Shown here: piece by piece, positions 1 through 64,000 of the stretch | Layout of the letters: each line of letters starts with the position of its first letter | Position numbering within the stretch: position 1 is the stretch's first letter | From: Erythrobacter sp. HL-111 | GTDB lineage: Bacteria; Pseudomonadota; Alphaproteobacteria; Sphingomonadales; Sphingomonadaceae | Reading direction: 5' to 3' | Assembly (NCBI RefSeq): GCF_900105095.1 | Contig: NZ_LT629743.1 | Span: 1,860,001 to 1,924,000, forward strand | Length of the DNA: 64,000 bases | The notes under the pieces: generated by a model | The model's database searches: none | The model's input: only the letters and a program-made list of their open reading frames with translations | Told to the model about the DNA's origin: nothing | Position numbers and translations under genes: made by a program

Positions 1-916
1 CCTGTTTCACGGCAGCGACGGGCGCGAGTCCGGGGAACTGTTTGCCTTCCTGCTCTACGCGGCCCTGCTGACGCGGCCGGTCGGGAGCCTCGCGAGCACC
101 TACGGCCGGTTCCAGATCGCCCTCGGCACGCTCCGCCGGCTCGAGGAGGTGATGGCGATGGAGCCGGAACCCGGCTATCGCGCGCCCCGCAGGCTCGCCC
201 GGGGCAAGGGCGCAATCGCGCTGGAGCAGGTCAGTTTCGGCTATCCCGGCCGCCCGCCCCTGCTCGACAGGGTGGACCTCGAGATCAGGCCCGGCGAGAT
301 CGTCGCGCTCACGGGCGAGAACGGGATCGGCAAGTCGACGCTCGTCAAGCTCATCCTGCGCTTCTACGAACCCGACGAAGGGCGCATCACTCTCGACGGA
401 GAGGACATCGCCGGCCTCCAGGTGCAGGACGTGCGGCGGCAATTCGGCTACGTGCCGCAGCGCGCCCTGCTGTTCGACGGGACCGTGTTCGAAAACATCG
501 CCTTCGGCCTGCCCGATTGCGATCCCGCCGCGCTCGAACGCGCTGCCCGGCACGCGCAGGCCTGGGAATTCATCCAGCGCCTGCCGCAAGGCTTCGAAAC
601 CCCGATCGGCGACGACGGCGTGCGGCTTTCCGGCGGCCAGCGCCAGCGGATCGCGCTCGCCCGGGCGCTGCTGCGCGATCCGCCGATCCTGATCTTCGAC
701 GAGGCGACCAGCATGTACGACCTCGAGGGCGAGGCGGCCTTCGTCGAATCCTGCATCCGGTCGCTCGAGGGCCGGACGGTCATCATCATCACGCACCGCC
801 CGGCGAGCCTCGCGCTCGCGGACCGCGTGATCGCGGCGGGCGATCTCGGCTATGCCATGCATCGCGCCGCGGCGGGCACACCTCCCGGCCAGGCAGGACG
901 CGGGGCCCTGAGGTGA
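1..916 (+). CDS. Lasso-peptide ABC exporter, C-terminal part (partial)
   Basis: This is the 3' end of an ABC exporter subunit with fused membrane and ATPase domains. The reading frame is open from base 2, so the start lies outside the window. The first 50 or so residues are the end of a transmembrane domain. The ATPase domain follows with Walker A (GENGIGKST), the signature LSGGQRQR, Walker B (ILIFDEAT) and a switch-region His (ITHRP). McjD-type exporters with this layout pump mature lasso peptides out and give self-immunity. The stop codon overlaps the GTG start of the cyclase gene by 4 bases, so the two are translationally coupled. The lasso role is inferred from this context; the ABC exporter call itself is secure. 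Confidence 0.9.
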   Translation, partial: LFHGSDGRESGELFAFLLYAALLTRPVGSLASTYGRFQIALGTLRRLEEVMAMEPEPGYRAPRRLARGKGAIALEQVSFGYPGRPPLLDRVDLEIRPGEIVALTGENGIGKSTLVKLILRFYEPDEGRITLDGEDIAGLQVQDVRRQFGYVPQRALLFDGTVFENIAFGLPDCDPAALERAARHAQAWEFIQRLPQGFETPIGDDGVRLSGGQRQRIALARALLRDPPILIFDEATSMYDLEGEAAFVESCIRSLEGRTVIIITHRPASLALADRVIAAGDLGYAMHRAAAGTPPGQAGRGALR

Positions 917-2796
917 GCGGGATCTGCGGGGCGCTGCGGCTGGACGGGAGGGCGGCGCAAGCGGGCGAGCTCGCCGCGGTCCTTGCGGCGCTGGAGCGGC
1001 GCGGTCCCGACGGCTCGCGGCTGGTCGCCGACGGGGCGATGGCGATGGGCTGCGCGCTTCTCGCCAGCACGCCGGAATCGCTGGTTGAGGAAATGCCCTT
1101 CGTCCACCGCGGCACGGGCTGCACGATCACCGCCGACATCCGGCTCGACAATCGCGCGGAACTGATCGAGGCGGTCGGTGCGGATGCTGCGGCGGGCGAC
1201 GGCGAACTGGTCCTGCGGGCCTATCTGCGCTGGGGCAGCGAATGCCTCGCGCGGCTGCGCGGCGACTTCGCCTTCGCGATCTGGGACCCGCGCGCGCGCC
1301 GGTTGTTCTGCGCGCGCGACCGGGTGGGCATGCGCCAGTTCGCCTACCATCATCGGCCCGGCAGGCTGTTCGCCTTCGCAACCGAACCGCGCGCCCTGCT
1401 GCGCCATGACGACGTTCCGATGCGTCTCAACGAGGTGCGGCTGGCCGACTTCTTCGAGAACCTCGAGGCGGCCGACCTCGAATCGACCTTCTTCGAAGGG
1501 CTCAGGCGGCTTCCACCGGCCCATGCGCTGACGGTTGATGCGAAGGGCCTCGAACTGCAGCGCTACTGGAAGCTGGAGGCTCCCGCCCCGCTCAGGCTGG
1601 CGGACGACCGGGAATATGCCGAAGCCTTTCTCGAGGTGTTCCGCCGCTCGGTTTCCGCGCGCCTCAGGGCGCCGGATCCGGTCGGCGCGATGCTGTCGGG
1701 CGGCCTCGATTCGGGCTCGGTCTCGGCGGTCGCGGCGCACCTGCTCGAACAGGAAGGCAGGCCTTCCCTCGCCACCTTCTCGGCGCTGCAGGACGATACG
1801 GACTGCGCCGAATCGAACGCGGTTCGCGCCGCCCTTTCCATCGGACACATCGATCCTGTCCGCGTGACACCCGGTGACGTTCCGGCCATGCGCGAGGAAC
1901 TGCTCGCCCTCACCCGCTCTGCCGAAGAACCGTTCGATGCGAGCATGGCGCTCCTGCGCCTCATGTATCTCGCCGCGCAGCGGAAAGGCCACAAGGTCGT
2001 GCTCGACGGAGGCGGGGGCGACATGGTGCTGGGCGCGAACGACATGGTGATCTGGCATTTGCGCCGGGGCCGGATCGCGCGCGCATGGCGCGAGGCGCGG
2101 GGCATCGAGCGGTTCTGGGGGCCGCAGCCGGGGGCGAAGACGCTTTTCATCCGCAGTTTGGGGCGGGTCTGCGTGCCCGCGCCGCTGCGTGCCGTGCGCC
2201 GGGCGCTGTCGGTTCCGCGGCGCGCGGCGGGGGAAACCCCCACCCTCCTGTCGCCGGAATTCGCGGCCCGCATCGATCTTCCCGCCCGCCGCCGGGCCAA
2301 TGCCGCGCAGGTCGCGGGATTCGGCTGGCAGGAGGACAGCGATCGCGCACGCCGGATGCTCCACCCCTATCTCGTCGTCGGGCGGGAACGCTACGACCGC
2401 GTGGCGGCGGCGCTCGCGATCGAACCGCGCGATCCGTTCTGCGACCAGGACCTGCTCGAATTCTGCATGAGCCTGCCGGGCGAACAGTTCCAGGACCGGG
2501 GCTGGCCCAAGGTCATCCTGCGGCGGGCAACCGCGGGCCTCCTGCCCGATGCGGTGCGCTGGCGCGCGGGCAAGGAGCACCTCGGCGGGCTCTTCGTCGA
2601 AAGCCTCTGGAGCGCAGCCGACCGGCACGACGGCTCCTCCATGGATAACCTGTTGCCTTACATTTCGGCGCAGACCATCGACGCGACGCGCGCCGCCGCG
2701 ACCGGCCGGCCCGCGTGGGATTTGGCTGTTGCCGAGTGGCTTGCCTTCCGCTATGCGTCGAACTGGTTAGGTGAACTAGACAGCCAGCCCGGCTGA
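913..2796 (+). CDS. Lasso-peptide cyclase (asparagine-synthetase-like, C protein)
   Basis: This 627-residue protein resembles asparagine synthetase B. An N-terminal glutaminase-type domain (about 1-200) is followed by an ATP-pyrophosphatase domain with SGGLDS near residues 262-267. Lasso C proteins (McjC type) adenylate the side-chain carboxylate of the ring Glu/Asp and close the macrolactam with the core N-terminus. The protein starts V(M)-S-G-I-C-G: the position of the glutaminase nucleophile Cys2 is Ser, so it should not hydrolyse glutamine, as expected for a cyclase. GTG at 913 is chosen because it overlaps the exporter stop (GTGA) and gives the family N-terminus. The frame stays open further upstream, but only as overlap with the exporter gene. 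The precursor gene begins 10 bases downstream. Confidence 0.93.
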   Translation: MSGICGALRLDGRAAQAGELAAVLAALERRGPDGSRLVADGAMAMGCALLASTPESLVEEMPFVHRGTGCTITADIRLDNRAELIEAVGADAAAGDGELVLRAYLRWGSECLARLRGDFAFAIWDPRARRLFCARDRVGMRQFAYHHRPGRLFAFATEPRALLRHDDVPMRLNEVRLADFFENLEAADLESTFFEGLRRLPPAHALTVDAKGLELQRYWKLEAPAPLRLADDREYAEAFLEVFRRSVSARLRAPDPVGAMLSGGLDSGSVSAVAAHLLEQEGRPSLATFSALQDDTDCAESNAVRAALSIGHIDPVRVTPGDVPAMREELLALTRSAEEPFDASMALLRLMYLAAQRKGHKVVLDGGGGDMVLGANDMVIWHLRRGRIARAWREARGIERFWGPQPGAKTLFIRSLGRVCVPAPLRAVRRALSVPRRAAGETPTLLSPEFAARIDLPARRRANAAQVAGFGWQEDSDRARRMLHPYLVVGRERYDRVAAALAIEPRDPFCDQDLLEFCMSLPGEQFQDRGWPKVILRRATAGLLPDAVRWRAGKEHLGGLFVESLWSAADRHDGSSMDNLLPYISAQTIDATRAAATGRPAWDLAVAEWLAFRYASNWLGELDSQPG

Positions 2797-2806
2797 TGGA
2801 GTGAAT

Positions 2807-2950
2807 ATGGCCAGCTCGACCAAGGCGACCTATCAGCGTCCCACGCTTTCCGTCTACGGCGGCTTTGCCAAACTGACCGCGGCTGGCAGCGGGTTCTTCA
2901 GCGAAGGCCCCAACCAGGGCCCCATGGCCAAGGCCACGCGCAAGATCTGA
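2807..2950 (+). CDS. Lasso-peptide precursor (A protein)
   Basis: This 47-residue peptide has the proteobacterial lasso leader pattern: Y9-x-x-P12-x-L14-x-x-x-G18 and Thr24 as the penultimate leader residue. Placing Thr24 at -2 puts the cut after Ala25. The core then begins AGSGFFSE, so Ala1 and Glu8 can form an 8-residue macrolactam. The tail is GPNQGPMAKATRKI, rich in Gly/Pro and basic at its end. A start at Gly27 would give a 7-residue ring but fits the -2 Thr rule less well. The gene sits between the cyclase and kinase genes, which supports the call. The core lacks the C-terminal Ser used by known lasso kinases, and its only Arg is three residues from the end. The peptide is too short for most gene callers. 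Confidence 0.9.
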   Translation: MASSTKATYQRPTLSVYGGFAKLTAAGSGFFSEGPNQGPMAKATRKI

Positions 2951-3014
2951 CGCGGCGGTTCTGCCTCTTCGGCGCGAGGTTTCCACCATTCCTTTGTAAC
3001 CGGGGCAGCAGCGC

Positions 3015-3941
3015 ATGAATCCCGATGCGCTTCGCGCCGGCCTCCTGCCCGCCTGGTCCCTTCGCCACCTCGGCGCCGGTTCGCCGCCGGGGTTGGCGCC
3101 CACACCTCCCGAAGAAAGCCCCGCCCGCACCCTCCCTTCGAGCGTGCAGCGCCTCGGCGAATCGTTCTGCCTGTCCTTCGCGGGTCTCGCCCGGTTCCTG
3201 ATCGACCTGGCGAAGCAGGAGATAACCGTGTTCGACGTCGCGGCCGAAGCCACGCCGAGCGACCTCGAACACTTCCTCCACGACCACGTGGTGCCGCGCA
3301 TCCTTGCCGAACAGGGTTCGGTGGTCCTGCACGGCAGCGCCGTCGCGATCGGCGGCAGACTGGCGATCTTCCTCGGCAACACCGGCGCGGGCAAGTCCAC
3401 GCTGGCGGCAAGCCTGCACGAGGCCGGGCATCCCCTGCTGGGGGACGACGCGGTCGTCGTCGCGCCCGGGGAGGGCCGCTTCCACGGCCGCGCGGTCTAT
3501 CCGACGCTGCGGCTTTTCCCGGACACGATCTCGCAGGTGTTCGGCGGCGCGGTCGAGACGAGCCCGATGGCGCATTATTCGGACAAGCTGCGGGTGAGCG
3601 TGCCCGCCATCGCCCGGGACGCCGCCCGGTCCTTCCCGCTGGGCGCGCTGTTCTTCCTTACCGGCGAAGGGGGCGCATCGGACCCGCGGGCGGACGAAAC
3701 GAGCCCCAGCGCCGCCTGCATGGCGCTGGTCGAACAGAGCTTCGCGCTCGATCCGGGCGATCCGGGCAAGGCCGCCGCAAGGCTGCGCGAAATCGCGCGC
3801 CTCGCCGGCGCGATACCGGGATATCGCCTGACCTACCCGCACGACTATGGCCGCATCGCGGAATTGCACGGGGTGATCTTCGCCGCGATGGCGCAATCGG
3901 ACACCGGCAATCCCGCGCGAAAACGGGCAATGACGGACTGA
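3015..3941 (+). CDS. HprK-like kinase of the lasso cluster
   Basis: This 308-residue protein resembles the HPr kinase/phosphorylase fold. VVLHGSAV (about 103-110) is followed by Walker A GNTGAGKST (121-129) and LLGDDAVVV (141-149), which carries the acidic catalytic residues of the family. The first 100 residues are variable. HprK-related kinases in lasso clusters (PadeK, ThcoK, SyanoK) phosphorylate the precursor on its C-terminal Ser. Here the last residue is Ile, so the acceptor would have to be an internal Ser or Thr (core Ser3, Ser7, Thr19) or another protein. The stop overlaps the methyltransferase ATG by one base (TGATG), implying joint expression. The HprK fold is clear; the substrate is inferred. 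Confidence 0.82.
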   Translation: MNPDALRAGLLPAWSLRHLGAGSPPGLAPTPPEESPARTLPSSVQRLGESFCLSFAGLARFLIDLAKQEITVFDVAAEATPSDLEHFLHDHVVPRILAEQGSVVLHGSAVAIGGRLAIFLGNTGAGKSTLAASLHEAGHPLLGDDAVVVAPGEGRFHGRAVYPTLRLFPDTISQVFGGAVETSPMAHYSDKLRVSVPAIARDAARSFPLGALFFLTGEGGASDPRADETSPSAACMALVEQSFALDPGDPGKAAARLREIARLAGAIPGYRLTYPHDYGRIAELHGVIFAAMAQSDTGNPARKRAMTD

Positions 3942-5104
3942 TGGGCGGTCCGACCGGATATGATCTCGTCTCCTTCGGTCTCATGATCGAATGCGAACCG
4001 CGCATGGGAATCTACGCCGAAGCCCTGCGGCGCGCGGTCACGCCGGGCTGCACCGTGATCGATATCGGGGCGGGGTTCGGGATCTTCTCGATGCTCGCGG
4101 CCAGGTACGGGGCGGGCAAGGTCATCGCGATCGAGCCCGATCCGGCGGCCGAACTGATCCTGCCCATGGCGAAGGCGAATGGCTGCGCCGACCGGATCGA
4201 GGTCGTCAAGGACATCTCCACCCGCTACGCCCCCGAACGCAAGGCCGACGTCATCGTGTCGGACATCCGCGGGATCACCCCGCTGTTCGAGCATCACATC
4301 GCGACCATCGTCGATGCGCGCGAACGGCTGCTGGCGCCCGGCGGCAGGCTCCTCCCGATGCGCGATACCCTGCGCGTCGCGCCGGTCGAATCGGTGCGGC
4401 ACTATCGCCCGTGCGAGCGGCCGTGGCTGGCGAACAATTACGGGCTCGATCTGTCGGCGGGCCAGAGATACGCCGCCAACACCCTCGCCCCGGCGCTGCT
4501 CAAGCCCGAGGCCCTGCTCGCGCCTTCGCAGGCCTTCGCGATGCTGGATTACCGGACGGTGACCGATCACGACGTCGACAGCACCGTCGGTTTCGTCGCC
4601 GAGCGCGGCGGCGTCTGTCACGGACTGCTCGTCTGGTTCGACGCGGAGATCGACGAGGGGCTCGGCTTCTCGAACGGTCCCGACGGCGACGAACTGGTCT
4701 ACCAGCAGCAGTTCCTGCCGCTCGAACGCCCGGTCAAGCTCGCCCCGGGCGACCGGATCGCCGCACGCCTGCGCGTCCGCCAGGTGGACGGGTCCTACGT
4801 CTGGTCATGGGACACGGATATCGCCGACGGTCCCGGGGGCGGATCGCGGCACGGTTTCCGCCAGTCGACCTTCAGGAGCGCGGTCTTCTCGCCCGAAAGG
4901 CTGAGGCCGCACGCCCATGACCAGGTGCCGCAGCCGACCGCTCGCATGGCGATCGATCGCGATTGCCTCGCGCTGGTGGGTGACGGACGTTCGCTGCAGG
5001 ACATCGCGGACGCGCTGATGAAACGGCATCCGGACCATTTCGCCTCTGGCAAGGACGCGCTCGGGCACCTGACCAAGCTGCTCGAAGGCTATCGCAACGC
5101 CTGA
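3941..5104 (+). CDS. PRMT-like SAM-dependent methyltransferase of the lasso cluster
   Basis: This 387-residue class I methyltransferase has motif I VIDIGAGFGIFSM near residues 40-52 and an acidic IAIEP after beta-2. The stretch VSDIRGITPLFEHH aligns with the double-E loop of protein arginine methyltransferases, with Asp for the first Glu. A beta-barrel-like region follows (about 210-300, ending YVWSW), as in PRMTs, but the THW loop is replaced by VYQQQ. The last 55 residues look like a small winged helix of PqqD type, which may bind the leader. Located between kinase and dioxygenase in a lasso cluster, it probably modifies the precursor. Its single core Arg (Arg20 of the core) is an obvious candidate. 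Methyltransferase is certain, arginine specificity is not. Confidence 0.8.
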   Translation: MGGPTGYDLVSFGLMIECEPRMGIYAEALRRAVTPGCTVIDIGAGFGIFSMLAARYGAGKVIAIEPDPAAELILPMAKANGCADRIEVVKDISTRYAPERKADVIVSDIRGITPLFEHHIATIVDARERLLAPGGRLLPMRDTLRVAPVESVRHYRPCERPWLANNYGLDLSAGQRYAANTLAPALLKPEALLAPSQAFAMLDYRTVTDHDVDSTVGFVAERGGVCHGLLVWFDAEIDEGLGFSNGPDGDELVYQQQFLPLERPVKLAPGDRIAARLRVRQVDGSYVWSWDTDIADGPGGGSRHGFRQSTFRSAVFSPERLRPHAHDQVPQPTARMAIDRDCLALVGDGRSLQDIADALMKRHPDHFASGKDALGHLTKLLEGYRNA

Positions 5105-5128
5105 TCGCCAAGACGGGGCCCGGCCCGT

Positions 5129-5863
5129 TCAGCGCGATATCTTCGCCCGCCGCAAGCGCGCGGCGAAGCCCGGTTTGAACCGGTCGAGCGCGTCCCGCGC
5201 GACGATCAAGCGGTCCTGGTCGTCGTGATTGAGCGTGTCGCACCACCAGTCGCGGCAGAGCGTCGCATAGATCAGCGGACGGGGGCGCGCGCTGCGGTTC
5301 GCCATCCCCTTGTGATGGATGCGATAGTCCCACAGGATGGCTGCGCCGAGCGGCACGTGGGGTTCGTAATCCGGCACCTCGACATGCTCATTGGAACGGT
5401 GGGATCGCAGGGCAAACCCGGTCGGGCCGGTTTCCCCGGTCACTTCGACCAGCGGGATGGCCAGCGTGAGGGCGCTCGCCGGGAGCATGAATTCGAGCGG
5501 ATGCGCGGGAAACAGGATCCCGCCGTCGCGGTGCCAGTGCTGCGCCGGAGCCCCCGGCAGCGCATTGATCAGGCCCCAGGCGTCGAACACGAACCGGGGT
5601 CCGAGACTGGCGCGCACGACCGCTTCGACCGACCGCGGCAAGAGTATCTCGCTGCGGGCGAAGGGTCCGCCGATTTCGATGGCGCCGTAGAACCGGCCCG
5701 GCGAGACGAACACCTTGCTGCCCGCCTCGTCCTCCTCGAACAGGTGGCGGTGCCGGTCCTGCAGGATTTCGAGCCATTCGGCGAGGATCGCGGGATCGGC
5801 CGCCCCGGGGACGATGCAGACGCCGTCGCGCCACAATCGCTCGGCCGGATCCTCTTTCGACAT
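5129..5863 (-). CDS. Phytanoyl-CoA dioxygenase (PhyH) family Fe(II)/2-oxoglutarate oxygenase
   Basis: This 244-residue protein of the PhyH superfamily has the iron-binding His-x-Asp in HWHRDGG (about His111, Asp113). The distal His is in HHKGMANRS (about His184), followed by the 2-oxoglutarate-binding Arg190. The length is normal for the family. ATG at 5863 is chosen because the homologous region starts there; an upstream extension to 6136 would overlap the B1 gene. The gene is convergent to the methyltransferase, with 24 bases between stops, and divergent from B1, so it has its own promoter in the 5864-6083 interval. It may hydroxylate the lasso precursor, by analogy with oxygenases in other RiPP clusters. 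It could instead act on a small molecule. Confidence 0.82.
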   Translation of the reverse strand: MSKEDPAERLWRDGVCIVPGAADPAILAEWLEILQDRHRHLFEEDEAGSKVFVSPGRFYGAIEIGGPFARSEILLPRSVEAVVRASLGPRFVFDAWGLINALPGAPAQHWHRDGGILFPAHPLEFMLPASALTLAIPLVEVTGETGPTGFALRSHRSNEHVEVPDYEPHVPLGAAILWDYRIHHKGMANRSARPRPLIYATLCRDWWCDTLNHDDQDRLIVARDALDRFKPGFAARLRRAKISR

Positions 5864-6083
5864 TGCTCGCCGTCCCCATGGCTCGATCCGTCGGAGAGGT
5901 TGCAGAAACCGCCCTCCGCTTGCAAGCGCGCCGCCGGATCGTGCCCGCCGCATCACTCCTGCCGCATCCCTGCCCCACCCTTCCCGCAGCCCCTGTCCTG
6001 CGCGCGGACAGACCATGCGAGAGGCTTCACATGGCGCGGCGTCCGTGCGAGAGCGGAGACTCCGTGCAAGAGGGGGATGCCCG

Positions 6084-6362
6084 ATGAGTGACATGCTGCG
6101 GGAGCATTGGCGGCCGAGCGACGACGCGATCGCCAATCCCGTCGGCGGCGAGACGGTGATCCTGCACCTCGGGAACGGGACCTATTACGGGCTCGACACG
6201 ATCGGCAGCATCCTGTGGGAAGGGCTCAAGGAAGGACAGCGGCCGGCCGACATATGCGACCGGATCCTCGAGCAATACGAAGTGGAGCGCGAGACGCTGG
6301 AGAACGACCTGCGCCGGTTCCTGTCCGAACTGGCCGAAAACGAACTGGTCGTGCGCGCCTGA
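6084..6362 (+). CDS. Lasso-peptide B1 protein (PqqD-like RiPP recognition element)
   Basis: This 92-residue protein matches the PqqD fold: two beta strands (ETVILHLGNGTYYGLD), then helices with ILWEGLKEG and a C-terminal helix ending ELAENELVV. In split lasso systems this B1 protein binds the precursor leader (its Y-x-x-P-x-L motif) and delivers it to the B2 peptidase. ATG 6084 has AGGGGG 8 bases upstream. The frame stays open upstream with another ATG at 6014, but the family begins near 6084. B2 follows 71 bases later on the same strand. Confidence 0.88.
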   Translation: MSDMLREHWRPSDDAIANPVGGETVILHLGNGTYYGLDTIGSILWEGLKEGQRPADICDRILEQYEVERETLENDLRRFLSELAENELVVRA

Positions 6363-6433
6363 AGCCCGCTTGCCAGGGGCGGCGGCGCGGGCGCGCTTGA
6401 CCGCGGCGGCCTTTCCGGGTCATCGCGGCGCTG

Positions 6434-6886
6434 ATGCGAGAGACGATCCCGATCGCGAAGCTCCTGTTCCTCGCCGCGCGCGCGGGATTCGAACTCGCGC
6501 GGGCGCGCCTCCTGCTTTCCCGGATCCGGCCGGGCGACATCATGCAGCGCAATGCCCGCGTCGCGGCGAGGGAAGCCGCACTGGCACGAACCCCGGACGA
6601 GGCGGCGACAAATCGGCTCTGCGGGGAAATGGCCTTTGCGATCACCCGCATGGCGCTGCACGTGCCGTGGCGGTCCGATTGCCTCGTCCAGGCGCTCGCG
6701 GGGCAGAACTGGCTGGCCCGGCAGGCTGTCGCGAGCGAGATCGTGGTCGGCACGGCGAGGGGGCGGGAAGGAACCTTCGAAGCCCACGCCTGGCTGTCGC
6801 GCGGATCGACGGTCCTTCTCGGAGGGAATGTCGACCGGTTCAGCCCCCTGCTTGGGCCGGCTGCCGCGCCCGCCGGCGAAGGATGA
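6434..6886 (+). CDS. Lasso-peptide B2 leader peptidase (transglutaminase-like)
   Basis: This 150-residue protein of the transglutaminase-like lasso B family has Cys83 in WRSDCLVQAL and His118 in FEAHAWL, the Cys-His pair of the cysteine protease centre. An Asp downstream (Asp134) may complete the triad. These enzymes cut the precursor after the leader, probably between Ala25 and Ala26 here, so that the cyclase can close the ring. It lies directly after the B1 gene, the usual pairing. No lasso isopeptidase gene or dedicated TonB receptor follows, unlike the A-C-B-E clusters common in this order. Confidence 0.9.
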   Translation: MRETIPIAKLLFLAARAGFELARARLLLSRIRPGDIMQRNARVAAREAALARTPDEAATNRLCGEMAFAITRMALHVPWRSDCLVQALAGQNWLARQAVASEIVVGTARGREGTFEAHAWLSRGSTVLLGGNVDRFSPLLGPAAAPAGEG

Positions 6887-7049
6887 AGGCGAAGCGTCCC
6901 TGCGATCCCTCCATCGCACCATCCATTCGGGCAGCGCACAGAAGGGGCGCAGGGACTCGCGTCGCGCCTCTTCATTTCGGTGAACTGCCTGTTGCCAAAC
7001 TCGCCGCGTTGCACTAGGGAAACTGACGGAATATCGCGATGCGAGGCCG

Positions 7050-7316
7050 ATGATGATGAAAACGACTTCCCGTGTCATGCTGACCGTCGCAGCCGCCGGT
7101 CTGGCGCTTTCGCCGATCGCCGCCCAGGCCAACACCCGCGCGGGTGACAGCACCGCGACCTACAGCGCGCCCGTCTCGCAGCCCGGCATGGGCCGCAGCG
7201 CCGAAGGGGAAAAGCTGGTCGGCCCCGGGTTCATCGCCGCGATCCTCGCCGCTGCCGCCGCGGTCGGCATCATCCTCCTCCTCGACGACGACGACGATCA
7301 GTCGCCGGGCGCCTGA
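7050..7316 (+). CDS. Small secreted or membrane-anchored protein with an acidic tail
   Basis: This 88-residue protein has an N-terminal signal peptide (about 1-27, ending AAQA), a Gly/Ser-rich middle, one C-terminal hydrophobic helix (GPGFIAAILAAAAAVGIILLL) and a run of five Asp. No domain was recognised. GAGG 5 bases before the first of three consecutive Met codons favours ATG 7050. A strong terminator follows at 7360, so it forms its own unit between the lasso cluster and the polysaccharide-type genes. The orientation suggests a periplasmic protein tethered to the inner membrane with a short acidic cytoplasmic end. The function is unknown. Confidence 0.7.
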   Translation: MMMKTTSRVMLTVAAAGLALSPIAAQANTRAGDSTATYSAPVSQPGMGRSAEGEKLVGPGFIAAILAAAAAVGIILLLDDDDDQSPGA

Positions 7317-7359
7317 GGTGAACCTGCGGGCCACCATGGTCCGGCCGGAATGGAATTGA

Positions 7360-7389
7360 ACGCACGGTACGCCCTACCGTGCGTTTTTT
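7360..7389 (+). terminator. Rho-independent terminator
   Basis: A perfect 10-bp stem (ACGCACGGTA with TACCGTGCGT) closes a 5-base loop (7370-7374) and runs into six T residues. It terminates the 88-residue protein gene and separates it from the following O-antigen-ligase-like gene. Confidence 0.92.
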
Positions 7390-7411
7390 CTTGAGGGGCT
7401 GACGTCTGCAG

Positions 7412-8818
7412 GTGGCTATGCCGGGCCCCTCCTCGCTTTCGGGCAGCAGCATGGGCCGGCAATCGCCCGATCTCGCCGTGAGCGGACGCTCGGGTCTCTT
7501 CGCGCTCGGTACGGTCCTGATCGTCGCGGCGGCGCTGGGCGGCGGAGGCCAACGCTACGGGCTCGCCAACCTCGCCGTGCAACTGACCGCGCTCGCGGCG
7601 CTCGCCCTCCACCCTGCGGCGTTCGCGGCGTTCCGGACATCGGCCCCCCTTGCTCTGCGCGCGCTGGCGGGCCTTTCGCTCCTCCTGCCCCTGCTCCAGC
7701 TCGTTCCTCTTCCGCCGGCGATCTGGACCGCGCTGCCCGGACGCGATCTGGTCGTCCAGTCGCTCGAAGCGGCCGGCATGGCCGGCTGGATGCCCTTCAG
7801 CCTCGATCCGCACCGAACGCTGCTCGCGCTGACCGCGCTGGTGACGCCCCTCGCCGTGCTCGCTGCGGGCTGGACCCTGAGGCGGGAGCAGATCGCCATG
7901 CTGGGCTGGCTCGTCGTGGCTCTCGGTATCCTCAACCTGCTGATCGGGGCCGTGCAGGTCTCCTCGCCGGGCGGGAGAGCAAGCCTTTTCGACGAGGTGC
8001 TGCCCGAGGAAGTGCTGCTCGGCACCTTCGCCAACCGCAATTCGACCGCGCTGTTCCTCGTCGGGGCGCTCGGCTTTGCGGCGCTTGTCCCCGCGCCGTG
8101 GGCGCGGCGAGCCGAGCTTGCCCTGCGGGTCGGGCTCTGCGCGCTCCTCTTGCTGGCGATCATCCTCACGCGCTCGCGCACCGGGCTCGTCCTCGCGCTC
8201 GTTCCGCTCGGCCTCGCGGCGCTGCGGGCGCTGTCCTGGTCCGCCTCGCGCGGCCCCGCCAGGGGATCCGGGCGCGCCCGCCCACGTTCGCTGGCGTTAA
8301 CTGCCGGAGCGGCGGCGGTGGCGGCGGCGCTTTTCGCGGGGCTGCTGGTGCTTGCCCCCGGAAGGGTGGCCGACACCGTCGAACGCTTCGGCGCGCTCGA
8401 CCGCGACGCGCGGAGCTACATCTGGGAGGATGCGGCCTATTCGTCCTCGCGCTACTGGCCACTCGGCGCGGGGATGGGCACTTTCGACGAGGTCTTCCAG
8501 ATCGACGAATCGCTCGAGAACATGACCGTCCGCCGGGCGGGGCGGGCGCATAACGACTATCTCGAAATCGCCATCGAAGCCGGGCTTCCCGGCCTCGTGC
8601 TGGTCGCGGCGTGGCTGCTGCTGGTCGGATGGCTGAGCTGGCAGGCGCGGCGCTCTCGCTGGCGCTGGACGGGATGGGCAGGGGCCTCCTTCCTCGTCTG
8701 CATCGCGCTGCAGTCGATCACCGATTACCCGTTGCGGAACCAGACCATCCTCGCCGCGGCGGGTCTTGCGCTGCTGGCGCTGGCGCGGACCGCGCAGGCG
8801 CCGGGGGAGCGCGCATGA
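7412..8818 (+). CDS. O-antigen ligase / polymerase family membrane protein
   Basis: This 468-residue protein has about ten transmembrane helices and a large periplasmic loop. The motif RAHNDYLEIAIEAGLPGL is typical of the Wzy/WaaL (O-antigen ligase) superfamily, and FANRNSTALFLVGALGF is another family landmark. Members polymerise or ligate lipid-linked oligosaccharides at the outer face of the inner membrane, or glycosylate pilins. GTG 7412 is the first start; ATG 7418 or 7454 would also work. The stop overlaps the next gene's ATG (ATGA), so the two form an operon. There are no glycosyltransferases nearby, so the substrate cannot be read from context. Confidence 0.85.
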   Translation: MAMPGPSSLSGSSMGRQSPDLAVSGRSGLFALGTVLIVAAALGGGGQRYGLANLAVQLTALAALALHPAAFAAFRTSAPLALRALAGLSLLLPLLQLVPLPPAIWTALPGRDLVVQSLEAAGMAGWMPFSLDPHRTLLALTALVTPLAVLAAGWTLRREQIAMLGWLVVALGILNLLIGAVQVSSPGGRASLFDEVLPEEVLLGTFANRNSTALFLVGALGFAALVPAPWARRAELALRVGLCALLLLAIILTRSRTGLVLALVPLGLAALRALSWSASRGPARGSGRARPRSLALTAGAAAVAAALFAGLLVLAPGRVADTVERFGALDRDARSYIWEDAAYSSSRYWPLGAGMGTFDEVFQIDESLENMTVRRAGRAHNDYLEIAIEAGLPGLVLVAAWLLLVGWLSWQARRSRWRWTGWAGASFLVCIALQSITDYPLRNQTILAAAGLALLALARTAQAPGERA

Positions 8819-9552
8819 CGATGCGGCGCATCGCATGGTACGGCCTGCTTTCAGCCGTGGCGCTGGTCACGGCCGGGCTGCAACTGGACAAGCAATCGGC
8901 AGCATCGCCCGCGCTCGCGGCGCTGGTGCCGGAAATCTTCCGCTCGGCCGGGCAGCCGCGCATCGTCTCGGCCGCGCTGTTGGGCGACGACGCGCGGGCA
9001 GCCCTCGCGCAAGCGGAGCGGCTCGTCGTCAGGCGTCCGGTTCCGGCGCAATCGCTGCGCCTGCTTGCGCTCGCCCAGTTCCAGGCGGGCGAGATCGATC
9101 GGGGGTCGCGCTCGATCCAGTATGCGGCCCGCCGGGGCTGGCGCGACATCGCGGCGCAGGAGGCGATGGCCCGGTTCGCGCTGGGCGCGGGGGACCGGGC
9201 GGAGGCGGCGCGGCGCTACACGGCGCTGCTGGCGCGGGGCGAGACGGCCGATGCGACGCTCGAACAGCTCGGCCCCGCGATCTTCGACGGTCCCGACCCG
9301 GCGGCGCGGGAAACAATGGCCGCGATCATCGCCGGTTCCGAACGCTGGCACGGCCTGTTCCTGCGGCGGGGGCCGGCCGTGATGCCGCCGGAGAGCTTCG
9401 GCGCGGTGGTCATCGCCAGCATGGAACGGGGCGCCGATTATGACTGCGCCGCGTTCGAGCGGGCGGTGGAGACGATCGCCGCAAGGGACGCGCAGGCCGG
9501 CGCTCGGCTCGCCGGAAACCGTCCGCCCGCCTGCGAGCGGCAGGGCGCCTGA
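8815..9552 (+). CDS. Membrane-anchored tetratricopeptide-like protein
   Basis: This 245-residue protein has one N-terminal hydrophobic helix (about 5-20) and then an alanine-rich, helical body with TPR-like repeats (for example LRLLALAQFQAGEIDRGSRS and AQEAMARFALGAGDRAEAAR). It is coupled to the O-antigen-ligase-like gene by an ATGA overlap. Such partners often assist a polysaccharide polymerase at the membrane; that role is inferred from the coupling. No enzyme motif is visible. Confidence 0.72.
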   Translation: MTMRRIAWYGLLSAVALVTAGLQLDKQSAASPALAALVPEIFRSAGQPRIVSAALLGDDARAALAQAERLVVRRPVPAQSLRLLALAQFQAGEIDRGSRSIQYAARRGWRDIAAQEAMARFALGAGDRAEAARRYTALLARGETADATLEQLGPAIFDGPDPAARETMAAIIAGSERWHGLFLRRGPAVMPPESFGAVVIASMERGADYDCAAFERAVETIAARDAQAGARLAGNRPPACERQGA

Positions 9553-9712
9553 CAGCGCGGCTGCGCGCGGTCCATCCGCAGGACGATCGCCAGACGGCTT
9601 GCGCCGCCCCGTCCTCGAAAGGGACCGAAGGCGCGCTCCAACCATACGCCCGCGCGGGCAGGTGCCCCCAGCGGAGGACACCTGCCGCACGCCCGAAGGC
9701 GCTATCCTCGGC

Positions 9713-12700
9713 TCAGAACCGGAAGCGGACGTTCAGCGAGCCGCCATAGCCATCGAGGTCGTCCCCGGTGAGGTAATTGCCCTGCAGGCTGCCGGTGATC
9801 GCGTCATCCTCGTTGCCGATCGTGATGCCGGCCGAAAGATCCACGTAGTCGTCGAAAGGCTGGTTGCCGAACAACACGCGGTTGGGGCCGGTCGCGAAGC
9901 TGACCGCGGTGTCGTCGCCGCCGAGTTCGTGGGCGTAGTGGGCGCCCACGAAGACGACGCCCGAGGTTCCCCCGAGATCGAAGCCGATCCCGGCCCGCGC
10001 CCCGCCCCGTGCCAGCGCGCCATCGCCCGCATCGAAGGCGAAGGTGCCCTGGGCGGTGACGATGTCATCAAGGTCGGAGCTGGCATAGGCGAAGCTGACG
10101 CTCGGCTCGAGGAAGAACGCCCTGCGGTCGCCGAGCAGCGCCCCGGCTTCGGCCTGGACCCCCATCACCGAGCCTTCGACATCGGCCGTCAGCCCGGCTG
10201 TGTTGCTCTGGAGCGTGCCGTTAACGCTGTCGTACTTGGCCAGCGCGTTCGCCCAGAATGCGCCGATATCCGCGGTCATGTAGGCACCGAGGCTGAAGAC
10301 GTCGTAGTCGATCCCGTTCGAGGACGCGGTGAATTCGACGTCGCTGCTCTGGTAGCCCGCGGTCACGCCGTAACGCACCGCGCTGGTCCCGAAATCGATC
10401 CCGGCGAGCATTCCCCAGAAGTCCTGGTCATAGCCGAGTTCGTGGGTCCCGGCGATGTTGTTGAACACGGTGTTCCTGACCTGCTCGCGTTCGAGGCTGC
10501 TGCCGAACCCGGTGAGCCAGGCGCGCGTCGTCTTGTCGCCGCCGCCGACGCTGCTTTCATCCGAACCGCCGGTGTCGCGCATCGTCGCCATCTGGTCCGC
10601 GAAGGCATTGGCCGATTGGGTCCACAGGTTGCGCGCGGTCTCGGCGAAGGTGCTGAATTCGAGCGCCGCGGTCGACGGGGCGGTGGCGAGGAAGAAATCA
10701 TTGCCCGCCGGGTCGAAGGCGAGATCGAATTCGATCAGGCCGATGGTCTGGCGCCCGCCGACGAGATCGAAGGCGTTTGCCGTGGTGCCCGCGCCGGCAT
10801 CGACGACCAGGATGTCCGAGACGAGGCCACTGGGCTGGGTGCCGGCCGGGTTCACCGTGACCACGGTCGAACCCGTCGCGGCGCCTTCGATCGTCAGCGT
10901 GTCGGCGGTCGCGGCGGCGAGGTCGACATCCACGTTGAGGGTCGAACCGCCGGTCCCGACGAAGTTGCCGGAGGTTGCAAGGTTGTTGCCGGAAGTCCCG
11001 TCGGCCATGTCGATCAGGCCCTCGTTGGCGAAGGTTTCGAGGCCCGTGATGTTCACGGGGCCGGCGCTGGCCACCCGGAAGGTGCCGGTGTTCACCAGGG
11101 AGTCGGTGCCGCCGCCGAAGGCGCTGTGGCCGATGGCGAGGAATTCGCCGTTGTTGGTCAGCGTGTCGGCCGCATCGTCGAGCGTCACGAAGCCGACCAG
11201 TTCGCCGTTATTCGTGATCTGCGATCCGGCCGGGCCGCGGGCACGGATGGCCTCGCGCGTGTCGGCGCTGACGAAGCCGTCGTTGACGATCACCGTCGGC
11301 GCAGTGCCGTTGTTCACGGCATAGATGCCCGGTTCCGTGCCGGTGACATCGCCGGAAGTCGCGATCGAGATGCCGGTGGAATCGGCACCGCCGCGCACGC
11401 TGATCCCGCTTCCGGCAAGGCCCGTGGCATCGGCCGCCGTGACGGTCAGCGAACCGGTGCCATCGGCGGCGGCGTAGATGCCGTTGGCCCCGCCGACGAT
11501 GGCGCCTGCCGAAGTGTCGATCGCGGCATCCGCCCCGGTGGTGATCACGCTGATCGCGTTGCCGCTCGTCCCGGTCACGTCCGCTGTGGCGATCGTCAGC
11601 GTGCCGGCCGAGACGCTGGCGAGTATCCCGGTCGTCGCGCCGCTCACCGCGCCCGCGGTGGTGTCGATCGCCAGCGAGGTCCCGACCCCGCTCGCGTCGA
11701 TGCCCGGGCCTGCGGTGCCGGTGACGTCGGCGGTCGTGATCGTGGTGGCGCCCGCCCCGTCGGAGCGGACCGTGATGCCCGACACGCCGCCCGAGACCGC
11801 GCCCGCGGTGGTCGTCACGTCGAGGCTCGTGCCGGTGGCCGCGTTGCGCACGAAGACGCCGAAGCCGCTGCCCGCGGTCACGTCCGCCGTGGTGATCGCG
11901 GTCGCGCCCGAACCGTAGTTCTCGGCATAGATGCCGTTGGTCGCGCCGCCGATCGCACCGGCGGAAGTGTCGATGGCGAGGTCGGTGCCGGCCGCCGTGA
12001 GGTTGCCGTAAACGCCGGTCCCCCCGGCGCTGGTCACGTCGCCGCCGGTGATCGAGAGCGCGCCGGTCCCTTCGTTCCGGACCGCGATGCCGACCAGGGC
12101 GGCTGTCACGTCACCGGCGCTGGTGTCGATCGTGAGGTCGGTCGTGCTCGCCGCGTTGATCGCGTAGACGCCGTAGCGGCCCTCCGCGTCGATGTCGGCC
12201 GTGGTGATCGTGGTCGATCCGGTGCCGTCGTTGAGCGCGGCGATCCCGTCGGTCGCGCCGGTCACGCTGCCCGCGGTGGTGTCGATCGCCAGCGAATCCG
12301 CAGTCGCCGCATTGCTCGCCGAAATCGCGTTGTCGCCAGTCGAGGTCACGTCGGCCGTGGTGATCGAAGTGTTGCCGGTGCCCCCGTTCTCGGCCGAAAT
12401 GCCGGTCGAGCCCGACGAGATCGCACCTGCCGCGGAATCGATGATGATGTCGGTCGCGGTGGCGGTGTTCTCCGCCAGGATGCCGATACTGCCCGCCGAA
12501 ACATCGGCGGCCGTGATCGACACCGCACCCGTGCCTGCATTGCTCCGAACGGAAATGCCGTCACCCCCGCCCGTAACCGTGCCGGCCGTGCTATCGATGG
12601 CAACCCCGGTGGTGCCGGTGTCGGTCCGCACGTCGATCCCGTCGGTCACCCCGGTCACATCGGCCGTGGTGATCGTTACGCCGCCCGTCCCGTAATGCCC

Positions 12701-15447
12701 GGCGATCATGCCATAGCGGCCGCCACTGACGCTGCCCGCGACCGTGTCGATCGTGATGCTGCCGCCGCCAATGCTTTCGCCGAGCACGCCGTCGCCCGTC
12801 GCAGAGTTAACGTCCGCCGTGGTGATGAAGACATCGCCGCCCGCTGCATCGACCCGTGCGCGAACACCGATGCGATCCGCGGTCACCGTCCCCGCGCTCG
12901 TGTCGACCGTGACAGTGCCGCCGCCAAGGCTTCGGGCAAAGACGCCGTCATAGGTTGCCGAGGAGACGTCTGCTGTCGTGATCGTGACGCTGCCCGCTCC
13001 GGAACTCTCGGCGAGCACGCCGAACTGCGTGCCGCTGACGCTTCCGCCGGTCGTGTCGACGGCAATGGTGCCCGCACCATCCGTGATCGCGAGGATGCCG
13101 CTGGCGAACGCAGTGCCATCGCCCGTCACGTCGCCGATCGCGGCACTCGTGCCGATGGCGATGTCGCCGCCGCCCAGCGCGTAGGCGACGATACCGTCCC
13201 CGCCCGTGCCGGTCACCCCCCCGACGAGGCCGACGCCCTGGATCGAGATCGCGCCGCCGTCGCTCACCGCGATAATGCCGGTGCCGCCCGTGCCGAGGAT
13301 CGTCCCGATGTCGCTGACCGCGATCGCGCCGCCCGCGGATTCGAGGTCGAGACCGTCGCCCGCCTGCCCGGTCACGCTGTCGAAGTCGGTGACGAGGATG
13401 TCCGCACCGGCCGTGATCGCCTGGATGCCGTCGGTCGCCCCGACGATGTCGCCGGACGAGCCCTGGATCGTGATGTCCGCCGTCGCCTGTGCCGAACGCG
13501 CGAAGATGCCGAAGGCCGAACCGCCGGTCACGTCGCCGGTGGTGATCGTGAGCGGGCCGGACCCGAAATGCTCGGCATAGATGCCGTGCGAGCCCCCGCT
13601 CACCGTGCCCGCGCTGGCGTCGATCGCGAAGCTGGTGCCGTTCGCGCTCTGGTAGCCGTAGACGCCCGTGCCGCCGATCGCGGTCACGTCCGCGGTGGTG
13701 ATCGAAAGCGCGCCCGTGCCGTAGCTGCGCGCGCCGATCCCGACCAGGGCGCTGGTGACGGTCCCCGCGCTGCTGTCGATCGAGAGATCGGTCCCCGCAG
13801 CCGAGTTCACCGCGCCGATCCCGAGTTCGCCTGCGCCCGCCACGTCCGCCGTCGTGATCGAGAGCGCACCGCTCCCCCCGCTCGAAGCGTAGATGCCGAC
13901 GGTCGCACCGCTCACCGCTCCGGCGGCCGTGTCGATCGTCAGGTCCGTGGCTGCGCCATAGGCGTAGATGCCGTAGGCGCTCGTGCCGGTCACGTTACCG
14001 GTGGTGATCGTGGTCGCCCCGGTGCCGAAATTGCTGGCGACGATGCCGATCTCGCCGCTTACGCTTCCCGCGCTGCTGTCGATCGTCAGGTCCGTGCCGA
14101 TGCCGTAGGCGTAGATGCCGTAGCCCGCCGTTCCGGTCACGTCGCCGGTCGTCACCGAAAGCGCGCCCGTGCCCCCGTTGAACGCGGTAATGCCGGCGGT
14201 CGCCCCGGTAACCCCGCCGACCGTATCGATCGTCAGGCCGGAGCCCGCGTTGTAGGCCAGGATGCCTTCCGCGGTGGTTCCGGTGACAGCATCCGCGCGG
14301 ATCGCGAGTTCGCCCGTCCCGTAATGCACCGCCTCGATGCCGCGCGCCCCGCTGATCGCGCGGAAGGCCGAAATCGTGGCCGTCGTACCGTAGCTCGTCG
14401 ACCTGATCGCCGCGCCGGCGGCCGCGACGATGTCCCCGGCAACGATGCTCGTGTCTCCCGAACCCTGGTTCAGGACGTTGATGCCGATGTCCGAAGCGGT
14501 CACGCTCCCCTGCGTGGTGTTGACGAGGATGTCGTCCCCGGCGACATTGACCGCAAGCACGCCGTCGCCGTCGGCGCCCGTCACGTCGGCGGTGTCTCGA
14601 TCACGAGATTGCCGGCGCCGCCATTGCGGCCATAGACCCCTATCGTCCCGCCGAAGACGGTCCCCGCGCTCGTATCGATCCGCAGGCTCCCGGCGCTGTT
14701 CTCGAACGCGATCAGGCCATATCTCGTCAGGCCCGTCACATTGCCGGTCACCACTTCGGTCTGGCTCGTGGAACTGGTGAAGACGCTGATGCCGCGGGTC
14801 TGCCCCACGACATCGCCGTCCACGGTGATGAGGTCGAAGCGATCGCCGGAATGTGTGCCTGAAATCCCGACCCCGGTCGTTCCCGTGATCGGGCCGCCGG
14901 TCCGCACGCGGACCAGGCCGGCGTTGTTCGTGAAGGTGAAGCCGTTGTCGCCGACGATCGAGCTGCTGCCCGAAACCTGGTTCAATGTCAGGCCGCCATT
15001 GGTGGTGACCTGCAGGCCGTCTCCGCCGACACCGGTCGTGTCGATGGCGAAGCCGTCGTCGATCAGGATATCGAGATTCGTGCCGGCGATCACCTGGGTG
15101 GTCGTGGCGGGCGGGCCGTTGTCCTCGCAGGTGACTTAGTCAGGGCCGGTCACGGCGCAGGCGTCCTGCGCGGCGGCAGGGGTGGCGATCGCAAGGCCCG
15201 AAGCGAGAAGCGCGATCGGCGCGGAGCCCCAGCGAAGGGCGCTCGTCGCTGCCCGCAAAAGGGCGCTCCGCCCCTCGCCCGTCCGCGGTTCGATCGTCAC
15301 GGCAAGGCCGAGATCGGGCGAATAGCTCGCCGCCACACCCTTGTGCTTCGTCATGCGGCCGCCGCGCAGCATGGCCGGGCCGACCGGCCCGCGAACCTCG
15401 CCGCCGATACCCGCCCGATCGATCGCCGCGTCCAGGATGTTCTTCAT
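9713..15447 (-). pseudogene. Giant repeat-rich autotransporter, interrupted by a stop codon and a frameshift
   Basis: One gene of about 1,900 codons is read from 15447 down to 9713. It has an extended N-terminus with a signal peptide ending PAAAQ, a passenger of about 50-residue repeats, and a C-terminal autotransporter beta-barrel (about the last 280 residues, ending in the aromatic-terminated strand NVRFRF). Two lesions break it. An in-frame TAA at 15136-15138 lies between ACAVTGPD and VTCEDNG. An extra 2 bases near 14592-14595 turn the expected ETADVTG into ETPPT-stop. The downstream 1,623 codons stay open, so decay is recent or the lesions are assembly errors. The intact product would be an outer-membrane-anchored, surface-exposed beta-helix protein, possibly an adhesin. 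Confidence 0.85.
11300..14590 (-). repeat. Tandem degenerate repeats of the autotransporter passenger
   Basis: About 20 or more degenerate units of roughly 50 codons (about 150 bp) run in tandem. Each unit carries the landmarks ITTADVTG, GIYA, LTIDTSAG and VSGATxGI. In protein terms this is a beta-helix passenger in which each unit adds coils. Similar units at the DNA level could recombine and change copy number. The edges are approximate. Confidence 0.8.
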
Positions 15448-15552
15448 GTTCTCGCCCTCTTTCTCACCGCTCGCACCGCTGTTCGACAGCGCTTCGAGCC
15501 GGCTCGTTCATTCCCCAAATCGCCGCTCGCCCCATCGGGCGCAGCCGGCGCA

Positions 15553-16647
15553 TTACGCTTCCGGTTCCACCGTGATCAGCGTCGCCGCATCGGGGGAATT
15601 GGGAGAAACCGTCATCGGACAGGCGAAACCCTCGACCAGCTCGACATCGTAGAGCTCGCCGATATCGCCATCGATCCTGAACCAGTCGACGCAACTGCCC
15701 TTGGCAAGGTCGATCACCTGCACCCCGCACCAGGCCTCGCTGTCCGCGGACTTGAGCCGTTGGTCGAGTTCGAGCCCCTCGAACCGCTGGTAGCGCGGCC
15801 GCGACAGCCCGACGAAGGCGTAATTCCCCTTGAAGGCGAGCCCGCGCAGGAAACCGGGGCAGAAGGCGATCGGCCTGAACGTCCCCGTCGCGGCAGCGCC
15901 CTTCGTGTCCTTTGCGCCCTTCGCGCCCTTCGCACCCTTCCCGGGCAGAACCACTTCGCCGAATTCGCCGGTGCCGGCATTGAGCACGTAGAGCCTGCCT
16001 TCGTGCCAGCGCGGCGAATGCGGCATCGAGAGCCCTTCGCACACCACCTTCCCGCTTTCGACCTCGATCACGACCCCGCCGTCCGCGCGGCGGTCGCGCC
16101 AGCCGTCGATCGTGTTGGAGCGGGACACCGCGGTGACGAATGCGGGCCTGCCATCGCGCATCGCGAGCCCGTTGAGGTGGCAGCGATCCTCGTCCACGAT
16201 CTCGCTGATGAAATCGGGTTTCCAGACCGGCTTGAACGAATGGCGAGTCGAAAGCGTCGCAAGGCAGTTGAAGCGCGTGTTGACGAAGATGATCTCGCCT
16301 TCGCCCGTCACGCCGACGTCATGCGCGTCGAGCTGGCCCGTGACGTGCTGCGTGCGCGGCATGAAACAGGCGTCGTAGAGCTGGTTGATCCGCGAGGAAA
16401 GCACGAGCCGGTCCGGCCCGTCGAGCGCGAGCCCCATTGGCTTGGGCATCTCGGACTGGTGCAGTTGCGCCCCGCCGGCGGGGCCGCGGCCGAGCATGTA
16501 GAGAAAGCCGCTCTGATAGGAGGTGAAGGCGAGGGAAACCCCGAGCGAGGCGAGACGGGAAAGCAGGCCGCCCGACAGGGAATAATCCGCTTTCGGCGGA
16601 TTCGCCGCGACCCTGCTGGCCGCAACCTGCTGTGCCGGTCCGGACAT
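15553..16647 (-). CDS. TIGR03032 family protein
   Basis: This 364-residue protein is of the TIGR03032 type, a family of uncharacterised beta-propeller-like proteins. Recognisable family stretches are GLALDGPDRLVLSSRINQLY, AHDVGVTGEGEIIFVNTRFNCLATL, CHLNGLAMRDGRPAFVTAVS and GLSMPHSPRWHEGRLYVLNAGTGE. There is no signal peptide. A Gly-Ala-Lys repeat insert (GKGAKGAKGAKDTKGAAA, about residues 235-252) interrupts the fold and comes from a 9-bp tandem repeat. The function is unknown; members often sit near autotransporters or glycan genes, as here. Confidence 0.82.
   Translation of the reverse strand: MSGPAQQVAASRVAANPPKADYSLSGGLLSRLASLGVSLAFTSYQSGFLYMLGRGPAGGAQLHQSEMPKPMGLALDGPDRLVLSSRINQLYDACFMPRTQHVTGQLDAHDVGVTGEGEIIFVNTRFNCLATLSTRHSFKPVWKPDFISEIVDEDRCHLNGLAMRDGRPAFVTAVSRSNTIDGWRDRRADGGVVIEVESGKVVCEGLSMPHSPRWHEGRLYVLNAGTGEFGEVVLPGKGAKGAKGAKDTKGAAATGTFRPIAFCPGFLRGLAFKGNYAFVGLSRPRYQRFEGLELDQRLKSADSEAWCGVQVIDLAKGSCVDWFRIDGDIGELYDVELVEGFACPMTVSPNSPDAATLITVEPEA
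15898..15942. repeat. 9-bp tandem repeat inside the TIGR03032 gene
   Basis: Five consecutive 9-bp units of the form gcccttcgc (two are identical, the others differ at one to three bases) encode Gly-Ala-Lys triplets. Unit number can change without altering the reading frame. Confidence 0.8.
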
Positions 16648-16897
16648 TCGTTCCCCTGCTGCCCTTCTTCAGAGCCGACGTGCTGTATTGCCCACAGTAA
16701 TTAAATCAAGTTGGCAGACGGAGATTTCTCGCACCCGCAAAAGGTACCCGCGCCGTGAACGACGGGTCAGCGCCCTTTGCGTGCGGCGGTTCTCGCTCGG
16801 CGGAGGGGCCGCGGTGCGCGGCCCAAAGATCGCATTGATCGGACCGGGGCGGGCAGGCTAGACCTTCTGCGTCCGCTCCTTCGAAAGCCTGCCCTGC

Positions 16898-17074
16898 ATG
16901 GTCGATCCCGTTCCCTCGCCCTGTCGAAAGATCTGCCGCCTGTCGCAGGACGGCGGCCTGTGCGTCGGCTGCGGGCGGACCCTCGACGAGATCGCGGGCT
17001 GGCAGGCGATGACGGACGCGGAACGGGACGCGGCGAGCGCCGCCGCGCGGACACGGCTCGCCCGGCTCGAGTAA
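16898..17074 (+). CDS. DUF1289 domain-containing small protein
   Basis: This 58-residue protein carries the complete DUF1289 signature. SPCRKICRL is followed by CVGCGRTLDEIAGW, giving four Cys that can bind a metal, and a helical AMTDAERDAA tail. Members are widespread in proteobacteria; their function is not established, although a role in Fe-S or zinc binding is often assumed. The ATG at 16898 places the family start normally. The gene is short and lies convergent to the btuD-like gene, whose stop is 39 bases away. The opposite-strand frame here has no recognisable domain. Confidence 0.85.
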   Translation: MVDPVPSPCRKICRLSQDGGLCVGCGRTLDEIAGWQAMTDAERDAASAAARTRLARLE

Positions 17075-17112
17075 CAGGGCACAGTCGCCCCGCCGGCGCC
17101 GCGGCGAGCGCG

Positions 17113-17895
17113 CTAGCTTCGCGACGGCCCGATGATCCGCACCTCGGGGCGGCCCCCGGCGCCGTCCGACACTGCCGCCTCGATCCCGAACACCTCGGCG
17201 AGGCGCTTGGGCGCAAGCGTCGCGGCGGGCGCGCCGTCGGCGACCAGGCGCCCCACCTTCATCCACAACAGCCGGTCGGCATAGCGCGCGGCGAGCGCGA
17301 GGTCGTGGATCACGGTCAGCACCGCCGTCCCGCGCCGCGCGGCGGCGACGAAGATGCCCAGCACCTCGTGCTGGAAGCGCGGATCGAGCGCGGCCACGGG
17401 CTCGTCGGCGACCAGCACCGGCGCTTCGGCGGCGAGCGCACGGGCGAGATGGACGCGCGACATCTCCCCGCCCGAAAGCGTGTCGGCGGCGCGCTCCTCG
17501 AAGCCCTGAAGCCCGCAGGCGGCGATCGCACGGTCCACCGCCGCGGCATCGGCCGGGGAAAGACGCTCCGGCGTGCCGCCATGGGCGTAGCGGCCAAGGG
17601 CGACGATGTCGCGCACCGGCTGCGGCCAGACGAGCGGACGCGCCTGGGGGAGATAGGCCGCGCGGCGCGCCCGCTCGCGCGGGGAAAGGGCGCGGGCCGC
17701 CCCGTCGCCGATCAGCGCCTCGCCGCTGTCCGCCGCCAGCAGGCCGAGCGCGAGGCGCAGGAGCGTCGTCTTGCCCGCCCCGTTCGGGCCGATCAGCACG
17801 GTGAGCGTGCCCGGTTCGAGCGCGAAACTCGCCTCCTCCACCAGCGACCGGCCCGCGGCGCGATAGGTCAGCGCGCGGGCTTCGAGCGCGATCAT
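17113..17895 (-). CDS. btuD: Cobalamin ABC transporter ATP-binding protein
   Basis: This 260-residue ABC ATPase of the FecE/BtuD group has Walker A GPNGAGKTT (about 34-42), signature LSGGEMSR, Walker B VLVADEP and switch His in VIHDLAL. It powers BtuC-type uptake of vitamin B12 from the periplasm. ATG 17895 overlaps the permease stop by 4 bases. It is the last gene of a btuB-btuF-btuC-btuD unit downstream of a cobalamin riboswitch, which makes B12 the likely substrate over siderophores. Confidence 0.9.
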   Translation of the reverse strand: MIALEARALTYRAAGRSLVEEASFALEPGTLTVLIGPNGAGKTTLLRLALGLLAADSGEALIGDGAARALSPRERARRAAYLPQARPLVWPQPVRDIVALGRYAHGGTPERLSPADAAAVDRAIAACGLQGFEERAADTLSGGEMSRVHLARALAAEAPVLVADEPVAALDPRFQHEVLGIFVAAARRGTAVLTVIHDLALAARYADRLLWMKVGRLVADGAPAATLAPKRLAEVFGIEAAVSDGAGGRPEVRIIGPSRS

Positions 17896-18869
17896 GCGAG
17901 CCTCCTGCGCGCGGCGATCCAGACGAAGACCGGCGCGCCAATCAGCGAGGCGAGCACGCCGAGCTTCAATTCGCTGTCGGTCGGCACCAGCCTTACACCG
18001 ACATCCGCCAGCACCAGCAGCAGCGCGCCGAGCAGGGCGGAAGGCAACAGCAGCCGCGCCGGATCGTAGCGCAGGAAGGGCCGCACCAGATGCGGCGCGA
18101 CGATCCCGACGAAGCCGATCGCGCCCGCCAGCGCCACCGCCGCCCCGGTCGCCAGCCCCGCGCCGATGATCACGCCCAGGCGCTGGCGCCCGAGGTCGAG
18201 CCCGAGCCCCTCGGCTGTCTCCTCGCCCAGCGCAAGCACGGCAAGCCCGCTGCGGCCGGCCAGCAGGATCGCCATGCCGGCGAACAGGAACGGCGCGGCG
18301 AAGGCGAGGTCTTCGAGGCTGCGATTGGCGACCGTGCCGAGCGTCCAGTTGACCATGTCGGCAAGGCTGAACGGATTGGGCGCAAGGTTCATCATCAGCG
18401 CCATCAGCGCCGCCGCGAAACTGGACAGGCCGACCCCGATCAGGATCAGCGTCACCACCGACCGGGTCCGCAGCGCGGCGAAGGCCACCAGCCCGGTCGC
18501 GACCAGCGCCCCCGCCACCGCGGCAAGCGGCAGGACCAGCGGGCCCGTGGCGGCGAGGCCGAAATAGAGCACGAAGGTCGCAAACAGCGCCGCGCTCGCC
18601 GAAACGCCGAGAATGCCCGGCTCGGCCAGCGGATTGCGCAGCAGCCCCTGCAGCGCCGCCCCGCTCATGCCGAGCGCCGCTCCGACCAGCGCCGCGGCGA
18701 GCGCGCGCGGCAGGCGGATCTGCCACACGACAAGGCCGTCCCCTTCGCTCCCGCTCCCGGCGAGCGCCGCCAGCACCCGTGGCAGCGGCAGCGCCACCGA
18801 ACCGAGCAGGAGCGAGGCGAGCAGGGCCAGCGCCAGGGCCGCGCCAAGGAGGAAGAGGACGCGCGTCAT
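17892..18869 (-). CDS. btuC: Cobalamin ABC transporter permease
   Basis: This 325-residue FecCD/BtuC permease has about ten transmembrane helices and the family landmarks GAALGMSGAALQGLLRNPLAEPGILGVS and GAIGFVGIVAPHLVRPFL. It forms the inner-membrane channel for B12. The start ATG 18869 overlaps the stop of the binding-protein gene (ATGA), which fixes the start; the frame continues 36 codons upstream but only as a low-complexity overlap. The ATPase gene start overlaps its end. Confidence 0.92.
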   Translation of the reverse strand: MTRVLFLLGAALALALLASLLLGSVALPLPRVLAALAGSGSEGDGLVVWQIRLPRALAAALVGAALGMSGAALQGLLRNPLAEPGILGVSASAALFATFVLYFGLAATGPLVLPLAAVAGALVATGLVAFAALRTRSVVTLILIGVGLSSFAAALMALMMNLAPNPFSLADMVNWTLGTVANRSLEDLAFAAPFLFAGMAILLAGRSGLAVLALGEETAEGLGLDLGRQRLGVIIGAGLATGAAVALAGAIGFVGIVAPHLVRPFLRYDPARLLLPSALLGALLLVLADVGVRLVPTDSELKLGVLASLIGAPVFVWIAARRRLA

Positions 18870-19732
18870 TCGCCCCTCGCCGCCTCGCCCGCCTCGCCCG
18901 CCGGCCCCTTCGCCCGTCCGGCCCGCGCCAGAGCCTCGATCGCGTCGAGCAGGAACCAGCCGCCGCACGAAGTCCACGCTCCCTCGAGCGGCACCACCGG
19001 CAGTTCGGTGAGCTGCGCCTGCGCGACGGGATGGCGCGCTGCGCTCCAGCGATCGACCTGTTCGCTCCCGCTTCCGAAAAAGGCCGCGGCGGCGACGAGA
19101 TCGGGCCGTTCGTAGGCGAGCCGTTCGAGCGGGATCGGATTCCAGCCGCCGCGCTCCTGGAAATTGGCGAGCCCGGCGGCGCGCAGCAGTTCATGAACCA
19201 GCGTCCCTTCGCCCGCCGTCACGCCCGCTGGAGTCATGTAGAGCGTCGCGGGCCTTTCCCTGCTTTCCCGCGCGAGCGCGGCCAGCCGCCGGTCCATCTG
19301 CCCGGCGACGCCGCGCGCAGCCTCGCGCCCGCCGAGCGCGCCCCCGACGCGCAGCACTTCCGCGCGCACGTCGGCAATGGTGCCGGGAAAGCCGAGCTGC
19401 ACCACCTCGATCCCGGCACGCTCCATGAAACCCGACACGTTCGGGCCGCCGCCATAGGACCGCACCACGTGGGTCGGGCGCAGCGCGAGCACGTCTGCGG
19501 TGCGCGGGCGGATCCGCGGCAGGCCCCTCGCCTGATCGCGCAAGTAGGAATAGCGATCGCGCGCATGGGGCGACAGGGCGAGGATCTCCTCCCGCCTGGC
19601 GAAGCGCAGGACATACTGGTCGGCACAGTAATCGAGGCTGACGATCCGCCGCGGCGCTTCGCCGACGCGTTCGGGCGCCCGCGCGCAGGCGGCGAGCGCG
19701 AGAAAAGCCAGCGCCGCGAGGATCATCCGCAT
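18866..19732 (-). CDS. btuF: Cobalamin-binding periplasmic protein
   Basis: This 288-residue periplasmic binding protein of the helical-backbone (BtuF/FhuD) class has a signal with a lipobox (ALAAC), so it may be a lipoprotein. The fold is visible as RIVSLDYCADQYVLRF, ADVLALRPTHVV and the second lobe around AAGLANFQERGGWNPIPLERLAYERPDLV. It captures B12 after the TonB receptor has moved it across the outer membrane. It lies 10 bases after the btuB-like gene and overlaps the permease start. Confidence 0.88.
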   Translation of the reverse strand: MRMILAALAFLALAACARAPERVGEAPRRIVSLDYCADQYVLRFARREEILALSPHARDRYSYLRDQARGLPRIRPRTADVLALRPTHVVRSYGGGPNVSGFMERAGIEVVQLGFPGTIADVRAEVLRVGGALGGREAARGVAGQMDRRLAALARESRERPATLYMTPAGVTAGEGTLVHELLRAAGLANFQERGGWNPIPLERLAYERPDLVAAAAFFGSGSEQVDRWSAARHPVAQAQLTELPVVPLEGAWTSCGGWFLLDAIEALARAGRAKGPAGEAGEAARGE

Positions 19733-19742
19733 CGTCGTTCGA

Positions 19743-21680
19743 TCACATCCGGTACCGCACGCCGCCGAACACGCCGCGGCCCGGCTGGCCGTAGAGGAAG
19801 ATCGTCTCGTACTGCTCGTCGGTCACGTTCTCGATCCGTCCGAACAATTCGAGGCTTTCGGTGATGCCATAGCTTACCCTGAGGTCGGCGACGACATAGC
19901 CATCGAGCCGCGTCGTGTTCGCGGCATTGTCGAAACTGTCCCCCGCGACGAAGATCGTCGTGCCGATGCCGAGGCCGTTCTCCATGCGGTAATCGGCCAC
20001 GAGGCTGACAGTCTCCTCCGCCCGGCGCGGCAGGCGATTGCCCGTGGTCTCGTCGAAGGCATCGATGATCGAATAGTTCACCGCGACATCGAACCCGTCG
20101 ACCGGGCGCAGGGCGAGGCCGAATTCCCAGCCGTCGGCGCGCGCGCGCGCGATGTTGTCGTAGGTGCCGAACGGCGGCGTGGGCACCTGGCACGGCGGCA
20201 GCGGATTTTCGAAACAGCCGACGAAGACGATCTCGTTGGTCGCCTCGCGCTCGAAATAGGTGACGCCGATCTCGGCCCGCCCGTCGAGGAAGGCCTGCGT
20301 GATCCCGGCGTCCCAGGCTTCCGATTCCTCGGCATCGAGGCCCGGATTGCCGAAATCGCTGAACAGCTGGAACAGCGAGGGCGCCTTGAAACCCTCGCCG
20401 TAACTCGCGCGCACCACGGTGCTGCCTGCGTTCGGCGAGTAGGCGCCGCTCGCCTGGAACGTCGTCGCCTCGCCGAAGGTCTCGTGGTCGTCGTAGCGCA
20501 CGCCGCCGGTCAGCGAGAGCCCATCGAGCGGGGTCAGGTTGACCTGTCCGTAGACCGAATTGATCCAGACATCCGCGCGCGTCGCGGGCGCGCCGCGGCT
20601 CGAGCTGCGCAGCTCCGACTCCTCCCGCTCCGCCCCGAAGACGAGGTTCGCGAAACCGGTCGCATCGAACACGCCCTGGTATTCGAAGCGGCGGTTCCGG
20701 CCATTGGCGTCGAAGGTCTCGGTCTCGTTCCCGCCGGAAAGGTCGAGATTGCGCCGGTCGATATCGGTGTAGGCGAAGCCGAGCCGGTTGCGGAAGCGCC
20801 CGTCGAGGAACGCCGCGTTGATCCCGGCATAGCCGACGAAATCCTGCCGCAGCGAAAGCTCGTCCGTGTCGGCGAGGGCGAAGGCGGGCGCGGGAAAACC
20901 GTCCACTCCGGTCTCGGCATCGGCGTAGAAGGCACGCAGGTCGAGCGAAACCGTGTCGGTGATCGCGATGTCGAGCTTGCCGTTCACGCCGAGGCTTTCG
21001 AACCCGTCTCGCTCGGTCCCGCCGCGCGCCTCGCTGAAGGCGGAAATGCCGTCCGTCCTGAACCAGGTCGCCCCGACGCTCGCCGCGACCGGGCCGAAGC
21101 GGCCCGAGACATTGCCGACCAGTTCCGCCGTGTCGCGCGCGCCGTATTCGGCCCGCGCGAAGGTTTCGATCTCCTCGCTCGGTTCGCGGGTGAGGAGGTT
21201 GACGACGCCGCCGATCGCCTGGCTGCCGTAAAGCACCGATTGCGACCCGCGCACGACTTCGACCCGGCTGATATTGCCCACCAGCAGCGCGCCGAAATCG
21301 AACCCCCCGCCGGTCGAGGCCGGGTCGTTCAGCTTGATCCCGTCGACCAGCACCACGGTCTGGTCGGCCTGCGCGCCGCGGATCGAAACGCCGGCGACCG
21401 TGCCGATCCCGCCATTGCGGTTGAAGGTCACGCCGGGCACGGTGCGAAGGATGTCGAGCACCTCGCTCGGCTGGCGGGTGACGATCTCCTCCTCGCCGAT
21501 GACGGTCACGGATTCGCCGACCTGCGATTTCGCGCGGGCGCTGCGGTTGGCGGTGACGATGATCTCCTCGTCCCCGGGATCCTCCCCGCCCTGCCGATCG
21601 AGCGCTTGCTGGGCAAGGCCCGGGGCAGGCAGCAGGGCGAGCGCGGAGACGGCTGCACAGAGCCGGACAGTGATGTTCAT
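19743..21680 (-). CDS. btuB: TonB-dependent cobalamin receptor
   Basis: This 645-residue outer-membrane receptor has a signal peptide (about 1-22, ending GLAQ) and a TonB box region EEIIVTANRS. The plug domain contains IRGAQADQTVVLVDGIKLNDP and VEVVRGSQSVLYGSQAIGGVVNLLT. A 22-strand-type barrel ends VFGGVRYRM. Its size, the close match of the plug to BtuB, the riboswitch upstream and the btuFCD genes downstream all identify vitamin B12 as ligand. The start ATG 21680 is just before the signal peptide; the longer frame upstream runs through the riboswitch and is not coding. Confidence 0.92.
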   Translation of the reverse strand: MNITVRLCAAVSALALLPAPGLAQQALDRQGGEDPGDEEIIVTANRSARAKSQVGESVTVIGEEEIVTRQPSEVLDILRTVPGVTFNRNGGIGTVAGVSIRGAQADQTVVLVDGIKLNDPASTGGGFDFGALLVGNISRVEVVRGSQSVLYGSQAIGGVVNLLTREPSEEIETFARAEYGARDTAELVGNVSGRFGPVAASVGATWFRTDGISAFSEARGGTERDGFESLGVNGKLDIAITDTVSLDLRAFYADAETGVDGFPAPAFALADTDELSLRQDFVGYAGINAAFLDGRFRNRLGFAYTDIDRRNLDLSGGNETETFDANGRNRRFEYQGVFDATGFANLVFGAEREESELRSSSRGAPATRADVWINSVYGQVNLTPLDGLSLTGGVRYDDHETFGEATTFQASGAYSPNAGSTVVRASYGEGFKAPSLFQLFSDFGNPGLDAEESEAWDAGITQAFLDGRAEIGVTYFEREATNEIVFVGCFENPLPPCQVPTPPFGTYDNIARARADGWEFGLALRPVDGFDVAVNYSIIDAFDETTGNRLPRRAEETVSLVADYRMENGLGIGTTIFVAGDSFDNAANTTRLDGYVVADLRVSYGITESLELFGRIENVTDEQYETIFLYGQPGRGVFGGVRYRM

Positions 21681-21857
21681 GAGCGTTTCCAAAGCCACAC
21701 CGCGAGAGGGGTCCGGAGCCCCGCGCGGAACGGACAACTGGCCCGCCGACACCCCATGGCACATGGAAGCGCCGACGCCGAAACCGGCCTCGCTGTCGTT
21801 ACTTCGGAAAAAAGCTTTTCCTGTCCCGCTGGGCTGGTCCCGGCCCCGGACGAACGA

Positions 21858-22050
21858 CGCGACGGCAGGTCTCCTGGCTCGCCGATCACCGCCCTCGAAG
21901 CGTCTTCCCGGCGCCGCCCGAAGGCCTTGCCAGTGACATTGGTGCTTCGGGACTCCCGGCTTACAGTTGCGGGCACAGCGCCGGCCTTGCCCTTGGGGGC
22001 GCACCGGCTTCCCTCTTAGCTCCGGGCGCTTTCGCACCCGCAGCACCGTC
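21858..22050 (-). promoter_or_regulatory. Cobalamin (adenosylcobalamin) riboswitch
   Basis: Read on the minus strand, the leader of btuB contains the conserved pieces in order. GGGAAGCCGGTGC is near 22014-22002, GCGCTGTGCCCGCAACTGTAAG near 21980-21959, a core with TCACTGGC near 21940-21930, and the B12 box GAGCCAGGAGACCTGCC at 21880-21864. This is a standard cobalamin riboswitch. It should repress btuBFCD when B12 is plentiful. The outer edges are approximate. Confidence 0.94.
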
Positions 22051-22136
22051 TGGGCTGTTCTTTGCTTTGGACGCGCGCGCCTGTCAAGCAGCTCGCGCCG
22101 GCCCTTCTGCCGCCGCCTTTTCCGGGCAGGCGCAGG

Positions 22137-22670
22137 TCAGGCGAGGCCCGCGAGATCCACCTGCTCGAACGCGCCGTGACCGAGCCGGTGCACGAACGCG
22201 CCCTCCTGTCCGAGGATCGCGCGCACGCAGCGCACGACGCCGAGATGGGTGACCGCGAGCACGGATTCCGTGCCGCCCGACCGCTCGGCGAGGAAGCCGC
22301 GCACCCGCTCGATCATGTCGGCGACGCTTTCGCCGCCATGGGGGCGCGCGCCGGTGACATCGGCGGCCCAGGCGTCGATCTCCGCCCTGGGAATGTCGTC
22401 CCAGCATCTCATTTCCCAACGCCCGAAATCGATCTCGGCGAGGCGTTCGTCGAAGGCGAGCGGCAGGCCGAGCCGGTCGGCGAGAGCCTCGGCCAGCGCG
22501 CGGCACCGGATCAGCGGGCTGCTCTCGACCCGGGCGATGCCGCGGGGCAAGGCCGCGAGGAGGCGGGACAGGTCCGCGGCAGTCGCCGCGCGCGCCGCGA
22601 CATCCGAACGGCCGTAGCAGACGCCCGGGTCCACCTGCGGCTCGAAATGGCGCAGCAGGATCAGAGCCAT
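22137..22670 (-). CDS. cobC: Histidine phosphatase, probable alpha-ribazole phosphatase
   Basis: This 177-residue protein of the histidine phosphatase (phosphoglycerate-mutase-like) superfamily has the catalytic LLRHFEP at residues 5-11. Further landmarks are ESSPLIRCRALAEAL, the acidic LAEIDFGRWE and the second His in AVTHLGVVR. As the third gene after cobT and cobS it most likely removes phosphate from alpha-ribazole phosphate or cobalamin phosphate in nucleotide-loop assembly. Its start overlaps the cobS stop by 10 bases. Confidence 0.88.
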   Translation of the reverse strand: MALILLRHFEPQVDPGVCYGRSDVAARAATAADLSRLLAALPRGIARVESSPLIRCRALAEALADRLGLPLAFDERLAEIDFGRWEMRCWDDIPRAEIDAWAADVTGARPHGGESVADMIERVRGFLAERSGGTESVLAVTHLGVVRCVRAILGQEGAFVHRLGHGAFEQVDLAGLA

Positions 22671-23416
22671 GCGACGAGCGCGAGATAGACGCCGAGTTCG
22701 CTCGCCTGCTGCACCGCGCCGAGGCAGTCGCCGGTGTAGCCGCCCAGCCGGCGTTCGAACAGCAGCCGTATCGCGACGTGGCCGACGACGCAGCCCGCCA
22801 CCGCCGCCAGCACCGCTCCGCCGCCCGCGACGAGGCCGAACAGCCCGAGCGCGCCGAGCCCGGTCGCGATCGCGGCGGCAAGCGCGCCCCGGCCGATCCC
22901 CTGCGCGACCGGCTTGGCCAGGCCCGCGGCCCGGACATAGGAGGAGGTCGCGATCACCAGCACCGCCGAGAGCCGCGAAACGCCATGCGCGAGCGGCAGG
23001 GCCGCGAGCGCCAGCGCCGGCGGCAGTTCGGCGAGCGCGGCAACCTTCAGCGCCAATGCCACGCCGAGCGCCGCGGCCCCGAAGGTGCCCAGCCGGCTGT
23101 CCCGCATCACCTCCATCATCCGCTCGCGCGTCGCCGCGCCCAGCCCGTCGAACAGGTCGGCGAGCCCGTCCTCGTGGAATGCCCCGGTCGCCAGCAGGGT
23201 TGCCGCAAGCGCCAGCAGCGCGGCGATGACGGGCGAGGCCAAGGCATGGCCCGCCGCAAGGGCGGCCGCCCCGATCGCGCCGACGAGGAGGCCCACCAGC
23301 GGATAGAAGGCGGGGGCGGCGGCAAAATCCTCCTCCTCGAGCGCCATCGCGGGGAGCGGGATGCGGGTGAGGAAGATCCAGGCCGCGGCAAGACTGCGAA
23401 GCGGGCGGCTCAGCAT
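22661..23416 (-). CDS. cobS: Adenosylcobinamide-GDP ribazoletransferase (cobalamin synthase)
   Basis: This 251-residue integral membrane enzyme joins adenosylcobinamide-GDP and alpha-ribazole. The family signature FHEDGLADLFDGLGA (with acidic metal-binding residues) is followed by MRDSRLGTFGA. Several hydrophobic helices follow and the end is GGYTGDCLGAVQQASELGVYLAL. ATG 23416 overlaps the cobT stop by a few bases. It is a core enzyme of nucleotide-loop assembly, so the organism can finish B12 from imported cobinamide. Confidence 0.93.
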   Translation of the reverse strand: MLSRPLRSLAAAWIFLTRIPLPAMALEEEDFAAAPAFYPLVGLLVGAIGAAALAAGHALASPVIAALLALAATLLATGAFHEDGLADLFDGLGAATRERMMEVMRDSRLGTFGAAALGVALALKVAALAELPPALALAALPLAHGVSRLSAVLVIATSSYVRAAGLAKPVAQGIGRGALAAAIATGLGALGLFGLVAGGGAVLAAVAGCVVGHVAIRLLFERRLGGYTGDCLGAVQQASELGVYLALVAWL

Positions 23417-24411
23417 TCGTCCGTGCGGTGCGCCACGCCCGCCTCGCCGAAGCTCGCCATGTCGAACAGCGCCAGCGCCGCCCGCACCAGCGGCACCGCA
23501 AGCAGCGCGCCCGTGCCCTCGCCCAGCCGCAGGCCGAGATCGAGCAGGGGTTCGGCCCCGAGCCAGTCGAGCAGCGCGTCGTGCCCGGCCTCGGCGGAGC
23601 GATGGGCGAAGACCATGCGCCCCTCGCATTCCGGAACCAGTGCGCGGGCCAGCGCCGCCGCACTGGCCGCGATGAACCCGTCGACGATCACGAGCCTGCC
23701 CGCCTCGGCCGCCCCGATCATCGCGCCGGCCATGGTCCCGATCTCGAACCCGCCGACTTCGGCCAGCGCCTCCATCGGGGCGAGCACCCCGGTGCGCGCC
23801 GCCGCGCGTTCGAGCACGGCCCGCTTGTGCGCCAGCGCCGCATCGCCAAGCCCCGTGCCCCGCCCCACGAGCCGCGCGACGGGAAGGCCCGAAAGCTTGT
23901 GCGCCACCAGCGTGGCGGCGGAGGTGTTGGCGATCCCCATTTCCCCGAAACAGGCGATCTCGCCCCGGAGCCGCCGGCCGTGGTCGCGCCCTTGCGCGAC
24001 GGCCTCCTGCGCGGCCGCGCCGCTCATCGCGGGGCCGTGAAGACTGTTGGCCGTGCCCGGCCCGAGCCGCATGTCGATCAGGCCCGGCGCATCGGAAAGC
24101 GGTTCGGCGATGCCGCAATCGGCCACGAAAACCGGGATGCCGAGAGCCCCCGCGATCACGTTCGCGGCCGCGCCGCCTGCAAGGAAGTTGCGGACCATCT
24201 GCCCGGTCACCTCCTGCGGGAAGGACGAGACGCCCTCGGCAGCGATCCCGTGGTCGGCGGCGAAGATCGTGAGGCTGGCGCCCGGCACCTCGCCCGCGAT
24301 CCGCTCCCCCAATGCCGAGCGCGCCGCGACCGCGAGCGTTTCGAGCCGTCCGAGCGATCCGACCGGCTTGGTCCGGTTGTCGAGCAGGCGCTGGAGTTCG
24401 TCGCGGGTCAT
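23410..24411 (-). CDS. cobT: Nicotinate-nucleotide-dimethylbenzimidazole phosphoribosyltransferase
   Basis: This 333-residue CobT makes alpha-ribazole phosphate from the lower base and nicotinate mononucleotide. Visible family motifs are TKPVGSLGRLE at the N-terminus, FAADHGIAAEGVSSFPQEVTGQMVRNFLAGGAAANV and CFGEMGIANTSAA with the catalytic region. GFEIGTMAGAMIGAAEAGRLVIVDGFI lies near the C-terminus. The length is normal. ATG 24411 is chosen over 24513 because the family starts there. It leads the cobT-cobS-cobC set; the cobinamide kinase (cobU/cobP) is not in this window. Confidence 0.94.
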   Translation of the reverse strand: MTRDELQRLLDNRTKPVGSLGRLETLAVAARSALGERIAGEVPGASLTIFAADHGIAAEGVSSFPQEVTGQMVRNFLAGGAAANVIAGALGIPVFVADCGIAEPLSDAPGLIDMRLGPGTANSLHGPAMSGAAAQEAVAQGRDHGRRLRGEIACFGEMGIANTSAATLVAHKLSGLPVARLVGRGTGLGDAALAHKRAVLERAAARTGVLAPMEALAEVGGFEIGTMAGAMIGAAEAGRLVIVDGFIAASAAALARALVPECEGRMVFAHRSAEAGHDALLDWLGAEPLLDLGLRLGEGTGALLAVPLVRAALALFDMASFGEAGVAHRTDEC

Positions 24412-24509
24412 GGCGCGAGCCCCTAGCGGGGAACGCGCCGGGTTCAAACGCAATCCTTGCGGGGCCATACGCTTCGGACGTCTCGCCGACCGCCCGATTT
24501 CGGCCGGGC

Positions 24510-26705
24510 TCAAAAGCGGGTGCTGAGCGAGACGGTCACATTGCGCCCCACGCCCAGCGTGATGATCTTGTAGGTATCGAGAAAGTCGCGGTAGACTTCA
24601 TCCAGCAGGTTCTCGACCCCGAGGGTGACGTCGATGTTCCCGAACCGTGCGCCCGCCTGAAGATCGACGAGGGCATAGCTGTCGGTCGAAGCGGTCCCGA
24701 ACGGCGGCGGAGGCGTGTCGAACTGGATGAACGGCTCGATGATGCTCGTGGCGTCCTGCGCGGCGGCATAATCCACCCCGACCGTGAAGAAGGCATCGCG
24801 CGCAGGGCCGAGCCTGTCCTGCGTCAACTCCAGTTCGGCCCGGAACTTGAGCGGCGGCAGAAGAGGAACCCGCTTGCCGTCGTCTAGCTCTCCATCGACA
24901 TATTCCACCACGCCGCGCAGTTCGGCCCAGTCGGTCATCCGGTGACTTGCTTCCACGTCGAAGCCTTGCAGCGCGGCGTTCTGCTGATCGACCTGGAAGA
25001 TGGAAAGCCCGCCCGGATTGGTCTCTCCGGTATCGGCGAGGAAGATGAAGTTATCGATGTCGTTGATGTATCCTGTAATCTTGAACCGGGTCCGTCCATC
25101 GTCGTAGCGCAGCGAAACGTCCGAGCTGAGAGAGGTTTCGGCCTCGAGCGTGGGATCGCCGCGCTGCACCGCGGCGACGCCGCCATGCACCCCGTTCACG
25201 AACAGCTCGAAAATGGTCGGCGCGCGAAACCCGCGCGACAGGTTGCCGGTCAGCGAGAAGGTGTCGCTCACCCGGTAGACCGCCCCGAGCGAACCGGTGA
25301 CGATGGTGTATTCCTGTTCGAGCAGCTCGGGCGAGACATTGGCGAAGAAGTCGGGCTGCGCGGTCCTTTCCGGATCGGCTTCGGTCCGGATGTAATCGAT
25401 GCGGCCACCGAAATTGACGATGAACCGGCCGAAACGCGCTTCCTCGAGCGCGAACAGGGCGAGCCGGTTGATGGTCCCGCCCGGCGTCAGCGCGGTCGGC
25501 CCGAAGCTTTCCTGATCGATGAAGACGGCCTCGGCGCCGATGCGACCGTCGAGCCCGGCGAACCCGGACCCGTGCTTCAGGTCGATGCGCGCGGTGATGT
25601 TTTCGCGCAGGATATCGATATCCGCGCCTTCGGGAAGCTGGCTGCGGGGCACCGGGTCGGCGCCGCCGGCGCCCGCGATACGCAGGTTGCGGACATAGGA
25701 CAGGCTGGGAACGAGAACGAGATCGGGATCGAGATCGAATTCCCCGAACAGGCGCACGATATCGTTTTCGAGATCCTGGCCAAGCCCACCCGGCCGCAGC
25801 GGATCGCCGGAACCGGGCGCGGGCGGATCGGGCAGGACATAGTTCTGATCGCTGCGATACGCTTCCCAGCGCAGGATGATCGGTCCGCCGGCGGTGTCGT
25901 AGCCGACACTGACATCCCAGTTCTGCTGGACATAATCGGTAAAGGGCACTTCCCCCGTGACCAGCGGATCGCGCGGATTGTCGGTTTCGAGAGCGTTCGG
26001 CACCTCGGGCACCACGAGGCCTCCCGAATCGCGCAGGACGAGCGTGCCGACCGCGCCAAGCGGGCCATCCGCGGCTTCCATCGTCAGTGCGGCGGTCGTC
26101 TGGCGAAAGCCGCTCTGGTAACCGAAGGTTGCGCGCCCGCCCAGATGGCTTTCGCCTCGACCGACCGCAGGCGGGCGCTTCGGGATCACGTTTACCGCAC
26201 CGCCGATCGCGTCGGACCCGTAGAGAATGCTCGAAGAGCCGCGGACCACTTCGATCCGTTCGGCGATGAAGGGATCGATGTTTGCCGGATGGCGAATGCC
26301 ATATTGCTGGAAATCGAGGCTCAGTTCGTCCGAAAGCACGCGAACGCGATTTCCCGACAGGCCGCGGATGACGACATTGCCGACCTGATCCCCGGTGGAA
26401 AGCGAATCGACCCCGGCAAATCTCCTGGCGAAGGCTCCGAGCCCGGCCGATGCGATACGGTCCTTGTCGGCCCCGTCGATGACGTCGACATCGCTCGGCG
26501 TGGTCAGCGGGACTGCCCTGCGCGCCGTGCCGGTCACGATGATGGGTTCCGCGAAGATGGCGGGGTCGCTGCCGGTTTCCCCGCCATCCTCGCGGCCCTG
26601 TCCCGCTTGCGGCGGTTCCGGGAGGCTTCCGGTGCCCTGCTGGGCGTTTGCCGGAACGGACCAGAGCATCGTGGCAGCGATCAGGACAGGGCCGGGGCGT
26701 CTCAT
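24510..26705 (-). CDS. TonB-dependent receptor, possibly for zinc (ZnuD-like)
   Basis: This 731-residue TonB-dependent receptor has a signal peptide (about 1-22, ending ANAQ), a TonB box PIIVTGTAR, a plug with VVIRGLSGNRVRVLSDELS and IERIEVVRG-type strands, and a barrel ending NVTVSLSTRF. The plug resembles ZnuD and related metal receptors (RGLxGxRVRVL). A Zur-like 19-bp site lies just upstream of the start, suggesting expression under zinc starvation. It precedes cobT by 98 bases on the same strand, so read-through is possible. The ligand is inferred; zinc or a zinc-chelate complex is the best guess. Confidence 0.75.
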   Translation of the reverse strand: MRRPGPVLIAATMLWSVPANAQQGTGSLPEPPQAGQGREDGGETGSDPAIFAEPIIVTGTARRAVPLTTPSDVDVIDGADKDRIASAGLGAFARRFAGVDSLSTGDQVGNVVIRGLSGNRVRVLSDELSLDFQQYGIRHPANIDPFIAERIEVVRGSSSILYGSDAIGGAVNVIPKRPPAVGRGESHLGGRATFGYQSGFRQTTAALTMEAADGPLGAVGTLVLRDSGGLVVPEVPNALETDNPRDPLVTGEVPFTDYVQQNWDVSVGYDTAGGPIILRWEAYRSDQNYVLPDPPAPGSGDPLRPGGLGQDLENDIVRLFGEFDLDPDLVLVPSLSYVRNLRIAGAGGADPVPRSQLPEGADIDILRENITARIDLKHGSGFAGLDGRIGAEAVFIDQESFGPTALTPGGTINRLALFALEEARFGRFIVNFGGRIDYIRTEADPERTAQPDFFANVSPELLEQEYTIVTGSLGAVYRVSDTFSLTGNLSRGFRAPTIFELFVNGVHGGVAAVQRGDPTLEAETSLSSDVSLRYDDGRTRFKITGYINDIDNFIFLADTGETNPGGLSIFQVDQQNAALQGFDVEASHRMTDWAELRGVVEYVDGELDDGKRVPLLPPLKFRAELELTQDRLGPARDAFFTVGVDYAAAQDATSIIEPFIQFDTPPPPFGTASTDSYALVDLQAGARFGNIDVTLGVENLLDEVYRDFLDTYKIITLGVGRNVTVSLSTRF

Positions 26706-26718
26706 GGCGACCTCTCCG

Positions 26719-26737
26719 AATGTAACAAGATAACATT
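26719..26737 (-). promoter_or_regulatory. Zur-like operator
   Basis: On the minus strand the site reads AATGTTAT-CTT-GTTACATT. It matches 14 of 16 half-site positions of the Zur consensus AATGTTAT-n3-ATAACATT and forms an imperfect palindrome. It ends 13 bases before the receptor's ATG and abuts its ribosome-binding site GGAGAGG, so bound Zur would block transcription. The match is by eye. Confidence 0.6.
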
Positions 26738-26976
26738 TCATCCCTAGGGCCTGAGGCGGTTCCTGGCAAGACGCTTCGCATCGCTCCCCCGAGATTCCCG
26801 GCGAACTCCCGACCACGACGCCCCGGCGTCCTGACGGAGGACGGATGCGCGCCGCTCGATCGGTCTTGCGAATATCGGGCTTTCTCAAGCGGAGCGCACG
26901 TCATAAGGTGGCATCGCCCCTTCCGCGCGGGCAGGTCCGATGGTGAGGTATCGCGGACCGGAACCAGAAGAAGCCG

Positions 26977-27489
26977 ATGAGCAAGACACATTCCGACATC
27001 CTCGTCCTGCTGCTGGCGGTCGCGATCGTCCTCCTCGCCTATATTGCCTGGGGGTCCGGCGAGCGTGCGGACGGGGCATCGCCCGATCCCGAGCCGCAGC
27101 AAGCCTCGAATGATCCGCGCGAAGCGATCCCCCTCAATGACGAACAGATGCAATTCGCGCTCGCACAGATGCGCGGCTTTCTGGAGGCGATCGAGGATCT
27201 GGAGGCTGCCGAGCTGGAGGGGAACACCGGCGCGATGGCCCGCCTCGCCGGAGCCCACGGGCCGGGAAAGGAGCAGCCGCCGCAAGGCTTTAGAGACCGG
27301 CTGCCAGACACGTTCCAGGCGATGAGCGGCGGGACGAGAAAATCCTTCGCGGCGATGGAGCGGCACCTGTCCGACGGCGATCTCGAAGGTTACAGGGCCG
27401 AGCGACTGGAAGCACTTCGAACCTGCAACACCTGCCACGCCTCCTACCGTTTCGTTTCCGAGACGCGATCGACGCCGAGGCAGCCTTGA
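26977..27489 (+). CDS. Membrane-anchored cytochrome c'-like protein
   Basis: This 170-residue protein has one N-terminal membrane helix (about 7-25), a helical body and a single heme motif CNTCH near residue 150, close to the C-terminus. That placement and the following SYRF are typical of the cytochrome c' / c556 group. It would face the periplasm and carry one covalently bound heme. It heads a same-strand run with the DUF2946-like gene and a TonB receptor, so a link to metal uptake or redox is plausible but unproven. Confidence 0.75.
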   Translation: MSKTHSDILVLLLAVAIVLLAYIAWGSGERADGASPDPEPQQASNDPREAIPLNDEQMQFALAQMRGFLEAIEDLEAAELEGNTGAMARLAGAHGPGKEQPPQGFRDRLPDTFQAMSGGTRKSFAAMERHLSDGDLEGYRAERLEALRTCNTCHASYRFVSETRSTPRQP

Positions 27490-27539
27490 TTTGCGCGCCG
27501 GGTGACAAACCCCCGCCCGTGATCTAGGCGCCGAGCGAC

Positions 27540-27983
27540 ATGCTTTCCGCGTTGAGATCCGTTTCCATGAGGACCCCCGCGATCCTGGCGGTCATGCTGG
27601 CCGCGCTCGTCGCCAGCGTGCTCGTTCCGCGCGGATACATGATCGCCCCGTCCTCGACGCATCTGTTCGAGGTATCGGCCTGCCCCGAAACCAACCCGCT
27701 GGCGCGCATGGTCGCGCAAGGCCAGGGCGAGGGACACCGGCAGGCTCATGCAGCCATGGGCCACGCGGTGGACCCCGCCGACGACGAACCCTTCACGAGC
27801 TCGTCAGGCGGTGACTGCGCGTTCGCGGGATTGGGCGCCCAGGGTCTCGCCCACCATGTCGAATTATGGAACGAGCCGCTTCGCATCGATGCGTCGCCGC
27901 CGGTCCCGTTGCGGACAGAGCCCGCCGAACTGCGGCTGCTGCGATTGCGGCCGCCCCTGCGCGCGCCCCCGCCGAGCGTCTGA
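27540..27983 (+). CDS. DUF2946-like protein
   Basis: This 147-residue protein has an N-terminal membrane helix, then RGYMIAPSS and a Cys-containing SACP, a His-rich middle (EGHRQAHAAMGHAV) and GGDCAFAGLG. This is the layout of DUF2946 proteins, which often stand next to copper TonB receptors. The Met, His and Cys pattern suits copper binding. The first ATG (27540) has another Met nine codons in (27567) that starts closer to the hydrophobic helix and may be the true start. It lies 76 bases before the receptor gene. Confidence 0.68.
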   Translation: MLSALRSVSMRTPAILAVMLAALVASVLVPRGYMIAPSSTHLFEVSACPETNPLARMVAQGQGEGHRQAHAAMGHAVDPADDEPFTSSSGGDCAFAGLGAQGLAHHVELWNEPLRIDASPPVPLRTEPAELRLLRLRPPLRAPPPSV

Positions 27984-28058
27984 CATCCATCATTTTCAGA
28001 CCCGGACGCAGGCCTTCGGCCGGCGTTCGATGGCTCACGCGATTTTCGGACAGATCCA

Positions 28059-30233
28059 ATGGCATTCAACACCCGTGGCCGAGCGATGCTGCTCGCCTCC
28101 CTTTCATTCGCCCCCCTCCACCCGGTTCTGGCGCAGGACACGCCCGAGCGGAACATCACCGAGCAGGACAGGCCCGGGCAGGACAGGCCCCGCAGAACGC
28201 CGGACGATCCGATCCTGATCGACAGGATCGTGGTGAGCGCCGTGCGGCCCGATCGCGCGGCTCCGATCTCCGAGGACGAAATGGCCATGCCGGAACAGAT
28301 CGCCCTTCCGGCCGATGCCACCGCCATCGCTGCCCGTGTGCCCGGCGGTGCCTTCTTCGGAAACGGCACGCTATCGGGCCAGTTGTCCTATCGCGGCCTC
28401 GCCGGAGAACGCGTGCTGGGACGCATCAACGGCCAACGCTTCGCCACCGGCGGGCCGAACGCGATGGACCCGCCCTTCCACTACGCGCCTTCCGTTCTCG
28501 TCGAAAGGATCGACGTTGCCCGGGGCATCGCTCCGGTCGCGCAGGGCCCCTCGCTCGCCGGGGCGGTCAACGTGCAATTGTTCGAAACCGATTTCGCCGA
28601 TGGCCCCGACCTGTCGGCCGACCTTCGTTTCACCAGTCAGTATCGCAGCGTCGACGACAGCTACGCCGTGGGCGGCATGGCCGGCGTGTCGAACGACAGG
28701 TGGCGCTTCGGCGTCCTTGCCAGCCGCGAGGAAGGCGAGGACTACGAATTTCCCGGAGGGACCGCAGCCGGCACCTCCTTCGAGCGCAACCTCTATGGCG
28801 CCCATGCCGGTTTCCGGACCGGTGCGGGCGAGCTTTTCCTCGAATACAGGCGCAGCGAAACCGATCCGACCGGCAACCCGCCCTTTTTCCTCGACATCGT
28901 TTTCTTCGACACGGACTTCCTCCAGGGCGGCTTTCGCGGCGAGATCGCGGACGATGTGGAATTGACGCTGCGACTGGGCCATGTCGCCGTGCGTCACCTC
29001 ATGGACAACCAGACCACGCGCGACCCGGCGGCACCGCCCGACCGGGCGCGGGCTACGTTCGCCGATGCCGATACGAGCACCGCGGAACTCGCCGTGCGGA
29101 TCGGCAAGGCGAATTCCTATCTCCAGGTCGGTGCTGATGCCGAACTTACCGACAAGTCCGTCACCATCACCAACCCCTTCAACGACGGGTTCTTCGTGGA
29201 ATCGCAGCCCGATGTGCAGGCGGAGCGCATCGGCGCCTTCGCCCAGTGGCGCGGCGCGGCGGGCCAGGTCGAATTCGAGCTCGGTGCGCGGGTGGACAGC
29301 ACCGACCAGTCGGCCGGCGAGCCGCAACTCGGCGCGGCCGTGCCGATGGGGCCGCGCGGACTGGCCGCGGCCTTCGCGGCCGCCGATCGCGAGACGCGGC
29401 AAACCACCGTGGACGCGATTCTGCGCAGCTGGCTCCCGCTTGGCGATATCACGCCGCGGCTGACGCTCGCCCGAAAGGAACGCGTGGCAAGCCTGCTCGA
29501 ACGGTTCGGCTGGCTGCCGACCGAGGCGAGCTTCGGCCTCGCCGACGGCAACATCTATGTCGGCAATCCGGACCTGGCGCCGGAAACCGCGTGGATCGCC
29601 GAAATCGGTTTCGATCTCGACGCGGGCGCATTCTCGCTCCGCCCGACTGCCTTCTACCGGCGTGTCGACGATTTCATCCAGGGCGTTCCCTTCGACGAAA
29701 CGATCGGCGTGATCGACAGCCCGGTCGAAATGATCGCCGCCATGAGCGGAGATCCCACGCCGCTCCAATTCGGCAACGTGGACGCGGAGCTGTTCGGGAT
29801 CGACATGGATTTCGCCGTGAGGACGGTGGATCGGATCGAAGTGAGCGGAACGGCCGGCTTCGTGAGGGGCAAACGCCGCGATGCGGACGACAACCTGTAT
29901 CGCATACCGCCTGCAAACCTGCGCCTGTCGGGCGCATACCGGGGCGACGGCTTTTCTTTCGGGGCCGAAGTGTTCGCCGCCGCCGGCCAGGACGAGGTTT
30001 CGGCATTCAACGAGGAGGAGCCCAGCGAATCCTTCGCGGTCGTGGGCCTGTTCGCGCGCTATGACCTTGCCCGGGGCCTCGCCATCGAAGCGGGCGTGGA
30101 GAACCTGTTCGACGAGTTCTATGCCCCGCACCTGGCGGGCCGCAACCGGTTCGGGGCTTCCGACGTGCCCCTGTTCGAACGGTTGCCCGGGCCGGGACGC
30201 GGCGTCTGGGCGCGATTGACGGGGCGCTTCTAA
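28059..30233 (+). CDS. TonB-dependent receptor, possibly for copper
   Basis: This 724-residue TonB-dependent receptor has a signal peptide (ending VLAQ near residue 25), a plug around LSYRGLAGERVLGRINGQRF and PFHYAPSVLVERIDVARG, and a barrel ending WARLTGRF. The plug stretch GGPNAMDPPFHY resembles the copper receptors OprC/NosA, where NxMDxPxxY is a landmark. The DUF2946-like gene just upstream supports copper. No Fur or Zur site was seen in front. Copper is inferred; the receptor call is certain. Confidence 0.8.
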   Translation: MAFNTRGRAMLLASLSFAPLHPVLAQDTPERNITEQDRPGQDRPRRTPDDPILIDRIVVSAVRPDRAAPISEDEMAMPEQIALPADATAIAARVPGGAFFGNGTLSGQLSYRGLAGERVLGRINGQRFATGGPNAMDPPFHYAPSVLVERIDVARGIAPVAQGPSLAGAVNVQLFETDFADGPDLSADLRFTSQYRSVDDSYAVGGMAGVSNDRWRFGVLASREEGEDYEFPGGTAAGTSFERNLYGAHAGFRTGAGELFLEYRRSETDPTGNPPFFLDIVFFDTDFLQGGFRGEIADDVELTLRLGHVAVRHLMDNQTTRDPAAPPDRARATFADADTSTAELAVRIGKANSYLQVGADAELTDKSVTITNPFNDGFFVESQPDVQAERIGAFAQWRGAAGQVEFELGARVDSTDQSAGEPQLGAAVPMGPRGLAAAFAAADRETRQTTVDAILRSWLPLGDITPRLTLARKERVASLLERFGWLPTEASFGLADGNIYVGNPDLAPETAWIAEIGFDLDAGAFSLRPTAFYRRVDDFIQGVPFDETIGVIDSPVEMIAAMSGDPTPLQFGNVDAELFGIDMDFAVRTVDRIEVSGTAGFVRGKRRDADDNLYRIPPANLRLSGAYRGDGFSFGAEVFAAAGQDEVSAFNEEEPSESFAVVGLFARYDLARGLAIEAGVENLFDEFYAPHLAGRNRFGASDVPLFERLPGPGRGVWARLTGRF

Positions 30234-30321
30234 GGAAGCGCCCCCTGCAACGGAATGGTCCGCAACCCGAAAGCGCATCGCTCCGCGCCTCGACGGCGCG
30301 GTTCCCATCCTTGAACGGAAA

Positions 30322-30408
<87 letters not shown>

Positions 30409-30615
30409 ACTTGTCGGCCACGGGGCCAAAGCGCGTCCGTGCCGGGTAGGAGCGCGCCAATAGCGAGCGGTGGGTCCTCCTGTCAACGCCCGGCGCAAGC
30501 TTCGGGCAAAGGAGTTCTTCAGCCTTGCTCCCCGGAGCGGATTGGCGCATGGCGCGTTGGAAGGCCGAACCATCGCTTCGCGCCCCTCCCACGCCAGCCG
30601 ACCATCGAACCGCGC

Positions 30616-31578
30616 ATGACCAGAACCCCTCCCCTCTTCGATTCGCTCGTCACCGTTTTCGGCGGAAGCGGCTTCATCGGGAATTACGTCGCGCAAAGCC
30701 TGCTCGAACGCGGCGCGCGCCTGCGGATCGCCAGCCGCCATCCCGAACACAGCCATTCGCTCAAACCGCTCGCCAATCTCGGCCAGCTGCAGTTCGCGCG
30801 CTGCGACATCACCAAGGAGGCTTCGCTCGCCGCCGCGCTTCACGGGGCGACGCACGTGGTCAACCTCGTCGGGGCGTTCGAGGGCGACCTCGAAAAGCTG
30901 ATGGGCGAGGCCCCCGGCGCCATGGCCCGCATCGCCAGGGCGAACGGGGCGCGCGCCTTCGTCCACATGAGCGCGATCGGGCCGGATGCCAATTCGACCG
31001 CTGCCTATGCCCGCGCCAAGGCGCTCGGCGAGACGCGCGTGCGCGAAGCCTTCCCCGAGGCGACGATCCTGCGGCCCTCGATCGTCTTCGGCAAGGACGA
31101 CAATTTCCTCAACATGTTCGGGCAGCTCATCGCGACGATGCCGATCCTGCCGGTCTTCGGGCCGAAGGCGAAGCTGCAGCTCGTCCATGTCGACGACGTC
31201 GCCGAGGCGATCGCGGTCGCGCTCGAACATCCCGAAACCCATGGCGGGCACATCTACGAACTGGGCGGGCCGGAACAGCTCACCATGATGGAGATAAACG
31301 AGCGCATCGCCGCGGCGCAGGGGCGCAAGCGGCGGTTCATCGCCATGTCGGATTCGATGTCCGGCCTGTTCGCCAGCCTGCCGGGGACCCCGATGAGCAA
31401 GGACCAGTGGACCCTGCTTCAGCCGGGCAGCACGGTCAGCGGGGAGCATCGCACCTTCGCCGACCTCGGGATCGAGCCCAAGCCGCTCGGCCTGTTCCTC
31501 GACAAGTGGATGGTGCGCTACCGCAAGCAGGGCCGCTTCGGGCTGGATAACGTGCGGAGCGACACGCGCGCCACCTGA
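30616..31578 (+). CDS. NAD(P)H-binding complex I subunit-like reductase (NDUFA9 type)
   Basis: This 320-residue atypical short-chain dehydrogenase has the Rossmann motif TVFGGSGFIGNYV at residues 12-24. FVHMSAIGPD and YARAKALGE (Tyr and Lys of the active site region) follow, then ILRPSIVFGKDDNFLN. It matches the bacterial relatives of mitochondrial complex I subunit NDUFA9, a family linked to quinone biosynthesis or complex I stability. ATG 30616 fits the family start; the frame is open upstream without homology. Confidence 0.85.
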   Translation: MTRTPPLFDSLVTVFGGSGFIGNYVAQSLLERGARLRIASRHPEHSHSLKPLANLGQLQFARCDITKEASLAAALHGATHVVNLVGAFEGDLEKLMGEAPGAMARIARANGARAFVHMSAIGPDANSTAAYARAKALGETRVREAFPEATILRPSIVFGKDDNFLNMFGQLIATMPILPVFGPKAKLQLVHVDDVAEAIAVALEHPETHGGHIYELGGPEQLTMMEINERIAAAQGRKRRFIAMSDSMSGLFASLPGTPMSKDQWTLLQPGSTVSGEHRTFADLGIEPKPLGLFLDKWMVRYRKQGRFGLDNVRSDTRAT

Positions 31579-31609
31579 CCGCGCGCCGCGCCGCGATCGG
31601 GTCGGCGGC

Positions 31610-32485
31610 TCAGAGCGCGGCCTCGTAGAGCGCGAGCAGGTCTTCGTAGGCCTTTTCCGCCGCGGCTTCGGCATAGGCTGGGCTGTCGGGCACGGTCCAG
31701 CCGTGATCGCCTTCGTAGACCTCGATCCTCGCCGGAACCGCGGCGACCCCGGCGGCCTTGGCGAAGAGCAGCTTGGCGCTCGGTTCCTTCGCGTGGTCAT
31801 CCTCGGCGATGGCGATCAGGAGCCGCGCCTCGACCTCGTCCAGCATGTTGTGCGGGCTGTCCGGATTGTCCCCACGCACGAGGCCCCCGCCGTGGAAGCT
31901 TGCCGCCGCCCTGATCCGGGAAGGCACCGCGGCCGCGCTCCAGATCGCGAAGGGTCCGCCCATGCAATAGCCCTGCGTGCCGATGCCCCTGCCCGCATCG
32001 ACCGCCGCCTGCCGGTCGAGCCAGTCCGCCGCCGCCGCCGCGTCGCGCCCGATCGCCGCAGCGTCGAGCCTGTCGCGCCAGGGTCCGACCTTGTCGAAGC
32101 CGCCCTGATCGACGAAGGCGGCGAAATCGGCGAACTGTTCGCCCGGGGCGTCGCGGTAATAGGGGTTGAGGACGAGCACGGCATAGCCCTCCCCCGCCAG
32201 CCGGCGCGCCATGTTCCGCTTCGCCTCGCGCAGGGCGGCGATGTCGGGCCAGAACACGACGCCGGGATGCCTGCCGTCGTCGGGATGGACGAAGAAGGCA
32301 TCCATCGTCCCGTCGGCGGTTGCGAAGGTGACGCCGGTTTCCGTAAGGACCGGTCGGTCCTCGACTTCGCGGCGCGCCTCGCCCGCGGCGCAGGCCGCGA
32401 CCGTCGCCGCGCCCGCCAGGGCTCCGAAATCCCGCCGGCTGATCGCCTGCCTTGCCCAGTCCGCCAGCTTCGCCTCGTCGCACAT
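31610..32485 (-). CDS. Dienelactone hydrolase family protein
   Basis: This 291-residue alpha/beta hydrolase has the nucleophile elbow GYCMGG (Cys nucleophile) and a C-terminal His in YEGDHGW, the dienelactone hydrolase triad. An N-terminal twin-arginine-like stretch SRRDFGALAGAATVAACAAG could be a Tat signal, so it may be exported. ATG 32485 follows a GGAG site. It probably hydrolyses esters or lactones; the actual substrate is unknown. It is divergent from the PQQ dehydrogenase gene, with 107 bases between. Confidence 0.87.
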   Translation of the reverse strand: MCDEAKLADWARQAISRRDFGALAGAATVAACAAGEARREVEDRPVLTETGVTFATADGTMDAFFVHPDDGRHPGVVFWPDIAALREAKRNMARRLAGEGYAVLVLNPYYRDAPGEQFADFAAFVDQGGFDKVGPWRDRLDAAAIGRDAAAAADWLDRQAAVDAGRGIGTQGYCMGGPFAIWSAAAVPSRIRAAASFHGGGLVRGDNPDSPHNMLDEVEARLLIAIAEDDHAKEPSAKLLFAKAAGVAAVPARIEVYEGDHGWTVPDSPAYAEAAAEKAYEDLLALYEAAL

Positions 32486-32592
32486 GATCGTTTCTCCTTG
32501 GCCCGCCCGGCGCAACAAGTGACACGCAATCGGGCAATGGACAACCGCCGGATTGCGCGGCAGGATGGGTGTTCAATGGGAGAGGAAAACCG

Positions 32593-34776
32593 ATGATGAT
32601 GATGCGATGGGTGGCAGCGCCGGCGGCGCTGCTGGGCGCGCTGGCGCTCGGCAGTTGCGACGGGGTCTTCAGCGAGGCGGTTGCCGGGGAAAGCGGCATC
32701 ACCGCCGCCATGCTGGCGAACGCGGACGGGGACACGGCGAACTGGATCACCCACGGGCGGACCTATTCGGAACAGCGCTTCTCGCCGCTCGACAGCGTCA
32801 ACACGGGCAATGTCGCCGACCTCGGCCTCGCCTGGTTCGCCGACATGGACACCGCGCGCGGACAGGAGGCGACGCCGCTGGTGATCGACGGCAAGCTCTA
32901 CGTGACCAGCGCCTGGAGCAAGGTCTTCGCCTTCGACGCCGCGACGGGGGAGCCGCTGTGGCAGTACGACCCCGAAGTGCCGGGCGAAACCGCGGTCAAG
33001 GCCTGCTGCGATGTCGTCAACCGCGGCCTTGCCGCGTGGGGCGACACGCTCTTCCTCGGCACGCTCGACGGGCGGCTGGTCGCGCTCGACCGGGAAAGCG
33101 GCGCAGTGAAGTGGGAAAAGGTCACCGTCGACCAGTCGAAAAGCTACACCGTCACCGGCGCGCCGCGCGTGATCGACGGCAAGGTCATCATCGGCAATGG
33201 CGGCGCCGAATTCGGCGTGCGCGGCTATGTCGCGGCCTATGACGCGGCCGACGGCGAGGAATTGTGGCGCTTCTACACCGTGCCGGGCGGCGACGACGGC
33301 GAAGACGCCCCGGCGCACCTGAAAAAGGCGGCCGAGACCTGGAACATGGACGTGCTCGGCTCCTCCGACGCGATCGGCGGCGGGGGCACGGTGTGGGATT
33401 CGATGGCCCATGATCCCGAGCTCGACCTGCTCTATATCGGGGTCGGCAATGGTTCGCCCTGGAACCGCGCCTATCGGTCGCCCGGCGAGGACGGGACCGG
33501 CGAGGGCGACAACCTCTACCTTTCCTCGATCGTCGCGATCCGGCCCGATACCGGCGAATATGTCTGGCACTACCAGACGACGCCGGGCGAAACCTGGGAC
33601 TTCACCGCGACCCAGCACATCGTGCTCGCCGACATGGAAATCGACGGCGAGATGCGGCAGGTGCTGATGCAGGCGCCCAAGAACGGCTTCTTCTACGTGA
33701 TCGACCGCAGGACGGGCGAATTCATCAGCGCAGAGCCCTATGTCTCGCTCAACTGGGCGAAGGGGATCGATCCCGCCACGGGTCGCCCGATCGAGAACCC
33801 GGAGACGCGCATCGACAAGACCGGCAAGCCCGCGCTCGTCCTGCCGGGCGCGCTGGGCGGGCACAACTGGCACCCGATGGCCTATCACCCGGACGAGAAC
33901 CTCGTCTACATTCCGGCCTTCGAGGCAGGGATGATGTATGCGCCCGAAGCCAACTGGAAACCCGACCGGGCGCGCGGTTTCAATGTCGGCTTCGAACTGG
34001 GGGCGGGCGACCTGCCGCCGGGCATGGGGATCCGGCGCGAGGTCGCGGGGTCCTTGCGCGGGATGCTGGTCGCGTGGGACCCGGTCAAGCAGGAACCGCG
34101 CTGGACAGTGGAACATCCGGGTCCGTGGAACGGCGGCCTGCTCGCGACCGGGGGCGGGCTCGTCTTCCAGGGGACCGCAGGCAGCGAATTCAACGCCTAT
34201 GACGCGGCAAGCGGGGAAAAGCTGTGGAGCTTTCCCGCGCAGACCGGGGTGGTCGCCCCGCCCATCACCTACACCGTCGGCGGCGAGCAATATGTCGCCG
34301 TGCTCGCGGGCTGGGGCGGGGCCTATGCCCTGTCGGTCGACGGGGCGCTGATCGAACAGAAGGCGCCGGTGCGAAACGTCTCGCGCCTGCTGGTGTTCAA
34401 GCTCGGCGCCGACGGCGAACTGCCGCCCGAACCCGAACTCGCCGACCTCCCGCTCGACCCCCCGCCGAGCCGCGCCTCGGCCGAGACGGTCGCGCTGGGC
34501 GAGGCGAAGTACGGCCGCTACTGCGCCGTGTGCCATGCCCCGGCGGCGGTGGGTTCGACCGTGCTCCCCGACCTCAGGCGCGCGGGTTCGCTCGGCGACC
34601 AGCGCGCGTGGCAGGCGGTGGTGCATGACGGCCTGCTCAAGGACAACGGCATGGCGGGCTTCGGCTCTTCGATGAGCAAGGAGGAGATCGAGGCGATCCG
34701 CGCCTATGTCATCCACCGCGCGAACGAGGACAAGGCGATGGAGCGCGAACGCGGCAAGCGGGTGGCGAAGCGCTAG
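32593..34776 (+). CDS. PQQ-dependent quinohemoprotein alcohol dehydrogenase
   Basis: This 727-residue periplasmic enzyme is an eight-bladed propeller with tryptophan-docking repeats. It has the vicinal disulfide ACCDVVNRG near residue 138 and the catalytic Asp in TWDFTATQ. A C-terminal cytochrome c domain has CAVCHAP near residue 643. It oxidises alcohols to aldehydes and passes electrons from PQQ to heme. The signal sequence ends LGSC, so it may be lipid-anchored. The start at 32593 has GGGAGAGG ahead. No pqq synthesis genes are in the window. Confidence 0.93.
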   Translation: MMMMRWVAAPAALLGALALGSCDGVFSEAVAGESGITAAMLANADGDTANWITHGRTYSEQRFSPLDSVNTGNVADLGLAWFADMDTARGQEATPLVIDGKLYVTSAWSKVFAFDAATGEPLWQYDPEVPGETAVKACCDVVNRGLAAWGDTLFLGTLDGRLVALDRESGAVKWEKVTVDQSKSYTVTGAPRVIDGKVIIGNGGAEFGVRGYVAAYDAADGEELWRFYTVPGGDDGEDAPAHLKKAAETWNMDVLGSSDAIGGGGTVWDSMAHDPELDLLYIGVGNGSPWNRAYRSPGEDGTGEGDNLYLSSIVAIRPDTGEYVWHYQTTPGETWDFTATQHIVLADMEIDGEMRQVLMQAPKNGFFYVIDRRTGEFISAEPYVSLNWAKGIDPATGRPIENPETRIDKTGKPALVLPGALGGHNWHPMAYHPDENLVYIPAFEAGMMYAPEANWKPDRARGFNVGFELGAGDLPPGMGIRREVAGSLRGMLVAWDPVKQEPRWTVEHPGPWNGGLLATGGGLVFQGTAGSEFNAYDAASGEKLWSFPAQTGVVAPPITYTVGGEQYVAVLAGWGGAYALSVDGALIEQKAPVRNVSRLLVFKLGADGELPPEPELADLPLDPPPSRASAETVALGEAKYGRYCAVCHAPAAVGSTVLPDLRRAGSLGDQRAWQAVVHDGLLKDNGMAGFGSSMSKEEIEAIRAYVIHRANEDKAMERERGKRVAKR

Positions 34777-34793
34777 GGAAGAAGCGCCAAGGG

Positions 34794-35660
34794 CTAACCG
34801 CGAAAGACCACGGTGCGGTTCCCGTTAAGGAGCACGCGCTCCTCGACGAACAGCCGCACCGCCTCGGCCAGCACGCGGCGCTCTATGTCGCGGCCCTTGC
34901 GCACGAGGTCGGATGCGCTGTCGGCATGGGTTATGCGCTCGACATCCTGGTGGATGATCGGTCCCTCATCGAGGTCGCCGGTCACGAAATGCGCGGTCGC
35001 GCCGATGATCTTGACGCCACGCTCGTAAGCCTGGGTGTAGGGGCGCGCGCCCTTGAAGCCGGGCAGGAAACTGTGGTGAATGTTGATGCAGCGTCCGGCG
35101 AAATGGCGCGCTTGCGCATCGGAAAAGATCTGCATGTAGCGCGCGAGCACCACCAGATCGGCCTGCAATTCCTCGGCGAGGGCCCGCAGGGCCTCCTCCT
35201 GCTCCTCCTTGGTTTCCGGCGTGACGGGCAGGTAATGAAACGGGATTTCCCCGATATCGCTGCGGATCGCGACCTCGCGCGGGTGATTGGAGATGATCGC
35301 GACCGGGTCGATCGGAAGTTCCCCCGTGCGCCAGCGATAGAGGAGGTCCACGAGGCAATGGTCGAACTTGCTGACCATGATGATGACCCTGCGCGGGCGA
35401 TCCCGACGGGCCAGTTTCCACTCCATCGCGTGCGCGTCGGCAAAGTCTGAGAATTCGGTCTTCAGCCGGTCGGCCGCGACCCCGTCCGGGTCGAAAGCGA
35501 TCCGCATGAAGAAGCGGTCCCCTGCCCCGCTGGGCGGCCGGTCATTGAACTGCTGCGCGTCGAGGATGTTGCATCCCCGCTCGTAGAGAAAGCCCGTCAC
35601 CAGCGCGGTAATCCCGGGCTGGTCGGCACAGGACAGGGTCAGGATCAGCGGCTCGCCCAT
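34794..35660 (-). CDS. purU: Formyltetrahydrofolate deformylase
   Basis: This 288-residue protein has an N-terminal ACT domain ([19 protein letters not shown]) and a C-terminal formyltransferase fold with [14 protein letters not shown] and [17 protein letters not shown] (catalytic Asn, His and Asp). It releases formate from 10-formyltetrahydrofolate, feeding formate to PurT. The purT gene is 1.7 kb away on the same strand. The stop-start gap to the upstream monooxygenase gene is only 4 bases, implying one operon. Confidence 0.95.
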
Positions 35661-35664
35661 CCCT

Positions 35665-36687
35665 TCATGCCCTGCGCCGAGTGAGCGCCTCTTCGCATTC
35701 GTCCATCAGCTGGGCGATGATGTCGGCGACCGGCTCCTCGCTCTTGACCATGCCGACCGACTGGCCGGCCATCAGCGAGCCGTTTTCGACATCGCCGTCC
35801 ACCACCGCGCGGCGCAGCGCGCCCGCCCAGTAATGCTCGACCTGCAATTGCGCCTCGGCCATGGCGATCTCGCCCCGGTCGAGCGTGCCCGCGATCTCGC
35901 GCTGCTTCGCGGTGAATTCCTCGGTGCCCCGGTTCTTGAGCGCGCGCACCGGGATGACGGGAAGGCGGGCATCGACCTGCACGCTCGCCACCGCATCGCG
36001 GGCCGAGGCGCGAAAGAACGCCTTCTTGAAGTCTGGATGGGCAATGCTCTCGGTCGCGCAGGCGAACCGCGTGCCCAGCTGCACGCCCGCCGCGCCCATT
36101 TCCAGATATCCCGCGATCGCCTGGCCGCGCCCGATGCCCCCGGCGACGAAGACGACGTGATCTTCGGAAAGTTCGGGAAGCATTTCCTGCGCCAGCACGC
36201 TGGTGGAAACCGGGCCGATATGCCCGCCCGCTTCCATCCCCTCGATCACCAGCGCGTCCGCGCCGGAACGCAGCAGCTTCTTCGCCAGCGCCAGGGTCGG
36301 CGCGAAGCAGATCACCTTCGCCGGGTTCGCGCCGCCCTTGATCGCCTCGACGCTGCCCTTGGGCGGGATGCCCCCGGCAAGGACGACATGGCCGACGCCG
36401 TGCTTCCCGCACACCGCGATGAGGTCAAACAGGTCCGGGTGCATGGTGATGAGGTTCACGCCGAAGGGCCGGTCCGTCAGCGCCTTCGTCGCGGCGATCT
36501 CCGCATCGAGCAGGTCGGGCGTCATCGCCCCGCAGGCGATCACGCCGAAGCCGCCTGCATTGGAAATGGCCGAAACGAGATTGCGCTCGGACACCCAGCT
36601 CATCGCGCCGCACATGATCGCGGTCTCGCAGCCGAGAAAGGCGGTGCCGCGCCGCATCAGCGCGCGGGTCTTGGAATGGCTTGTCAT
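35665..36687 (-). CDS. Nitronate monooxygenase family flavoprotein
   Basis: This 340-residue FMN-binding TIM barrel of the nitronate monooxygenase / 2-nitropropane dioxygenase family has [21 protein letters not shown] (catalytic His) and [12 protein letters not shown] (phosphate binding). It oxidises alkyl nitronates to carbonyls and nitrite, or acts as an NADH:quinone reductase; FabK-type enoyl reductases are related. It is the first gene of the purU unit. Confidence 0.9.
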
Positions 36688-36954
36688 GATCGGTCCTTTT
36701 GCGCCCCGCGATTAGGCCCAAGGGCGGATCGGGGCAAGCATTGAGGGCGGGCTGGCGCGTCCTCCTTTGCGGGATCCGGCGTCACGCGCCTGCCTTCCGG
36801 TCATTGCGTTGCAACAGAATAATATTGCGTTTGCAAGCAATCTGAAAACAAGCTGAAACATGAATCGAGTAGGGCGGCAGCGTCGGTCCCCCTTCTCTTC
36901 CCCGCAACGGACCGGCTGCAACCGAACTCGCACGAACGAAAAGGTCCCCGTCCC

Positions 36955-37308
36955 ATGTTCAATCGCATCATCACCCTCGCCCTCGCCGCCGCGATTGCCG
37001 GTGCCGCGACCCTCCCCGCCGCCGCGCAGGCGGCCGAACCGGCGACCGCCAAGGTCGCGCTCGCCGATCTCGACCTCACCACCAAGGCCGGGCGCGACGC
37101 GCTCGACCGTCGGATCGACCGGGCCGCCCGCAAGGTCTGCGGCGGCCAGCCCGACCTGCGCAACCTCGGGGCCTTCGGCGCCTTCCGCAAATGCGTCGAC
37201 ACCGCCCGCGCCGGCACCGAAGAGCAGGTTCGCGTCGCGCTGGACGCGGCCAATGCCCGCCGCGTCGCGATGATCGCCGACAAGCTGGGCGTCGTCTCGA
37301 TCTTCTGA
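36955..37308 (+). CDS. UrcA family protein
   Basis: This 117-residue secreted protein has a signal peptide (about 1-26, ending AQAAE) and the UrcA pattern VALADLDLTTKAGRDALDRRIDRAARKVCG, then KCVDTARAGT. The two Cys may form a disulfide. UrcA proteins are common and abundant in sphingomonads and Caulobacter; their function is not known. The 267-base region upstream (36688-36954) is AT-richer, for example 36808-36860, and probably holds the promoter. A hairpin follows at 37331. Confidence 0.88.
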   Translation: MFNRIITLALAAAIAGAATLPAAAQAAEPATAKVALADLDLTTKAGRDALDRRIDRAARKVCGGQPDLRNLGAFGAFRKCVDTARAGTEEQVRVALDAANARRVAMIADKLGVVSIF

Positions 37309-37330
37309 TCGCACGCGACCGTGAAACAGG

Positions 37331-37360
37331 GGTCGGCCTTTCCATCGCGAAAGGCCGGCC
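37331..37360 (+). terminator. Probable Rho-independent terminator between urcA and purT
   Basis: A 12-bp stem (GGTCGGCCTTTC with GAAAGGCCGGCC, one G-T pair) closes a 6-base loop. A weak T run follows (cttcgcgtttt). It ends urcA and could also serve the convergent purT gene, whose stop lies 11 bases further on. Confidence 0.75.
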
Positions 37361-37370
37361 CTTCGCGTTT

Positions 37371-38546
37371 TCAGGAATAGCGGATCCGCACCATGGCCGC
37401 GGCCTTCATCGCGAGGTCGCGCGCCTTGTCCGTGTCCGCGCCCCGCGCAAGCGCCACCCCCATGCGGCGGAAGGGACGGGTCGCCGGCTTGCCGAAGATC
37501 CGCACGTCGATCGCCGGATCGATCGCCAGCGCCTGTGCGAGCCCGTCATAGCTGAATGCGCTGCTGTGCCGGTCGGCGAGGATCACGGCCGAAGCCGAAG
37601 GCGAGGCCGCCTCCTCCCCATGAACCGGCAGGCCGAGGATCGCCCGTGCGTGCAGGTCGAATTGCGAAAGCCGCTGCGAGACGAGGGTCACCATTCCGGT
37701 GTCATGCGGGCGCGGTGATAGCTCGGAGAAGATCACCTCCTCGCCCCGCACGAAGAACTCGACCCCGTAAAGACCCCAGCCGCGCCCCTGCCCTTCGAGC
37801 GCCATGACGATCCGCTCCGCCATCGATCGCGCCGCGGCGAGCGCGTCCGCGCCCATCGCGGCAGGTTGCCAGCTTTCGCGGTAGTCCCCGCGCTCCTGCC
37901 GGTGGCCGATAGGGGGGCAGAAGGCGATCCCGCCGCGATGGCGCACGGTGAGCAGGGTGATCTCGTAATCGAAGGCGACGAATTCCTCGACGATCACCCG
38001 CGCCCGGTCACCGCGCATGTTGGCGCAGGCATAGTCCCAGGCCTCCTGCAGGCCCGATGCGTCCTCGACCCTGCTCTGGCCCTTGCCGGAGGAGGACATG
38101 ACCGGCTTGATCACGCAGGGAAAGCCGGTGTGGGCGGCGGCGGCCTCGACCTCGTCGATCGTCGAGGCGTAGCGATAGCGCGAGGTCACGAGGCCGAGCT
38201 CGTTCGCGGCAAGCTCGCGGATCGCATCGCGGTTCATGGTCAGCTGCGCCGCGCGGGCGGAGGGGACGACGGTGAAGCCCTCCGCTTCGAGTTCGGCAAG
38301 AACCTCGGTCCGGATCGCCTCGATCTCCGGCACGATCAGGTCCGGCCGGTGCCTGAGGGCCGCCGCGCGCAGGCTGTCGCCGTCGAGCATGGAGAAAACC
38401 TCGCAGGCATCGGCGACCTGCATCGCGGGCGCGCCGGCATAGGCGTCGCAGGCGATCACCCGGGCGCCGAGCCGCTTGGCGGAGATGGTGAATTCGCGGC
38501 CCAGTTCGCCCGAGCCGAGCAGCAGAATCGTCGCGATATGTGCCAT
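37371..38546 (-). CDS. purT: Formate-dependent phosphoribosylglycinamide formyltransferase
   Basis: This 391-residue ATP-grasp enzyme opens ATILLLGSGELGREFTIS, then has AFSMLD-type family stretches. KPVMSSSGKGQS is the nucleotide-binding loop, and GVEFFVRGEEVIFSELSPRPHDTGMVTL carries the metal-binding Glu. It formylates GAR using free formate and ATP in purine synthesis, bypassing folate-dependent PurN. PurU in the nearby operon supplies formate. Length and motifs are normal. Confidence 0.95.
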   Translation of the reverse strand: MAHIATILLLGSGELGREFTISAKRLGARVIACDAYAGAPAMQVADACEVFSMLDGDSLRAAALRHRPDLIVPEIEAIRTEVLAELEAEGFTVVPSARAAQLTMNRDAIRELAANELGLVTSRYRYASTIDEVEAAAAHTGFPCVIKPVMSSSGKGQSRVEDASGLQEAWDYACANMRGDRARVIVEEFVAFDYEITLLTVRHRGGIAFCPPIGHRQERGDYRESWQPAAMGADALAAARSMAERIVMALEGQGRGWGLYGVEFFVRGEEVIFSELSPRPHDTGMVTLVSQRLSQFDLHARAILGLPVHGEEAASPSASAVILADRHSSAFSYDGLAQALAIDPAIDVRIFGKPATRPFRRMGVALARGADTDKARDLAMKAAAMVRIRYS

Positions 38547-38640
38547 GGCGGCAAGGCTTAGAGCGATTTGCGACGCAGTGGAAACACCGCGTGGCCCGGA
38601 AAGATCGCGGCGGGGGGGGGAAATCGGAGCGGAAACCGCC

Positions 38641-39684
38641 CTAGCGCCCGTTCGCGGCCATTCCCAAGGCGCCAGACATGGCGAGATCGACCGGTTCGCG
38701 CGCGCGGATCGTCGCGCGCCGGTGATCGAGCGCGCGGCCGACCTGCATCCCGCCCGCGGCCCGCGCGATGACGAGACCGAGCTCGGCCTGGCGCAGGGTG
38801 CGATCGACCGAATGCTCGACCGCGGCGAGGCCGGCGCTGGCGGCGACGTGCGGCATCCGCGCGGAGGACGGAAGGGCGAGCGCGCCGAAGGTGTTGAGCA
38901 CGTCCTCGGCCCAGTGCCGGGCTTCGCGCGGGTCCGTGCCCGGCATGATCACCCCGAACCTTTCGGCATCGAGCTGGCCGAGCACGTCGCCCGGGCGGAC
39001 CATGGTTTCGAGGAACTTGGCGAAGCCCCACAGGAATTCGTCGAGCGTGTCCTGCCCGTACTGCATGAAGATCGCGCGCATCCGGTCGATCGCGAAGACC
39101 GCCAGCATTGCCTGCCCCCCGCGCGAGGCGGGCTTGTCACGGGAATGCTCCGCCTGCCGCCGCAGGAAAAGCTCGAGCCTGGAGGCGAAGGCGTGGCGAT
39201 TGGCAAGGCCGGTCAGGGGATCGGTGGTGGCGCGCGCGTGGAGCTCGCTTTCGAGCGTCCTGAGGTGCTGGACCGAACGCATCAGCCCGATCGCGCCGCG
39301 GATCGAGCCTTGCTCCCCGTGGAGCGGGCGCAGGGTCAGGCGATACCAGCGCTGGTGATCGCCCTGGGCGCATCGCCCGGACGAACGGCAGGCATCGGCA
39401 TCCCCGCACAAGGTGGCGGGAAATTCGAGCGAGCTGCCGACGGCGCGGCCCGCAAGGATGCGCGCCGCGAACTCGTCGACCGCGCCCACGTGATCGCGCG
39501 CGGCCAGTTCGCAGATATGCGGCATGAGCAGGAGCTCCGCCGGATCGAAGCCGAGATCGGCCGCGCTGGCCGAGGCGTGAACGATGAATCCCTTGGAATC
39601 GAGTTTCAGGACGATATCGCCCGCAGCCTCTTCGAGCAGGCCGTGCAGGCTGCGACCTTCCGTGTCGCTCCACTTCTCTATCAT
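38641..39684 (-). CDS. PAS and degenerate GGDEF domain protein
   Basis: This 347-residue protein has a PAS domain (about 1-135, FIVHASASAADLGFDPAEL) and a GGDEF-type domain (about 145-320) recognised by TTDPLTGLANRHAF. The active-site motif is not GGDEF: the site reads LDAERFGV, so diguanylate cyclase activity is unlikely, although the fold and the first metal Asp (AIDRM) remain. It may act as a c-di-GMP or ligand sensor. ATG 39684 begins just before the PAS domain. It lies downstream of a PilZ-XRE gene on the same strand. Confidence 0.8.
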   Translation of the reverse strand: MIEKWSDTEGRSLHGLLEEAAGDIVLKLDSKGFIVHASASAADLGFDPAELLLMPHICELAARDHVGAVDEFAARILAGRAVGSSLEFPATLCGDADACRSSGRCAQGDHQRWYRLTLRPLHGEQGSIRGAIGLMRSVQHLRTLESELHARATTDPLTGLANRHAFASRLELFLRRQAEHSRDKPASRGGQAMLAVFAIDRMRAIFMQYGQDTLDEFLWGFAKFLETMVRPGDVLGQLDAERFGVIMPGTDPREARHWAEDVLNTFGALALPSSARMPHVAASAGLAAVEHSVDRTLRQAELGLVIARAAGGMQVGRALDHRRATIRAREPVDLAMSGALGMAANGR

Positions 39685-39823
39685 GCCGAATGCCCCCGGC
39701 TTGTGCGACCCGCAACATCGTGGTTGCGTTTTCAAGACTAACGTCCGGATTGCAGGAAGGCCCCGCGTCCGAACCGATTTCAAACCCGGCCGCCCGCATG
39801 GGCGAAAGGATTAACTGACTGAA

Positions 39824-39853
39824 CTAAAAAACGAATCAGCCGTTGAATTCGTT
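39824..39853 (-). terminator. Possible weak Rho-independent terminator
   Basis: On the minus strand AACGAAT and ATTCGTT form a 7-bp stem around a 10-base loop, followed by a T run (TTTTTTAG with the stem end). It lies 47 bases after the PilZ-XRE stop and would separate that gene from the PAS-GGDEF gene. Confidence 0.6.
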
Positions 39854-39899
39854 TACCATAATTTCTCGAAAGGCACTCGATTCCAATAAGTAGGAAACG

Positions 39900-40613
39900 C
39901 TAGGGGCCAGGCTCCAGCTCGATCATGATGCGAACATTGCGCGGCAGGGTCCCGAATGCGGACGCAATACGCAGGCGGCATTCCTGAACGACCTCGGCCC
40001 CGGCATCGCGTCCGGCCCGGTCGGCCAGTTCCTCGCTCGACACGCCGAGCGCCGCGGCGATCGATTCGAGCCGTTCGGGAAGCGGTTTGGCCTTGCCCTT
40101 TTCCCACGCCCACACGGTCGGCTTGCTGACGCCGAGCACCGCCGCAACCTCGGCGAGCGTCAGGCCGCGTTCACGGCGCAGCCGGTTGAGCCGCATCCCG
40201 AACGGCTCCCCGTGGGCGAGCGGGAGCGGGGCGGCGGGGCGTGCCTCGCCTTGCGATCCCCCGCTTTCGGGACCGGCCCCGCGCAGCTGCGCCGCGGCCA
40301 GGGCGGCGCGCGGCAGGGTTTCCTCGAAGGCGCAGCCGAACAGGCGGCCGCTCTGCCACACGATCACCGCATCGACGCTGCCGCGCTCGGGCAGGTCGAT
40401 CGCGAGCGTGTCGCCTTCGGCGAGGGAAAGGTCGGTTTCGAGCAGCAGGCCGGCGGCCGAGAGGTTGTGGATCGTGACGTTCGCTTCGAGCCCGCCGGGC
40501 AGCGCCCCGCTGGTTTCGAGTCGCATCGCCCGCCGCGGCTGGCTGCGCTGGCCGTCCCGTCCCGTGGACGGTCCATCGCCGGAAGCCTGTTCGATATGGG
40601 CCTTGAGCGGCAT
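39900..40613 (-). CDS. PilZ domain fused to an XRE-type helix-turn-helix
   Basis: This 237-residue protein joins a PilZ domain (about 25-110) to an XRE helix-turn-helix (about 138-195, LTLAEVAAVLGVSKPTVWAWEKGKAKPLPERLESIAAAL in parts). The PilZ part keeps both c-di-GMP motifs: RRAMR (RxxxR) and NLSAAG (NxSxxG). The fusion predicts a DNA-binding regulator that responds to c-di-GMP. No target is visible nearby, and it may act on its own promoter region (40614-40740). Confidence 0.85.
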   Translation of the reverse strand: MPLKAHIEQASGDGPSTGRDGQRSQPRRAMRLETSGALPGGLEANVTIHNLSAAGLLLETDLSLAEGDTLAIDLPERGSVDAVIVWQSGRLFGCAFEETLPRAALAAAQLRGAGPESGGSQGEARPAAPLPLAHGEPFGMRLNRLRRERGLTLAEVAAVLGVSKPTVWAWEKGKAKPLPERLESIAAALGVSSEELADRAGRDAGAEVVQECRLRIASAFGTLPRNVRIMIELEPGP

Positions 40614-40740
40614 ATTACGTATCTCCTGCGCGAGTTTAGCACAGGAATCCCGGCCCCGGGGTTAAGATCGAATTAGCGCGCGTCGCTAACAAGACCGGGC
40701 GTGGCAATCGCCCGACCGGCCGTGGCGACGGTCGGCCAGG

Positions 40741-42048
40741 TCAGTCCGCGTCGAGCCCGTAGGCGGTGTGCAGCACCCGCACCGCAAGCTCGGTTTCGTC
40801 CTCGTCGATCATCACGCTGACCTTGATCTCGCTGGTGGAGATCGCCTGGATGTTGATGCCCCGGTCCGACAGGGCGCGGAACATGGTGCTGGCGACGCCC
40901 GCGTGGCTCTTCATGCCGACGCCCACGACGCTGATCTTGGCGATCTTGCTGTCGGTGATGATCCGATTGAAGCCGATCTCGCCGCGCCGGTCCTCCAGCA
41001 GCGCCTGCGCGCGGGCGAGGTCGGCCTGCGGCACGGTGAAGGTCACGTCGGTCTCGCCCTTGTCGCGGCCGACGTTCTGGATGATCATGTCTACATTGAT
41101 GCTTGCTCCGGCCAGCGGTTCGAAGATGTTGGCGACCGCCCCCGGCTCGTCCGGCACGCGGGTGAGGATCACCTTGGCCTCGTTCTTGTCATGCGCGATG
41201 CCGGTCACAAGCTGGCGTTCCATCAGGCCCTTCTCCACCAATTCGTCCATTTCCTCGTCCGAGACGATCAGCGTCCCCGGAAGCTCGTCCGCCGGCGGCG
41301 CGTCCGCGCCGATGAAGCTCGAGAGCACCTGGATCCGCACGCCCGCCTTCATCGCGAGCCCGACCGACCGGGTCTGCAGCACCTTGGCGCCGACGCTCGC
41401 GAGTTCGAGCATTTCCTCGTAGGTCACCGCCTTCAGCTTCCTCGCCTTGGCGACGATGCGTGGGTCGGTGGTGTAGACGCCGTCGACATCGGTGTAGATG
41501 TCGCAGCGATCCGCGCCGACCGCCGCCGCGACCGCGACCGCCGAGGTGTCGGACCCGCCGCGCCCCAGGGTCGTGATCCGCCCGTCCGCGCTCACTCCCT
41601 GGAAGCCGGGGATGACCGCGATTTCGCCGCGTTCCAGCGCTTCGAGCATGGCGGGCGCCTCGATCGCCTCGACCCGCGCCCTGGCATGGGCGCCCGCGGT
41701 CTGCACCGGCAGTTGCCAGCCGAGCCAGCTGCGCGCCCGGCAGCCGAGCGATTGCAGGGTCAGCGCGAGCAGCCCGCTCGTCACCTGTTCCCCGCTCGCC
41801 ACCACCACGTCGTATTCGGCCGGGTCGAACAGCGGGTTCGCCTCGCGGCAGAAATTGACCAGCCGGTCGGTTTCGCCCGCCATCGCGCTGACCACCACCG
41901 CGACCTCGTTTTCGCCCTTGCCGTGGCCCGCAGCCTGCGCCCGCACCAGGTTCGCCACGCGGCGGATGCGTTCGGTCCCGGCCATCGACGTGCCGCCGAA
42001 TTTCATCACGATGCGCGGGCGCTTGGTCTGCGGGGGCGCGTCAGCCAA
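40741..42048 (-). CDS. lysC: Aspartate kinase
   Basis: This 435-residue aspartokinase has KFGGTSMAG at the N-terminus, VVASGEQVTSGLL, the TLGRGGSDTSAVAVA loop and TDVDGVYTTDPRIV. Two ACT domains follow (about 270-430) for feedback control by lysine and threonine. It makes aspartyl phosphate, the first step to Lys, Thr, Met and diaminopimelate. TTG at 42048 is chosen: AGGAG lies 9 bases upstream, while the Met at 42006 has no ribosome-binding site. The gene is divergent from ubiG. Confidence 0.94.
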   Translation of the reverse strand: MADAPPQTKRPRIVMKFGGTSMAGTERIRRVANLVRAQAAGHGKGENEVAVVVSAMAGETDRLVNFCREANPLFDPAEYDVVVASGEQVTSGLLALTLQSLGCRARSWLGWQLPVQTAGAHARARVEAIEAPAMLEALERGEIAVIPGFQGVSADGRITTLGRGGSDTSAVAVAAAVGADRCDIYTDVDGVYTTDPRIVAKARKLKAVTYEEMLELASVGAKVLQTRSVGLAMKAGVRIQVLSSFIGADAPPADELPGTLIVSDEEMDELVEKGLMERQLVTGIAHDKNEAKVILTRVPDEPGAVANIFEPLAGASINVDMIIQNVGRDKGETDVTFTVPQADLARAQALLEDRRGEIGFNRIITDSKIAKISVVGVGMKSHAGVASTMFRALSDRGINIQAISTSEIKVSVMIDEDETELAVRVLHTAYGLDAD

Positions 42049-42099
42049 TTGTGAATGCTCCTGCTGGCGGGTTCGTCGGGGGGCTGTTAAGCAAGGGCC

Positions 42100-42852
42100 A
42101 TGGGAAAGGCAAACGTCATGGCAGGGAAAACCGGAGCGGCGACGATCCGCCCTGAAGAGACAGAACATTTCGCCAGGCTGGCGCGCGACTGGTGGAATGC
42201 GAAAGGACCGATGGCCTCGCTGCACGAAGTGAACCCGGTGCGGCTGCGCTTCATCCGGCAGGCGGTGGATTCGCACTGGCCCGCGGCGGCCGGCAGCGCG
42301 AAGCCGCTCGCGGGGAAGGCCGCGCTCGACATCGGCTGCGGCGCGGGGCTGGTGTGCGAACCGCTCGCCCGGCTCGGCGCGGACGTGACCGGGGTCGATG
42401 CGGCGACGGAAAACGTCGCGGCGGCGGCCCGGCACGCCGACGGCACGGGGCTCGACATCCGCTACATGGCGGGCGAGGTGGCGAGCCTCGACATCGGGAC
42501 CTTCGATCTCGTCACCTGTCTCGAGGTGATCGAACACGTCGCGGACAAGCGCGCCTTCCTGTTCGACGTCGCCGAACGGCTCGCCCCGGGGGGCCTGCTG
42601 GTGCTTTCCACGCCCAACCGCACCGCCGCATCGCGCCTGCTGCTGGTCGGCGCTGCCGAAGCGGTCGGCTATGTCCCGCGCGGCACGCACCGCTGGAGCG
42701 ATTTCGTCACGCCCGAGGAGCTCGAAGCCCTGCTGGCCGAGGTCGGGCTGACGGTCACGGCGCTGCGCGGCATCGCCTGGCGGCCGGGCAAGGGGCTGCA
42801 CCTGTCGGACGACAGGGCGCTCACCTACATCCTCAGCGCGCGTCGGAGCTGA
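42100..42852 (+). CDS. ubiG: Ubiquinone biosynthesis O-methyltransferase
   Basis: This 250-residue UbiG performs two O-methylations in ubiquinone synthesis. DWWNAKGPMASLHEVNPVRL is the family N-terminus, SAM motif I is LDIGCGAGLVCEPLA, and TCLEVIEHVADK and GTHRWSDFVTPEEL follow. ATG 42100 or Met at 42118 may start it. The gene is convergent with, and overlaps by 20 bases, the small membrane protein gene downstream. Confidence 0.95.
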   Translation: MGKANVMAGKTGAATIRPEETEHFARLARDWWNAKGPMASLHEVNPVRLRFIRQAVDSHWPAAAGSAKPLAGKAALDIGCGAGLVCEPLARLGADVTGVDAATENVAAAARHADGTGLDIRYMAGEVASLDIGTFDLVTCLEVIEHVADKRAFLFDVAERLAPGGLLVLSTPNRTAASRLLLVGAAEAVGYVPRGTHRWSDFVTPEELEALLAEVGLTVTALRGIAWRPGKGLHLSDDRALTYILSARRS

Positions 42853-43198
42853 CGAAGGCGCGCCGCTCGGCCGCGACGGCGAGCGCGAAGAGGCCGAGGA
42901 TGATCGCGACCGGCAGGCGCAATTCCCGGCCGCTGCCACCGGCGATCCAGGCAAGGAGAACGCCACCCCCGCCGATCAGCGCGAGCGCCACCCCCCAGAT
43001 CCGGAAACGGGCTGCGCCAAGGCTGCCGACCGCCGCCACGCTTGCGCCTGCGAGCACCTGCACGAAGATCGGGTTCTCCCGCGATTCCCGCGAGGCGAGG
43101 GCGAGGGCGATCATGCCGCCCGCGAACACCACCCACACCAGCGCGTGCAGCCAGAGCGCGAGCCGCAAGCCGCGGCGCGCGGGCGCATCATCGCTCAC
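42833..43198 (-). CDS. Small membrane protein, four predicted helices
   Basis: This 121-residue protein has four hydrophobic segments: LALWLHALVWVVFAGGMIALAL, an Ala/Val-rich one, WGVALALIGGGGVLLAWIAG and VAIILGLFALAVAA. No family was recognised. GTG 43198 overlaps the stop of the glycerophosphodiesterase gene by 11 bases, so translation is likely coupled. It may be an inner-membrane protein of unknown function. Confidence 0.72.
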   Translation of the reverse strand: MSDDAPARRGLRLALWLHALVWVVFAGGMIALALASRESRENPIFVQVLAGASVAAVGSLGAARFRIWGVALALIGGGGVLLAWIAGGSGRELRLPVAIILGLFALAVAAERRAFVSSDAR

Positions 43199-44237
43199 CG
43201 AGCAGTTCCACCAGTTCGGTGACGTTGTCGGTGAAGAAACCGTCCGCCCCGCTGGCGATGGCGGCGCGGAACAGCTGCCGCCAGCGCCCCTCGGCCTCCG
43301 GTCCGCCCGCGGCGCGCAGTTCGGCGGGCAGGAAGCCGTTCTCCTTGCGCAGGGTCCACGGATGGACCTTGAGCCCCGCCGCATGGGCATCGGCGACGAG
43401 GCCGGTCGGCGAGCCGTCGGGCCGCAAGACATGGCCGAGGAAGGGGCCGATCCCGTCGGCATATTGCGCCACCTCGGCCAGCCCCGACGGGCTCATCATG
43501 TCCGCCCAGCGCAGCGAGGGTTCGTCGTAAGGGCCGCCTTCGGAGGAGATCAGCAGGACGAGCGGCGTGTCGACCAGCTTGTTCAGCCGCTGCAGCGGGC
43601 GCACCTCAAAGATCTGCACGAAGACCCGCGCATCGGCCCCGTCGAGCCCGTGGCGCCTGAGTTCGCGCACGAGCAGATCGACGCTGTCGATGCCCTCCTG
43701 TTCGAGCAGCAGGGTGGGGTGCTTGAGTTCGGGATAAAGACCGATGCGGCGCCCGGTCTCGGCCTCCTTGGCGCGCACCAGTGTGACGATCTCCTCGAAA
43801 GTCGGCACCTGATACAGCCCGTCGAAGCGGGCATTGGCGGGGCGGATCGCCGGCATCCGCTCCCTGACCCGCAGGCTCCGCAACTCGGCGAGGGTGAAGT
43901 CCTCGGCGAACCAGCCCGAGACCATCCGGCCCTCGATGTCCTTGGTCCGCCGCCGATCCTCGAACTCGCTGCGGCTGGCGACATCGGTGGTGTCGGACAG
44001 TTCCGTCTCGTGGCGGGCAACGAGGACGAGGTCCTTGGTCACGACGAGATCGGGCTCGATGTAATCCGCGCCCTGGTCGATCGCCCGTTCATAGGCGGCG
44101 AGCGTGTGCTCGGGCCGTTCGCCCGAAGCGCCGCGATGGGCGATGATCAGGATGTCCTCGGCCGGAGCCGCATGGGCCGCGGGCGCGGCGAATGCGAGCG
44201 CCGCGAGGGCGAGCGTCAGGACAGGCTTTGCGACCAT
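43188..44237 (-). CDS. Glycerophosphodiester phosphodiesterase
   Basis: This 349-residue secreted enzyme has a signal peptide (about 1-25) and the GDPD motif IIAHRGASGERPEHTLAAY (catalytic His and metal site). DYIEPDLVVTKD, VARHE and a C-terminal TDNVTEL match the family. It hydrolyses glycerophosphodiesters to glycerol-3-phosphate and an alcohol in the periplasm. The start at 44237 overlaps the ArsC-like gene's stop by 22 bases. Confidence 0.92.
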   Translation of the reverse strand: MVAKPVLTLALAALAFAAPAAHAAPAEDILIIAHRGASGERPEHTLAAYERAIDQGADYIEPDLVVTKDLVLVARHETELSDTTDVASRSEFEDRRRTKDIEGRMVSGWFAEDFTLAELRSLRVRERMPAIRPANARFDGLYQVPTFEEIVTLVRAKEAETGRRIGLYPELKHPTLLLEQEGIDSVDLLVRELRRHGLDGADARVFVQIFEVRPLQRLNKLVDTPLVLLISSEGGPYDEPSLRWADMMSPSGLAEVAQYADGIGPFLGHVLRPDGSPTGLVADAHAAGLKVHPWTLRKENGFLPAELRAAGGPEAEGRWRQLFRAAIASGADGFFTDNVTELVELLGER

Positions 44238-44569
44238 TCGTCTTCCTTGAAACCGATGAGGATGCCGCCCGGATGTTCGACCACGGGGCGCTTGATCAGG
44301 CTGGGGTGCTGGACGAGCAAGGCTACGGCCGTGTGACTGTCCTGCGAGGCCGCCTTCTCCTCGTCCGACAGCTTGCGATACGTGGTCCCGCGCCGGTTGA
44401 CCATTGTCTCGACGCCGCAGGCCGCGATCCACGCCTCGACCCTGGCCGGGTCCGCGCCCTCCTTCCTGAAGTCGTGAAAGGTGTAATCGCGCCCGTTCGC
44501 ATCGAGCCACGCCCGCGCCTTCCTGACCGTGTCGCAATTGGGAATGCCGTAGAGTTCCAGCTTGGCCAT
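44216..44569 (-). CDS. ArsC/Spx-family reductase-like protein
   Basis: This 117-residue thioredoxin-fold protein of the ArsC/YffB/Spx group has a single N-terminal Cys in PNCDTVRKARAWLD (Cys12, Arg16) and the family C-terminus SLIKRPVVE. One conserved Cys matches YffB-like proteins more than classic arsenate reductases. It may act as a glutathione-dependent reductase. There are no ars genes nearby. It is the first gene of the unit with the phosphodiesterase. Confidence 0.82.
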   Translation of the reverse strand: MAKLELYGIPNCDTVRKARAWLDANGRDYTFHDFRKEGADPARVEAWIAACGVETMVNRRGTTYRKLSDEEKAASQDSHTAVALLVQHPSLIKRPVVEHPGGILIGFKEDEWSQSLS

Positions 44570-44765
44570 TGATTGATCGTGCCCCTGTTTTGCGGAAGAT
44601 TCGAGTCCCATCCGGGATGCCACAGAACCACCGCTGCTTTGCCACATTTTCGGAAAAAAGCTGCCGTTCGGCTTGCGACCCCATAGCGGTCGTTCGCAAG
44701 CAATCCGTCATTGCGGGCTTGTCACAATATGTTCGCGTTAGATCGCCTAACCTGTTTCCCGGGAG

Positions 44766-45347
44766 GTGACTGCGTTGCCGGGACATTCGCAAGGGCGGAT
44801 CCGCTGGGTCGCTCGATACATCTTACCCGCCGAGCCTCAGGTTCGCGCCAGCCTCAGAGCCACTGGCGCGGCGATGGACGAGATCGACGATCTCGTCCAG
44901 GATGCCTATTGCCGGATTGCTGCGATGGCCTCGGTCGAACAAATTGACCGGCCGGCTGCCTATTTCATGCAAATGGTGAAAAATCTGCGGCGCGATCGCC
45001 TGCGGCGCGACAAGATTATTCAGTTCGAGGAATTTACGGAAATCATCGAGCCGTTCGTCGATCACTATGGCTCATCGCTAGAAGCCGAGATCGGTGCCCG
45101 GTCTGAGCTACGGATGGTGGGCGAGGTGCTTGAAGGCTTGCCTGAACGATGTCGGACAATATTCACGTTGAAGCGGATCGAGGGGCTGAGCCAGAAGCAG
45201 ATCGCCCAGCAATTGGGGGTCAGCGAGACGATTGTAGAGAACGATGTGCGCAAGGCTGTGCGAGCGCTCCAGGCAGCGCTGCGCAGCGACCAAGGTGCAA
45301 AAGAGGACGAAACCAGCATTGCCGCCGAACGAACGAGAGCCATGTAG
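44766..45347 (+). CDS. ECF-family RNA polymerase sigma factor (FecI type)
   Basis: This sigma factor of about 190 residues has region 2 (MDEIDDLVQDAYCRIA and FMQMVKNLRRDRLRRDK) and region 4 (GLPERCRTIFTLKRIEGLSQKQIAQQLGVSETIVENDV). It is the output of a cell-surface signalling set: the FecR gene starts 4 bases later and the receptor gene follows. GTG 44766 is the first start; TTG 44775 has GGGAGG 8 bases upstream and is a good alternative. It should direct transcription of the receptor operon. Confidence 0.92.
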   Translation: MTALPGHSQGRIRWVARYILPAEPQVRASLRATGAAMDEIDDLVQDAYCRIAAMASVEQIDRPAAYFMQMVKNLRRDRLRRDKIIQFEEFTEIIEPFVDHYGSSLEAEIGARSELRMVGEVLEGLPERCRTIFTLKRIEGLSQKQIAQQLGVSETIVENDVRKAVRALQAALRSDQGAKEDETSIAAERTRAM

Positions 45348-45351
45348 GGAT

Positions 45352-46281
45352 ATGGAAAGCGAGGCTGCAACTTGGGCGGCGCGGATCGATGCGCGTGCCG
45401 GAGAGCCCCTGCCCGAGCTCGACGCATGGCTTGCCGAAGACCCCCGGCACACGGGCGCGCTGCTCCGCGCGCAGTCGATCCTCGCGCTCTTGAGCGAGGA
45501 CTCTGACGTTTTGCGCGAGGCCGATGAGCCAGCCCCGCCAGCCCGTTCGATCAGGCGTTGGCTCCTGGCCGGCGGCGGCGCAATTGCCGCGATGGCAGCC
45601 GCCGTGACACTGTTCCTTGCCATGCCGCGCCCTCCCGCAATCTATGAGACCGGTGCTGGCGAAGTCCAGCAAATCGCGCTTGCCGACGGGTCGGCCATGG
45701 CGATCGATGCAAGATCGCGCTTGGCGGTCGATTTCGATGGCGATGCCCGGCGCATCACGATGAGCAACGGGCGCGCCATCTTTCGCGCCGCCAAGGGCGA
45801 TGATCGCCCGTTTCAGGTGGTTGTGGGCGCCATAACGATCACAGACATAGGCACCGAATTTCAGGTCTATAACGATCCTGCCAGCAAGCTGATTGAGGTG
45901 CTGGTGACCGAAGGCGAGGTGCAGATCGACGGGCCGGGGCTGCGCCTGAACCTGGTCGCTGGCCAGACCATCCGGGTAGCTCCAACTGGCGGGCGGCCGA
46001 TCGGATCGGGAAGCCAGTCCCTTTCCACCCGCGACATCCTGCGCACCACCGCATGGCGTGAGGGGCGTCTGGAGCTTGATGGCGATACCCTGGCCGAGGC
46101 GGTCGCGCAGCTCAACCGCGCCAATCAGGTGCAGATCGTCATCGCTGATCCGGGCCTTGCCGGGCAGGAGCTCCATGGTGAATTCCGCATGAGCGATCCG
46201 CGCGGGTTTGCTCAGGCGGTGGCTGTAAGCCTCAATACCACGTTCGCCGAGCAGAACGGCACAATCACCCTCGGCCGCTAG
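45352..46281 (+). CDS. FecR-type anti-sigma factor / signal transducer
   Basis: This 309-residue protein has a cytoplasmic N-terminal DUF4880-like part (WAARIDARAGEPLPELDAWLAEDPRH), one membrane helix (about 68-88) and a periplasmic FecR domain. The latter has GEVQQIALADGSAMAIDARSRLAV and a STN-like C-terminal end (LAEAVAQLNRANQVQIVIAD). It holds the sigma factor inactive until the receptor signals through its periplasmic side. Confidence 0.93.
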   Translation: MESEAATWAARIDARAGEPLPELDAWLAEDPRHTGALLRAQSILALLSEDSDVLREADEPAPPARSIRRWLLAGGGAIAAMAAAVTLFLAMPRPPAIYETGAGEVQQIALADGSAMAIDARSRLAVDFDGDARRITMSNGRAIFRAAKGDDRPFQVVVGAITITDIGTEFQVYNDPASKLIEVLVTEGEVQIDGPGLRLNLVAGQTIRVAPTGGRPIGSGSQSLSTRDILRTTAWREGRLELDGDTLAEAVAQLNRANQVQIVIADPGLAGQELHGEFRMSDPRGFAQAVAVSLNTTFAEQNGTITLGR

Positions 46282-46363
46282 ATTTTTTCGCAGCCGCTAA
46301 CGGAAAGGCCGCAGTGGTCCGTCAGGTGGGGGAGACCTTCATTCTCGACCACCAGGGGGAACC

Positions 46364-48781
46364 ATGACCAGCCTTATCCGCACGCTCTTCGCCAGTGCCG
46401 CTCTTATTGTTTGTTGCGCACCAGAAATCGCCGCGGCCCAATCGACCCAGTTTAATGTGCCGCGCGAACCAGTTGCCGATGCGGTGCGCCGGATCGGGCG
46501 CCAAGGCGGTGTGCAGATCATTGTATCGGGCGATGTTGCACGCGGGCGGACAGGCAATGCGGTGTCGGGCGCAATGGGGGTCGAACAGGCACTGGCGAAA
46601 CTGCTGGCTGGCACCGGGCTTGAAGCCCGCAAGACCGGGGATCGCACCTTTGTGGTTGTTAAAGGCCCAAGCCAGACTGCCGCGCTGCCGGGCACCGACG
46701 AGGCGGCACTTGCCGAAGAAACCTACGGCACGCCGATCATCGTCACAGCGCAGCGCCGACAGCAAGATGTGCAGGATGTTCCGATCGCGGTCAGTGCCGT
46801 CCGCGGAGAAGACATCGATCGCCGCGGAACAAGCGATCTCTTCGAGCTCGCCCGCTCGGTCCCCGGCCTCACAGTCTCGCAGTTCAGCGAGGCTGAACCG
46901 ATCATCGCAGTGCGCGGTGCCACCAACACCTTTTCTCAGGCGGGCGCCAGCAAGCCGGTGGGCGTGTTCATCGATGACGTGTTCATCTCGCGCAACAGCG
47001 CTTCGACTTTTCAGCTGTTTGACCTTGAATCGATCGAAGTTCTGCGCGGACCGCAAGGAACCCTGTTCGGGCGCAACGTCACCGGCGGCGCGATCGTGGT
47101 CAACACCGCCAAGCCGCGCCTGTCGAACACACTGGTGAAGGGCGAGGCAAGCTACGGCAACTTCAACGCCGTCACCTTGCGCGGGCTGGTCAGCGGGCCG
47201 CTTGCCGACAATATCGGGGCGAAACTCTCGGCCAATTATGTGACCCGTGACGGCTATTCGGTTGATCGCCTGATTGACCGCGATGTGGACGACTTTGAAG
47301 CATTCTCGGTGCGCGGGGCGGTGCTGTTTGAGCCGAGCGACACGCTTTCGGTTCTGCTCGCGGCCGATTTCGATAAGGAAAACTCGAATGGCCGCGCGAT
47401 TTCGGCCATCACACCGGTCGCGGCCGATGACGGCGATATCCGCACCACCGAAACCGGGTTTCCGCAGGCTTATGACCGCGAAGGCTTTGGCCTTTCGGCC
47501 ACGGTCAATCTCGAAACCGGCGCCGGCAACCTGACCTCGATCACTGCCTATCGGACCAGCGAGGCGAACGAGGAACTGTCGTTCAGCCCCGTGAGTTTCA
47601 CACTGCTGCCGCGCATCAACGCCGCTTTCCCGTTTCAGCGGACGACCGACAACCGCGATAACCCGCGCACCTTCTCGCAGGAAGTGCGGCTGGTCAGCGA
47701 TGCGGGGTCGCGGATCGGCTATGTCGCGGGGCTTTACTATTTTCGCGAGAATATCGAGCGCGATGCCCGCACCTTGCAATTCACCGGTCAGACCGGCGCG
47801 CTGAACCGCGATCGCACCTTCTTTCAAGACGTGACCACTGAAAGCTACGCCGCCTATCTGAACCTGAGCTATCAGGTCACCGACTGGCTCACCGCCCATG
47901 CGGGCGGGCGCTACACGTTCGAAGAAAAGCGGGTGAATGTCGATTATGTCGATGCTCTCAACCCGGCCGGCAATTTCAGCAATGCGGCATTCGAGGATGA
48001 CTATGAGCAGTTCACGCCCCGGTTCGCCCTCGAACTGACTCCGAGCGATGACGTGCTCATCTATGCGTCCTATACACAAGGGTTCACGGCAGGCGGGTTC
48101 AATACCGAGGAACCTTCGATCGCCGTCGTGGCAGACCCTTTCAGACCAGAGACAGTCGACTCGTTTGAGCTCGGCCTTAAATCATCGCTGTTCAACGACC
48201 GTCTCACGTTCAACATCGCTGCCTTCACCCAGAAATTCAGAGACAAGCAGGAGGGGTTTCTCACCCCCAGCTTCAACTTCGTGATCCGCAATGCTGCCGA
48301 AGCGACCGTGCAGGGGGTGGAAGTCGAAACCCGCTTCGCCATCACCCGCAGTGTCAGCCTTTCGGCATCCTATGCATATCTCGATGCGACCTATGACGAG
48401 TTCTTGCTGCAGCTGAACAACGAAGACCGTTCCGGCAACCGCTTGTCGACCGCTCCGGAACATGACTTTTCGATCAGCCTCGACGGCGATTTCCCGATCA
48501 CCGACGACATCTACCTGATCGCCAATGCGGAATATTCCTGGCAGGACGATTACTTCACCGGTTCGGAGAACCGCCCGACCTTTCTGATCGAGTCCTACGA
48601 TCTGGCCAATGTTTCGCTGGGACTGGAAGCTGCAGACGGGAAGTGGCGCATCGTGGCTTTCGCGGACAATATCTTCGATAAGGAATTCGTGTTGATCCGC
48701 TCCGATTTCGGCGCGGGCGGGGTCGGCGAAGCCTATGGCCCGCCCGCCACCTATGGCGTCCGTCTCGGGTTCGCATTCTGA
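46364..48781 (+). CDS. FecA-like TonB-dependent receptor with signalling domain
   Basis: This 805-residue receptor has a signal peptide (ending AAAQ near 25) and an N-terminal STN signalling domain (about 26-105, FNVPREPVADAVRRIGRQGGVQIIV). A TonB box IIVTAQRR precedes a plug with IAVRGATN and a barrel ending GVRLGFAF. The STN domain contacts the FecR-type protein, so binding of the ligand switches on the sigma factor. The ligand is unknown; no siderophore genes or Fur site were seen. Its stop overlaps the hydrolase start (TGATG). Confidence 0.92.
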   Translation: MTSLIRTLFASAALIVCCAPEIAAAQSTQFNVPREPVADAVRRIGRQGGVQIIVSGDVARGRTGNAVSGAMGVEQALAKLLAGTGLEARKTGDRTFVVVKGPSQTAALPGTDEAALAEETYGTPIIVTAQRRQQDVQDVPIAVSAVRGEDIDRRGTSDLFELARSVPGLTVSQFSEAEPIIAVRGATNTFSQAGASKPVGVFIDDVFISRNSASTFQLFDLESIEVLRGPQGTLFGRNVTGGAIVVNTAKPRLSNTLVKGEASYGNFNAVTLRGLVSGPLADNIGAKLSANYVTRDGYSVDRLIDRDVDDFEAFSVRGAVLFEPSDTLSVLLAADFDKENSNGRAISAITPVAADDGDIRTTETGFPQAYDREGFGLSATVNLETGAGNLTSITAYRTSEANEELSFSPVSFTLLPRINAAFPFQRTTDNRDNPRTFSQEVRLVSDAGSRIGYVAGLYYFRENIERDARTLQFTGQTGALNRDRTFFQDVTTESYAAYLNLSYQVTDWLTAHAGGRYTFEEKRVNVDYVDALNPAGNFSNAAFEDDYEQFTPRFALELTPSDDVLIYASYTQGFTAGGFNTEEPSIAVVADPFRPETVDSFELGLKSSLFNDRLTFNIAAFTQKFRDKQEGFLTPSFNFVIRNAAEATVQGVEVETRFAITRSVSLSASYAYLDATYDEFLLQLNNEDRSGNRLSTAPEHDFSISLDGDFPITDDIYLIANAEYSWQDDYFTGSENRPTFLIESYDLANVSLGLEAADGKWRIVAFADNIFDKEFVLIRSDFGAGGVGEAYGPPATYGVRLGFAF

Positions 48782-50082
48782 TGACCGGGCCATCCCGGCG
48801 AGAGCTTCTTGCCGGGATGGTCGGCGCGGCGGTGATCGCGGCATCGGCCAGATCGGCGGCCATTGCATCGCCAGCCAAACTCGAGGTCGGCCGCGCGCTT
48901 CCCGCCTGGACTCCTGGCACGCTGGACATCCATCACCTTGCCTACGGGCGGGGCGATGCGACCCTTGTTATCTGTCCTGACGGGCAATCGCTGCTGATCG
49001 ATGCGGGTGCTGTGCTGGGCAATGATCCGGCGCTTGTTCGTCCTGCCAGCGGGGCAGATCAAGATGCAGGGGCGTGGATCGCCAGATATGTTCGGCGTCA
49101 CATCGCGGCGACCGGTCTTGACGGGCTCAATCATGCCATTGTGACCCACCTGCACCAGGATCATATCGGGCAAGTGCCGTCCGGCGCGGTGTTGCGCCAG
49201 ACTGCAACGCACCAGCAAACGGGCATCAGCGCGGTTGCAGCGCATCTCGATATTGACCGGCTGCTTGACCCCGATTGGCCGAACTATGGCTACCCCGCAT
49301 TCGAAGGGAGGGAGTCGGTCGAGAACTACATCGCCTTCGCCCGCGACCGTGCACACGCGGGCCGCGCGGTGAAGAGGCTGGAAGCCGGGCGCGCGGTTGC
49401 GTCCGGCTCTGCCGACAGCGCCGCATGGTCGTTGCGCACCGTCGCCAGCCGCGGGCAAGTGTGGACTGGCGAAGGCTCCACCACGCGTGATGTTTTCCCT
49501 GCGCGCAATAAACTTCTGCGGGGGGATTGGCCTGGCGAGAATGCCATGTCGGCGGCATTCCTGCTGTCTTACGGGCCGTTCAGATATTTCACCGGAGGTG
49601 ATCTGACCGATTGGGCCGATGCGGGCACGCGGCCATGGATGAATGCCTTGACTCCGGCGGCGACTGCCGCAGGGCCCGTGCATGTATCGACCGTTCCGCA
49701 CCACGGTATGTTCGATGCAGCGTCGTCTGGGACCATCGCAGCGCTTGCTGCGCGTGATTGGGTGATCTCGGCCTGGCATGCTTCGCACCCAAGCCTCTCG
49801 ACCTTGGAGCGGCTGTTCAATCCACGGATCTATCCAGGGCCGCGAGACATATATTCGACCGCACTCCATCCTGCCGCCACACTGTCCATGCAGCGCCTCA
49901 CGGATCGATTGGCCAGCAAGGTGGGCCATATCGTGTGCCGGGTGGAACCCAAGGGCGGCCAATATCGTATCATCGTGACAGACCGCGACGATCCGGCGGA
50001 TCGCATTGTGTCCGTCTCAGATCCGAGATCGACGATGGCTTCGGCAGATCGAGCAGGGCCGCGGCCAATCGGAAGCAAGTGA
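48781..50082 (+). CDS. Exported metallo-beta-lactamase-fold hydrolase
   Basis: This 433-residue protein has a twin-arginine signal (SRRELLAGMVGAAVIAASA) and the metal-binding motif THLHQDHIG near residue 123. Further metal-site features are GGDLTDW and PHHGMFD in the second half, like ComEC-type metallo-beta-lactamase domains. Tat export suggests a folded, metal-loaded periplasmic enzyme. It is translationally coupled to the receptor gene, so it likely processes the imported ligand, for example a phosphate or nucleic-acid-like ester; this is inferred. The IS element begins 13 bases after its stop. Confidence 0.83.
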   Translation: MTGPSRRELLAGMVGAAVIAASARSAAIASPAKLEVGRALPAWTPGTLDIHHLAYGRGDATLVICPDGQSLLIDAGAVLGNDPALVRPASGADQDAGAWIARYVRRHIAATGLDGLNHAIVTHLHQDHIGQVPSGAVLRQTATHQQTGISAVAAHLDIDRLLDPDWPNYGYPAFEGRESVENYIAFARDRAHAGRAVKRLEAGRAVASGSADSAAWSLRTVASRGQVWTGEGSTTRDVFPARNKLLRGDWPGENAMSAAFLLSYGPFRYFTGGDLTDWADAGTRPWMNALTPAATAAGPVHVSTVPHHGMFDAASSGTIAALAARDWVISAWHASHPSLSTLERLFNPRIYPGPRDIYSTALHPAATLSMQRLTDRLASKVGHIVCRVEPKGGQYRIIVTDRDDPADRIVSVSDPRSTMASADRAGPRPIGSK

Positions 50083-50095
50083 GAACCGCTCTTAG

Positions 50096-51754
50096 CCTCT
50101 CTTATTCACGGCGATGCGGTTGGGCGCCTCTCGGCGCGAGCTTGACGCCACTGCTGCGTGCGGCGGCGTAGAGCGGGCGTGCGGCACCGCTGGCGTCTGT
50201 TTCACCGCGCTGTGATCGATGGGCTTTTCTGGTTGAAGGACTTGGCTCGGGGTTTCTGCGGCACTGCCGCGCCCGCTACGTCGGCGCAGGCTTGAGCGCG
50301 AGAACGATGGCACGCATCAGATCGGCATCGGGGCACGCAGAGGCGAACGCTACGCGGATTCGGGTGGCGCTTTCCATGACGCGGGCAGCAACCTTGAGCA
50401 GCCGCAGGCGCAGGGTCGTAAACTCGGCTTTTGCCAGAGCGGTGGTCTTTGGGATCGCCTGCTGAACGCGCCACAGCAGCCAGTAGGCAGCGGTGTGCAG
50501 GATCAGGCGCATCTGGTTGGCGTTCGCCGACCGGCACGAGGTGCGGTCACTGGCCAGCTGGGTCTTGTGCAGCTTGATCAAGTTCTCGGCCTGCCCGCGC
50601 GCACAGTAGAGCGTGTCATAGATGTATTCAGCCGAGCCTTGGGTTAGCGATGTGACGACATAGCGGATATCCATGCCCAGCGTGCTGGCCTCGATCCTGG
50701 CGACGACGCGGCGCTGGCGGTTCCAGCTCTTCGCGCCGTAGCGGGTCTCGGCATAGCTGTGCAGGACCGGGAGTTGGCACTCGGCGCGGCGGACCGCGCA
50801 GGCATCGGCGGCAGTGACGATAACCGGATCAGCGCGCAGCGCGGCGTTGGTCGGCAGACCGAACACGTAATCGACATGGGCCGCCTCGCAGAACGCCATG
50901 ACCTCGGGCCGTCCATAATGCCCGTCACCGCGGATGGTGATGTGGGTATCAGGCCAGTGGCGGCGAAGATGGCGCACCAGACGCCGGATATGGCCCGCCG
51001 CCTCCTTGCCAGAAGGCGTCTTGCCCGTGCGCAGCAGCATCGCCACCGGCCGGCCCGTTGCCGTGTCGTAGACATGGATCGGCAGGAAGCAGCGCTCCCC
51101 ATGATGTCCGTTCCAGAAGGAGAGTTGCTGATAGCCGTGCACGACGTCGCAGGTGTCATCGATATCCAGCGTCACCGCCGCCGGCGGAGTGGGGTAGCTG
51201 GCGCAGTAGATGTCGATCATGATCCCCAGCATCTTTGCCAGCTCGCGCGTGCTCGGCGCATTCTCCCAGCGGCTCATCGTCGGTTGGCTGGCCAACCCCG
51301 CACCCGATCCCGGCAGCTTGCCCAGCGCAAGGCGGAAGCCCGGATCATCGCGCAGAGCGTCGAGATCATCGGCATCCTCATAGCCGCAGGCGATCGCGAA
51401 CATCCGCGCGCGCAGGATATCTTCAAGCCGATGAACCACCCGAGCAGGATCGCGCGGATCGGCAATACACGCCGCAAGCCGCTGGCAGAGCCCCATCATG
51501 CGCTCGGCCTGAGCCAGCACCAGGACCCCGCCATCCGAGGTCAGCCTGCCGCCGTCAAACGCAGCTGTGACCTTCTTGCCGCGCACTGCTGGAAACGAAA
51601 ATACGGACGCGCTATCATCGCATCCGGCGGGTGTGGTCTGTGGCATATTTTGCCCCGTTGCAGGTCTGGCTTAAGCAACCACATTCCTACAACAATGCAA
51701 ATGCTTACGCCACTCCCGCCAACCCGTCAGACCACCGCCGGTGAATAATCCGGG
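50096..51754. mobile_element. Intact IS1380-family insertion sequence
   Basis: This 1,659-bp element is flanked by a 4-bp direct repeat TTAG (50092-50095 and 51755-51758). The ends are imperfect inverted repeats: left CCTCTCTTATTCACGGCG, right read inward CCCGGATTATTCACCGGCG. One transposase gene fills it. IS1380 elements are about 1.7 kb and make 4-bp duplications, so it appears complete. It sits between the acquired receptor operon and ruvC. Confidence 0.85.
50276..51646 (-). CDS. IS1380-family transposase
   Basis: This 456-residue DDE transposase has LTSDGGVLVLAQAERMMGL and QPTMSRWEN at its N-terminal side. VTLDIDDTCDVVHGYQQ carries the first catalytic Asp with a second at TIRGDGHYG, and YCARGQAENLIKLHKTQL carries the catalytic Glu. 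All match IS1380. The length is full and there is no internal stop, so the element may be active. Confidence 0.95.
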   Translation of the reverse strand: MPQTTPAGCDDSASVFSFPAVRGKKVTAAFDGGRLTSDGGVLVLAQAERMMGLCQRLAACIADPRDPARVVHRLEDILRARMFAIACGYEDADDLDALRDDPGFRLALGKLPGSGAGLASQPTMSRWENAPSTRELAKMLGIMIDIYCASYPTPPAAVTLDIDDTCDVVHGYQQLSFWNGHHGERCFLPIHVYDTATGRPVAMLLRTGKTPSGKEAAGHIRRLVRHLRRHWPDTHITIRGDGHYGRPEVMAFCEAAHVDYVFGLPTNAALRADPVIVTAADACAVRRAECQLPVLHSYAETRYGAKSWNRQRRVVARIEASTLGMDIRYVVTSLTQGSAEYIYDTLYCARGQAENLIKLHKTQLASDRTSCRSANANQMRLILHTAAYWLLWRVQQAIPKTTALAKAEFTTLRLRLLKVAARVMESATRIRVAFASACPDADLMRAIVLALKPAPT

Positions 51755-51898
51755 TTAGGGTGCGGCAAGGAAGGGGGCGGAGTGTGTCCAAAAGCTTTCT
51801 GCCGACGCCTACGAGCCGCCATTCCGCCTCCCACCCCCTCCGGTCATTTCCCTTACAGGCGGGCTCTCATGAAAGCGGTCACCACCTTCGTCTCCTGA

Positions 51899-52360
51899 TC
51901 ACGAATGCGCATCCGCGATCGCCACGGCCAGCGCGTCCGCCGCGTCGGCCCCCGCGATCGCCGCTCCGGGGAGCAGGACGCGCAGCATGGCCTGTACCTG
52001 GGCCTTGTCCGCCCCGCCGGTTCCGACCACCGATTGCTTGACCCGCCGCGCCGCGTGTTCGCGCACGGCCAGCCCCGCCGCCCCGCACGCCGCGAGCACC
52101 GCGCCGCGCGCCTGGGCGAGCTTGAGCGTGGATTGCGGGTTCTTGTTGAGGAACACCTCCTCGCACGCCGCGCGCTGCGGCGCGTATTGCGCGATCACCG
52201 CGGCGATCTCCCGCTGCAGCAAGGCAAGCCGCTCCGCCATCGGCGCCGAACTCGGCGTCGGCACCTCGCCGTTCGCGACATGCGACAGCCGCGCGCCCTC
52301 GCTGCGGATCACGCCCCAGCCGGTGCAGGACAGCGAGGGATCGAGGCCGAGGATGACCAC
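51899..52360 (-). CDS. ruvC: Holliday junction endonuclease RuvC
   Basis: This 153-residue resolvase has the first catalytic Asp in ILGLDPSLSCTGWG, a Glu in ACEEVFLNKNPQSTLKLAQARGA and the C-terminal ADAADALAVAIADAH with the last two acidic residues. It cuts Holliday junctions with RuvAB. ruvA does not follow, which is unusual: the 140 bases downstream have no gene and then comes the IS element. Confidence 0.95.
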   Translation of the reverse strand: MVILGLDPSLSCTGWGVIRSEGARLSHVANGEVPTPSSAPMAERLALLQREIAAVIAQYAPQRAACEEVFLNKNPQSTLKLAQARGAVLAACGAAGLAVREHAARRVKQSVVGTGGADKAQVQAMLRVLLPGAAIAGADAADALAVAIADAHS

Positions 52361-52373
52361 GCCCGCCCTGCCC

Positions 52374-52469
52374 TCAGCCGAGCCCGAACCGCAGGCCGAC
52401 CCGCCACAGCAAGGCGGTGAGGAAGGCGGCGCCGAGCGCGAGCGCGAAAAGCCATTCGAGGCGGCTCAC
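52374..52469 (-). CDS. Small single-helix membrane protein between yebC and ruvC
   Basis: This 31-residue peptide consists of V(M)SRLEW, one hydrophobic helix ([16 protein letters not shown]) and a basic end RVGLRFGLG. The GTG start overlaps the yebC stop by 4 bases (GTGA), which supports translation. The ruvC ATG is 14 bases after its stop. No known family was recognised. Confidence 0.6.
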
Positions 52470-53212
52470 GCCCCGAGCTTCTCCATCACCTCGTCCGGGA
52501 TTTCGTAATTGCCCCACACGGTCTGCACGTCGTCGTCATCGTCGAGCGCGTCGATCAGCTTCATCAGCGTGCCGGCAGTGCCCTCGTCGAGTTGCACGGT
52601 GATGTTGGGCTTCCACGCGAGCTTGACGTTCTCCGCCTCGCCCAGAGTCCTTTCGAGATCGCCAGCGACCTGGTGGAGATCGTCCGCCGCGGTCCAGATC
52701 GTGTGCCCGTCCTCCGAGCTCTCGATGTCGAGCGCGCCCGCTTCCATCGCGGCTTCGAGCACCTTTTCCTCGTCGCCGGCGCTCGCCGGATATTCGATCA
52801 GGCCGAGCCGTTCGAACCCGTGCTGGACCGAACCCGCCGTGCCGAGATTGCCGCCGTTCTTGGCAAAGCAGGTCCGCACGTTGGTCGCGGTGCGGTTGCG
52901 GTTGTCGGTCAGCGCCTCGACGATGATCGCGCTGCCGCCGGGGCCGTAGCCTTCGTAGCGCACTTCCTCGTAGCTCTCGTCGTCACCACCGCTCGCCTTG
53001 TCGATCGCCCGCTGGATGTTGTCCTTGGGCATGGACTGGGCCTTGGCGTTGTTGACCGCGAGGCGCAGGCGCGGATTCATGTCGGGATCGGGCGCGCCCA
53101 TCTTCGCCGCCACGGTGATCTCGCGCGAAAGTTTCGAGAAGAGATTGGAACGCTTTTTGTCCTGGGCACCTTTGCGATGCATGATGTTCTTGAATTTGGA
53201 ATGGCCTGCCAT
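52466..53212 (-). CDS. yebC: YebC/PmpR family DNA-binding regulator
   Basis: This 248-residue YebC protein begins [53 protein letters not shown] and [12 protein letters not shown] follow. The family binds DNA or, in recent work, the ribosome to relieve stalling at proline runs. It opens the unit with the 31-residue peptide and ruvC. Length and motifs are standard. Confidence 0.95.
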
Positions 53213-53260
53213 GGGGACTCTTCGTAAGCCGGTGTTGAAATCAGCCTGCCCATTAGCCGC

Positions 53261-54007
53261 ATGACGGGCGAAATCACAAGTGCGCGCAGCGAGGGCGCGC
53301 TCGCGCCGACGATGCGCGGGCAATGGGCCGACCTGCTGGCCTTCCTGAGGCACCCCTACCTGCCCGAACGCCTGCTGCCGCCGGGCCAGTCGGCGCGGCT
53401 GGTGGCGCGGCTGTTCGCGCTCGACCTCGTGGCCATCGCCGGGTTCGCCGTACTCGCCCTGACTGCGGTGGGGCTGGAACTGCCGGAAAACTACAATGCC
53501 ACCCTCGGCCTCGGCGCTCAGACCATCGTCCTGCTCGTGATCGTCGCCCCGGTGCTGGAGGAAATCGTCTTTCGCGGCTGGCTGTCGGGCCGGCCGGGCA
53601 CGATCCTTGCCCTGTTCTGGGCCGGCGCAGGGCTCGCCGGGCTGGCGCTGTTCGGGGCGGGTGCGGGGCCTGCCGGGCCGATCGCGGCGCTGATCGGGCT
53701 GGTCCTTGCGGCGGCGATGCTGGTGGCGCTGCGCGGCCGCCCGCCCCTGCCGGCGTTCGAGCGGCATTTCGCATGGTTCTTCTGGGCAAGCGCGATCCTG
53801 TTCGCGGCGGTCCATCTTGCCAATTACGAAGAAGGCGCGCTCGCCATCCTGCTGCCGCTCTTGGTCCCCCAATTCGTGCTCGGGACGCTGGCGGGCCATG
53901 TCAGGGTGCGCTGCGGCCTCGTGTGGTCGATGCTGCTCCACGCGGCCCACAACGGCTTTGCCGTGGGCATCGCCCTCGTCGCGCTGTCGCTCGAACCGGC
54001 CGGCTGA
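53261..54007 (+). CDS. CPBP family intramembrane metalloprotease
   Basis: This 248-residue membrane protein has about seven helices and the CPBP (Abi/Rce1) motifs EEIVFRGWL (EExxFR), FAAVHLANY and [10 protein letters not shown], which supply the metal-site Glu and His. It probably cleaves or processes membrane-bound peptides. The start ATG 53261 is divergent from yebC. The substrate is unknown. Confidence 0.88.
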
Positions 54008-54017
54008 TCCGGCGCGC

Positions 54018-54365
54018 TCAGACCTTCACCGCGGTCCCGCTCGCGCTCACCATCAGCATCGAGCCGGTGTCACCGATCACCTCGTAATCGAGGTCGATGC
54101 CGACCACCGCGTTGGCCCCGCGGCTCGCCGCCTCGGCCTGCAATTCGGCGATCGCCTCGTCGCGGGCCTGCGAAAGGATGCGCTCGTAGCTGCCCGAGCG
54201 CCCGCCGACGATGTCGCGGATATTGGCGAATAGGTCGCGGAACAGGTTCGCCCCGACGATCACCTCGCCCACGACGATGCCGCAATATTCCTGGATCGGG
54301 CGGCTCTCGATCGTCGGGGTGGTGGTGACGATGACGCCGCGCGCGTCCTTCCATTCGCCTGGCAT
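54018..54365 (-). CDS. YbjQ family (UPF0145) protein
   Basis: This 115-residue protein opens [39 protein letters not shown], then has [11 protein letters not shown] and [13 protein letters not shown]. These match YbjQ/UPF0145, small pentameric proteins of unknown role. GGAG precedes ATG 54365. It is convergent with the CPBP gene, with 10 bases between stops. Confidence 0.93.
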
Positions 54366-54434
54366 GAATTCGCTCTCCTGGATGTCCGGCCCGCGTGTGT
54401 TGTTGGCATAACACGCCGCCGGTCGCAAGATCGC

Positions 54435-55313
54435 TCAGCCGTTCACCACGCTGCCGCCATTGGGGTGGAGCACCTGCCCGCTCATGTAGGACGAATCCTC
54501 GCAGGCGAGGAACAGGAAGGCCGGGGCGACCTCGTTGGGTTCGCCCGCCCGGCCCATCGGCACGTCCTCGCCCCAGTCGTCCATCTCCTCTTCCGGCATC
54601 CCGCCGCACGGATTGAGCGGGGTCCAGATCGGCCCCGGCGCGACGGCGTTCACGCGGATGCCGTGCCCGATCAGGTTCTCGCTGAGCGAGCGGGTGAAGG
54701 CGGTGATCGCGCCCTTGGTCGCCGAATAGTCGAGCAGGATCGGCGAGCCCTTGTACATGGTCACGCTGGTGCAGTTGACGATGGTCGCGCCCGCCTTCAG
54801 GTGCGGACGGGCGGCCTTGGCGAGATAGAACATCGAGAAGATGTTCGACTGGAAGGTGCGCTGGAGCTGCTCGGGGGTGATGTCGGTGACATCGTAGTCG
54901 GGGTGCTGTTCGCCCGCGATCTGGATCACGCTGTCGATCCGGCCGAAGCGTTCGATCACCGCGTCGACCAGCCGCTGCGCCTCGCCCTCCGCGCCGAGAT
55001 CGCCCGCGAGCGTGAGCACTTCGGCGCCCTCGGCCTCGCACAGTTCCTTCGTCCTGGCGGCGTCGTCGTGCTCCTCGAGATAGGCGATCGCGATGTTCGC
55101 CCCTTCGCGCGCGAACAGCACGGCGGTCGCCCGCCCGATGCCGCTGTCGCCGCCGGTCACGATCGCGACCTTGCCCTGCATCCGGCCCGAACCTGGATAG
55201 CGCGGCTGCCATTCGGGCTTCCTCTCGAGCGCGCTTTCATGGCCGGGAAGGTCCGGCTCCTCGTCGATCGGTTCGATGAAGGTCGCGTTCGCGGTGTGTT
55301 TCTGCTCCGTCAT
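54435..55313 (-). CDS. SDR family oxidoreductase
   Basis: This 292-residue short-chain dehydrogenase has AIVTGGDSGIGRATA (TGxxxGxG), IQIAGEQ, a Ser at NCTSVTMYKG and YSATKGA (Tyr-x-x-x-Lys). A 45-residue N-terminal extension precedes it (HTANATFIEPIDEEPDLPGH), as in the YghA/GolD-like group of stress-linked dehydrogenases. ATG 55313 is chosen from the family start. The substrate is unknown. Confidence 0.92.
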   Translation of the reverse strand: MTEQKHTANATFIEPIDEEPDLPGHESALERKPEWQPRYPGSGRMQGKVAIVTGGDSGIGRATAVLFAREGANIAIAYLEEHDDAARTKELCEAEGAEVLTLAGDLGAEGEAQRLVDAVIERFGRIDSVIQIAGEQHPDYDVTDITPEQLQRTFQSNIFSMFYLAKAARPHLKAGATIVNCTSVTMYKGSPILLDYSATKGAITAFTRSLSENLIGHGIRVNAVAPGPIWTPLNPCGGMPEEEMDDWGEDVPMGRAGEPNEVAPAFLFLACEDSSYMSGQVLHPNGGSVVNG

Positions 55314-55435
55314 GATGGGCGGTCCTCTCGTCCTTGAACAAGCGACCAACCCTGCTGCGCGCGCGCCCGTTCCGCCCCTGCCGACCGGGCGGGCAGGCCG
55401 AGCGACGGGACGCGCGAGCGGAGCCCGGCGGGCGT

Positions 55436-55687
55436 TCAGCGCATCCCGAGCGCGGCCATGTAGGTTTCGAGGATCGTTTCCTGTTCGGAGCGGTCGTCGG
55501 GCTTCATCTTCCGCAGGCGGATGATCTGGCGCATGATCTTGGTGTCGTACCCGACCGCCTTCGCCTCGGCATAGACGTCGCGGATGTCGTCGGCGATGCC
55601 CTTCTTCTCTTCCTCGAGGCGCTCGATCCGCTCGATCAGGAGGCGCAGGCGGTCATCAGTGGGTTGGGCGTCGCTGGCTTCGGCCAT
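55436..55687 (-). CDS. GapR-like DUF2312 DNA-binding protein
   Basis: This 83-residue protein of the DUF2312/GapR family has [20 protein letters not shown] (coiled coil) and [23 protein letters not shown]. GapR of Caulobacter binds overtwisted AT-rich DNA near replication and transcription and helps topoisomerases. The layout and length agree with it. Confidence 0.9.
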
Positions 55688-55802
55688 TGGTCAGGTCACT
55701 CCGGATGGGTGGGAATCGGTTCGGCGCCCCGGATAGGCAAAGGCCGCGTGCCGCAAAAGGCCGCTTTCCACAGGGGCGGGAAAGCGGCGGGGATAATTCG
55801 CC

Positions 55803-56120
55803 TCAGCCCCGGTCGGCCGCGTTGCGCGCGATCGAACGCTCCATCGCGGCGAGCTGTTCGGGCGTCGCCTCCTTCTGCCGGGTCGCCTTCCACTCCTCCA
55901 TCGGCATCCCGTGGACCAGCGCGCGCGCCGCCGCCTTGTCGCCTTCGTATCCGGCATCGCGGATCCAGTCGGCCAGGCAATTGCGGCAGAATCCCGCGAG
56001 CCCCATCAGCTCGATGTTCTGCGCGTCGTGGCGGTGGCGCAGGTGGCGCACCAGCCGCCGGAAAGCGGCCGCGGCCACCGCGTCGTCGAGCTCATCTAGC
56101 GGGTCGGCGGAATCGGTCAT
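55803..56120 (-). CDS. DUF1244 domain-containing protein
   Basis: This 105-residue protein has FRRLVRHLRHRHDAQNIELMGLAGFCRNCLADW, with two conserved Cys, and GDKAAARALVHGMPMEEWKA. It belongs to DUF1244, small proteins of unknown function found throughout alphaproteobacteria. It is divergent from pyk with a 48-base gap, so the promoters overlap. Confidence 0.92.
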   Translation of the reverse strand: MTDSADPLDELDDAVAAAAFRRLVRHLRHRHDAQNIELMGLAGFCRNCLADWIRDAGYEGDKAAARALVHGMPMEEWKATRQKEATPEQLAAMERSIARNAADRG

Positions 56121-56168
56121 CCCGGCTTTTCCTTGAGTTGCAAACTTGCTGTGCCATAGGCCTTTGCC

Positions 56169-57638
56169 ATGGCGAAAAGCGATCAGGCAAGGATCGACCC
56201 GCGCGGTCGCAAGGTCAAGATTCTGGCGACGATCGGCCCGGCAAGCCGTTCTCCCGACATGCTGCGCCGCCTGTTCCGCGCCGGGGCGGACGCCTTCCGC
56301 CTCAACATGAGCCACGGCAGCCATGACGATCACGCCGCGGCGGTCCGCACGATCCGCGCGCTGGAAAAGGAATTCGCCCGTCCCATCGCCATCCTCGCCG
56401 ACCTGCAGGGGCCGAAACTGCGCGTCGGCGCGTTCGAGGGCGGCGAGGCGGTGATCCGCCACGGCAGCCACTTCACGCTCGACCGCGACGAGACGCCGGG
56501 GGATGCGAGCCGCGTGTGCCTGCCCCACCCCGAGCTTTTCGGCCTGCTCGAACGCGGCCAGCGCCTGCTCATCAACGACGGCAAGATCCGCCTCGTCGTG
56601 CGCGAGGCGGACGACACGCGGATCCGCTGCTCGGCCGAGGTCGGCGGGGTGATCTCGGACCGCAAGGGCGTCAACGTGCCCGATGCCGAGGTCCCGATCC
56701 CTGCGTTGACCGAGAAGGACCGCAGGGATCTCGCCTTCGCGATGGATCACGGCGCGGACTGGATCGCGCTCTCCTTCGTCCAGCGGCCCGAGGACATCGC
56801 CGAGGCGCGCAAGCTGATGGGCAGCGAGGGCGCGCTTTGCGCCAAGATCGAGAAACCGCAGGCGGTGCGGCGCCTTGCCGAGATCATCGAGCTTTCGGAC
56901 GGCATCATGGTCGCGCGCGGCGATCTCGGCGTGGAACTCGAACCCTTCGAGGTTCCGCCGCTGCAGAAGCGCATCGTCAACGAAAGCCGCCTTGCCGGAA
57001 AGCCGGTGATTGTCGCGACGCAGATGCTCGAGTCGATGATCGAAAGCCCGATCCCGACCCGCGCCGAGGTCTCCGACGTCGCCAACGCGGTCTATGACGG
57101 GGCGGACGCGGTGATGCTCTCGGCCGAAAGCGCTGCTGGCGACTGGCCGGAGGAATCGGTCGCGATGATGCACCGGATCGCCGGGCAGGTCGAACGCGAC
57201 GAGGGTTACAAGGAGCGCGTGCGCTTCCTCGAGACGCTGCCCGATGCGACGACCTCCGATGCCCTCGCCCATTCCTGCATGACCATCGCCGACACCGTCC
57301 CGATCAGCGCGATCACCGTGTTCACCTCCTCCGGCGCCACCGCGCGGCGCGTCGCGCGCGAGCGGCCCGCGACGCCGATGCTGGTGCTCACCCCGTCGAT
57401 GCGGACCGCGCGGCGGCTCGGCCTGCTATGGGGCGCGCACGCCGTGGCGACGCGCGACATCGGCAGTTTCGAGGAGATGATCGGCAAGGGCAAGCGCATG
57501 GCCCTGCGTCATGGTTTCGGTAAGGCGGGATCGAAGCTGATCGCGCTGGCCGGGGTTCCGTTCGGCACGCCGGGGGCGACCAACCTGCTGCATATCGTCA
57601 CCCTGTCGGGGAACGAGCTGGAACGGCGCGAGCGGTAG
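56169..57638 (+). CDS. pyk: Pyruvate kinase
   Basis: This 489-residue glycolytic enzyme has KILATIGPASRS, FRLNMSHGSHDDH, LADLQGPKLRVG and CAKIEKPQAV (catalytic Lys region). MVARGDLGVELE, VIVATQMLESMIESPIPTRAEVSDVANAV and a C-terminal regulatory domain follow. It makes ATP and pyruvate from phosphoenolpyruvate. Length and motifs are standard. Confidence 0.96.
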   Translation: MAKSDQARIDPRGRKVKILATIGPASRSPDMLRRLFRAGADAFRLNMSHGSHDDHAAAVRTIRALEKEFARPIAILADLQGPKLRVGAFEGGEAVIRHGSHFTLDRDETPGDASRVCLPHPELFGLLERGQRLLINDGKIRLVVREADDTRIRCSAEVGGVISDRKGVNVPDAEVPIPALTEKDRRDLAFAMDHGADWIALSFVQRPEDIAEARKLMGSEGALCAKIEKPQAVRRLAEIIELSDGIMVARGDLGVELEPFEVPPLQKRIVNESRLAGKPVIVATQMLESMIESPIPTRAEVSDVANAVYDGADAVMLSAESAAGDWPEESVAMMHRIAGQVERDEGYKERVRFLETLPDATTSDALAHSCMTIADTVPISAITVFTSSGATARRVARERPATPMLVLTPSMRTARRLGLLWGAHAVATRDIGSFEEMIGKGKRMALRHGFGKAGSKLIALAGVPFGTPGATNLLHIVTLSGNELERRER

Positions 57639-57754
57639 CCTGTTTCGTCCGCCGCGGGTGACGCGGGTCCCGGCACCACCCGATCCCGTTCCAATTTCCC
57701 GGTTTGCCGCGATTTTCCGGATCGCGCAGCAATTTCACGGCGCTGGAAATCGCT

Positions 57755-59116
57755 CTATGCCTCCGCCGCCTGTGCCAGCCGCGCCCGCGCCTCGTCCTCC
57801 CCGATCAGCGGGAGCAGTTCGCCCATGTCGGGGCCGTGATCCATGCCGGTGAGTGCCTGCCTCAGCGGAAGGAACAGCGCCCTGCCCTTGCGGCCGGTTT
57901 GCTCCTTGAGCGCGGCGGTGAGCGCGCCCCACGGATCCTCGCCCCATGCGAGGGCTTCGGCTGCCTCGGCGAGGTAGGCGCGGTCCTCCTCGGCGAAATC
58001 CGGTTGTTCGATCGGGCCGGTGACGAGGCGCCACCATTCGTCGGCCTCGGCCACGGTCTTGACGTTCGGACGAACGGCGTGCCACCCGGCCTCGTCCATC
58101 CCCTCGGGCAGGCGATCCTTCACCGCCGCGAACGGCATCTGGTGGACGATGGCGGTGTTGATCCGCTCGAGCTCGGTCTCGTCGAACCTGGCCGGGGCGC
58201 GCCCGAAGGTCGACAGGTCGAAGCCCTCGACCAGCGCCGCGCGGTCCGCAATCGGTTCGACGGGGTGCGAGGTGCCGAGCCGCGCGAGCAGGGCGACGAT
58301 CGCCTCCGGCTCGATCCCGCGCTCGCGCAGGGCGTCGCAGCCGAGCGAGCCGAGACGCTTCGACAGCTTGCCCTCCCTGCCGACCAGCAGGGCCTCGTGG
58401 GCGAAATCGGGGACCTCTTCCGCTCCATCATGCTGCGCAGCGAAGCCTGCAGCATGAAGCGCGGTAAACATCTGAATCTGAACGGCTGTATTGCTGACAT
58501 GGTCCTCGCCGCGGAGCACCTGCGTCACCCCCATGTCGACATCGTCGACCGTGCTCGGCAGCATGTAGAGCCATGACCCGTCGGCGCGGCGGATGACCGG
58601 GTCGGAAAGCTGCGCCGGGTCGAAGCGCTGGGGGCCGCGGATGCCGTCTTCCCAGACGATCGGCTCTTCGTGGTCGAGCTTGAACCGCCAATGCGGCGCG
58701 ATGCCCTCGGCCTCCTTCGCGGTGCGCGCGGCGTCGGTCAGTTCGAGCGCGGCGCGGTCGTAGATCGGGGGCAGGCCGCGGCCGAGCCGGATCTTGCGCT
58801 TGAGTTCGAGCTCCTGCGCGGTTTCATAGGCGGGGTAGATGCGCCCGGCGTCGCGGAGCGCGGCAAAGGCCGCCTCGTAACGGTCGAGCCGTTCGGACTG
58901 GCGTTCTTCGCGATCCCACCCGAGCCCGAGCCAGGCGAGGTCCTCGCGGATCGCCGCGACGAATTCCTCCCGGCTGCGCTCCGCATCGGTATCGTCGATC
59001 CTGAGGATGAATTGGCCGTCGCCCTTGCGCGCCAGCATCCAGTTGTTGAGCGCGGTGCGGATATTGCCGACATGAAGGCGGCCGGTCGGCGAGGGCGCGA
59101 AGCGGGTGGTGGTCAT
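57755..59116 (-). CDS. gltX: Glutamate-tRNA ligase
   Basis: This 453-residue class I synthetase has the HIGH-like motif PSPTGRLHVGNIRTAL at residues 8-23 and the KMSKS-like GKLSKRLGS near residue 238. It charges tRNA-Glu (and often tRNA-Gln, later amidated, in this group). ATG 59116 gives the family start MTTTRFAPSPTG. It is convergent with pyk. Alphaproteobacteria often carry a second gltX elsewhere. Confidence 0.95.
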   Translation of the reverse strand: MTTTRFAPSPTGRLHVGNIRTALNNWMLARKGDGQFILRIDDTDAERSREEFVAAIREDLAWLGLGWDREERQSERLDRYEAAFAALRDAGRIYPAYETAQELELKRKIRLGRGLPPIYDRAALELTDAARTAKEAEGIAPHWRFKLDHEEPIVWEDGIRGPQRFDPAQLSDPVIRRADGSWLYMLPSTVDDVDMGVTQVLRGEDHVSNTAVQIQMFTALHAAGFAAQHDGAEEVPDFAHEALLVGREGKLSKRLGSLGCDALRERGIEPEAIVALLARLGTSHPVEPIADRAALVEGFDLSTFGRAPARFDETELERINTAIVHQMPFAAVKDRLPEGMDEAGWHAVRPNVKTVAEADEWWRLVTGPIEQPDFAEEDRAYLAEAAEALAWGEDPWGALTAALKEQTGRKGRALFLPLRQALTGMDHGPDMGELLPLIGEDEARARLAQAAEA

Positions 59117-59183
59117 GGCCCCCGCGGTAAAACGACCCGCTGCGCGCGGCAAGCGCTTGCGCGCGGCGCGCGACCAGCGTCGG

Positions 59184-59624
59184 TCAGGCCGAACGGATCT
59201 CGGCCGAGAACAGCGCCAGACCGGCGTCCCACAGACGCTCGATCCGTTCGGGACGGACGAGGCCGACGAGACTGTGCATGAAGCTGTCCCGGTCGCCCTC
59301 GCCCACGGCGTCGAGCATGGCGCCGATGGTCGCCTCGTCATGGGTCAGGTGGCAGCAGCAGAAGCGCGAGACGTGGACGTTCTCCGGCCAGCTCGCCGCG
59401 ATCGCCTGCGACAGGGCGAGCGCCTTGGCCGCAATTTCGACCCCGCCGAGGCGTACCGTCAGTTCGGGCACGGGATCGCGCCGCACCCGCTCATGCGCGG
59501 CGATGAGGCGGAGCGCATAGACGAAGCGCGCCGCCAGCGGACCGAGCGCATCGAGGCGCACCGGCTGCGCGAGCTGCGCGATGAGCGATTGGGTGCGGGC
59601 GGTGGGGGTGCGGTGCTGCGTCAT
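59184..59624 (-). CDS. Uncharacterised 146-residue protein
   Basis: This 146-residue protein is soluble and helical with no domain recognised. A Cys-rich stretch FCCCHLTHDE (about 87-96) could bind metal. A Fur-like site lies about 40 bases upstream of its start and a strong terminator separates it from rpoC. The context suggests an iron-responsive gene of unknown function; this is inferred from the site only. Confidence 0.7.
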   Translation of the reverse strand: MTQHRTPTARTQSLIAQLAQPVRLDALGPLAARFVYALRLIAAHERVRRDPVPELTVRLGGVEIAAKALALSQAIAASWPENVHVSRFCCCHLTHDEATIGAMLDAVGEGDRDSFMHSLVGLVRPERIERLWDAGLALFSAEIRSA

Positions 59625-59662
59625 GGAAACCTCTCTTGCGTCTGCGTCGACTCGGTGCTCGC

Positions 59663-59683
59663 ATTATTGAGAGTGATTTGCAA
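59663..59683 (-). promoter_or_regulatory. Fur-like operator
   Basis: On the minus strand the site reads TTGCAAATCACTCTCAATAAT, which resembles Fur sites of the form GCAAATGATTCTCAAT in iron-regulated promoters (two differences in the core). It lies between the rpoC terminator and the 146-residue protein gene. The match is by eye. Confidence 0.5.
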
Positions 59684-59710
59684 TATCGAAATTGACTTTC
59701 CGCAAACCCG

Positions 59711-59750
59711 CAAGAAAAACCCCGCCGGAGGCGCGCTGCCTCCGGCGGGG
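59711..59750 (-). terminator. Rho-independent terminator of rpoC
   Basis: A perfect 13-bp GC-rich stem (CCCCGCCGGAGGC with GCCTCCGGCGGGG) closes a 5-base loop and on the minus strand is followed by TTTTTCTT. It lies 47 bases after the rpoC stop. Confidence 0.95.
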
Positions 59751-59796
59751 TGTTTTCGTTCGCACCGCACGGGTCGTCCGTCGTGCGAGGGGGCGC

Positions 59797-64000
<4,204 letters not shown>

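Follow-up and report, generated by a model that had tools for sequence, protein, structure and literature searches.

A predicted lasso-peptide pathway with several tailoring enzymes, including a PRMT-like methyltransferase, in Erythrobacter sp. HL-111

The beginning of the window (the whole analysed stretch of DNA, 64,000 nucleotides of Erythrobacter sp. HL-111) raises the question of whether a single lasso peptide precursor is served by several tailoring enzymes and, if so, which residues these might modify. All eight genes proposed for positions 1-6886 were confirmed by Pfam and NCBIfam profile matches. On the forward strand, the C-terminal portion of the ABC exporter D (2-916; PF00005, 128.7 bits), whose gene starts upstream of the window (full open reading frame, G000:C1:1859249-1860916), is followed by the asparagine synthetase-like lasso (macrolactam) cyclase C (913-2796; PF00733, 142.9 bits, and PF13537) and the precursor A. 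The PqqD-type RRE protein B1 (6084-6362; PF05402, 70.2 bits) and the transglutaminase-like leader peptidase B2 (6434-6886; NF033537, 67.1 bits, cutoff 33, and PF13471) are encoded downstream on the same strand. B1, B2 and such a cyclase, which together mark a lasso cluster, are all present, the top NCBIfam match of the cyclase being the lasso cyclase NF033535 with 454 bits, under the cutoff of 525. Besides the HprK-like peptide kinase K, the PRMT-like methyltransferase MT and the PhyH oxygenase, a nucleotidyltransferase, N (PF14907, 88.8 bits), is encoded just upstream of the window, directly before the exporter gene (G000:C1:1858097-1859242). The idea of multiple tailoring enzymes for one lasso peptide was therefore supported, but their number is four and not three, N having been missed. 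GC content varies little along the cluster, at 68-72% in each kilobase of 1-7000, and a promoter and terminator scan of 2700-6500 gave no promoter-like site and one terminator-like site, not above shuffled sequences.

The order N-D-C-A-K-MT-(PhyH)-B1-B2 is repeated in Erythrobacter donghaensis, with proteins 45-77% identical (65% for exporter D), and by this recurrence the gathering of the genes exceeds chance. Among 114 congeneric genomes, 11 contained a close cyclase (at least 51% identity, own genome included), and the same 11 contained a close MT, at the same loci. In the 13 loci of the window's type (type I), which were located via MT, with the cyclase search as an MT-independent check, K, MT, C, B1 and B2 were each found in 13, N in 12 (the thirteenth locus is cut by a contig end) and PhyH in 3. 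The earlier view of an unusual gathering did not hold, as only PhyH is optional; judged by gene content, the kinase and the methyltransferase are standard equipment in near relatives and PhyH is a rare extra. Relatives lacking the tailoring set, which the original prediction had named as the case against it, do exist in part: ten of the 13 type I loci combine cyclase, kinase and MT with no PhyH, and a more distant type (type II) includes 23 precursors in kinase clusters without MT, but none of the 11 genomes with a close cyclase lacks the kinase or MT. Two loci with a cyclase match and neither kinase nor MT (L109 and L151) were excluded from the type II count, and L100-L104, a kinase-bearing lasso type with Cys cores and no MT (Met after the acid in 2/5), were not counted as type II. 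Beyond the family, MT was observed in one locus of a metagenome-assembled genome (L005), labelled Hyphomicrobiales and very similar to L047.

The precursor A (2807-2950, forward strand; lasso leader profile NF033521, 19.9 bits, cutoff 19) comprises a leader at 2807-2881 (MASSTKATYQRPTLSVYGGFAKLTA) and a predicted core at 2882-2947 (AGSGFFSEGPNQGPMAKATRKI). The features of a lasso precursor are found in it: YQRPTL (YxxPxL) in the leader, LT before A with Thr(-2), and an acid, Glu8, within core positions 7-9, which gives a predicted ring of Ala1-Glu8. The 22-residue core proposed earlier agrees with this division, provided that Thr(-2) marks the cleavage site. Seven database homologues are 72-98% identical to the window precursor. 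In type I, 18 precursors were detected in 12 of the 13 loci, and all of them carry an acid at core position 8. Plain non-precursor matches were excluded (the second match of L067 and those of L085 and L105), the L053 frame was read by hand and L144 was entered by hand; a precursor was sought and not found in L046, L060 and L064.

The kinase K (3015-3941, forward strand; PF07475, 26.4 bits, under the cutoff of 33.3) scored far under the cutoff of 200 with its best NCBIfam match, the HprK_rel_A equivalog TIGR04352 (41.9 bits). It is, however, 37% identical to BsfK over 177 aa (E 6e-19), and in the alignment it keeps the BsfK-type catalytic motifs LHGSAV (His), GNTGAGKST (P-loop Gly/Lys/Ser) and LLGDD (Asp-Asp). 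BsfK phosphorylates Ser3 of the core (GTSGNEVD in BsfA; PMC10368454), and a Ser or Thr at core position 3 is present in all 18 type I precursors (12 loci). The bsf cluster of Bradymonas sediminis shares A, B1, B2, C, D, a kinase homologous to K and a nucleotidyltransferase with our locus, together with core Ser3, the acid at position 8 and a YxxPxL leader, but differs in having Ile at leader position -2 instead of Thr and, in the cluster description available to us, in listing neither a methyltransferase nor an oxygenase (PMC10368454). The related pseudomycoidin (psmK, psmN) and paeninodin (padeK) clusters have a kinase as here, and the former also a nucleotidyltransferase; the accessible account mentions no methyltransferase or oxygenase for them, both of which the window has, and places the psmK/padeK modification on a C-terminal Ser (PMC9266682). 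Although K belongs to the same HprK-like family as PadeK, ThcoK and PsmK, a similar action of K is highly improbable: the last residue of the window core is Ile, a C-terminal Ser is missing from all 18 type I cores, and BsfK, the 37% identical relative, is a Ser3 kinase. A PadeK-type phosphorylation was therefore rejected, and a paeninodin-type modification is unlikely with such a core. It is instead quite likely, judging from these similarities, that K phosphorylates Ser3 in the future ring. The chances are about even that N elaborates the resulting phosphate, by analogy with PsmN, which reportedly does so on phosphoserine.

The MT gene (3941-5104, forward strand) shares, at its start, one base with the stop of K; its product exceeds the cutoffs of both PF06325 and PF22528 PRMT_C. 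Both profiles and structure comparison assign to it a PRMT fold with the PRMT_C barrel; its AF2 model has a pLDDT of 92.2, and its nearest solved relatives are PRMT1, 8, 6 and 2 (PRMT1, E 3.3e-35; PRMT6 by Foldseek, E 1e-25). With these it shares the fold, the SAM-binding region and the barrel, and it differs from them in a replaced double-E and THW, a C-terminal extension of helices (about residues 328-387) and the lasso precursor alongside. In an alignment of the window protein with 74 of the 120 matches listed (of 863 within the threshold), Asp replaces the first glutamate of the double-E in 75/75, the second is Glu in 42/75, including the window MT, and the Trp of THW is Tyr in 75/75 (VYQQ replacing the motif in the window). 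Neither the double-E loop with both glutamates nor the THW loop is thus intact in the window MT. The original residues (Glu, Glu and Trp) are retained in 25 of the 26 paralogues that lie outside lasso clusters, and also in MTs of the same family at three other lasso-like loci (L054, L083 and L084), which means that lasso-associated MTs have not all lost the arginine clamp. An RRE domain fused to the C-terminus of MT, suggested by eye, was not upheld by profile comparison or the model: the extension matched B1 with an hhalign probability of 35% in type I and 1% in type II, PqqD was matched by 4/75 members among the matches listed (best E 0.079), and residues 334-385 of the model form three helices and no strands. 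MT appears to be a PRMT-like enzyme with an altered active site and perhaps another role.

Given the Asp in the double-E loop and the loss of THW, arginine should not be assumed as the acceptor. PRMT ancestry, as reflected in the closest solved structures, would nevertheless suggest an MT that still methylates arginine, with Arg20 (or a Lys) of the tail as its target, and the type I tails are indeed basic at their ends (penultimate R/K/H in 18/18, Arg within the last three residues in 17/18), with Arg20 kept in 7/7 database precursors. Against it stand, in addition to the altered residues and their retention in the paralogues and in the three other lasso-like loci, the core of L080, which has an MT and contains neither Arg nor Met, and the type II tails, where Arg occurs in 7/33 precursors with MT versus 21/23 without it. 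We therefore regard arginine as weakened in its place as default acceptor, and this reading as improbable.

In type II, MT and tail methionine go together: the tail contains Met in 31/33 precursors with MT and in 1/23 without it. In type I, a tail Met was observed in 17/18, where a Met frequency assumed at 2.5% would give about 26%. At least six changes of MT fall on the cyclase tree, but only three pairs lie on well-supported branches (sign test, median p 0.25), and with so few independent changes the test is unable to reach significance. Stand-alone precursor-MT pairs were found in two genomes (G288 and G305) whose main clusters have neither MT nor a tail Met, and in L128 an MT gene with an internal deletion lies beside a Met-less tail. 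The precursor paired with MT in L050 ends in GALGMTMNP, and the L112 precursor ends in NNSRF. The exceptions, in addition to L080, are L120, which has an MT without the C-terminal extension and Met in the ring only, and L121, with a tail Met and no MT; the extension is likewise missing from the MTs of L052, L123 and L133, where the tail Met is present. Furthermore, the type I and type II MTs are only ~24-34% identical and their pockets differ, so the two types may differ in acceptor. Met15 is replaced by Asn, Arg or Ser in 3/7 of the nearest database precursors (P0150, P0151 and P0155; known here from precursors alone), for which reason Met was not accepted as the settled acceptor in the window.

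The C-terminal carboxylate is a further candidate, since carboxyl methylation of lasso precursors at this site is known (StspM/LasF; PMC9266682), and the type I pocket offers R110 (75/75) and H119 (73/75, among the matches listed), which could bind an anion; Met-rich or basic tails would then merely suit the pocket. A C-terminus is common to every precursor, however, which leaves the tracking of tail Met with MT in type II unexplained, and StspM was modelled on mitomycin 7-O-methyltransferase, which is no PRMT (PMC9266682). This esterification is, in our estimation, unlikely. By their description, StspM/LasF and the PIMT-type enzymes are lasso methyltransferases too, but O-methyltransferases of other kinds (PMC9266682). 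Among ribosomal peptides, a precedent for a Met sulfonium is longipeptin A, a different RiPP product with S-methylated Met13, for which LopH was proposed (PMC11285071). It is probable from the sequence patterns that MT methylates the linear precursor in its C-terminal tail, and Met15 is tentatively the best single candidate acceptor, ahead of the carboxylate and Arg/Lys. A broader scenario is conceivable, though on balance doubtful: a PRMT recruited to the lasso pathway would have lost its arginine clamp and turned to S-methylation of a tail Met, a permanently charged sulfonium replacing the Arg/Lys of MT-less sisters, with the precursor-MT pair mobile and served in trans by the kinase, peptidase and cyclase of the host. 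Such a sulfonium would be expected to lose dimethyl sulfide in MS/MS.

The putative Fe(II)/2-oxoglutarate oxygenase PhyH (5129-5863; PF05721, 47 bits, cutoff 22) is encoded on the reverse strand and hence is not on one transcript with MT and B1. Its nearest solved relative is kanamycin B dioxygenase (E 7e-23). In the alignment (window and 25 of 28 matches), H111, D113 and H184, which we take to be the 2-His-1-Asp triad, and R195, presumably the 2-oxoglutarate-binding Arg, are present in 26/26. The opposite strand and the ten of 13 type I loci without PhyH would suit a chance neighbour with no role in the lasso pathway. Such a coincidence is nonetheless unlikely: the gene keeps its position and orientation in three genomes (L004/L040 and L041 compared with the window); only 28 relatives were found at E 0.001 or better (own included; 24 at 50% identity or more); four PhyH/MT pairs have equal longest contigs (7580, 5343, 39743 and 8497), which suggests shared contigs; a 36% identical relative in G243 (L117) adjoins kinase-, B1- and cyclase-like genes; and the tail GPNQGP is common to the PhyH-bearing precursors and absent from PhyH-free ones. 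PhyH would thus probably act on the peptide, hydroxylating the GPNQGPxAK segment special to these precursors. Its setting resembles that of CanE, a lasso Asp hydroxylase and Fe/2OG oxygenase acting on the precursor with B1, but the described target of CanE is a C-terminal Asp, whereas the window core has no Asp and its oxygenase, compared by description, is of the PhyH family (PMC9266682). In thioamide RiPP clusters, a PqqD protein has been listed together with a phytanoyl-CoA dioxygenase (PMC8120280).

Taken together, a lasso-peptide pathway with leader-guided tailoring is probably the best explanation of the locus. B1 would present the precursor to the tailoring enzymes, and after the tailoring steps B2 would cut after Ala(-1), C would close the Ala1-Glu8 ring and D would export the product. 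The mass shifts of +80, +14 and +16 Da proposed earlier are still reasonable, with the methyl acceptor not necessarily arginine, and the nucleotidyltransferase may add further mass. The calculated mass of the predicted lasso peptide is 2232.111 Da, which would become 2312.077 Da with a phosphate, 2326.093 Da with a phosphate and a methyl group, and 2342.088 Da with an oxygen in addition to these.

Lasso peptides bearing several modifications are generally known (PMC13352647), but the open-licence literature searched gave no description of a lasso cluster that encodes an enzyme of the PRMT-like or PhyH kind, and the PRMT-like enzyme is apparently an undescribed lasso tailoring type in that literature. 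With the clamp lost, MT linked to Met tails in one type and stand-alone pairs at hand, the acceptor of a double-E-less PRMT can be tested directly with small peptides. From the gene content, phosphorylation and methylation would seem to occur as a pair in one group of clusters related to Erythrobacter, among which the lineage with PhyH makes a good case for a lasso peptide carrying multiple modifications.

The cluster starts, in the order from the window start, with genes for an ABC exporter (cut at the window edge), a lasso cyclase, the precursor, an HprK-like kinase and a PRMT-like methyltransferase (MT), all on the plus strand; profile searches then place a PhyH-type Fe(II)/2-oxoglutarate oxygenase gene on the minus strand, followed by genes for a PqqD-type RRE protein (B1) and a leader peptidase (B2). 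This order and the family matches in the window confirm the gene list of the original prediction. In the source genome, a single contig of 3.19 Mb, the exporter gene is complete upstream of the window, with a PF14907 nucleotidyltransferase gene (88.8 bits) in front of it. The kinase and MT genes overlap by 1 base, and the predicted core is AGSGFFSEGPNQGPMAKATRKI with a predicted ring Ala1-Glu8. By eye, a very long ORF of 1623 residues at 9713-14584 (minus strand) consists of repeats with an autotransporter-like end.

Erythrobacter donghaensis shows the identical order (nucleotidyltransferase, exporter, cyclase, precursor, kinase, MT, PhyH on the minus strand, B1, B2). The two genes behind the cluster (window 7050-8818), one an ORF of 88 residues and the other resembling O-antigen ligase (PF04932), are also kept there and lie beside the lasso cluster of E. 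oryzae; on the opposite side of the cluster, sugar-nucleotide genes were recognized by eye. E. oryzae has the same order without PhyH, and its B1 gene begins at most about 45 bases after the MT gene; the comparison suggests that PhyH was inserted between MT and B1. Sixty regions around MT matches in the genus and family were annotated with profiles made from the loci themselves. Type I, i.e., loci like that of the window, comprised 13 loci, own included (among them a MAG locus at a contig edge, L005), with the cyclase, kinase, MT, B1 and B2 in 13/13 (for the MT by construction, since the loci were found through it), the nucleotidyltransferase in 12 and PhyH in three. As a check independent of the MT, cyclases of at least 51% identity were sought in 114 genus genomes; there were 11, and the genomes bearing them are precisely the 11 that have close MTs, with both genes in the same loci. 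The gathering of kinase, methyltransferase and oxygenase around one precursor, originally put forward as the surprise, is therefore one only in part: PhyH is a rare addition, but clusters of this group normally carry the kinase, nucleotidyltransferase and MT. No PRMT-like or PhyH enzyme in lasso clusters was found in the literature searched, including the available parts of three reviews (PMC9266682, PMC13352647, PMC11285071). Lasso peptides with several modifications are noted in the consulted part of one of them (PMC13352647), and an Erythrobacter pan-genome paper reports lasso clusters, gene detail being absent from the parts examined (PMC9723273).

Strong PhyH relatives were confined to three of the 114 genus genomes, the window's own among them; a further nine gave weaker matches (27-37% identity). 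One of the nine, a 36% relative in genome G243 (L117), has neighbours resembling kinase, B1 and cyclase genes and may mark a further PhyH-bearing peptide cluster. A protein search gave 28 relatives, own included, 24 of which reached at least 50% identity. All 26 aligned sequences have the residues for metal and 2-oxoglutarate, and the nearest solved relative was kanamycin B dioxygenase. The motif EGPNQGPx[AS]KA[TA]R is common to the precursors of the PhyH-bearing loci (L003, L040, L041) and seven database homologues, and is absent from PhyH-free type I precursors, which points to core residues 10-17 as the likely, predicted target of PhyH.

A more distant cluster type (type II) has MTs with 24-34% identity to that of the window, leaders ending in GSVRNLTG or nearly so, and another order: the nucleotidyltransferase and exporter genes run opposite to B1, kinase, MT and cyclase, and B2 lies apart. 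A type II cyclase search added 32 regions to 20 earlier ones, and loci both with and without MT were found. In two genomes (G288, G305), the main cluster (L112, L113) lacks an MT and the tail, i.e., the core part after the ring acid, is NNSRF; elsewhere these genomes carry a lone precursor (GSANVGQDGALGMTMNP and GSANRGSDGALGMTMNP, respectively) paired with an MT (L050:8956-10380 and L051:8649-10074). Profile searches within 9 kb of these orphan pairs matched neither cyclase nor kinase, B1 or B2; the only other lasso-profile match was to an ABC exporter about 7-9 kb off.

The kinase shares 37% identity over 177 residues (E 6e-19) and the catalytic motif with BsfK of the Bradymonas sediminis bsf cluster, which, according to the consulted part of its description, phosphorylates Ser3 of its core with the assistance of B1 (PMC10368454). 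Its precursor BsfA contains ...IIRGTSGNEVDG..., with the core starting at Gly1. Type I cores start with xG[ST]xxxxE (Ser/Thr3 and the acid at position 8 in 18/18 each); type II cores mostly have Ser2. In pseudomycoidin, a nucleotidyltransferase gene is reportedly needed for hexoses on phosphoserine (PMC9266682, in part), a lead to a candidate role of the PF14907 protein by analogy.

Further observations concern other lasso loci and precursors. Loci L100-L104 of the same genus bear a kinase and no methyltransferase, with conserved, Cys-containing cores (GCPDA[LI]D...FPAGTPFG[ED]LTCG). L109 and L151 hold GSVRNLTG-leader precursors with Cys-containing cores beside a cyclase, with no kinase profile match in the fetched stretch. 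In L082 (8550-8909), a Peptidase_S74 (endosialidase chaperone) domain directly follows the core, at the C-terminus of the precursor. Such precursors also occur in L123, L125, L126, L129, L130, L131, L132 and L136; PF13884 exceeded its cutoff in L082, L123 and L126, the three examined with it, and the rest were assigned by the motif SDxRxKEN...GVMADEVE... after the core. In phage tail proteins, S74 domains undergo self-cleavage, so by analogy the lasso core may be freed by autoproteolysis; no link between S74 domains and lasso peptides turned up in the literature searched.

The MT is a PRMT both by sequence (PRMT1, E 3.3e-35) and by the fold of its model (PRMT6, 2 and 1; pLDDT 92.2, pTM 0.83). 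The arginine substrate of PRMTs is bound at two loops, double-E and THW. In the alignment with PRMT1, the first double-E glutamate is replaced by Asp108, the second corresponds to residue 117, and the sequence VYQQ occupies the THW loop. Among 75 aligned sequences (the window's and 74 of the 120 matches listed), Asp108, Arg110 and Tyr254 were invariant, His119 was present in 73, and residue 117 was Glu in 42, Gln in 32 and Gly in one. By locus, Asp108 occurred in 13/13 type I, 31/31 type II and 2/2 orphan MTs, the second Glu in 8/13, 0/31 and 0/2, respectively, and Trp254 in none. All 31 type II MTs have an Asp one column before the second-Glu position, so an acid may remain. Of 26 paralogues outside lasso clusters, 25 have the first Glu, 25 the second and 25 the Trp. 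All three residues are also kept in the MTs of L054, L083 and L084; the rewiring thus belongs to types I and II and not to every lasso-associated MT. These three lasso-like loci differ in layout, match the kinase, cyclase, B1 and B2 profiles, and gave no convincing precursor in a leader-pattern search. At the C-terminus, 13/13 type I, 2/2 orphan and 26/31 type II MTs have an extension of roughly 60 residues, whose resemblance to PqqD is no more than weak; the MTs of the other lasso-like loci (0/3) and the non-lasso paralogues (0/26) lack it.

In 56 type II precursors, all from kinase-bearing loci except the two orphan pairs, a tail Met was found in 31/33 with MT vs. 1/23 without (Fisher p 2.8e-12); Met was the strongest MT-linked difference among the 20 residues, making up 86/324 vs. 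2/201 tail residues. The exceptions with MT were L120, whose Met is confined to the ring and whose MT has no extension, and L128 (no tail Met, MT missing approximately profile positions 87-176); L121 has a tail Met without MT. To weigh relatedness, a cyclase tree with 51 rows was used, along which MT and tail Met each change at least six times. Well-supported branches gave three pairs (six when all branches are counted); in these three, Met went the same way as MT in 2.5 on average and the opposite way in 0.1, too few pairs for this test to reach significance. In type I, 17/18 precursors (all but L080) have a tail Met, where roughly 26% would be expected for a Met frequency taken as 2.5%, with kinship ignored; but 3/7 database precursors nearest to that of the window, known here by precursor sequence, have Asn, Arg or Ser in place of Met15. 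A methionine sulfonium has a precedent in longipeptin A, as given in the consulted part of PMC11285071. The rewired MT may act on the tail methionine in this way, though this is less likely than not. The frame of the cluster is ordinary, that of a lasso cluster; its equipment is not, and the rewired PRMT is its real puzzle.
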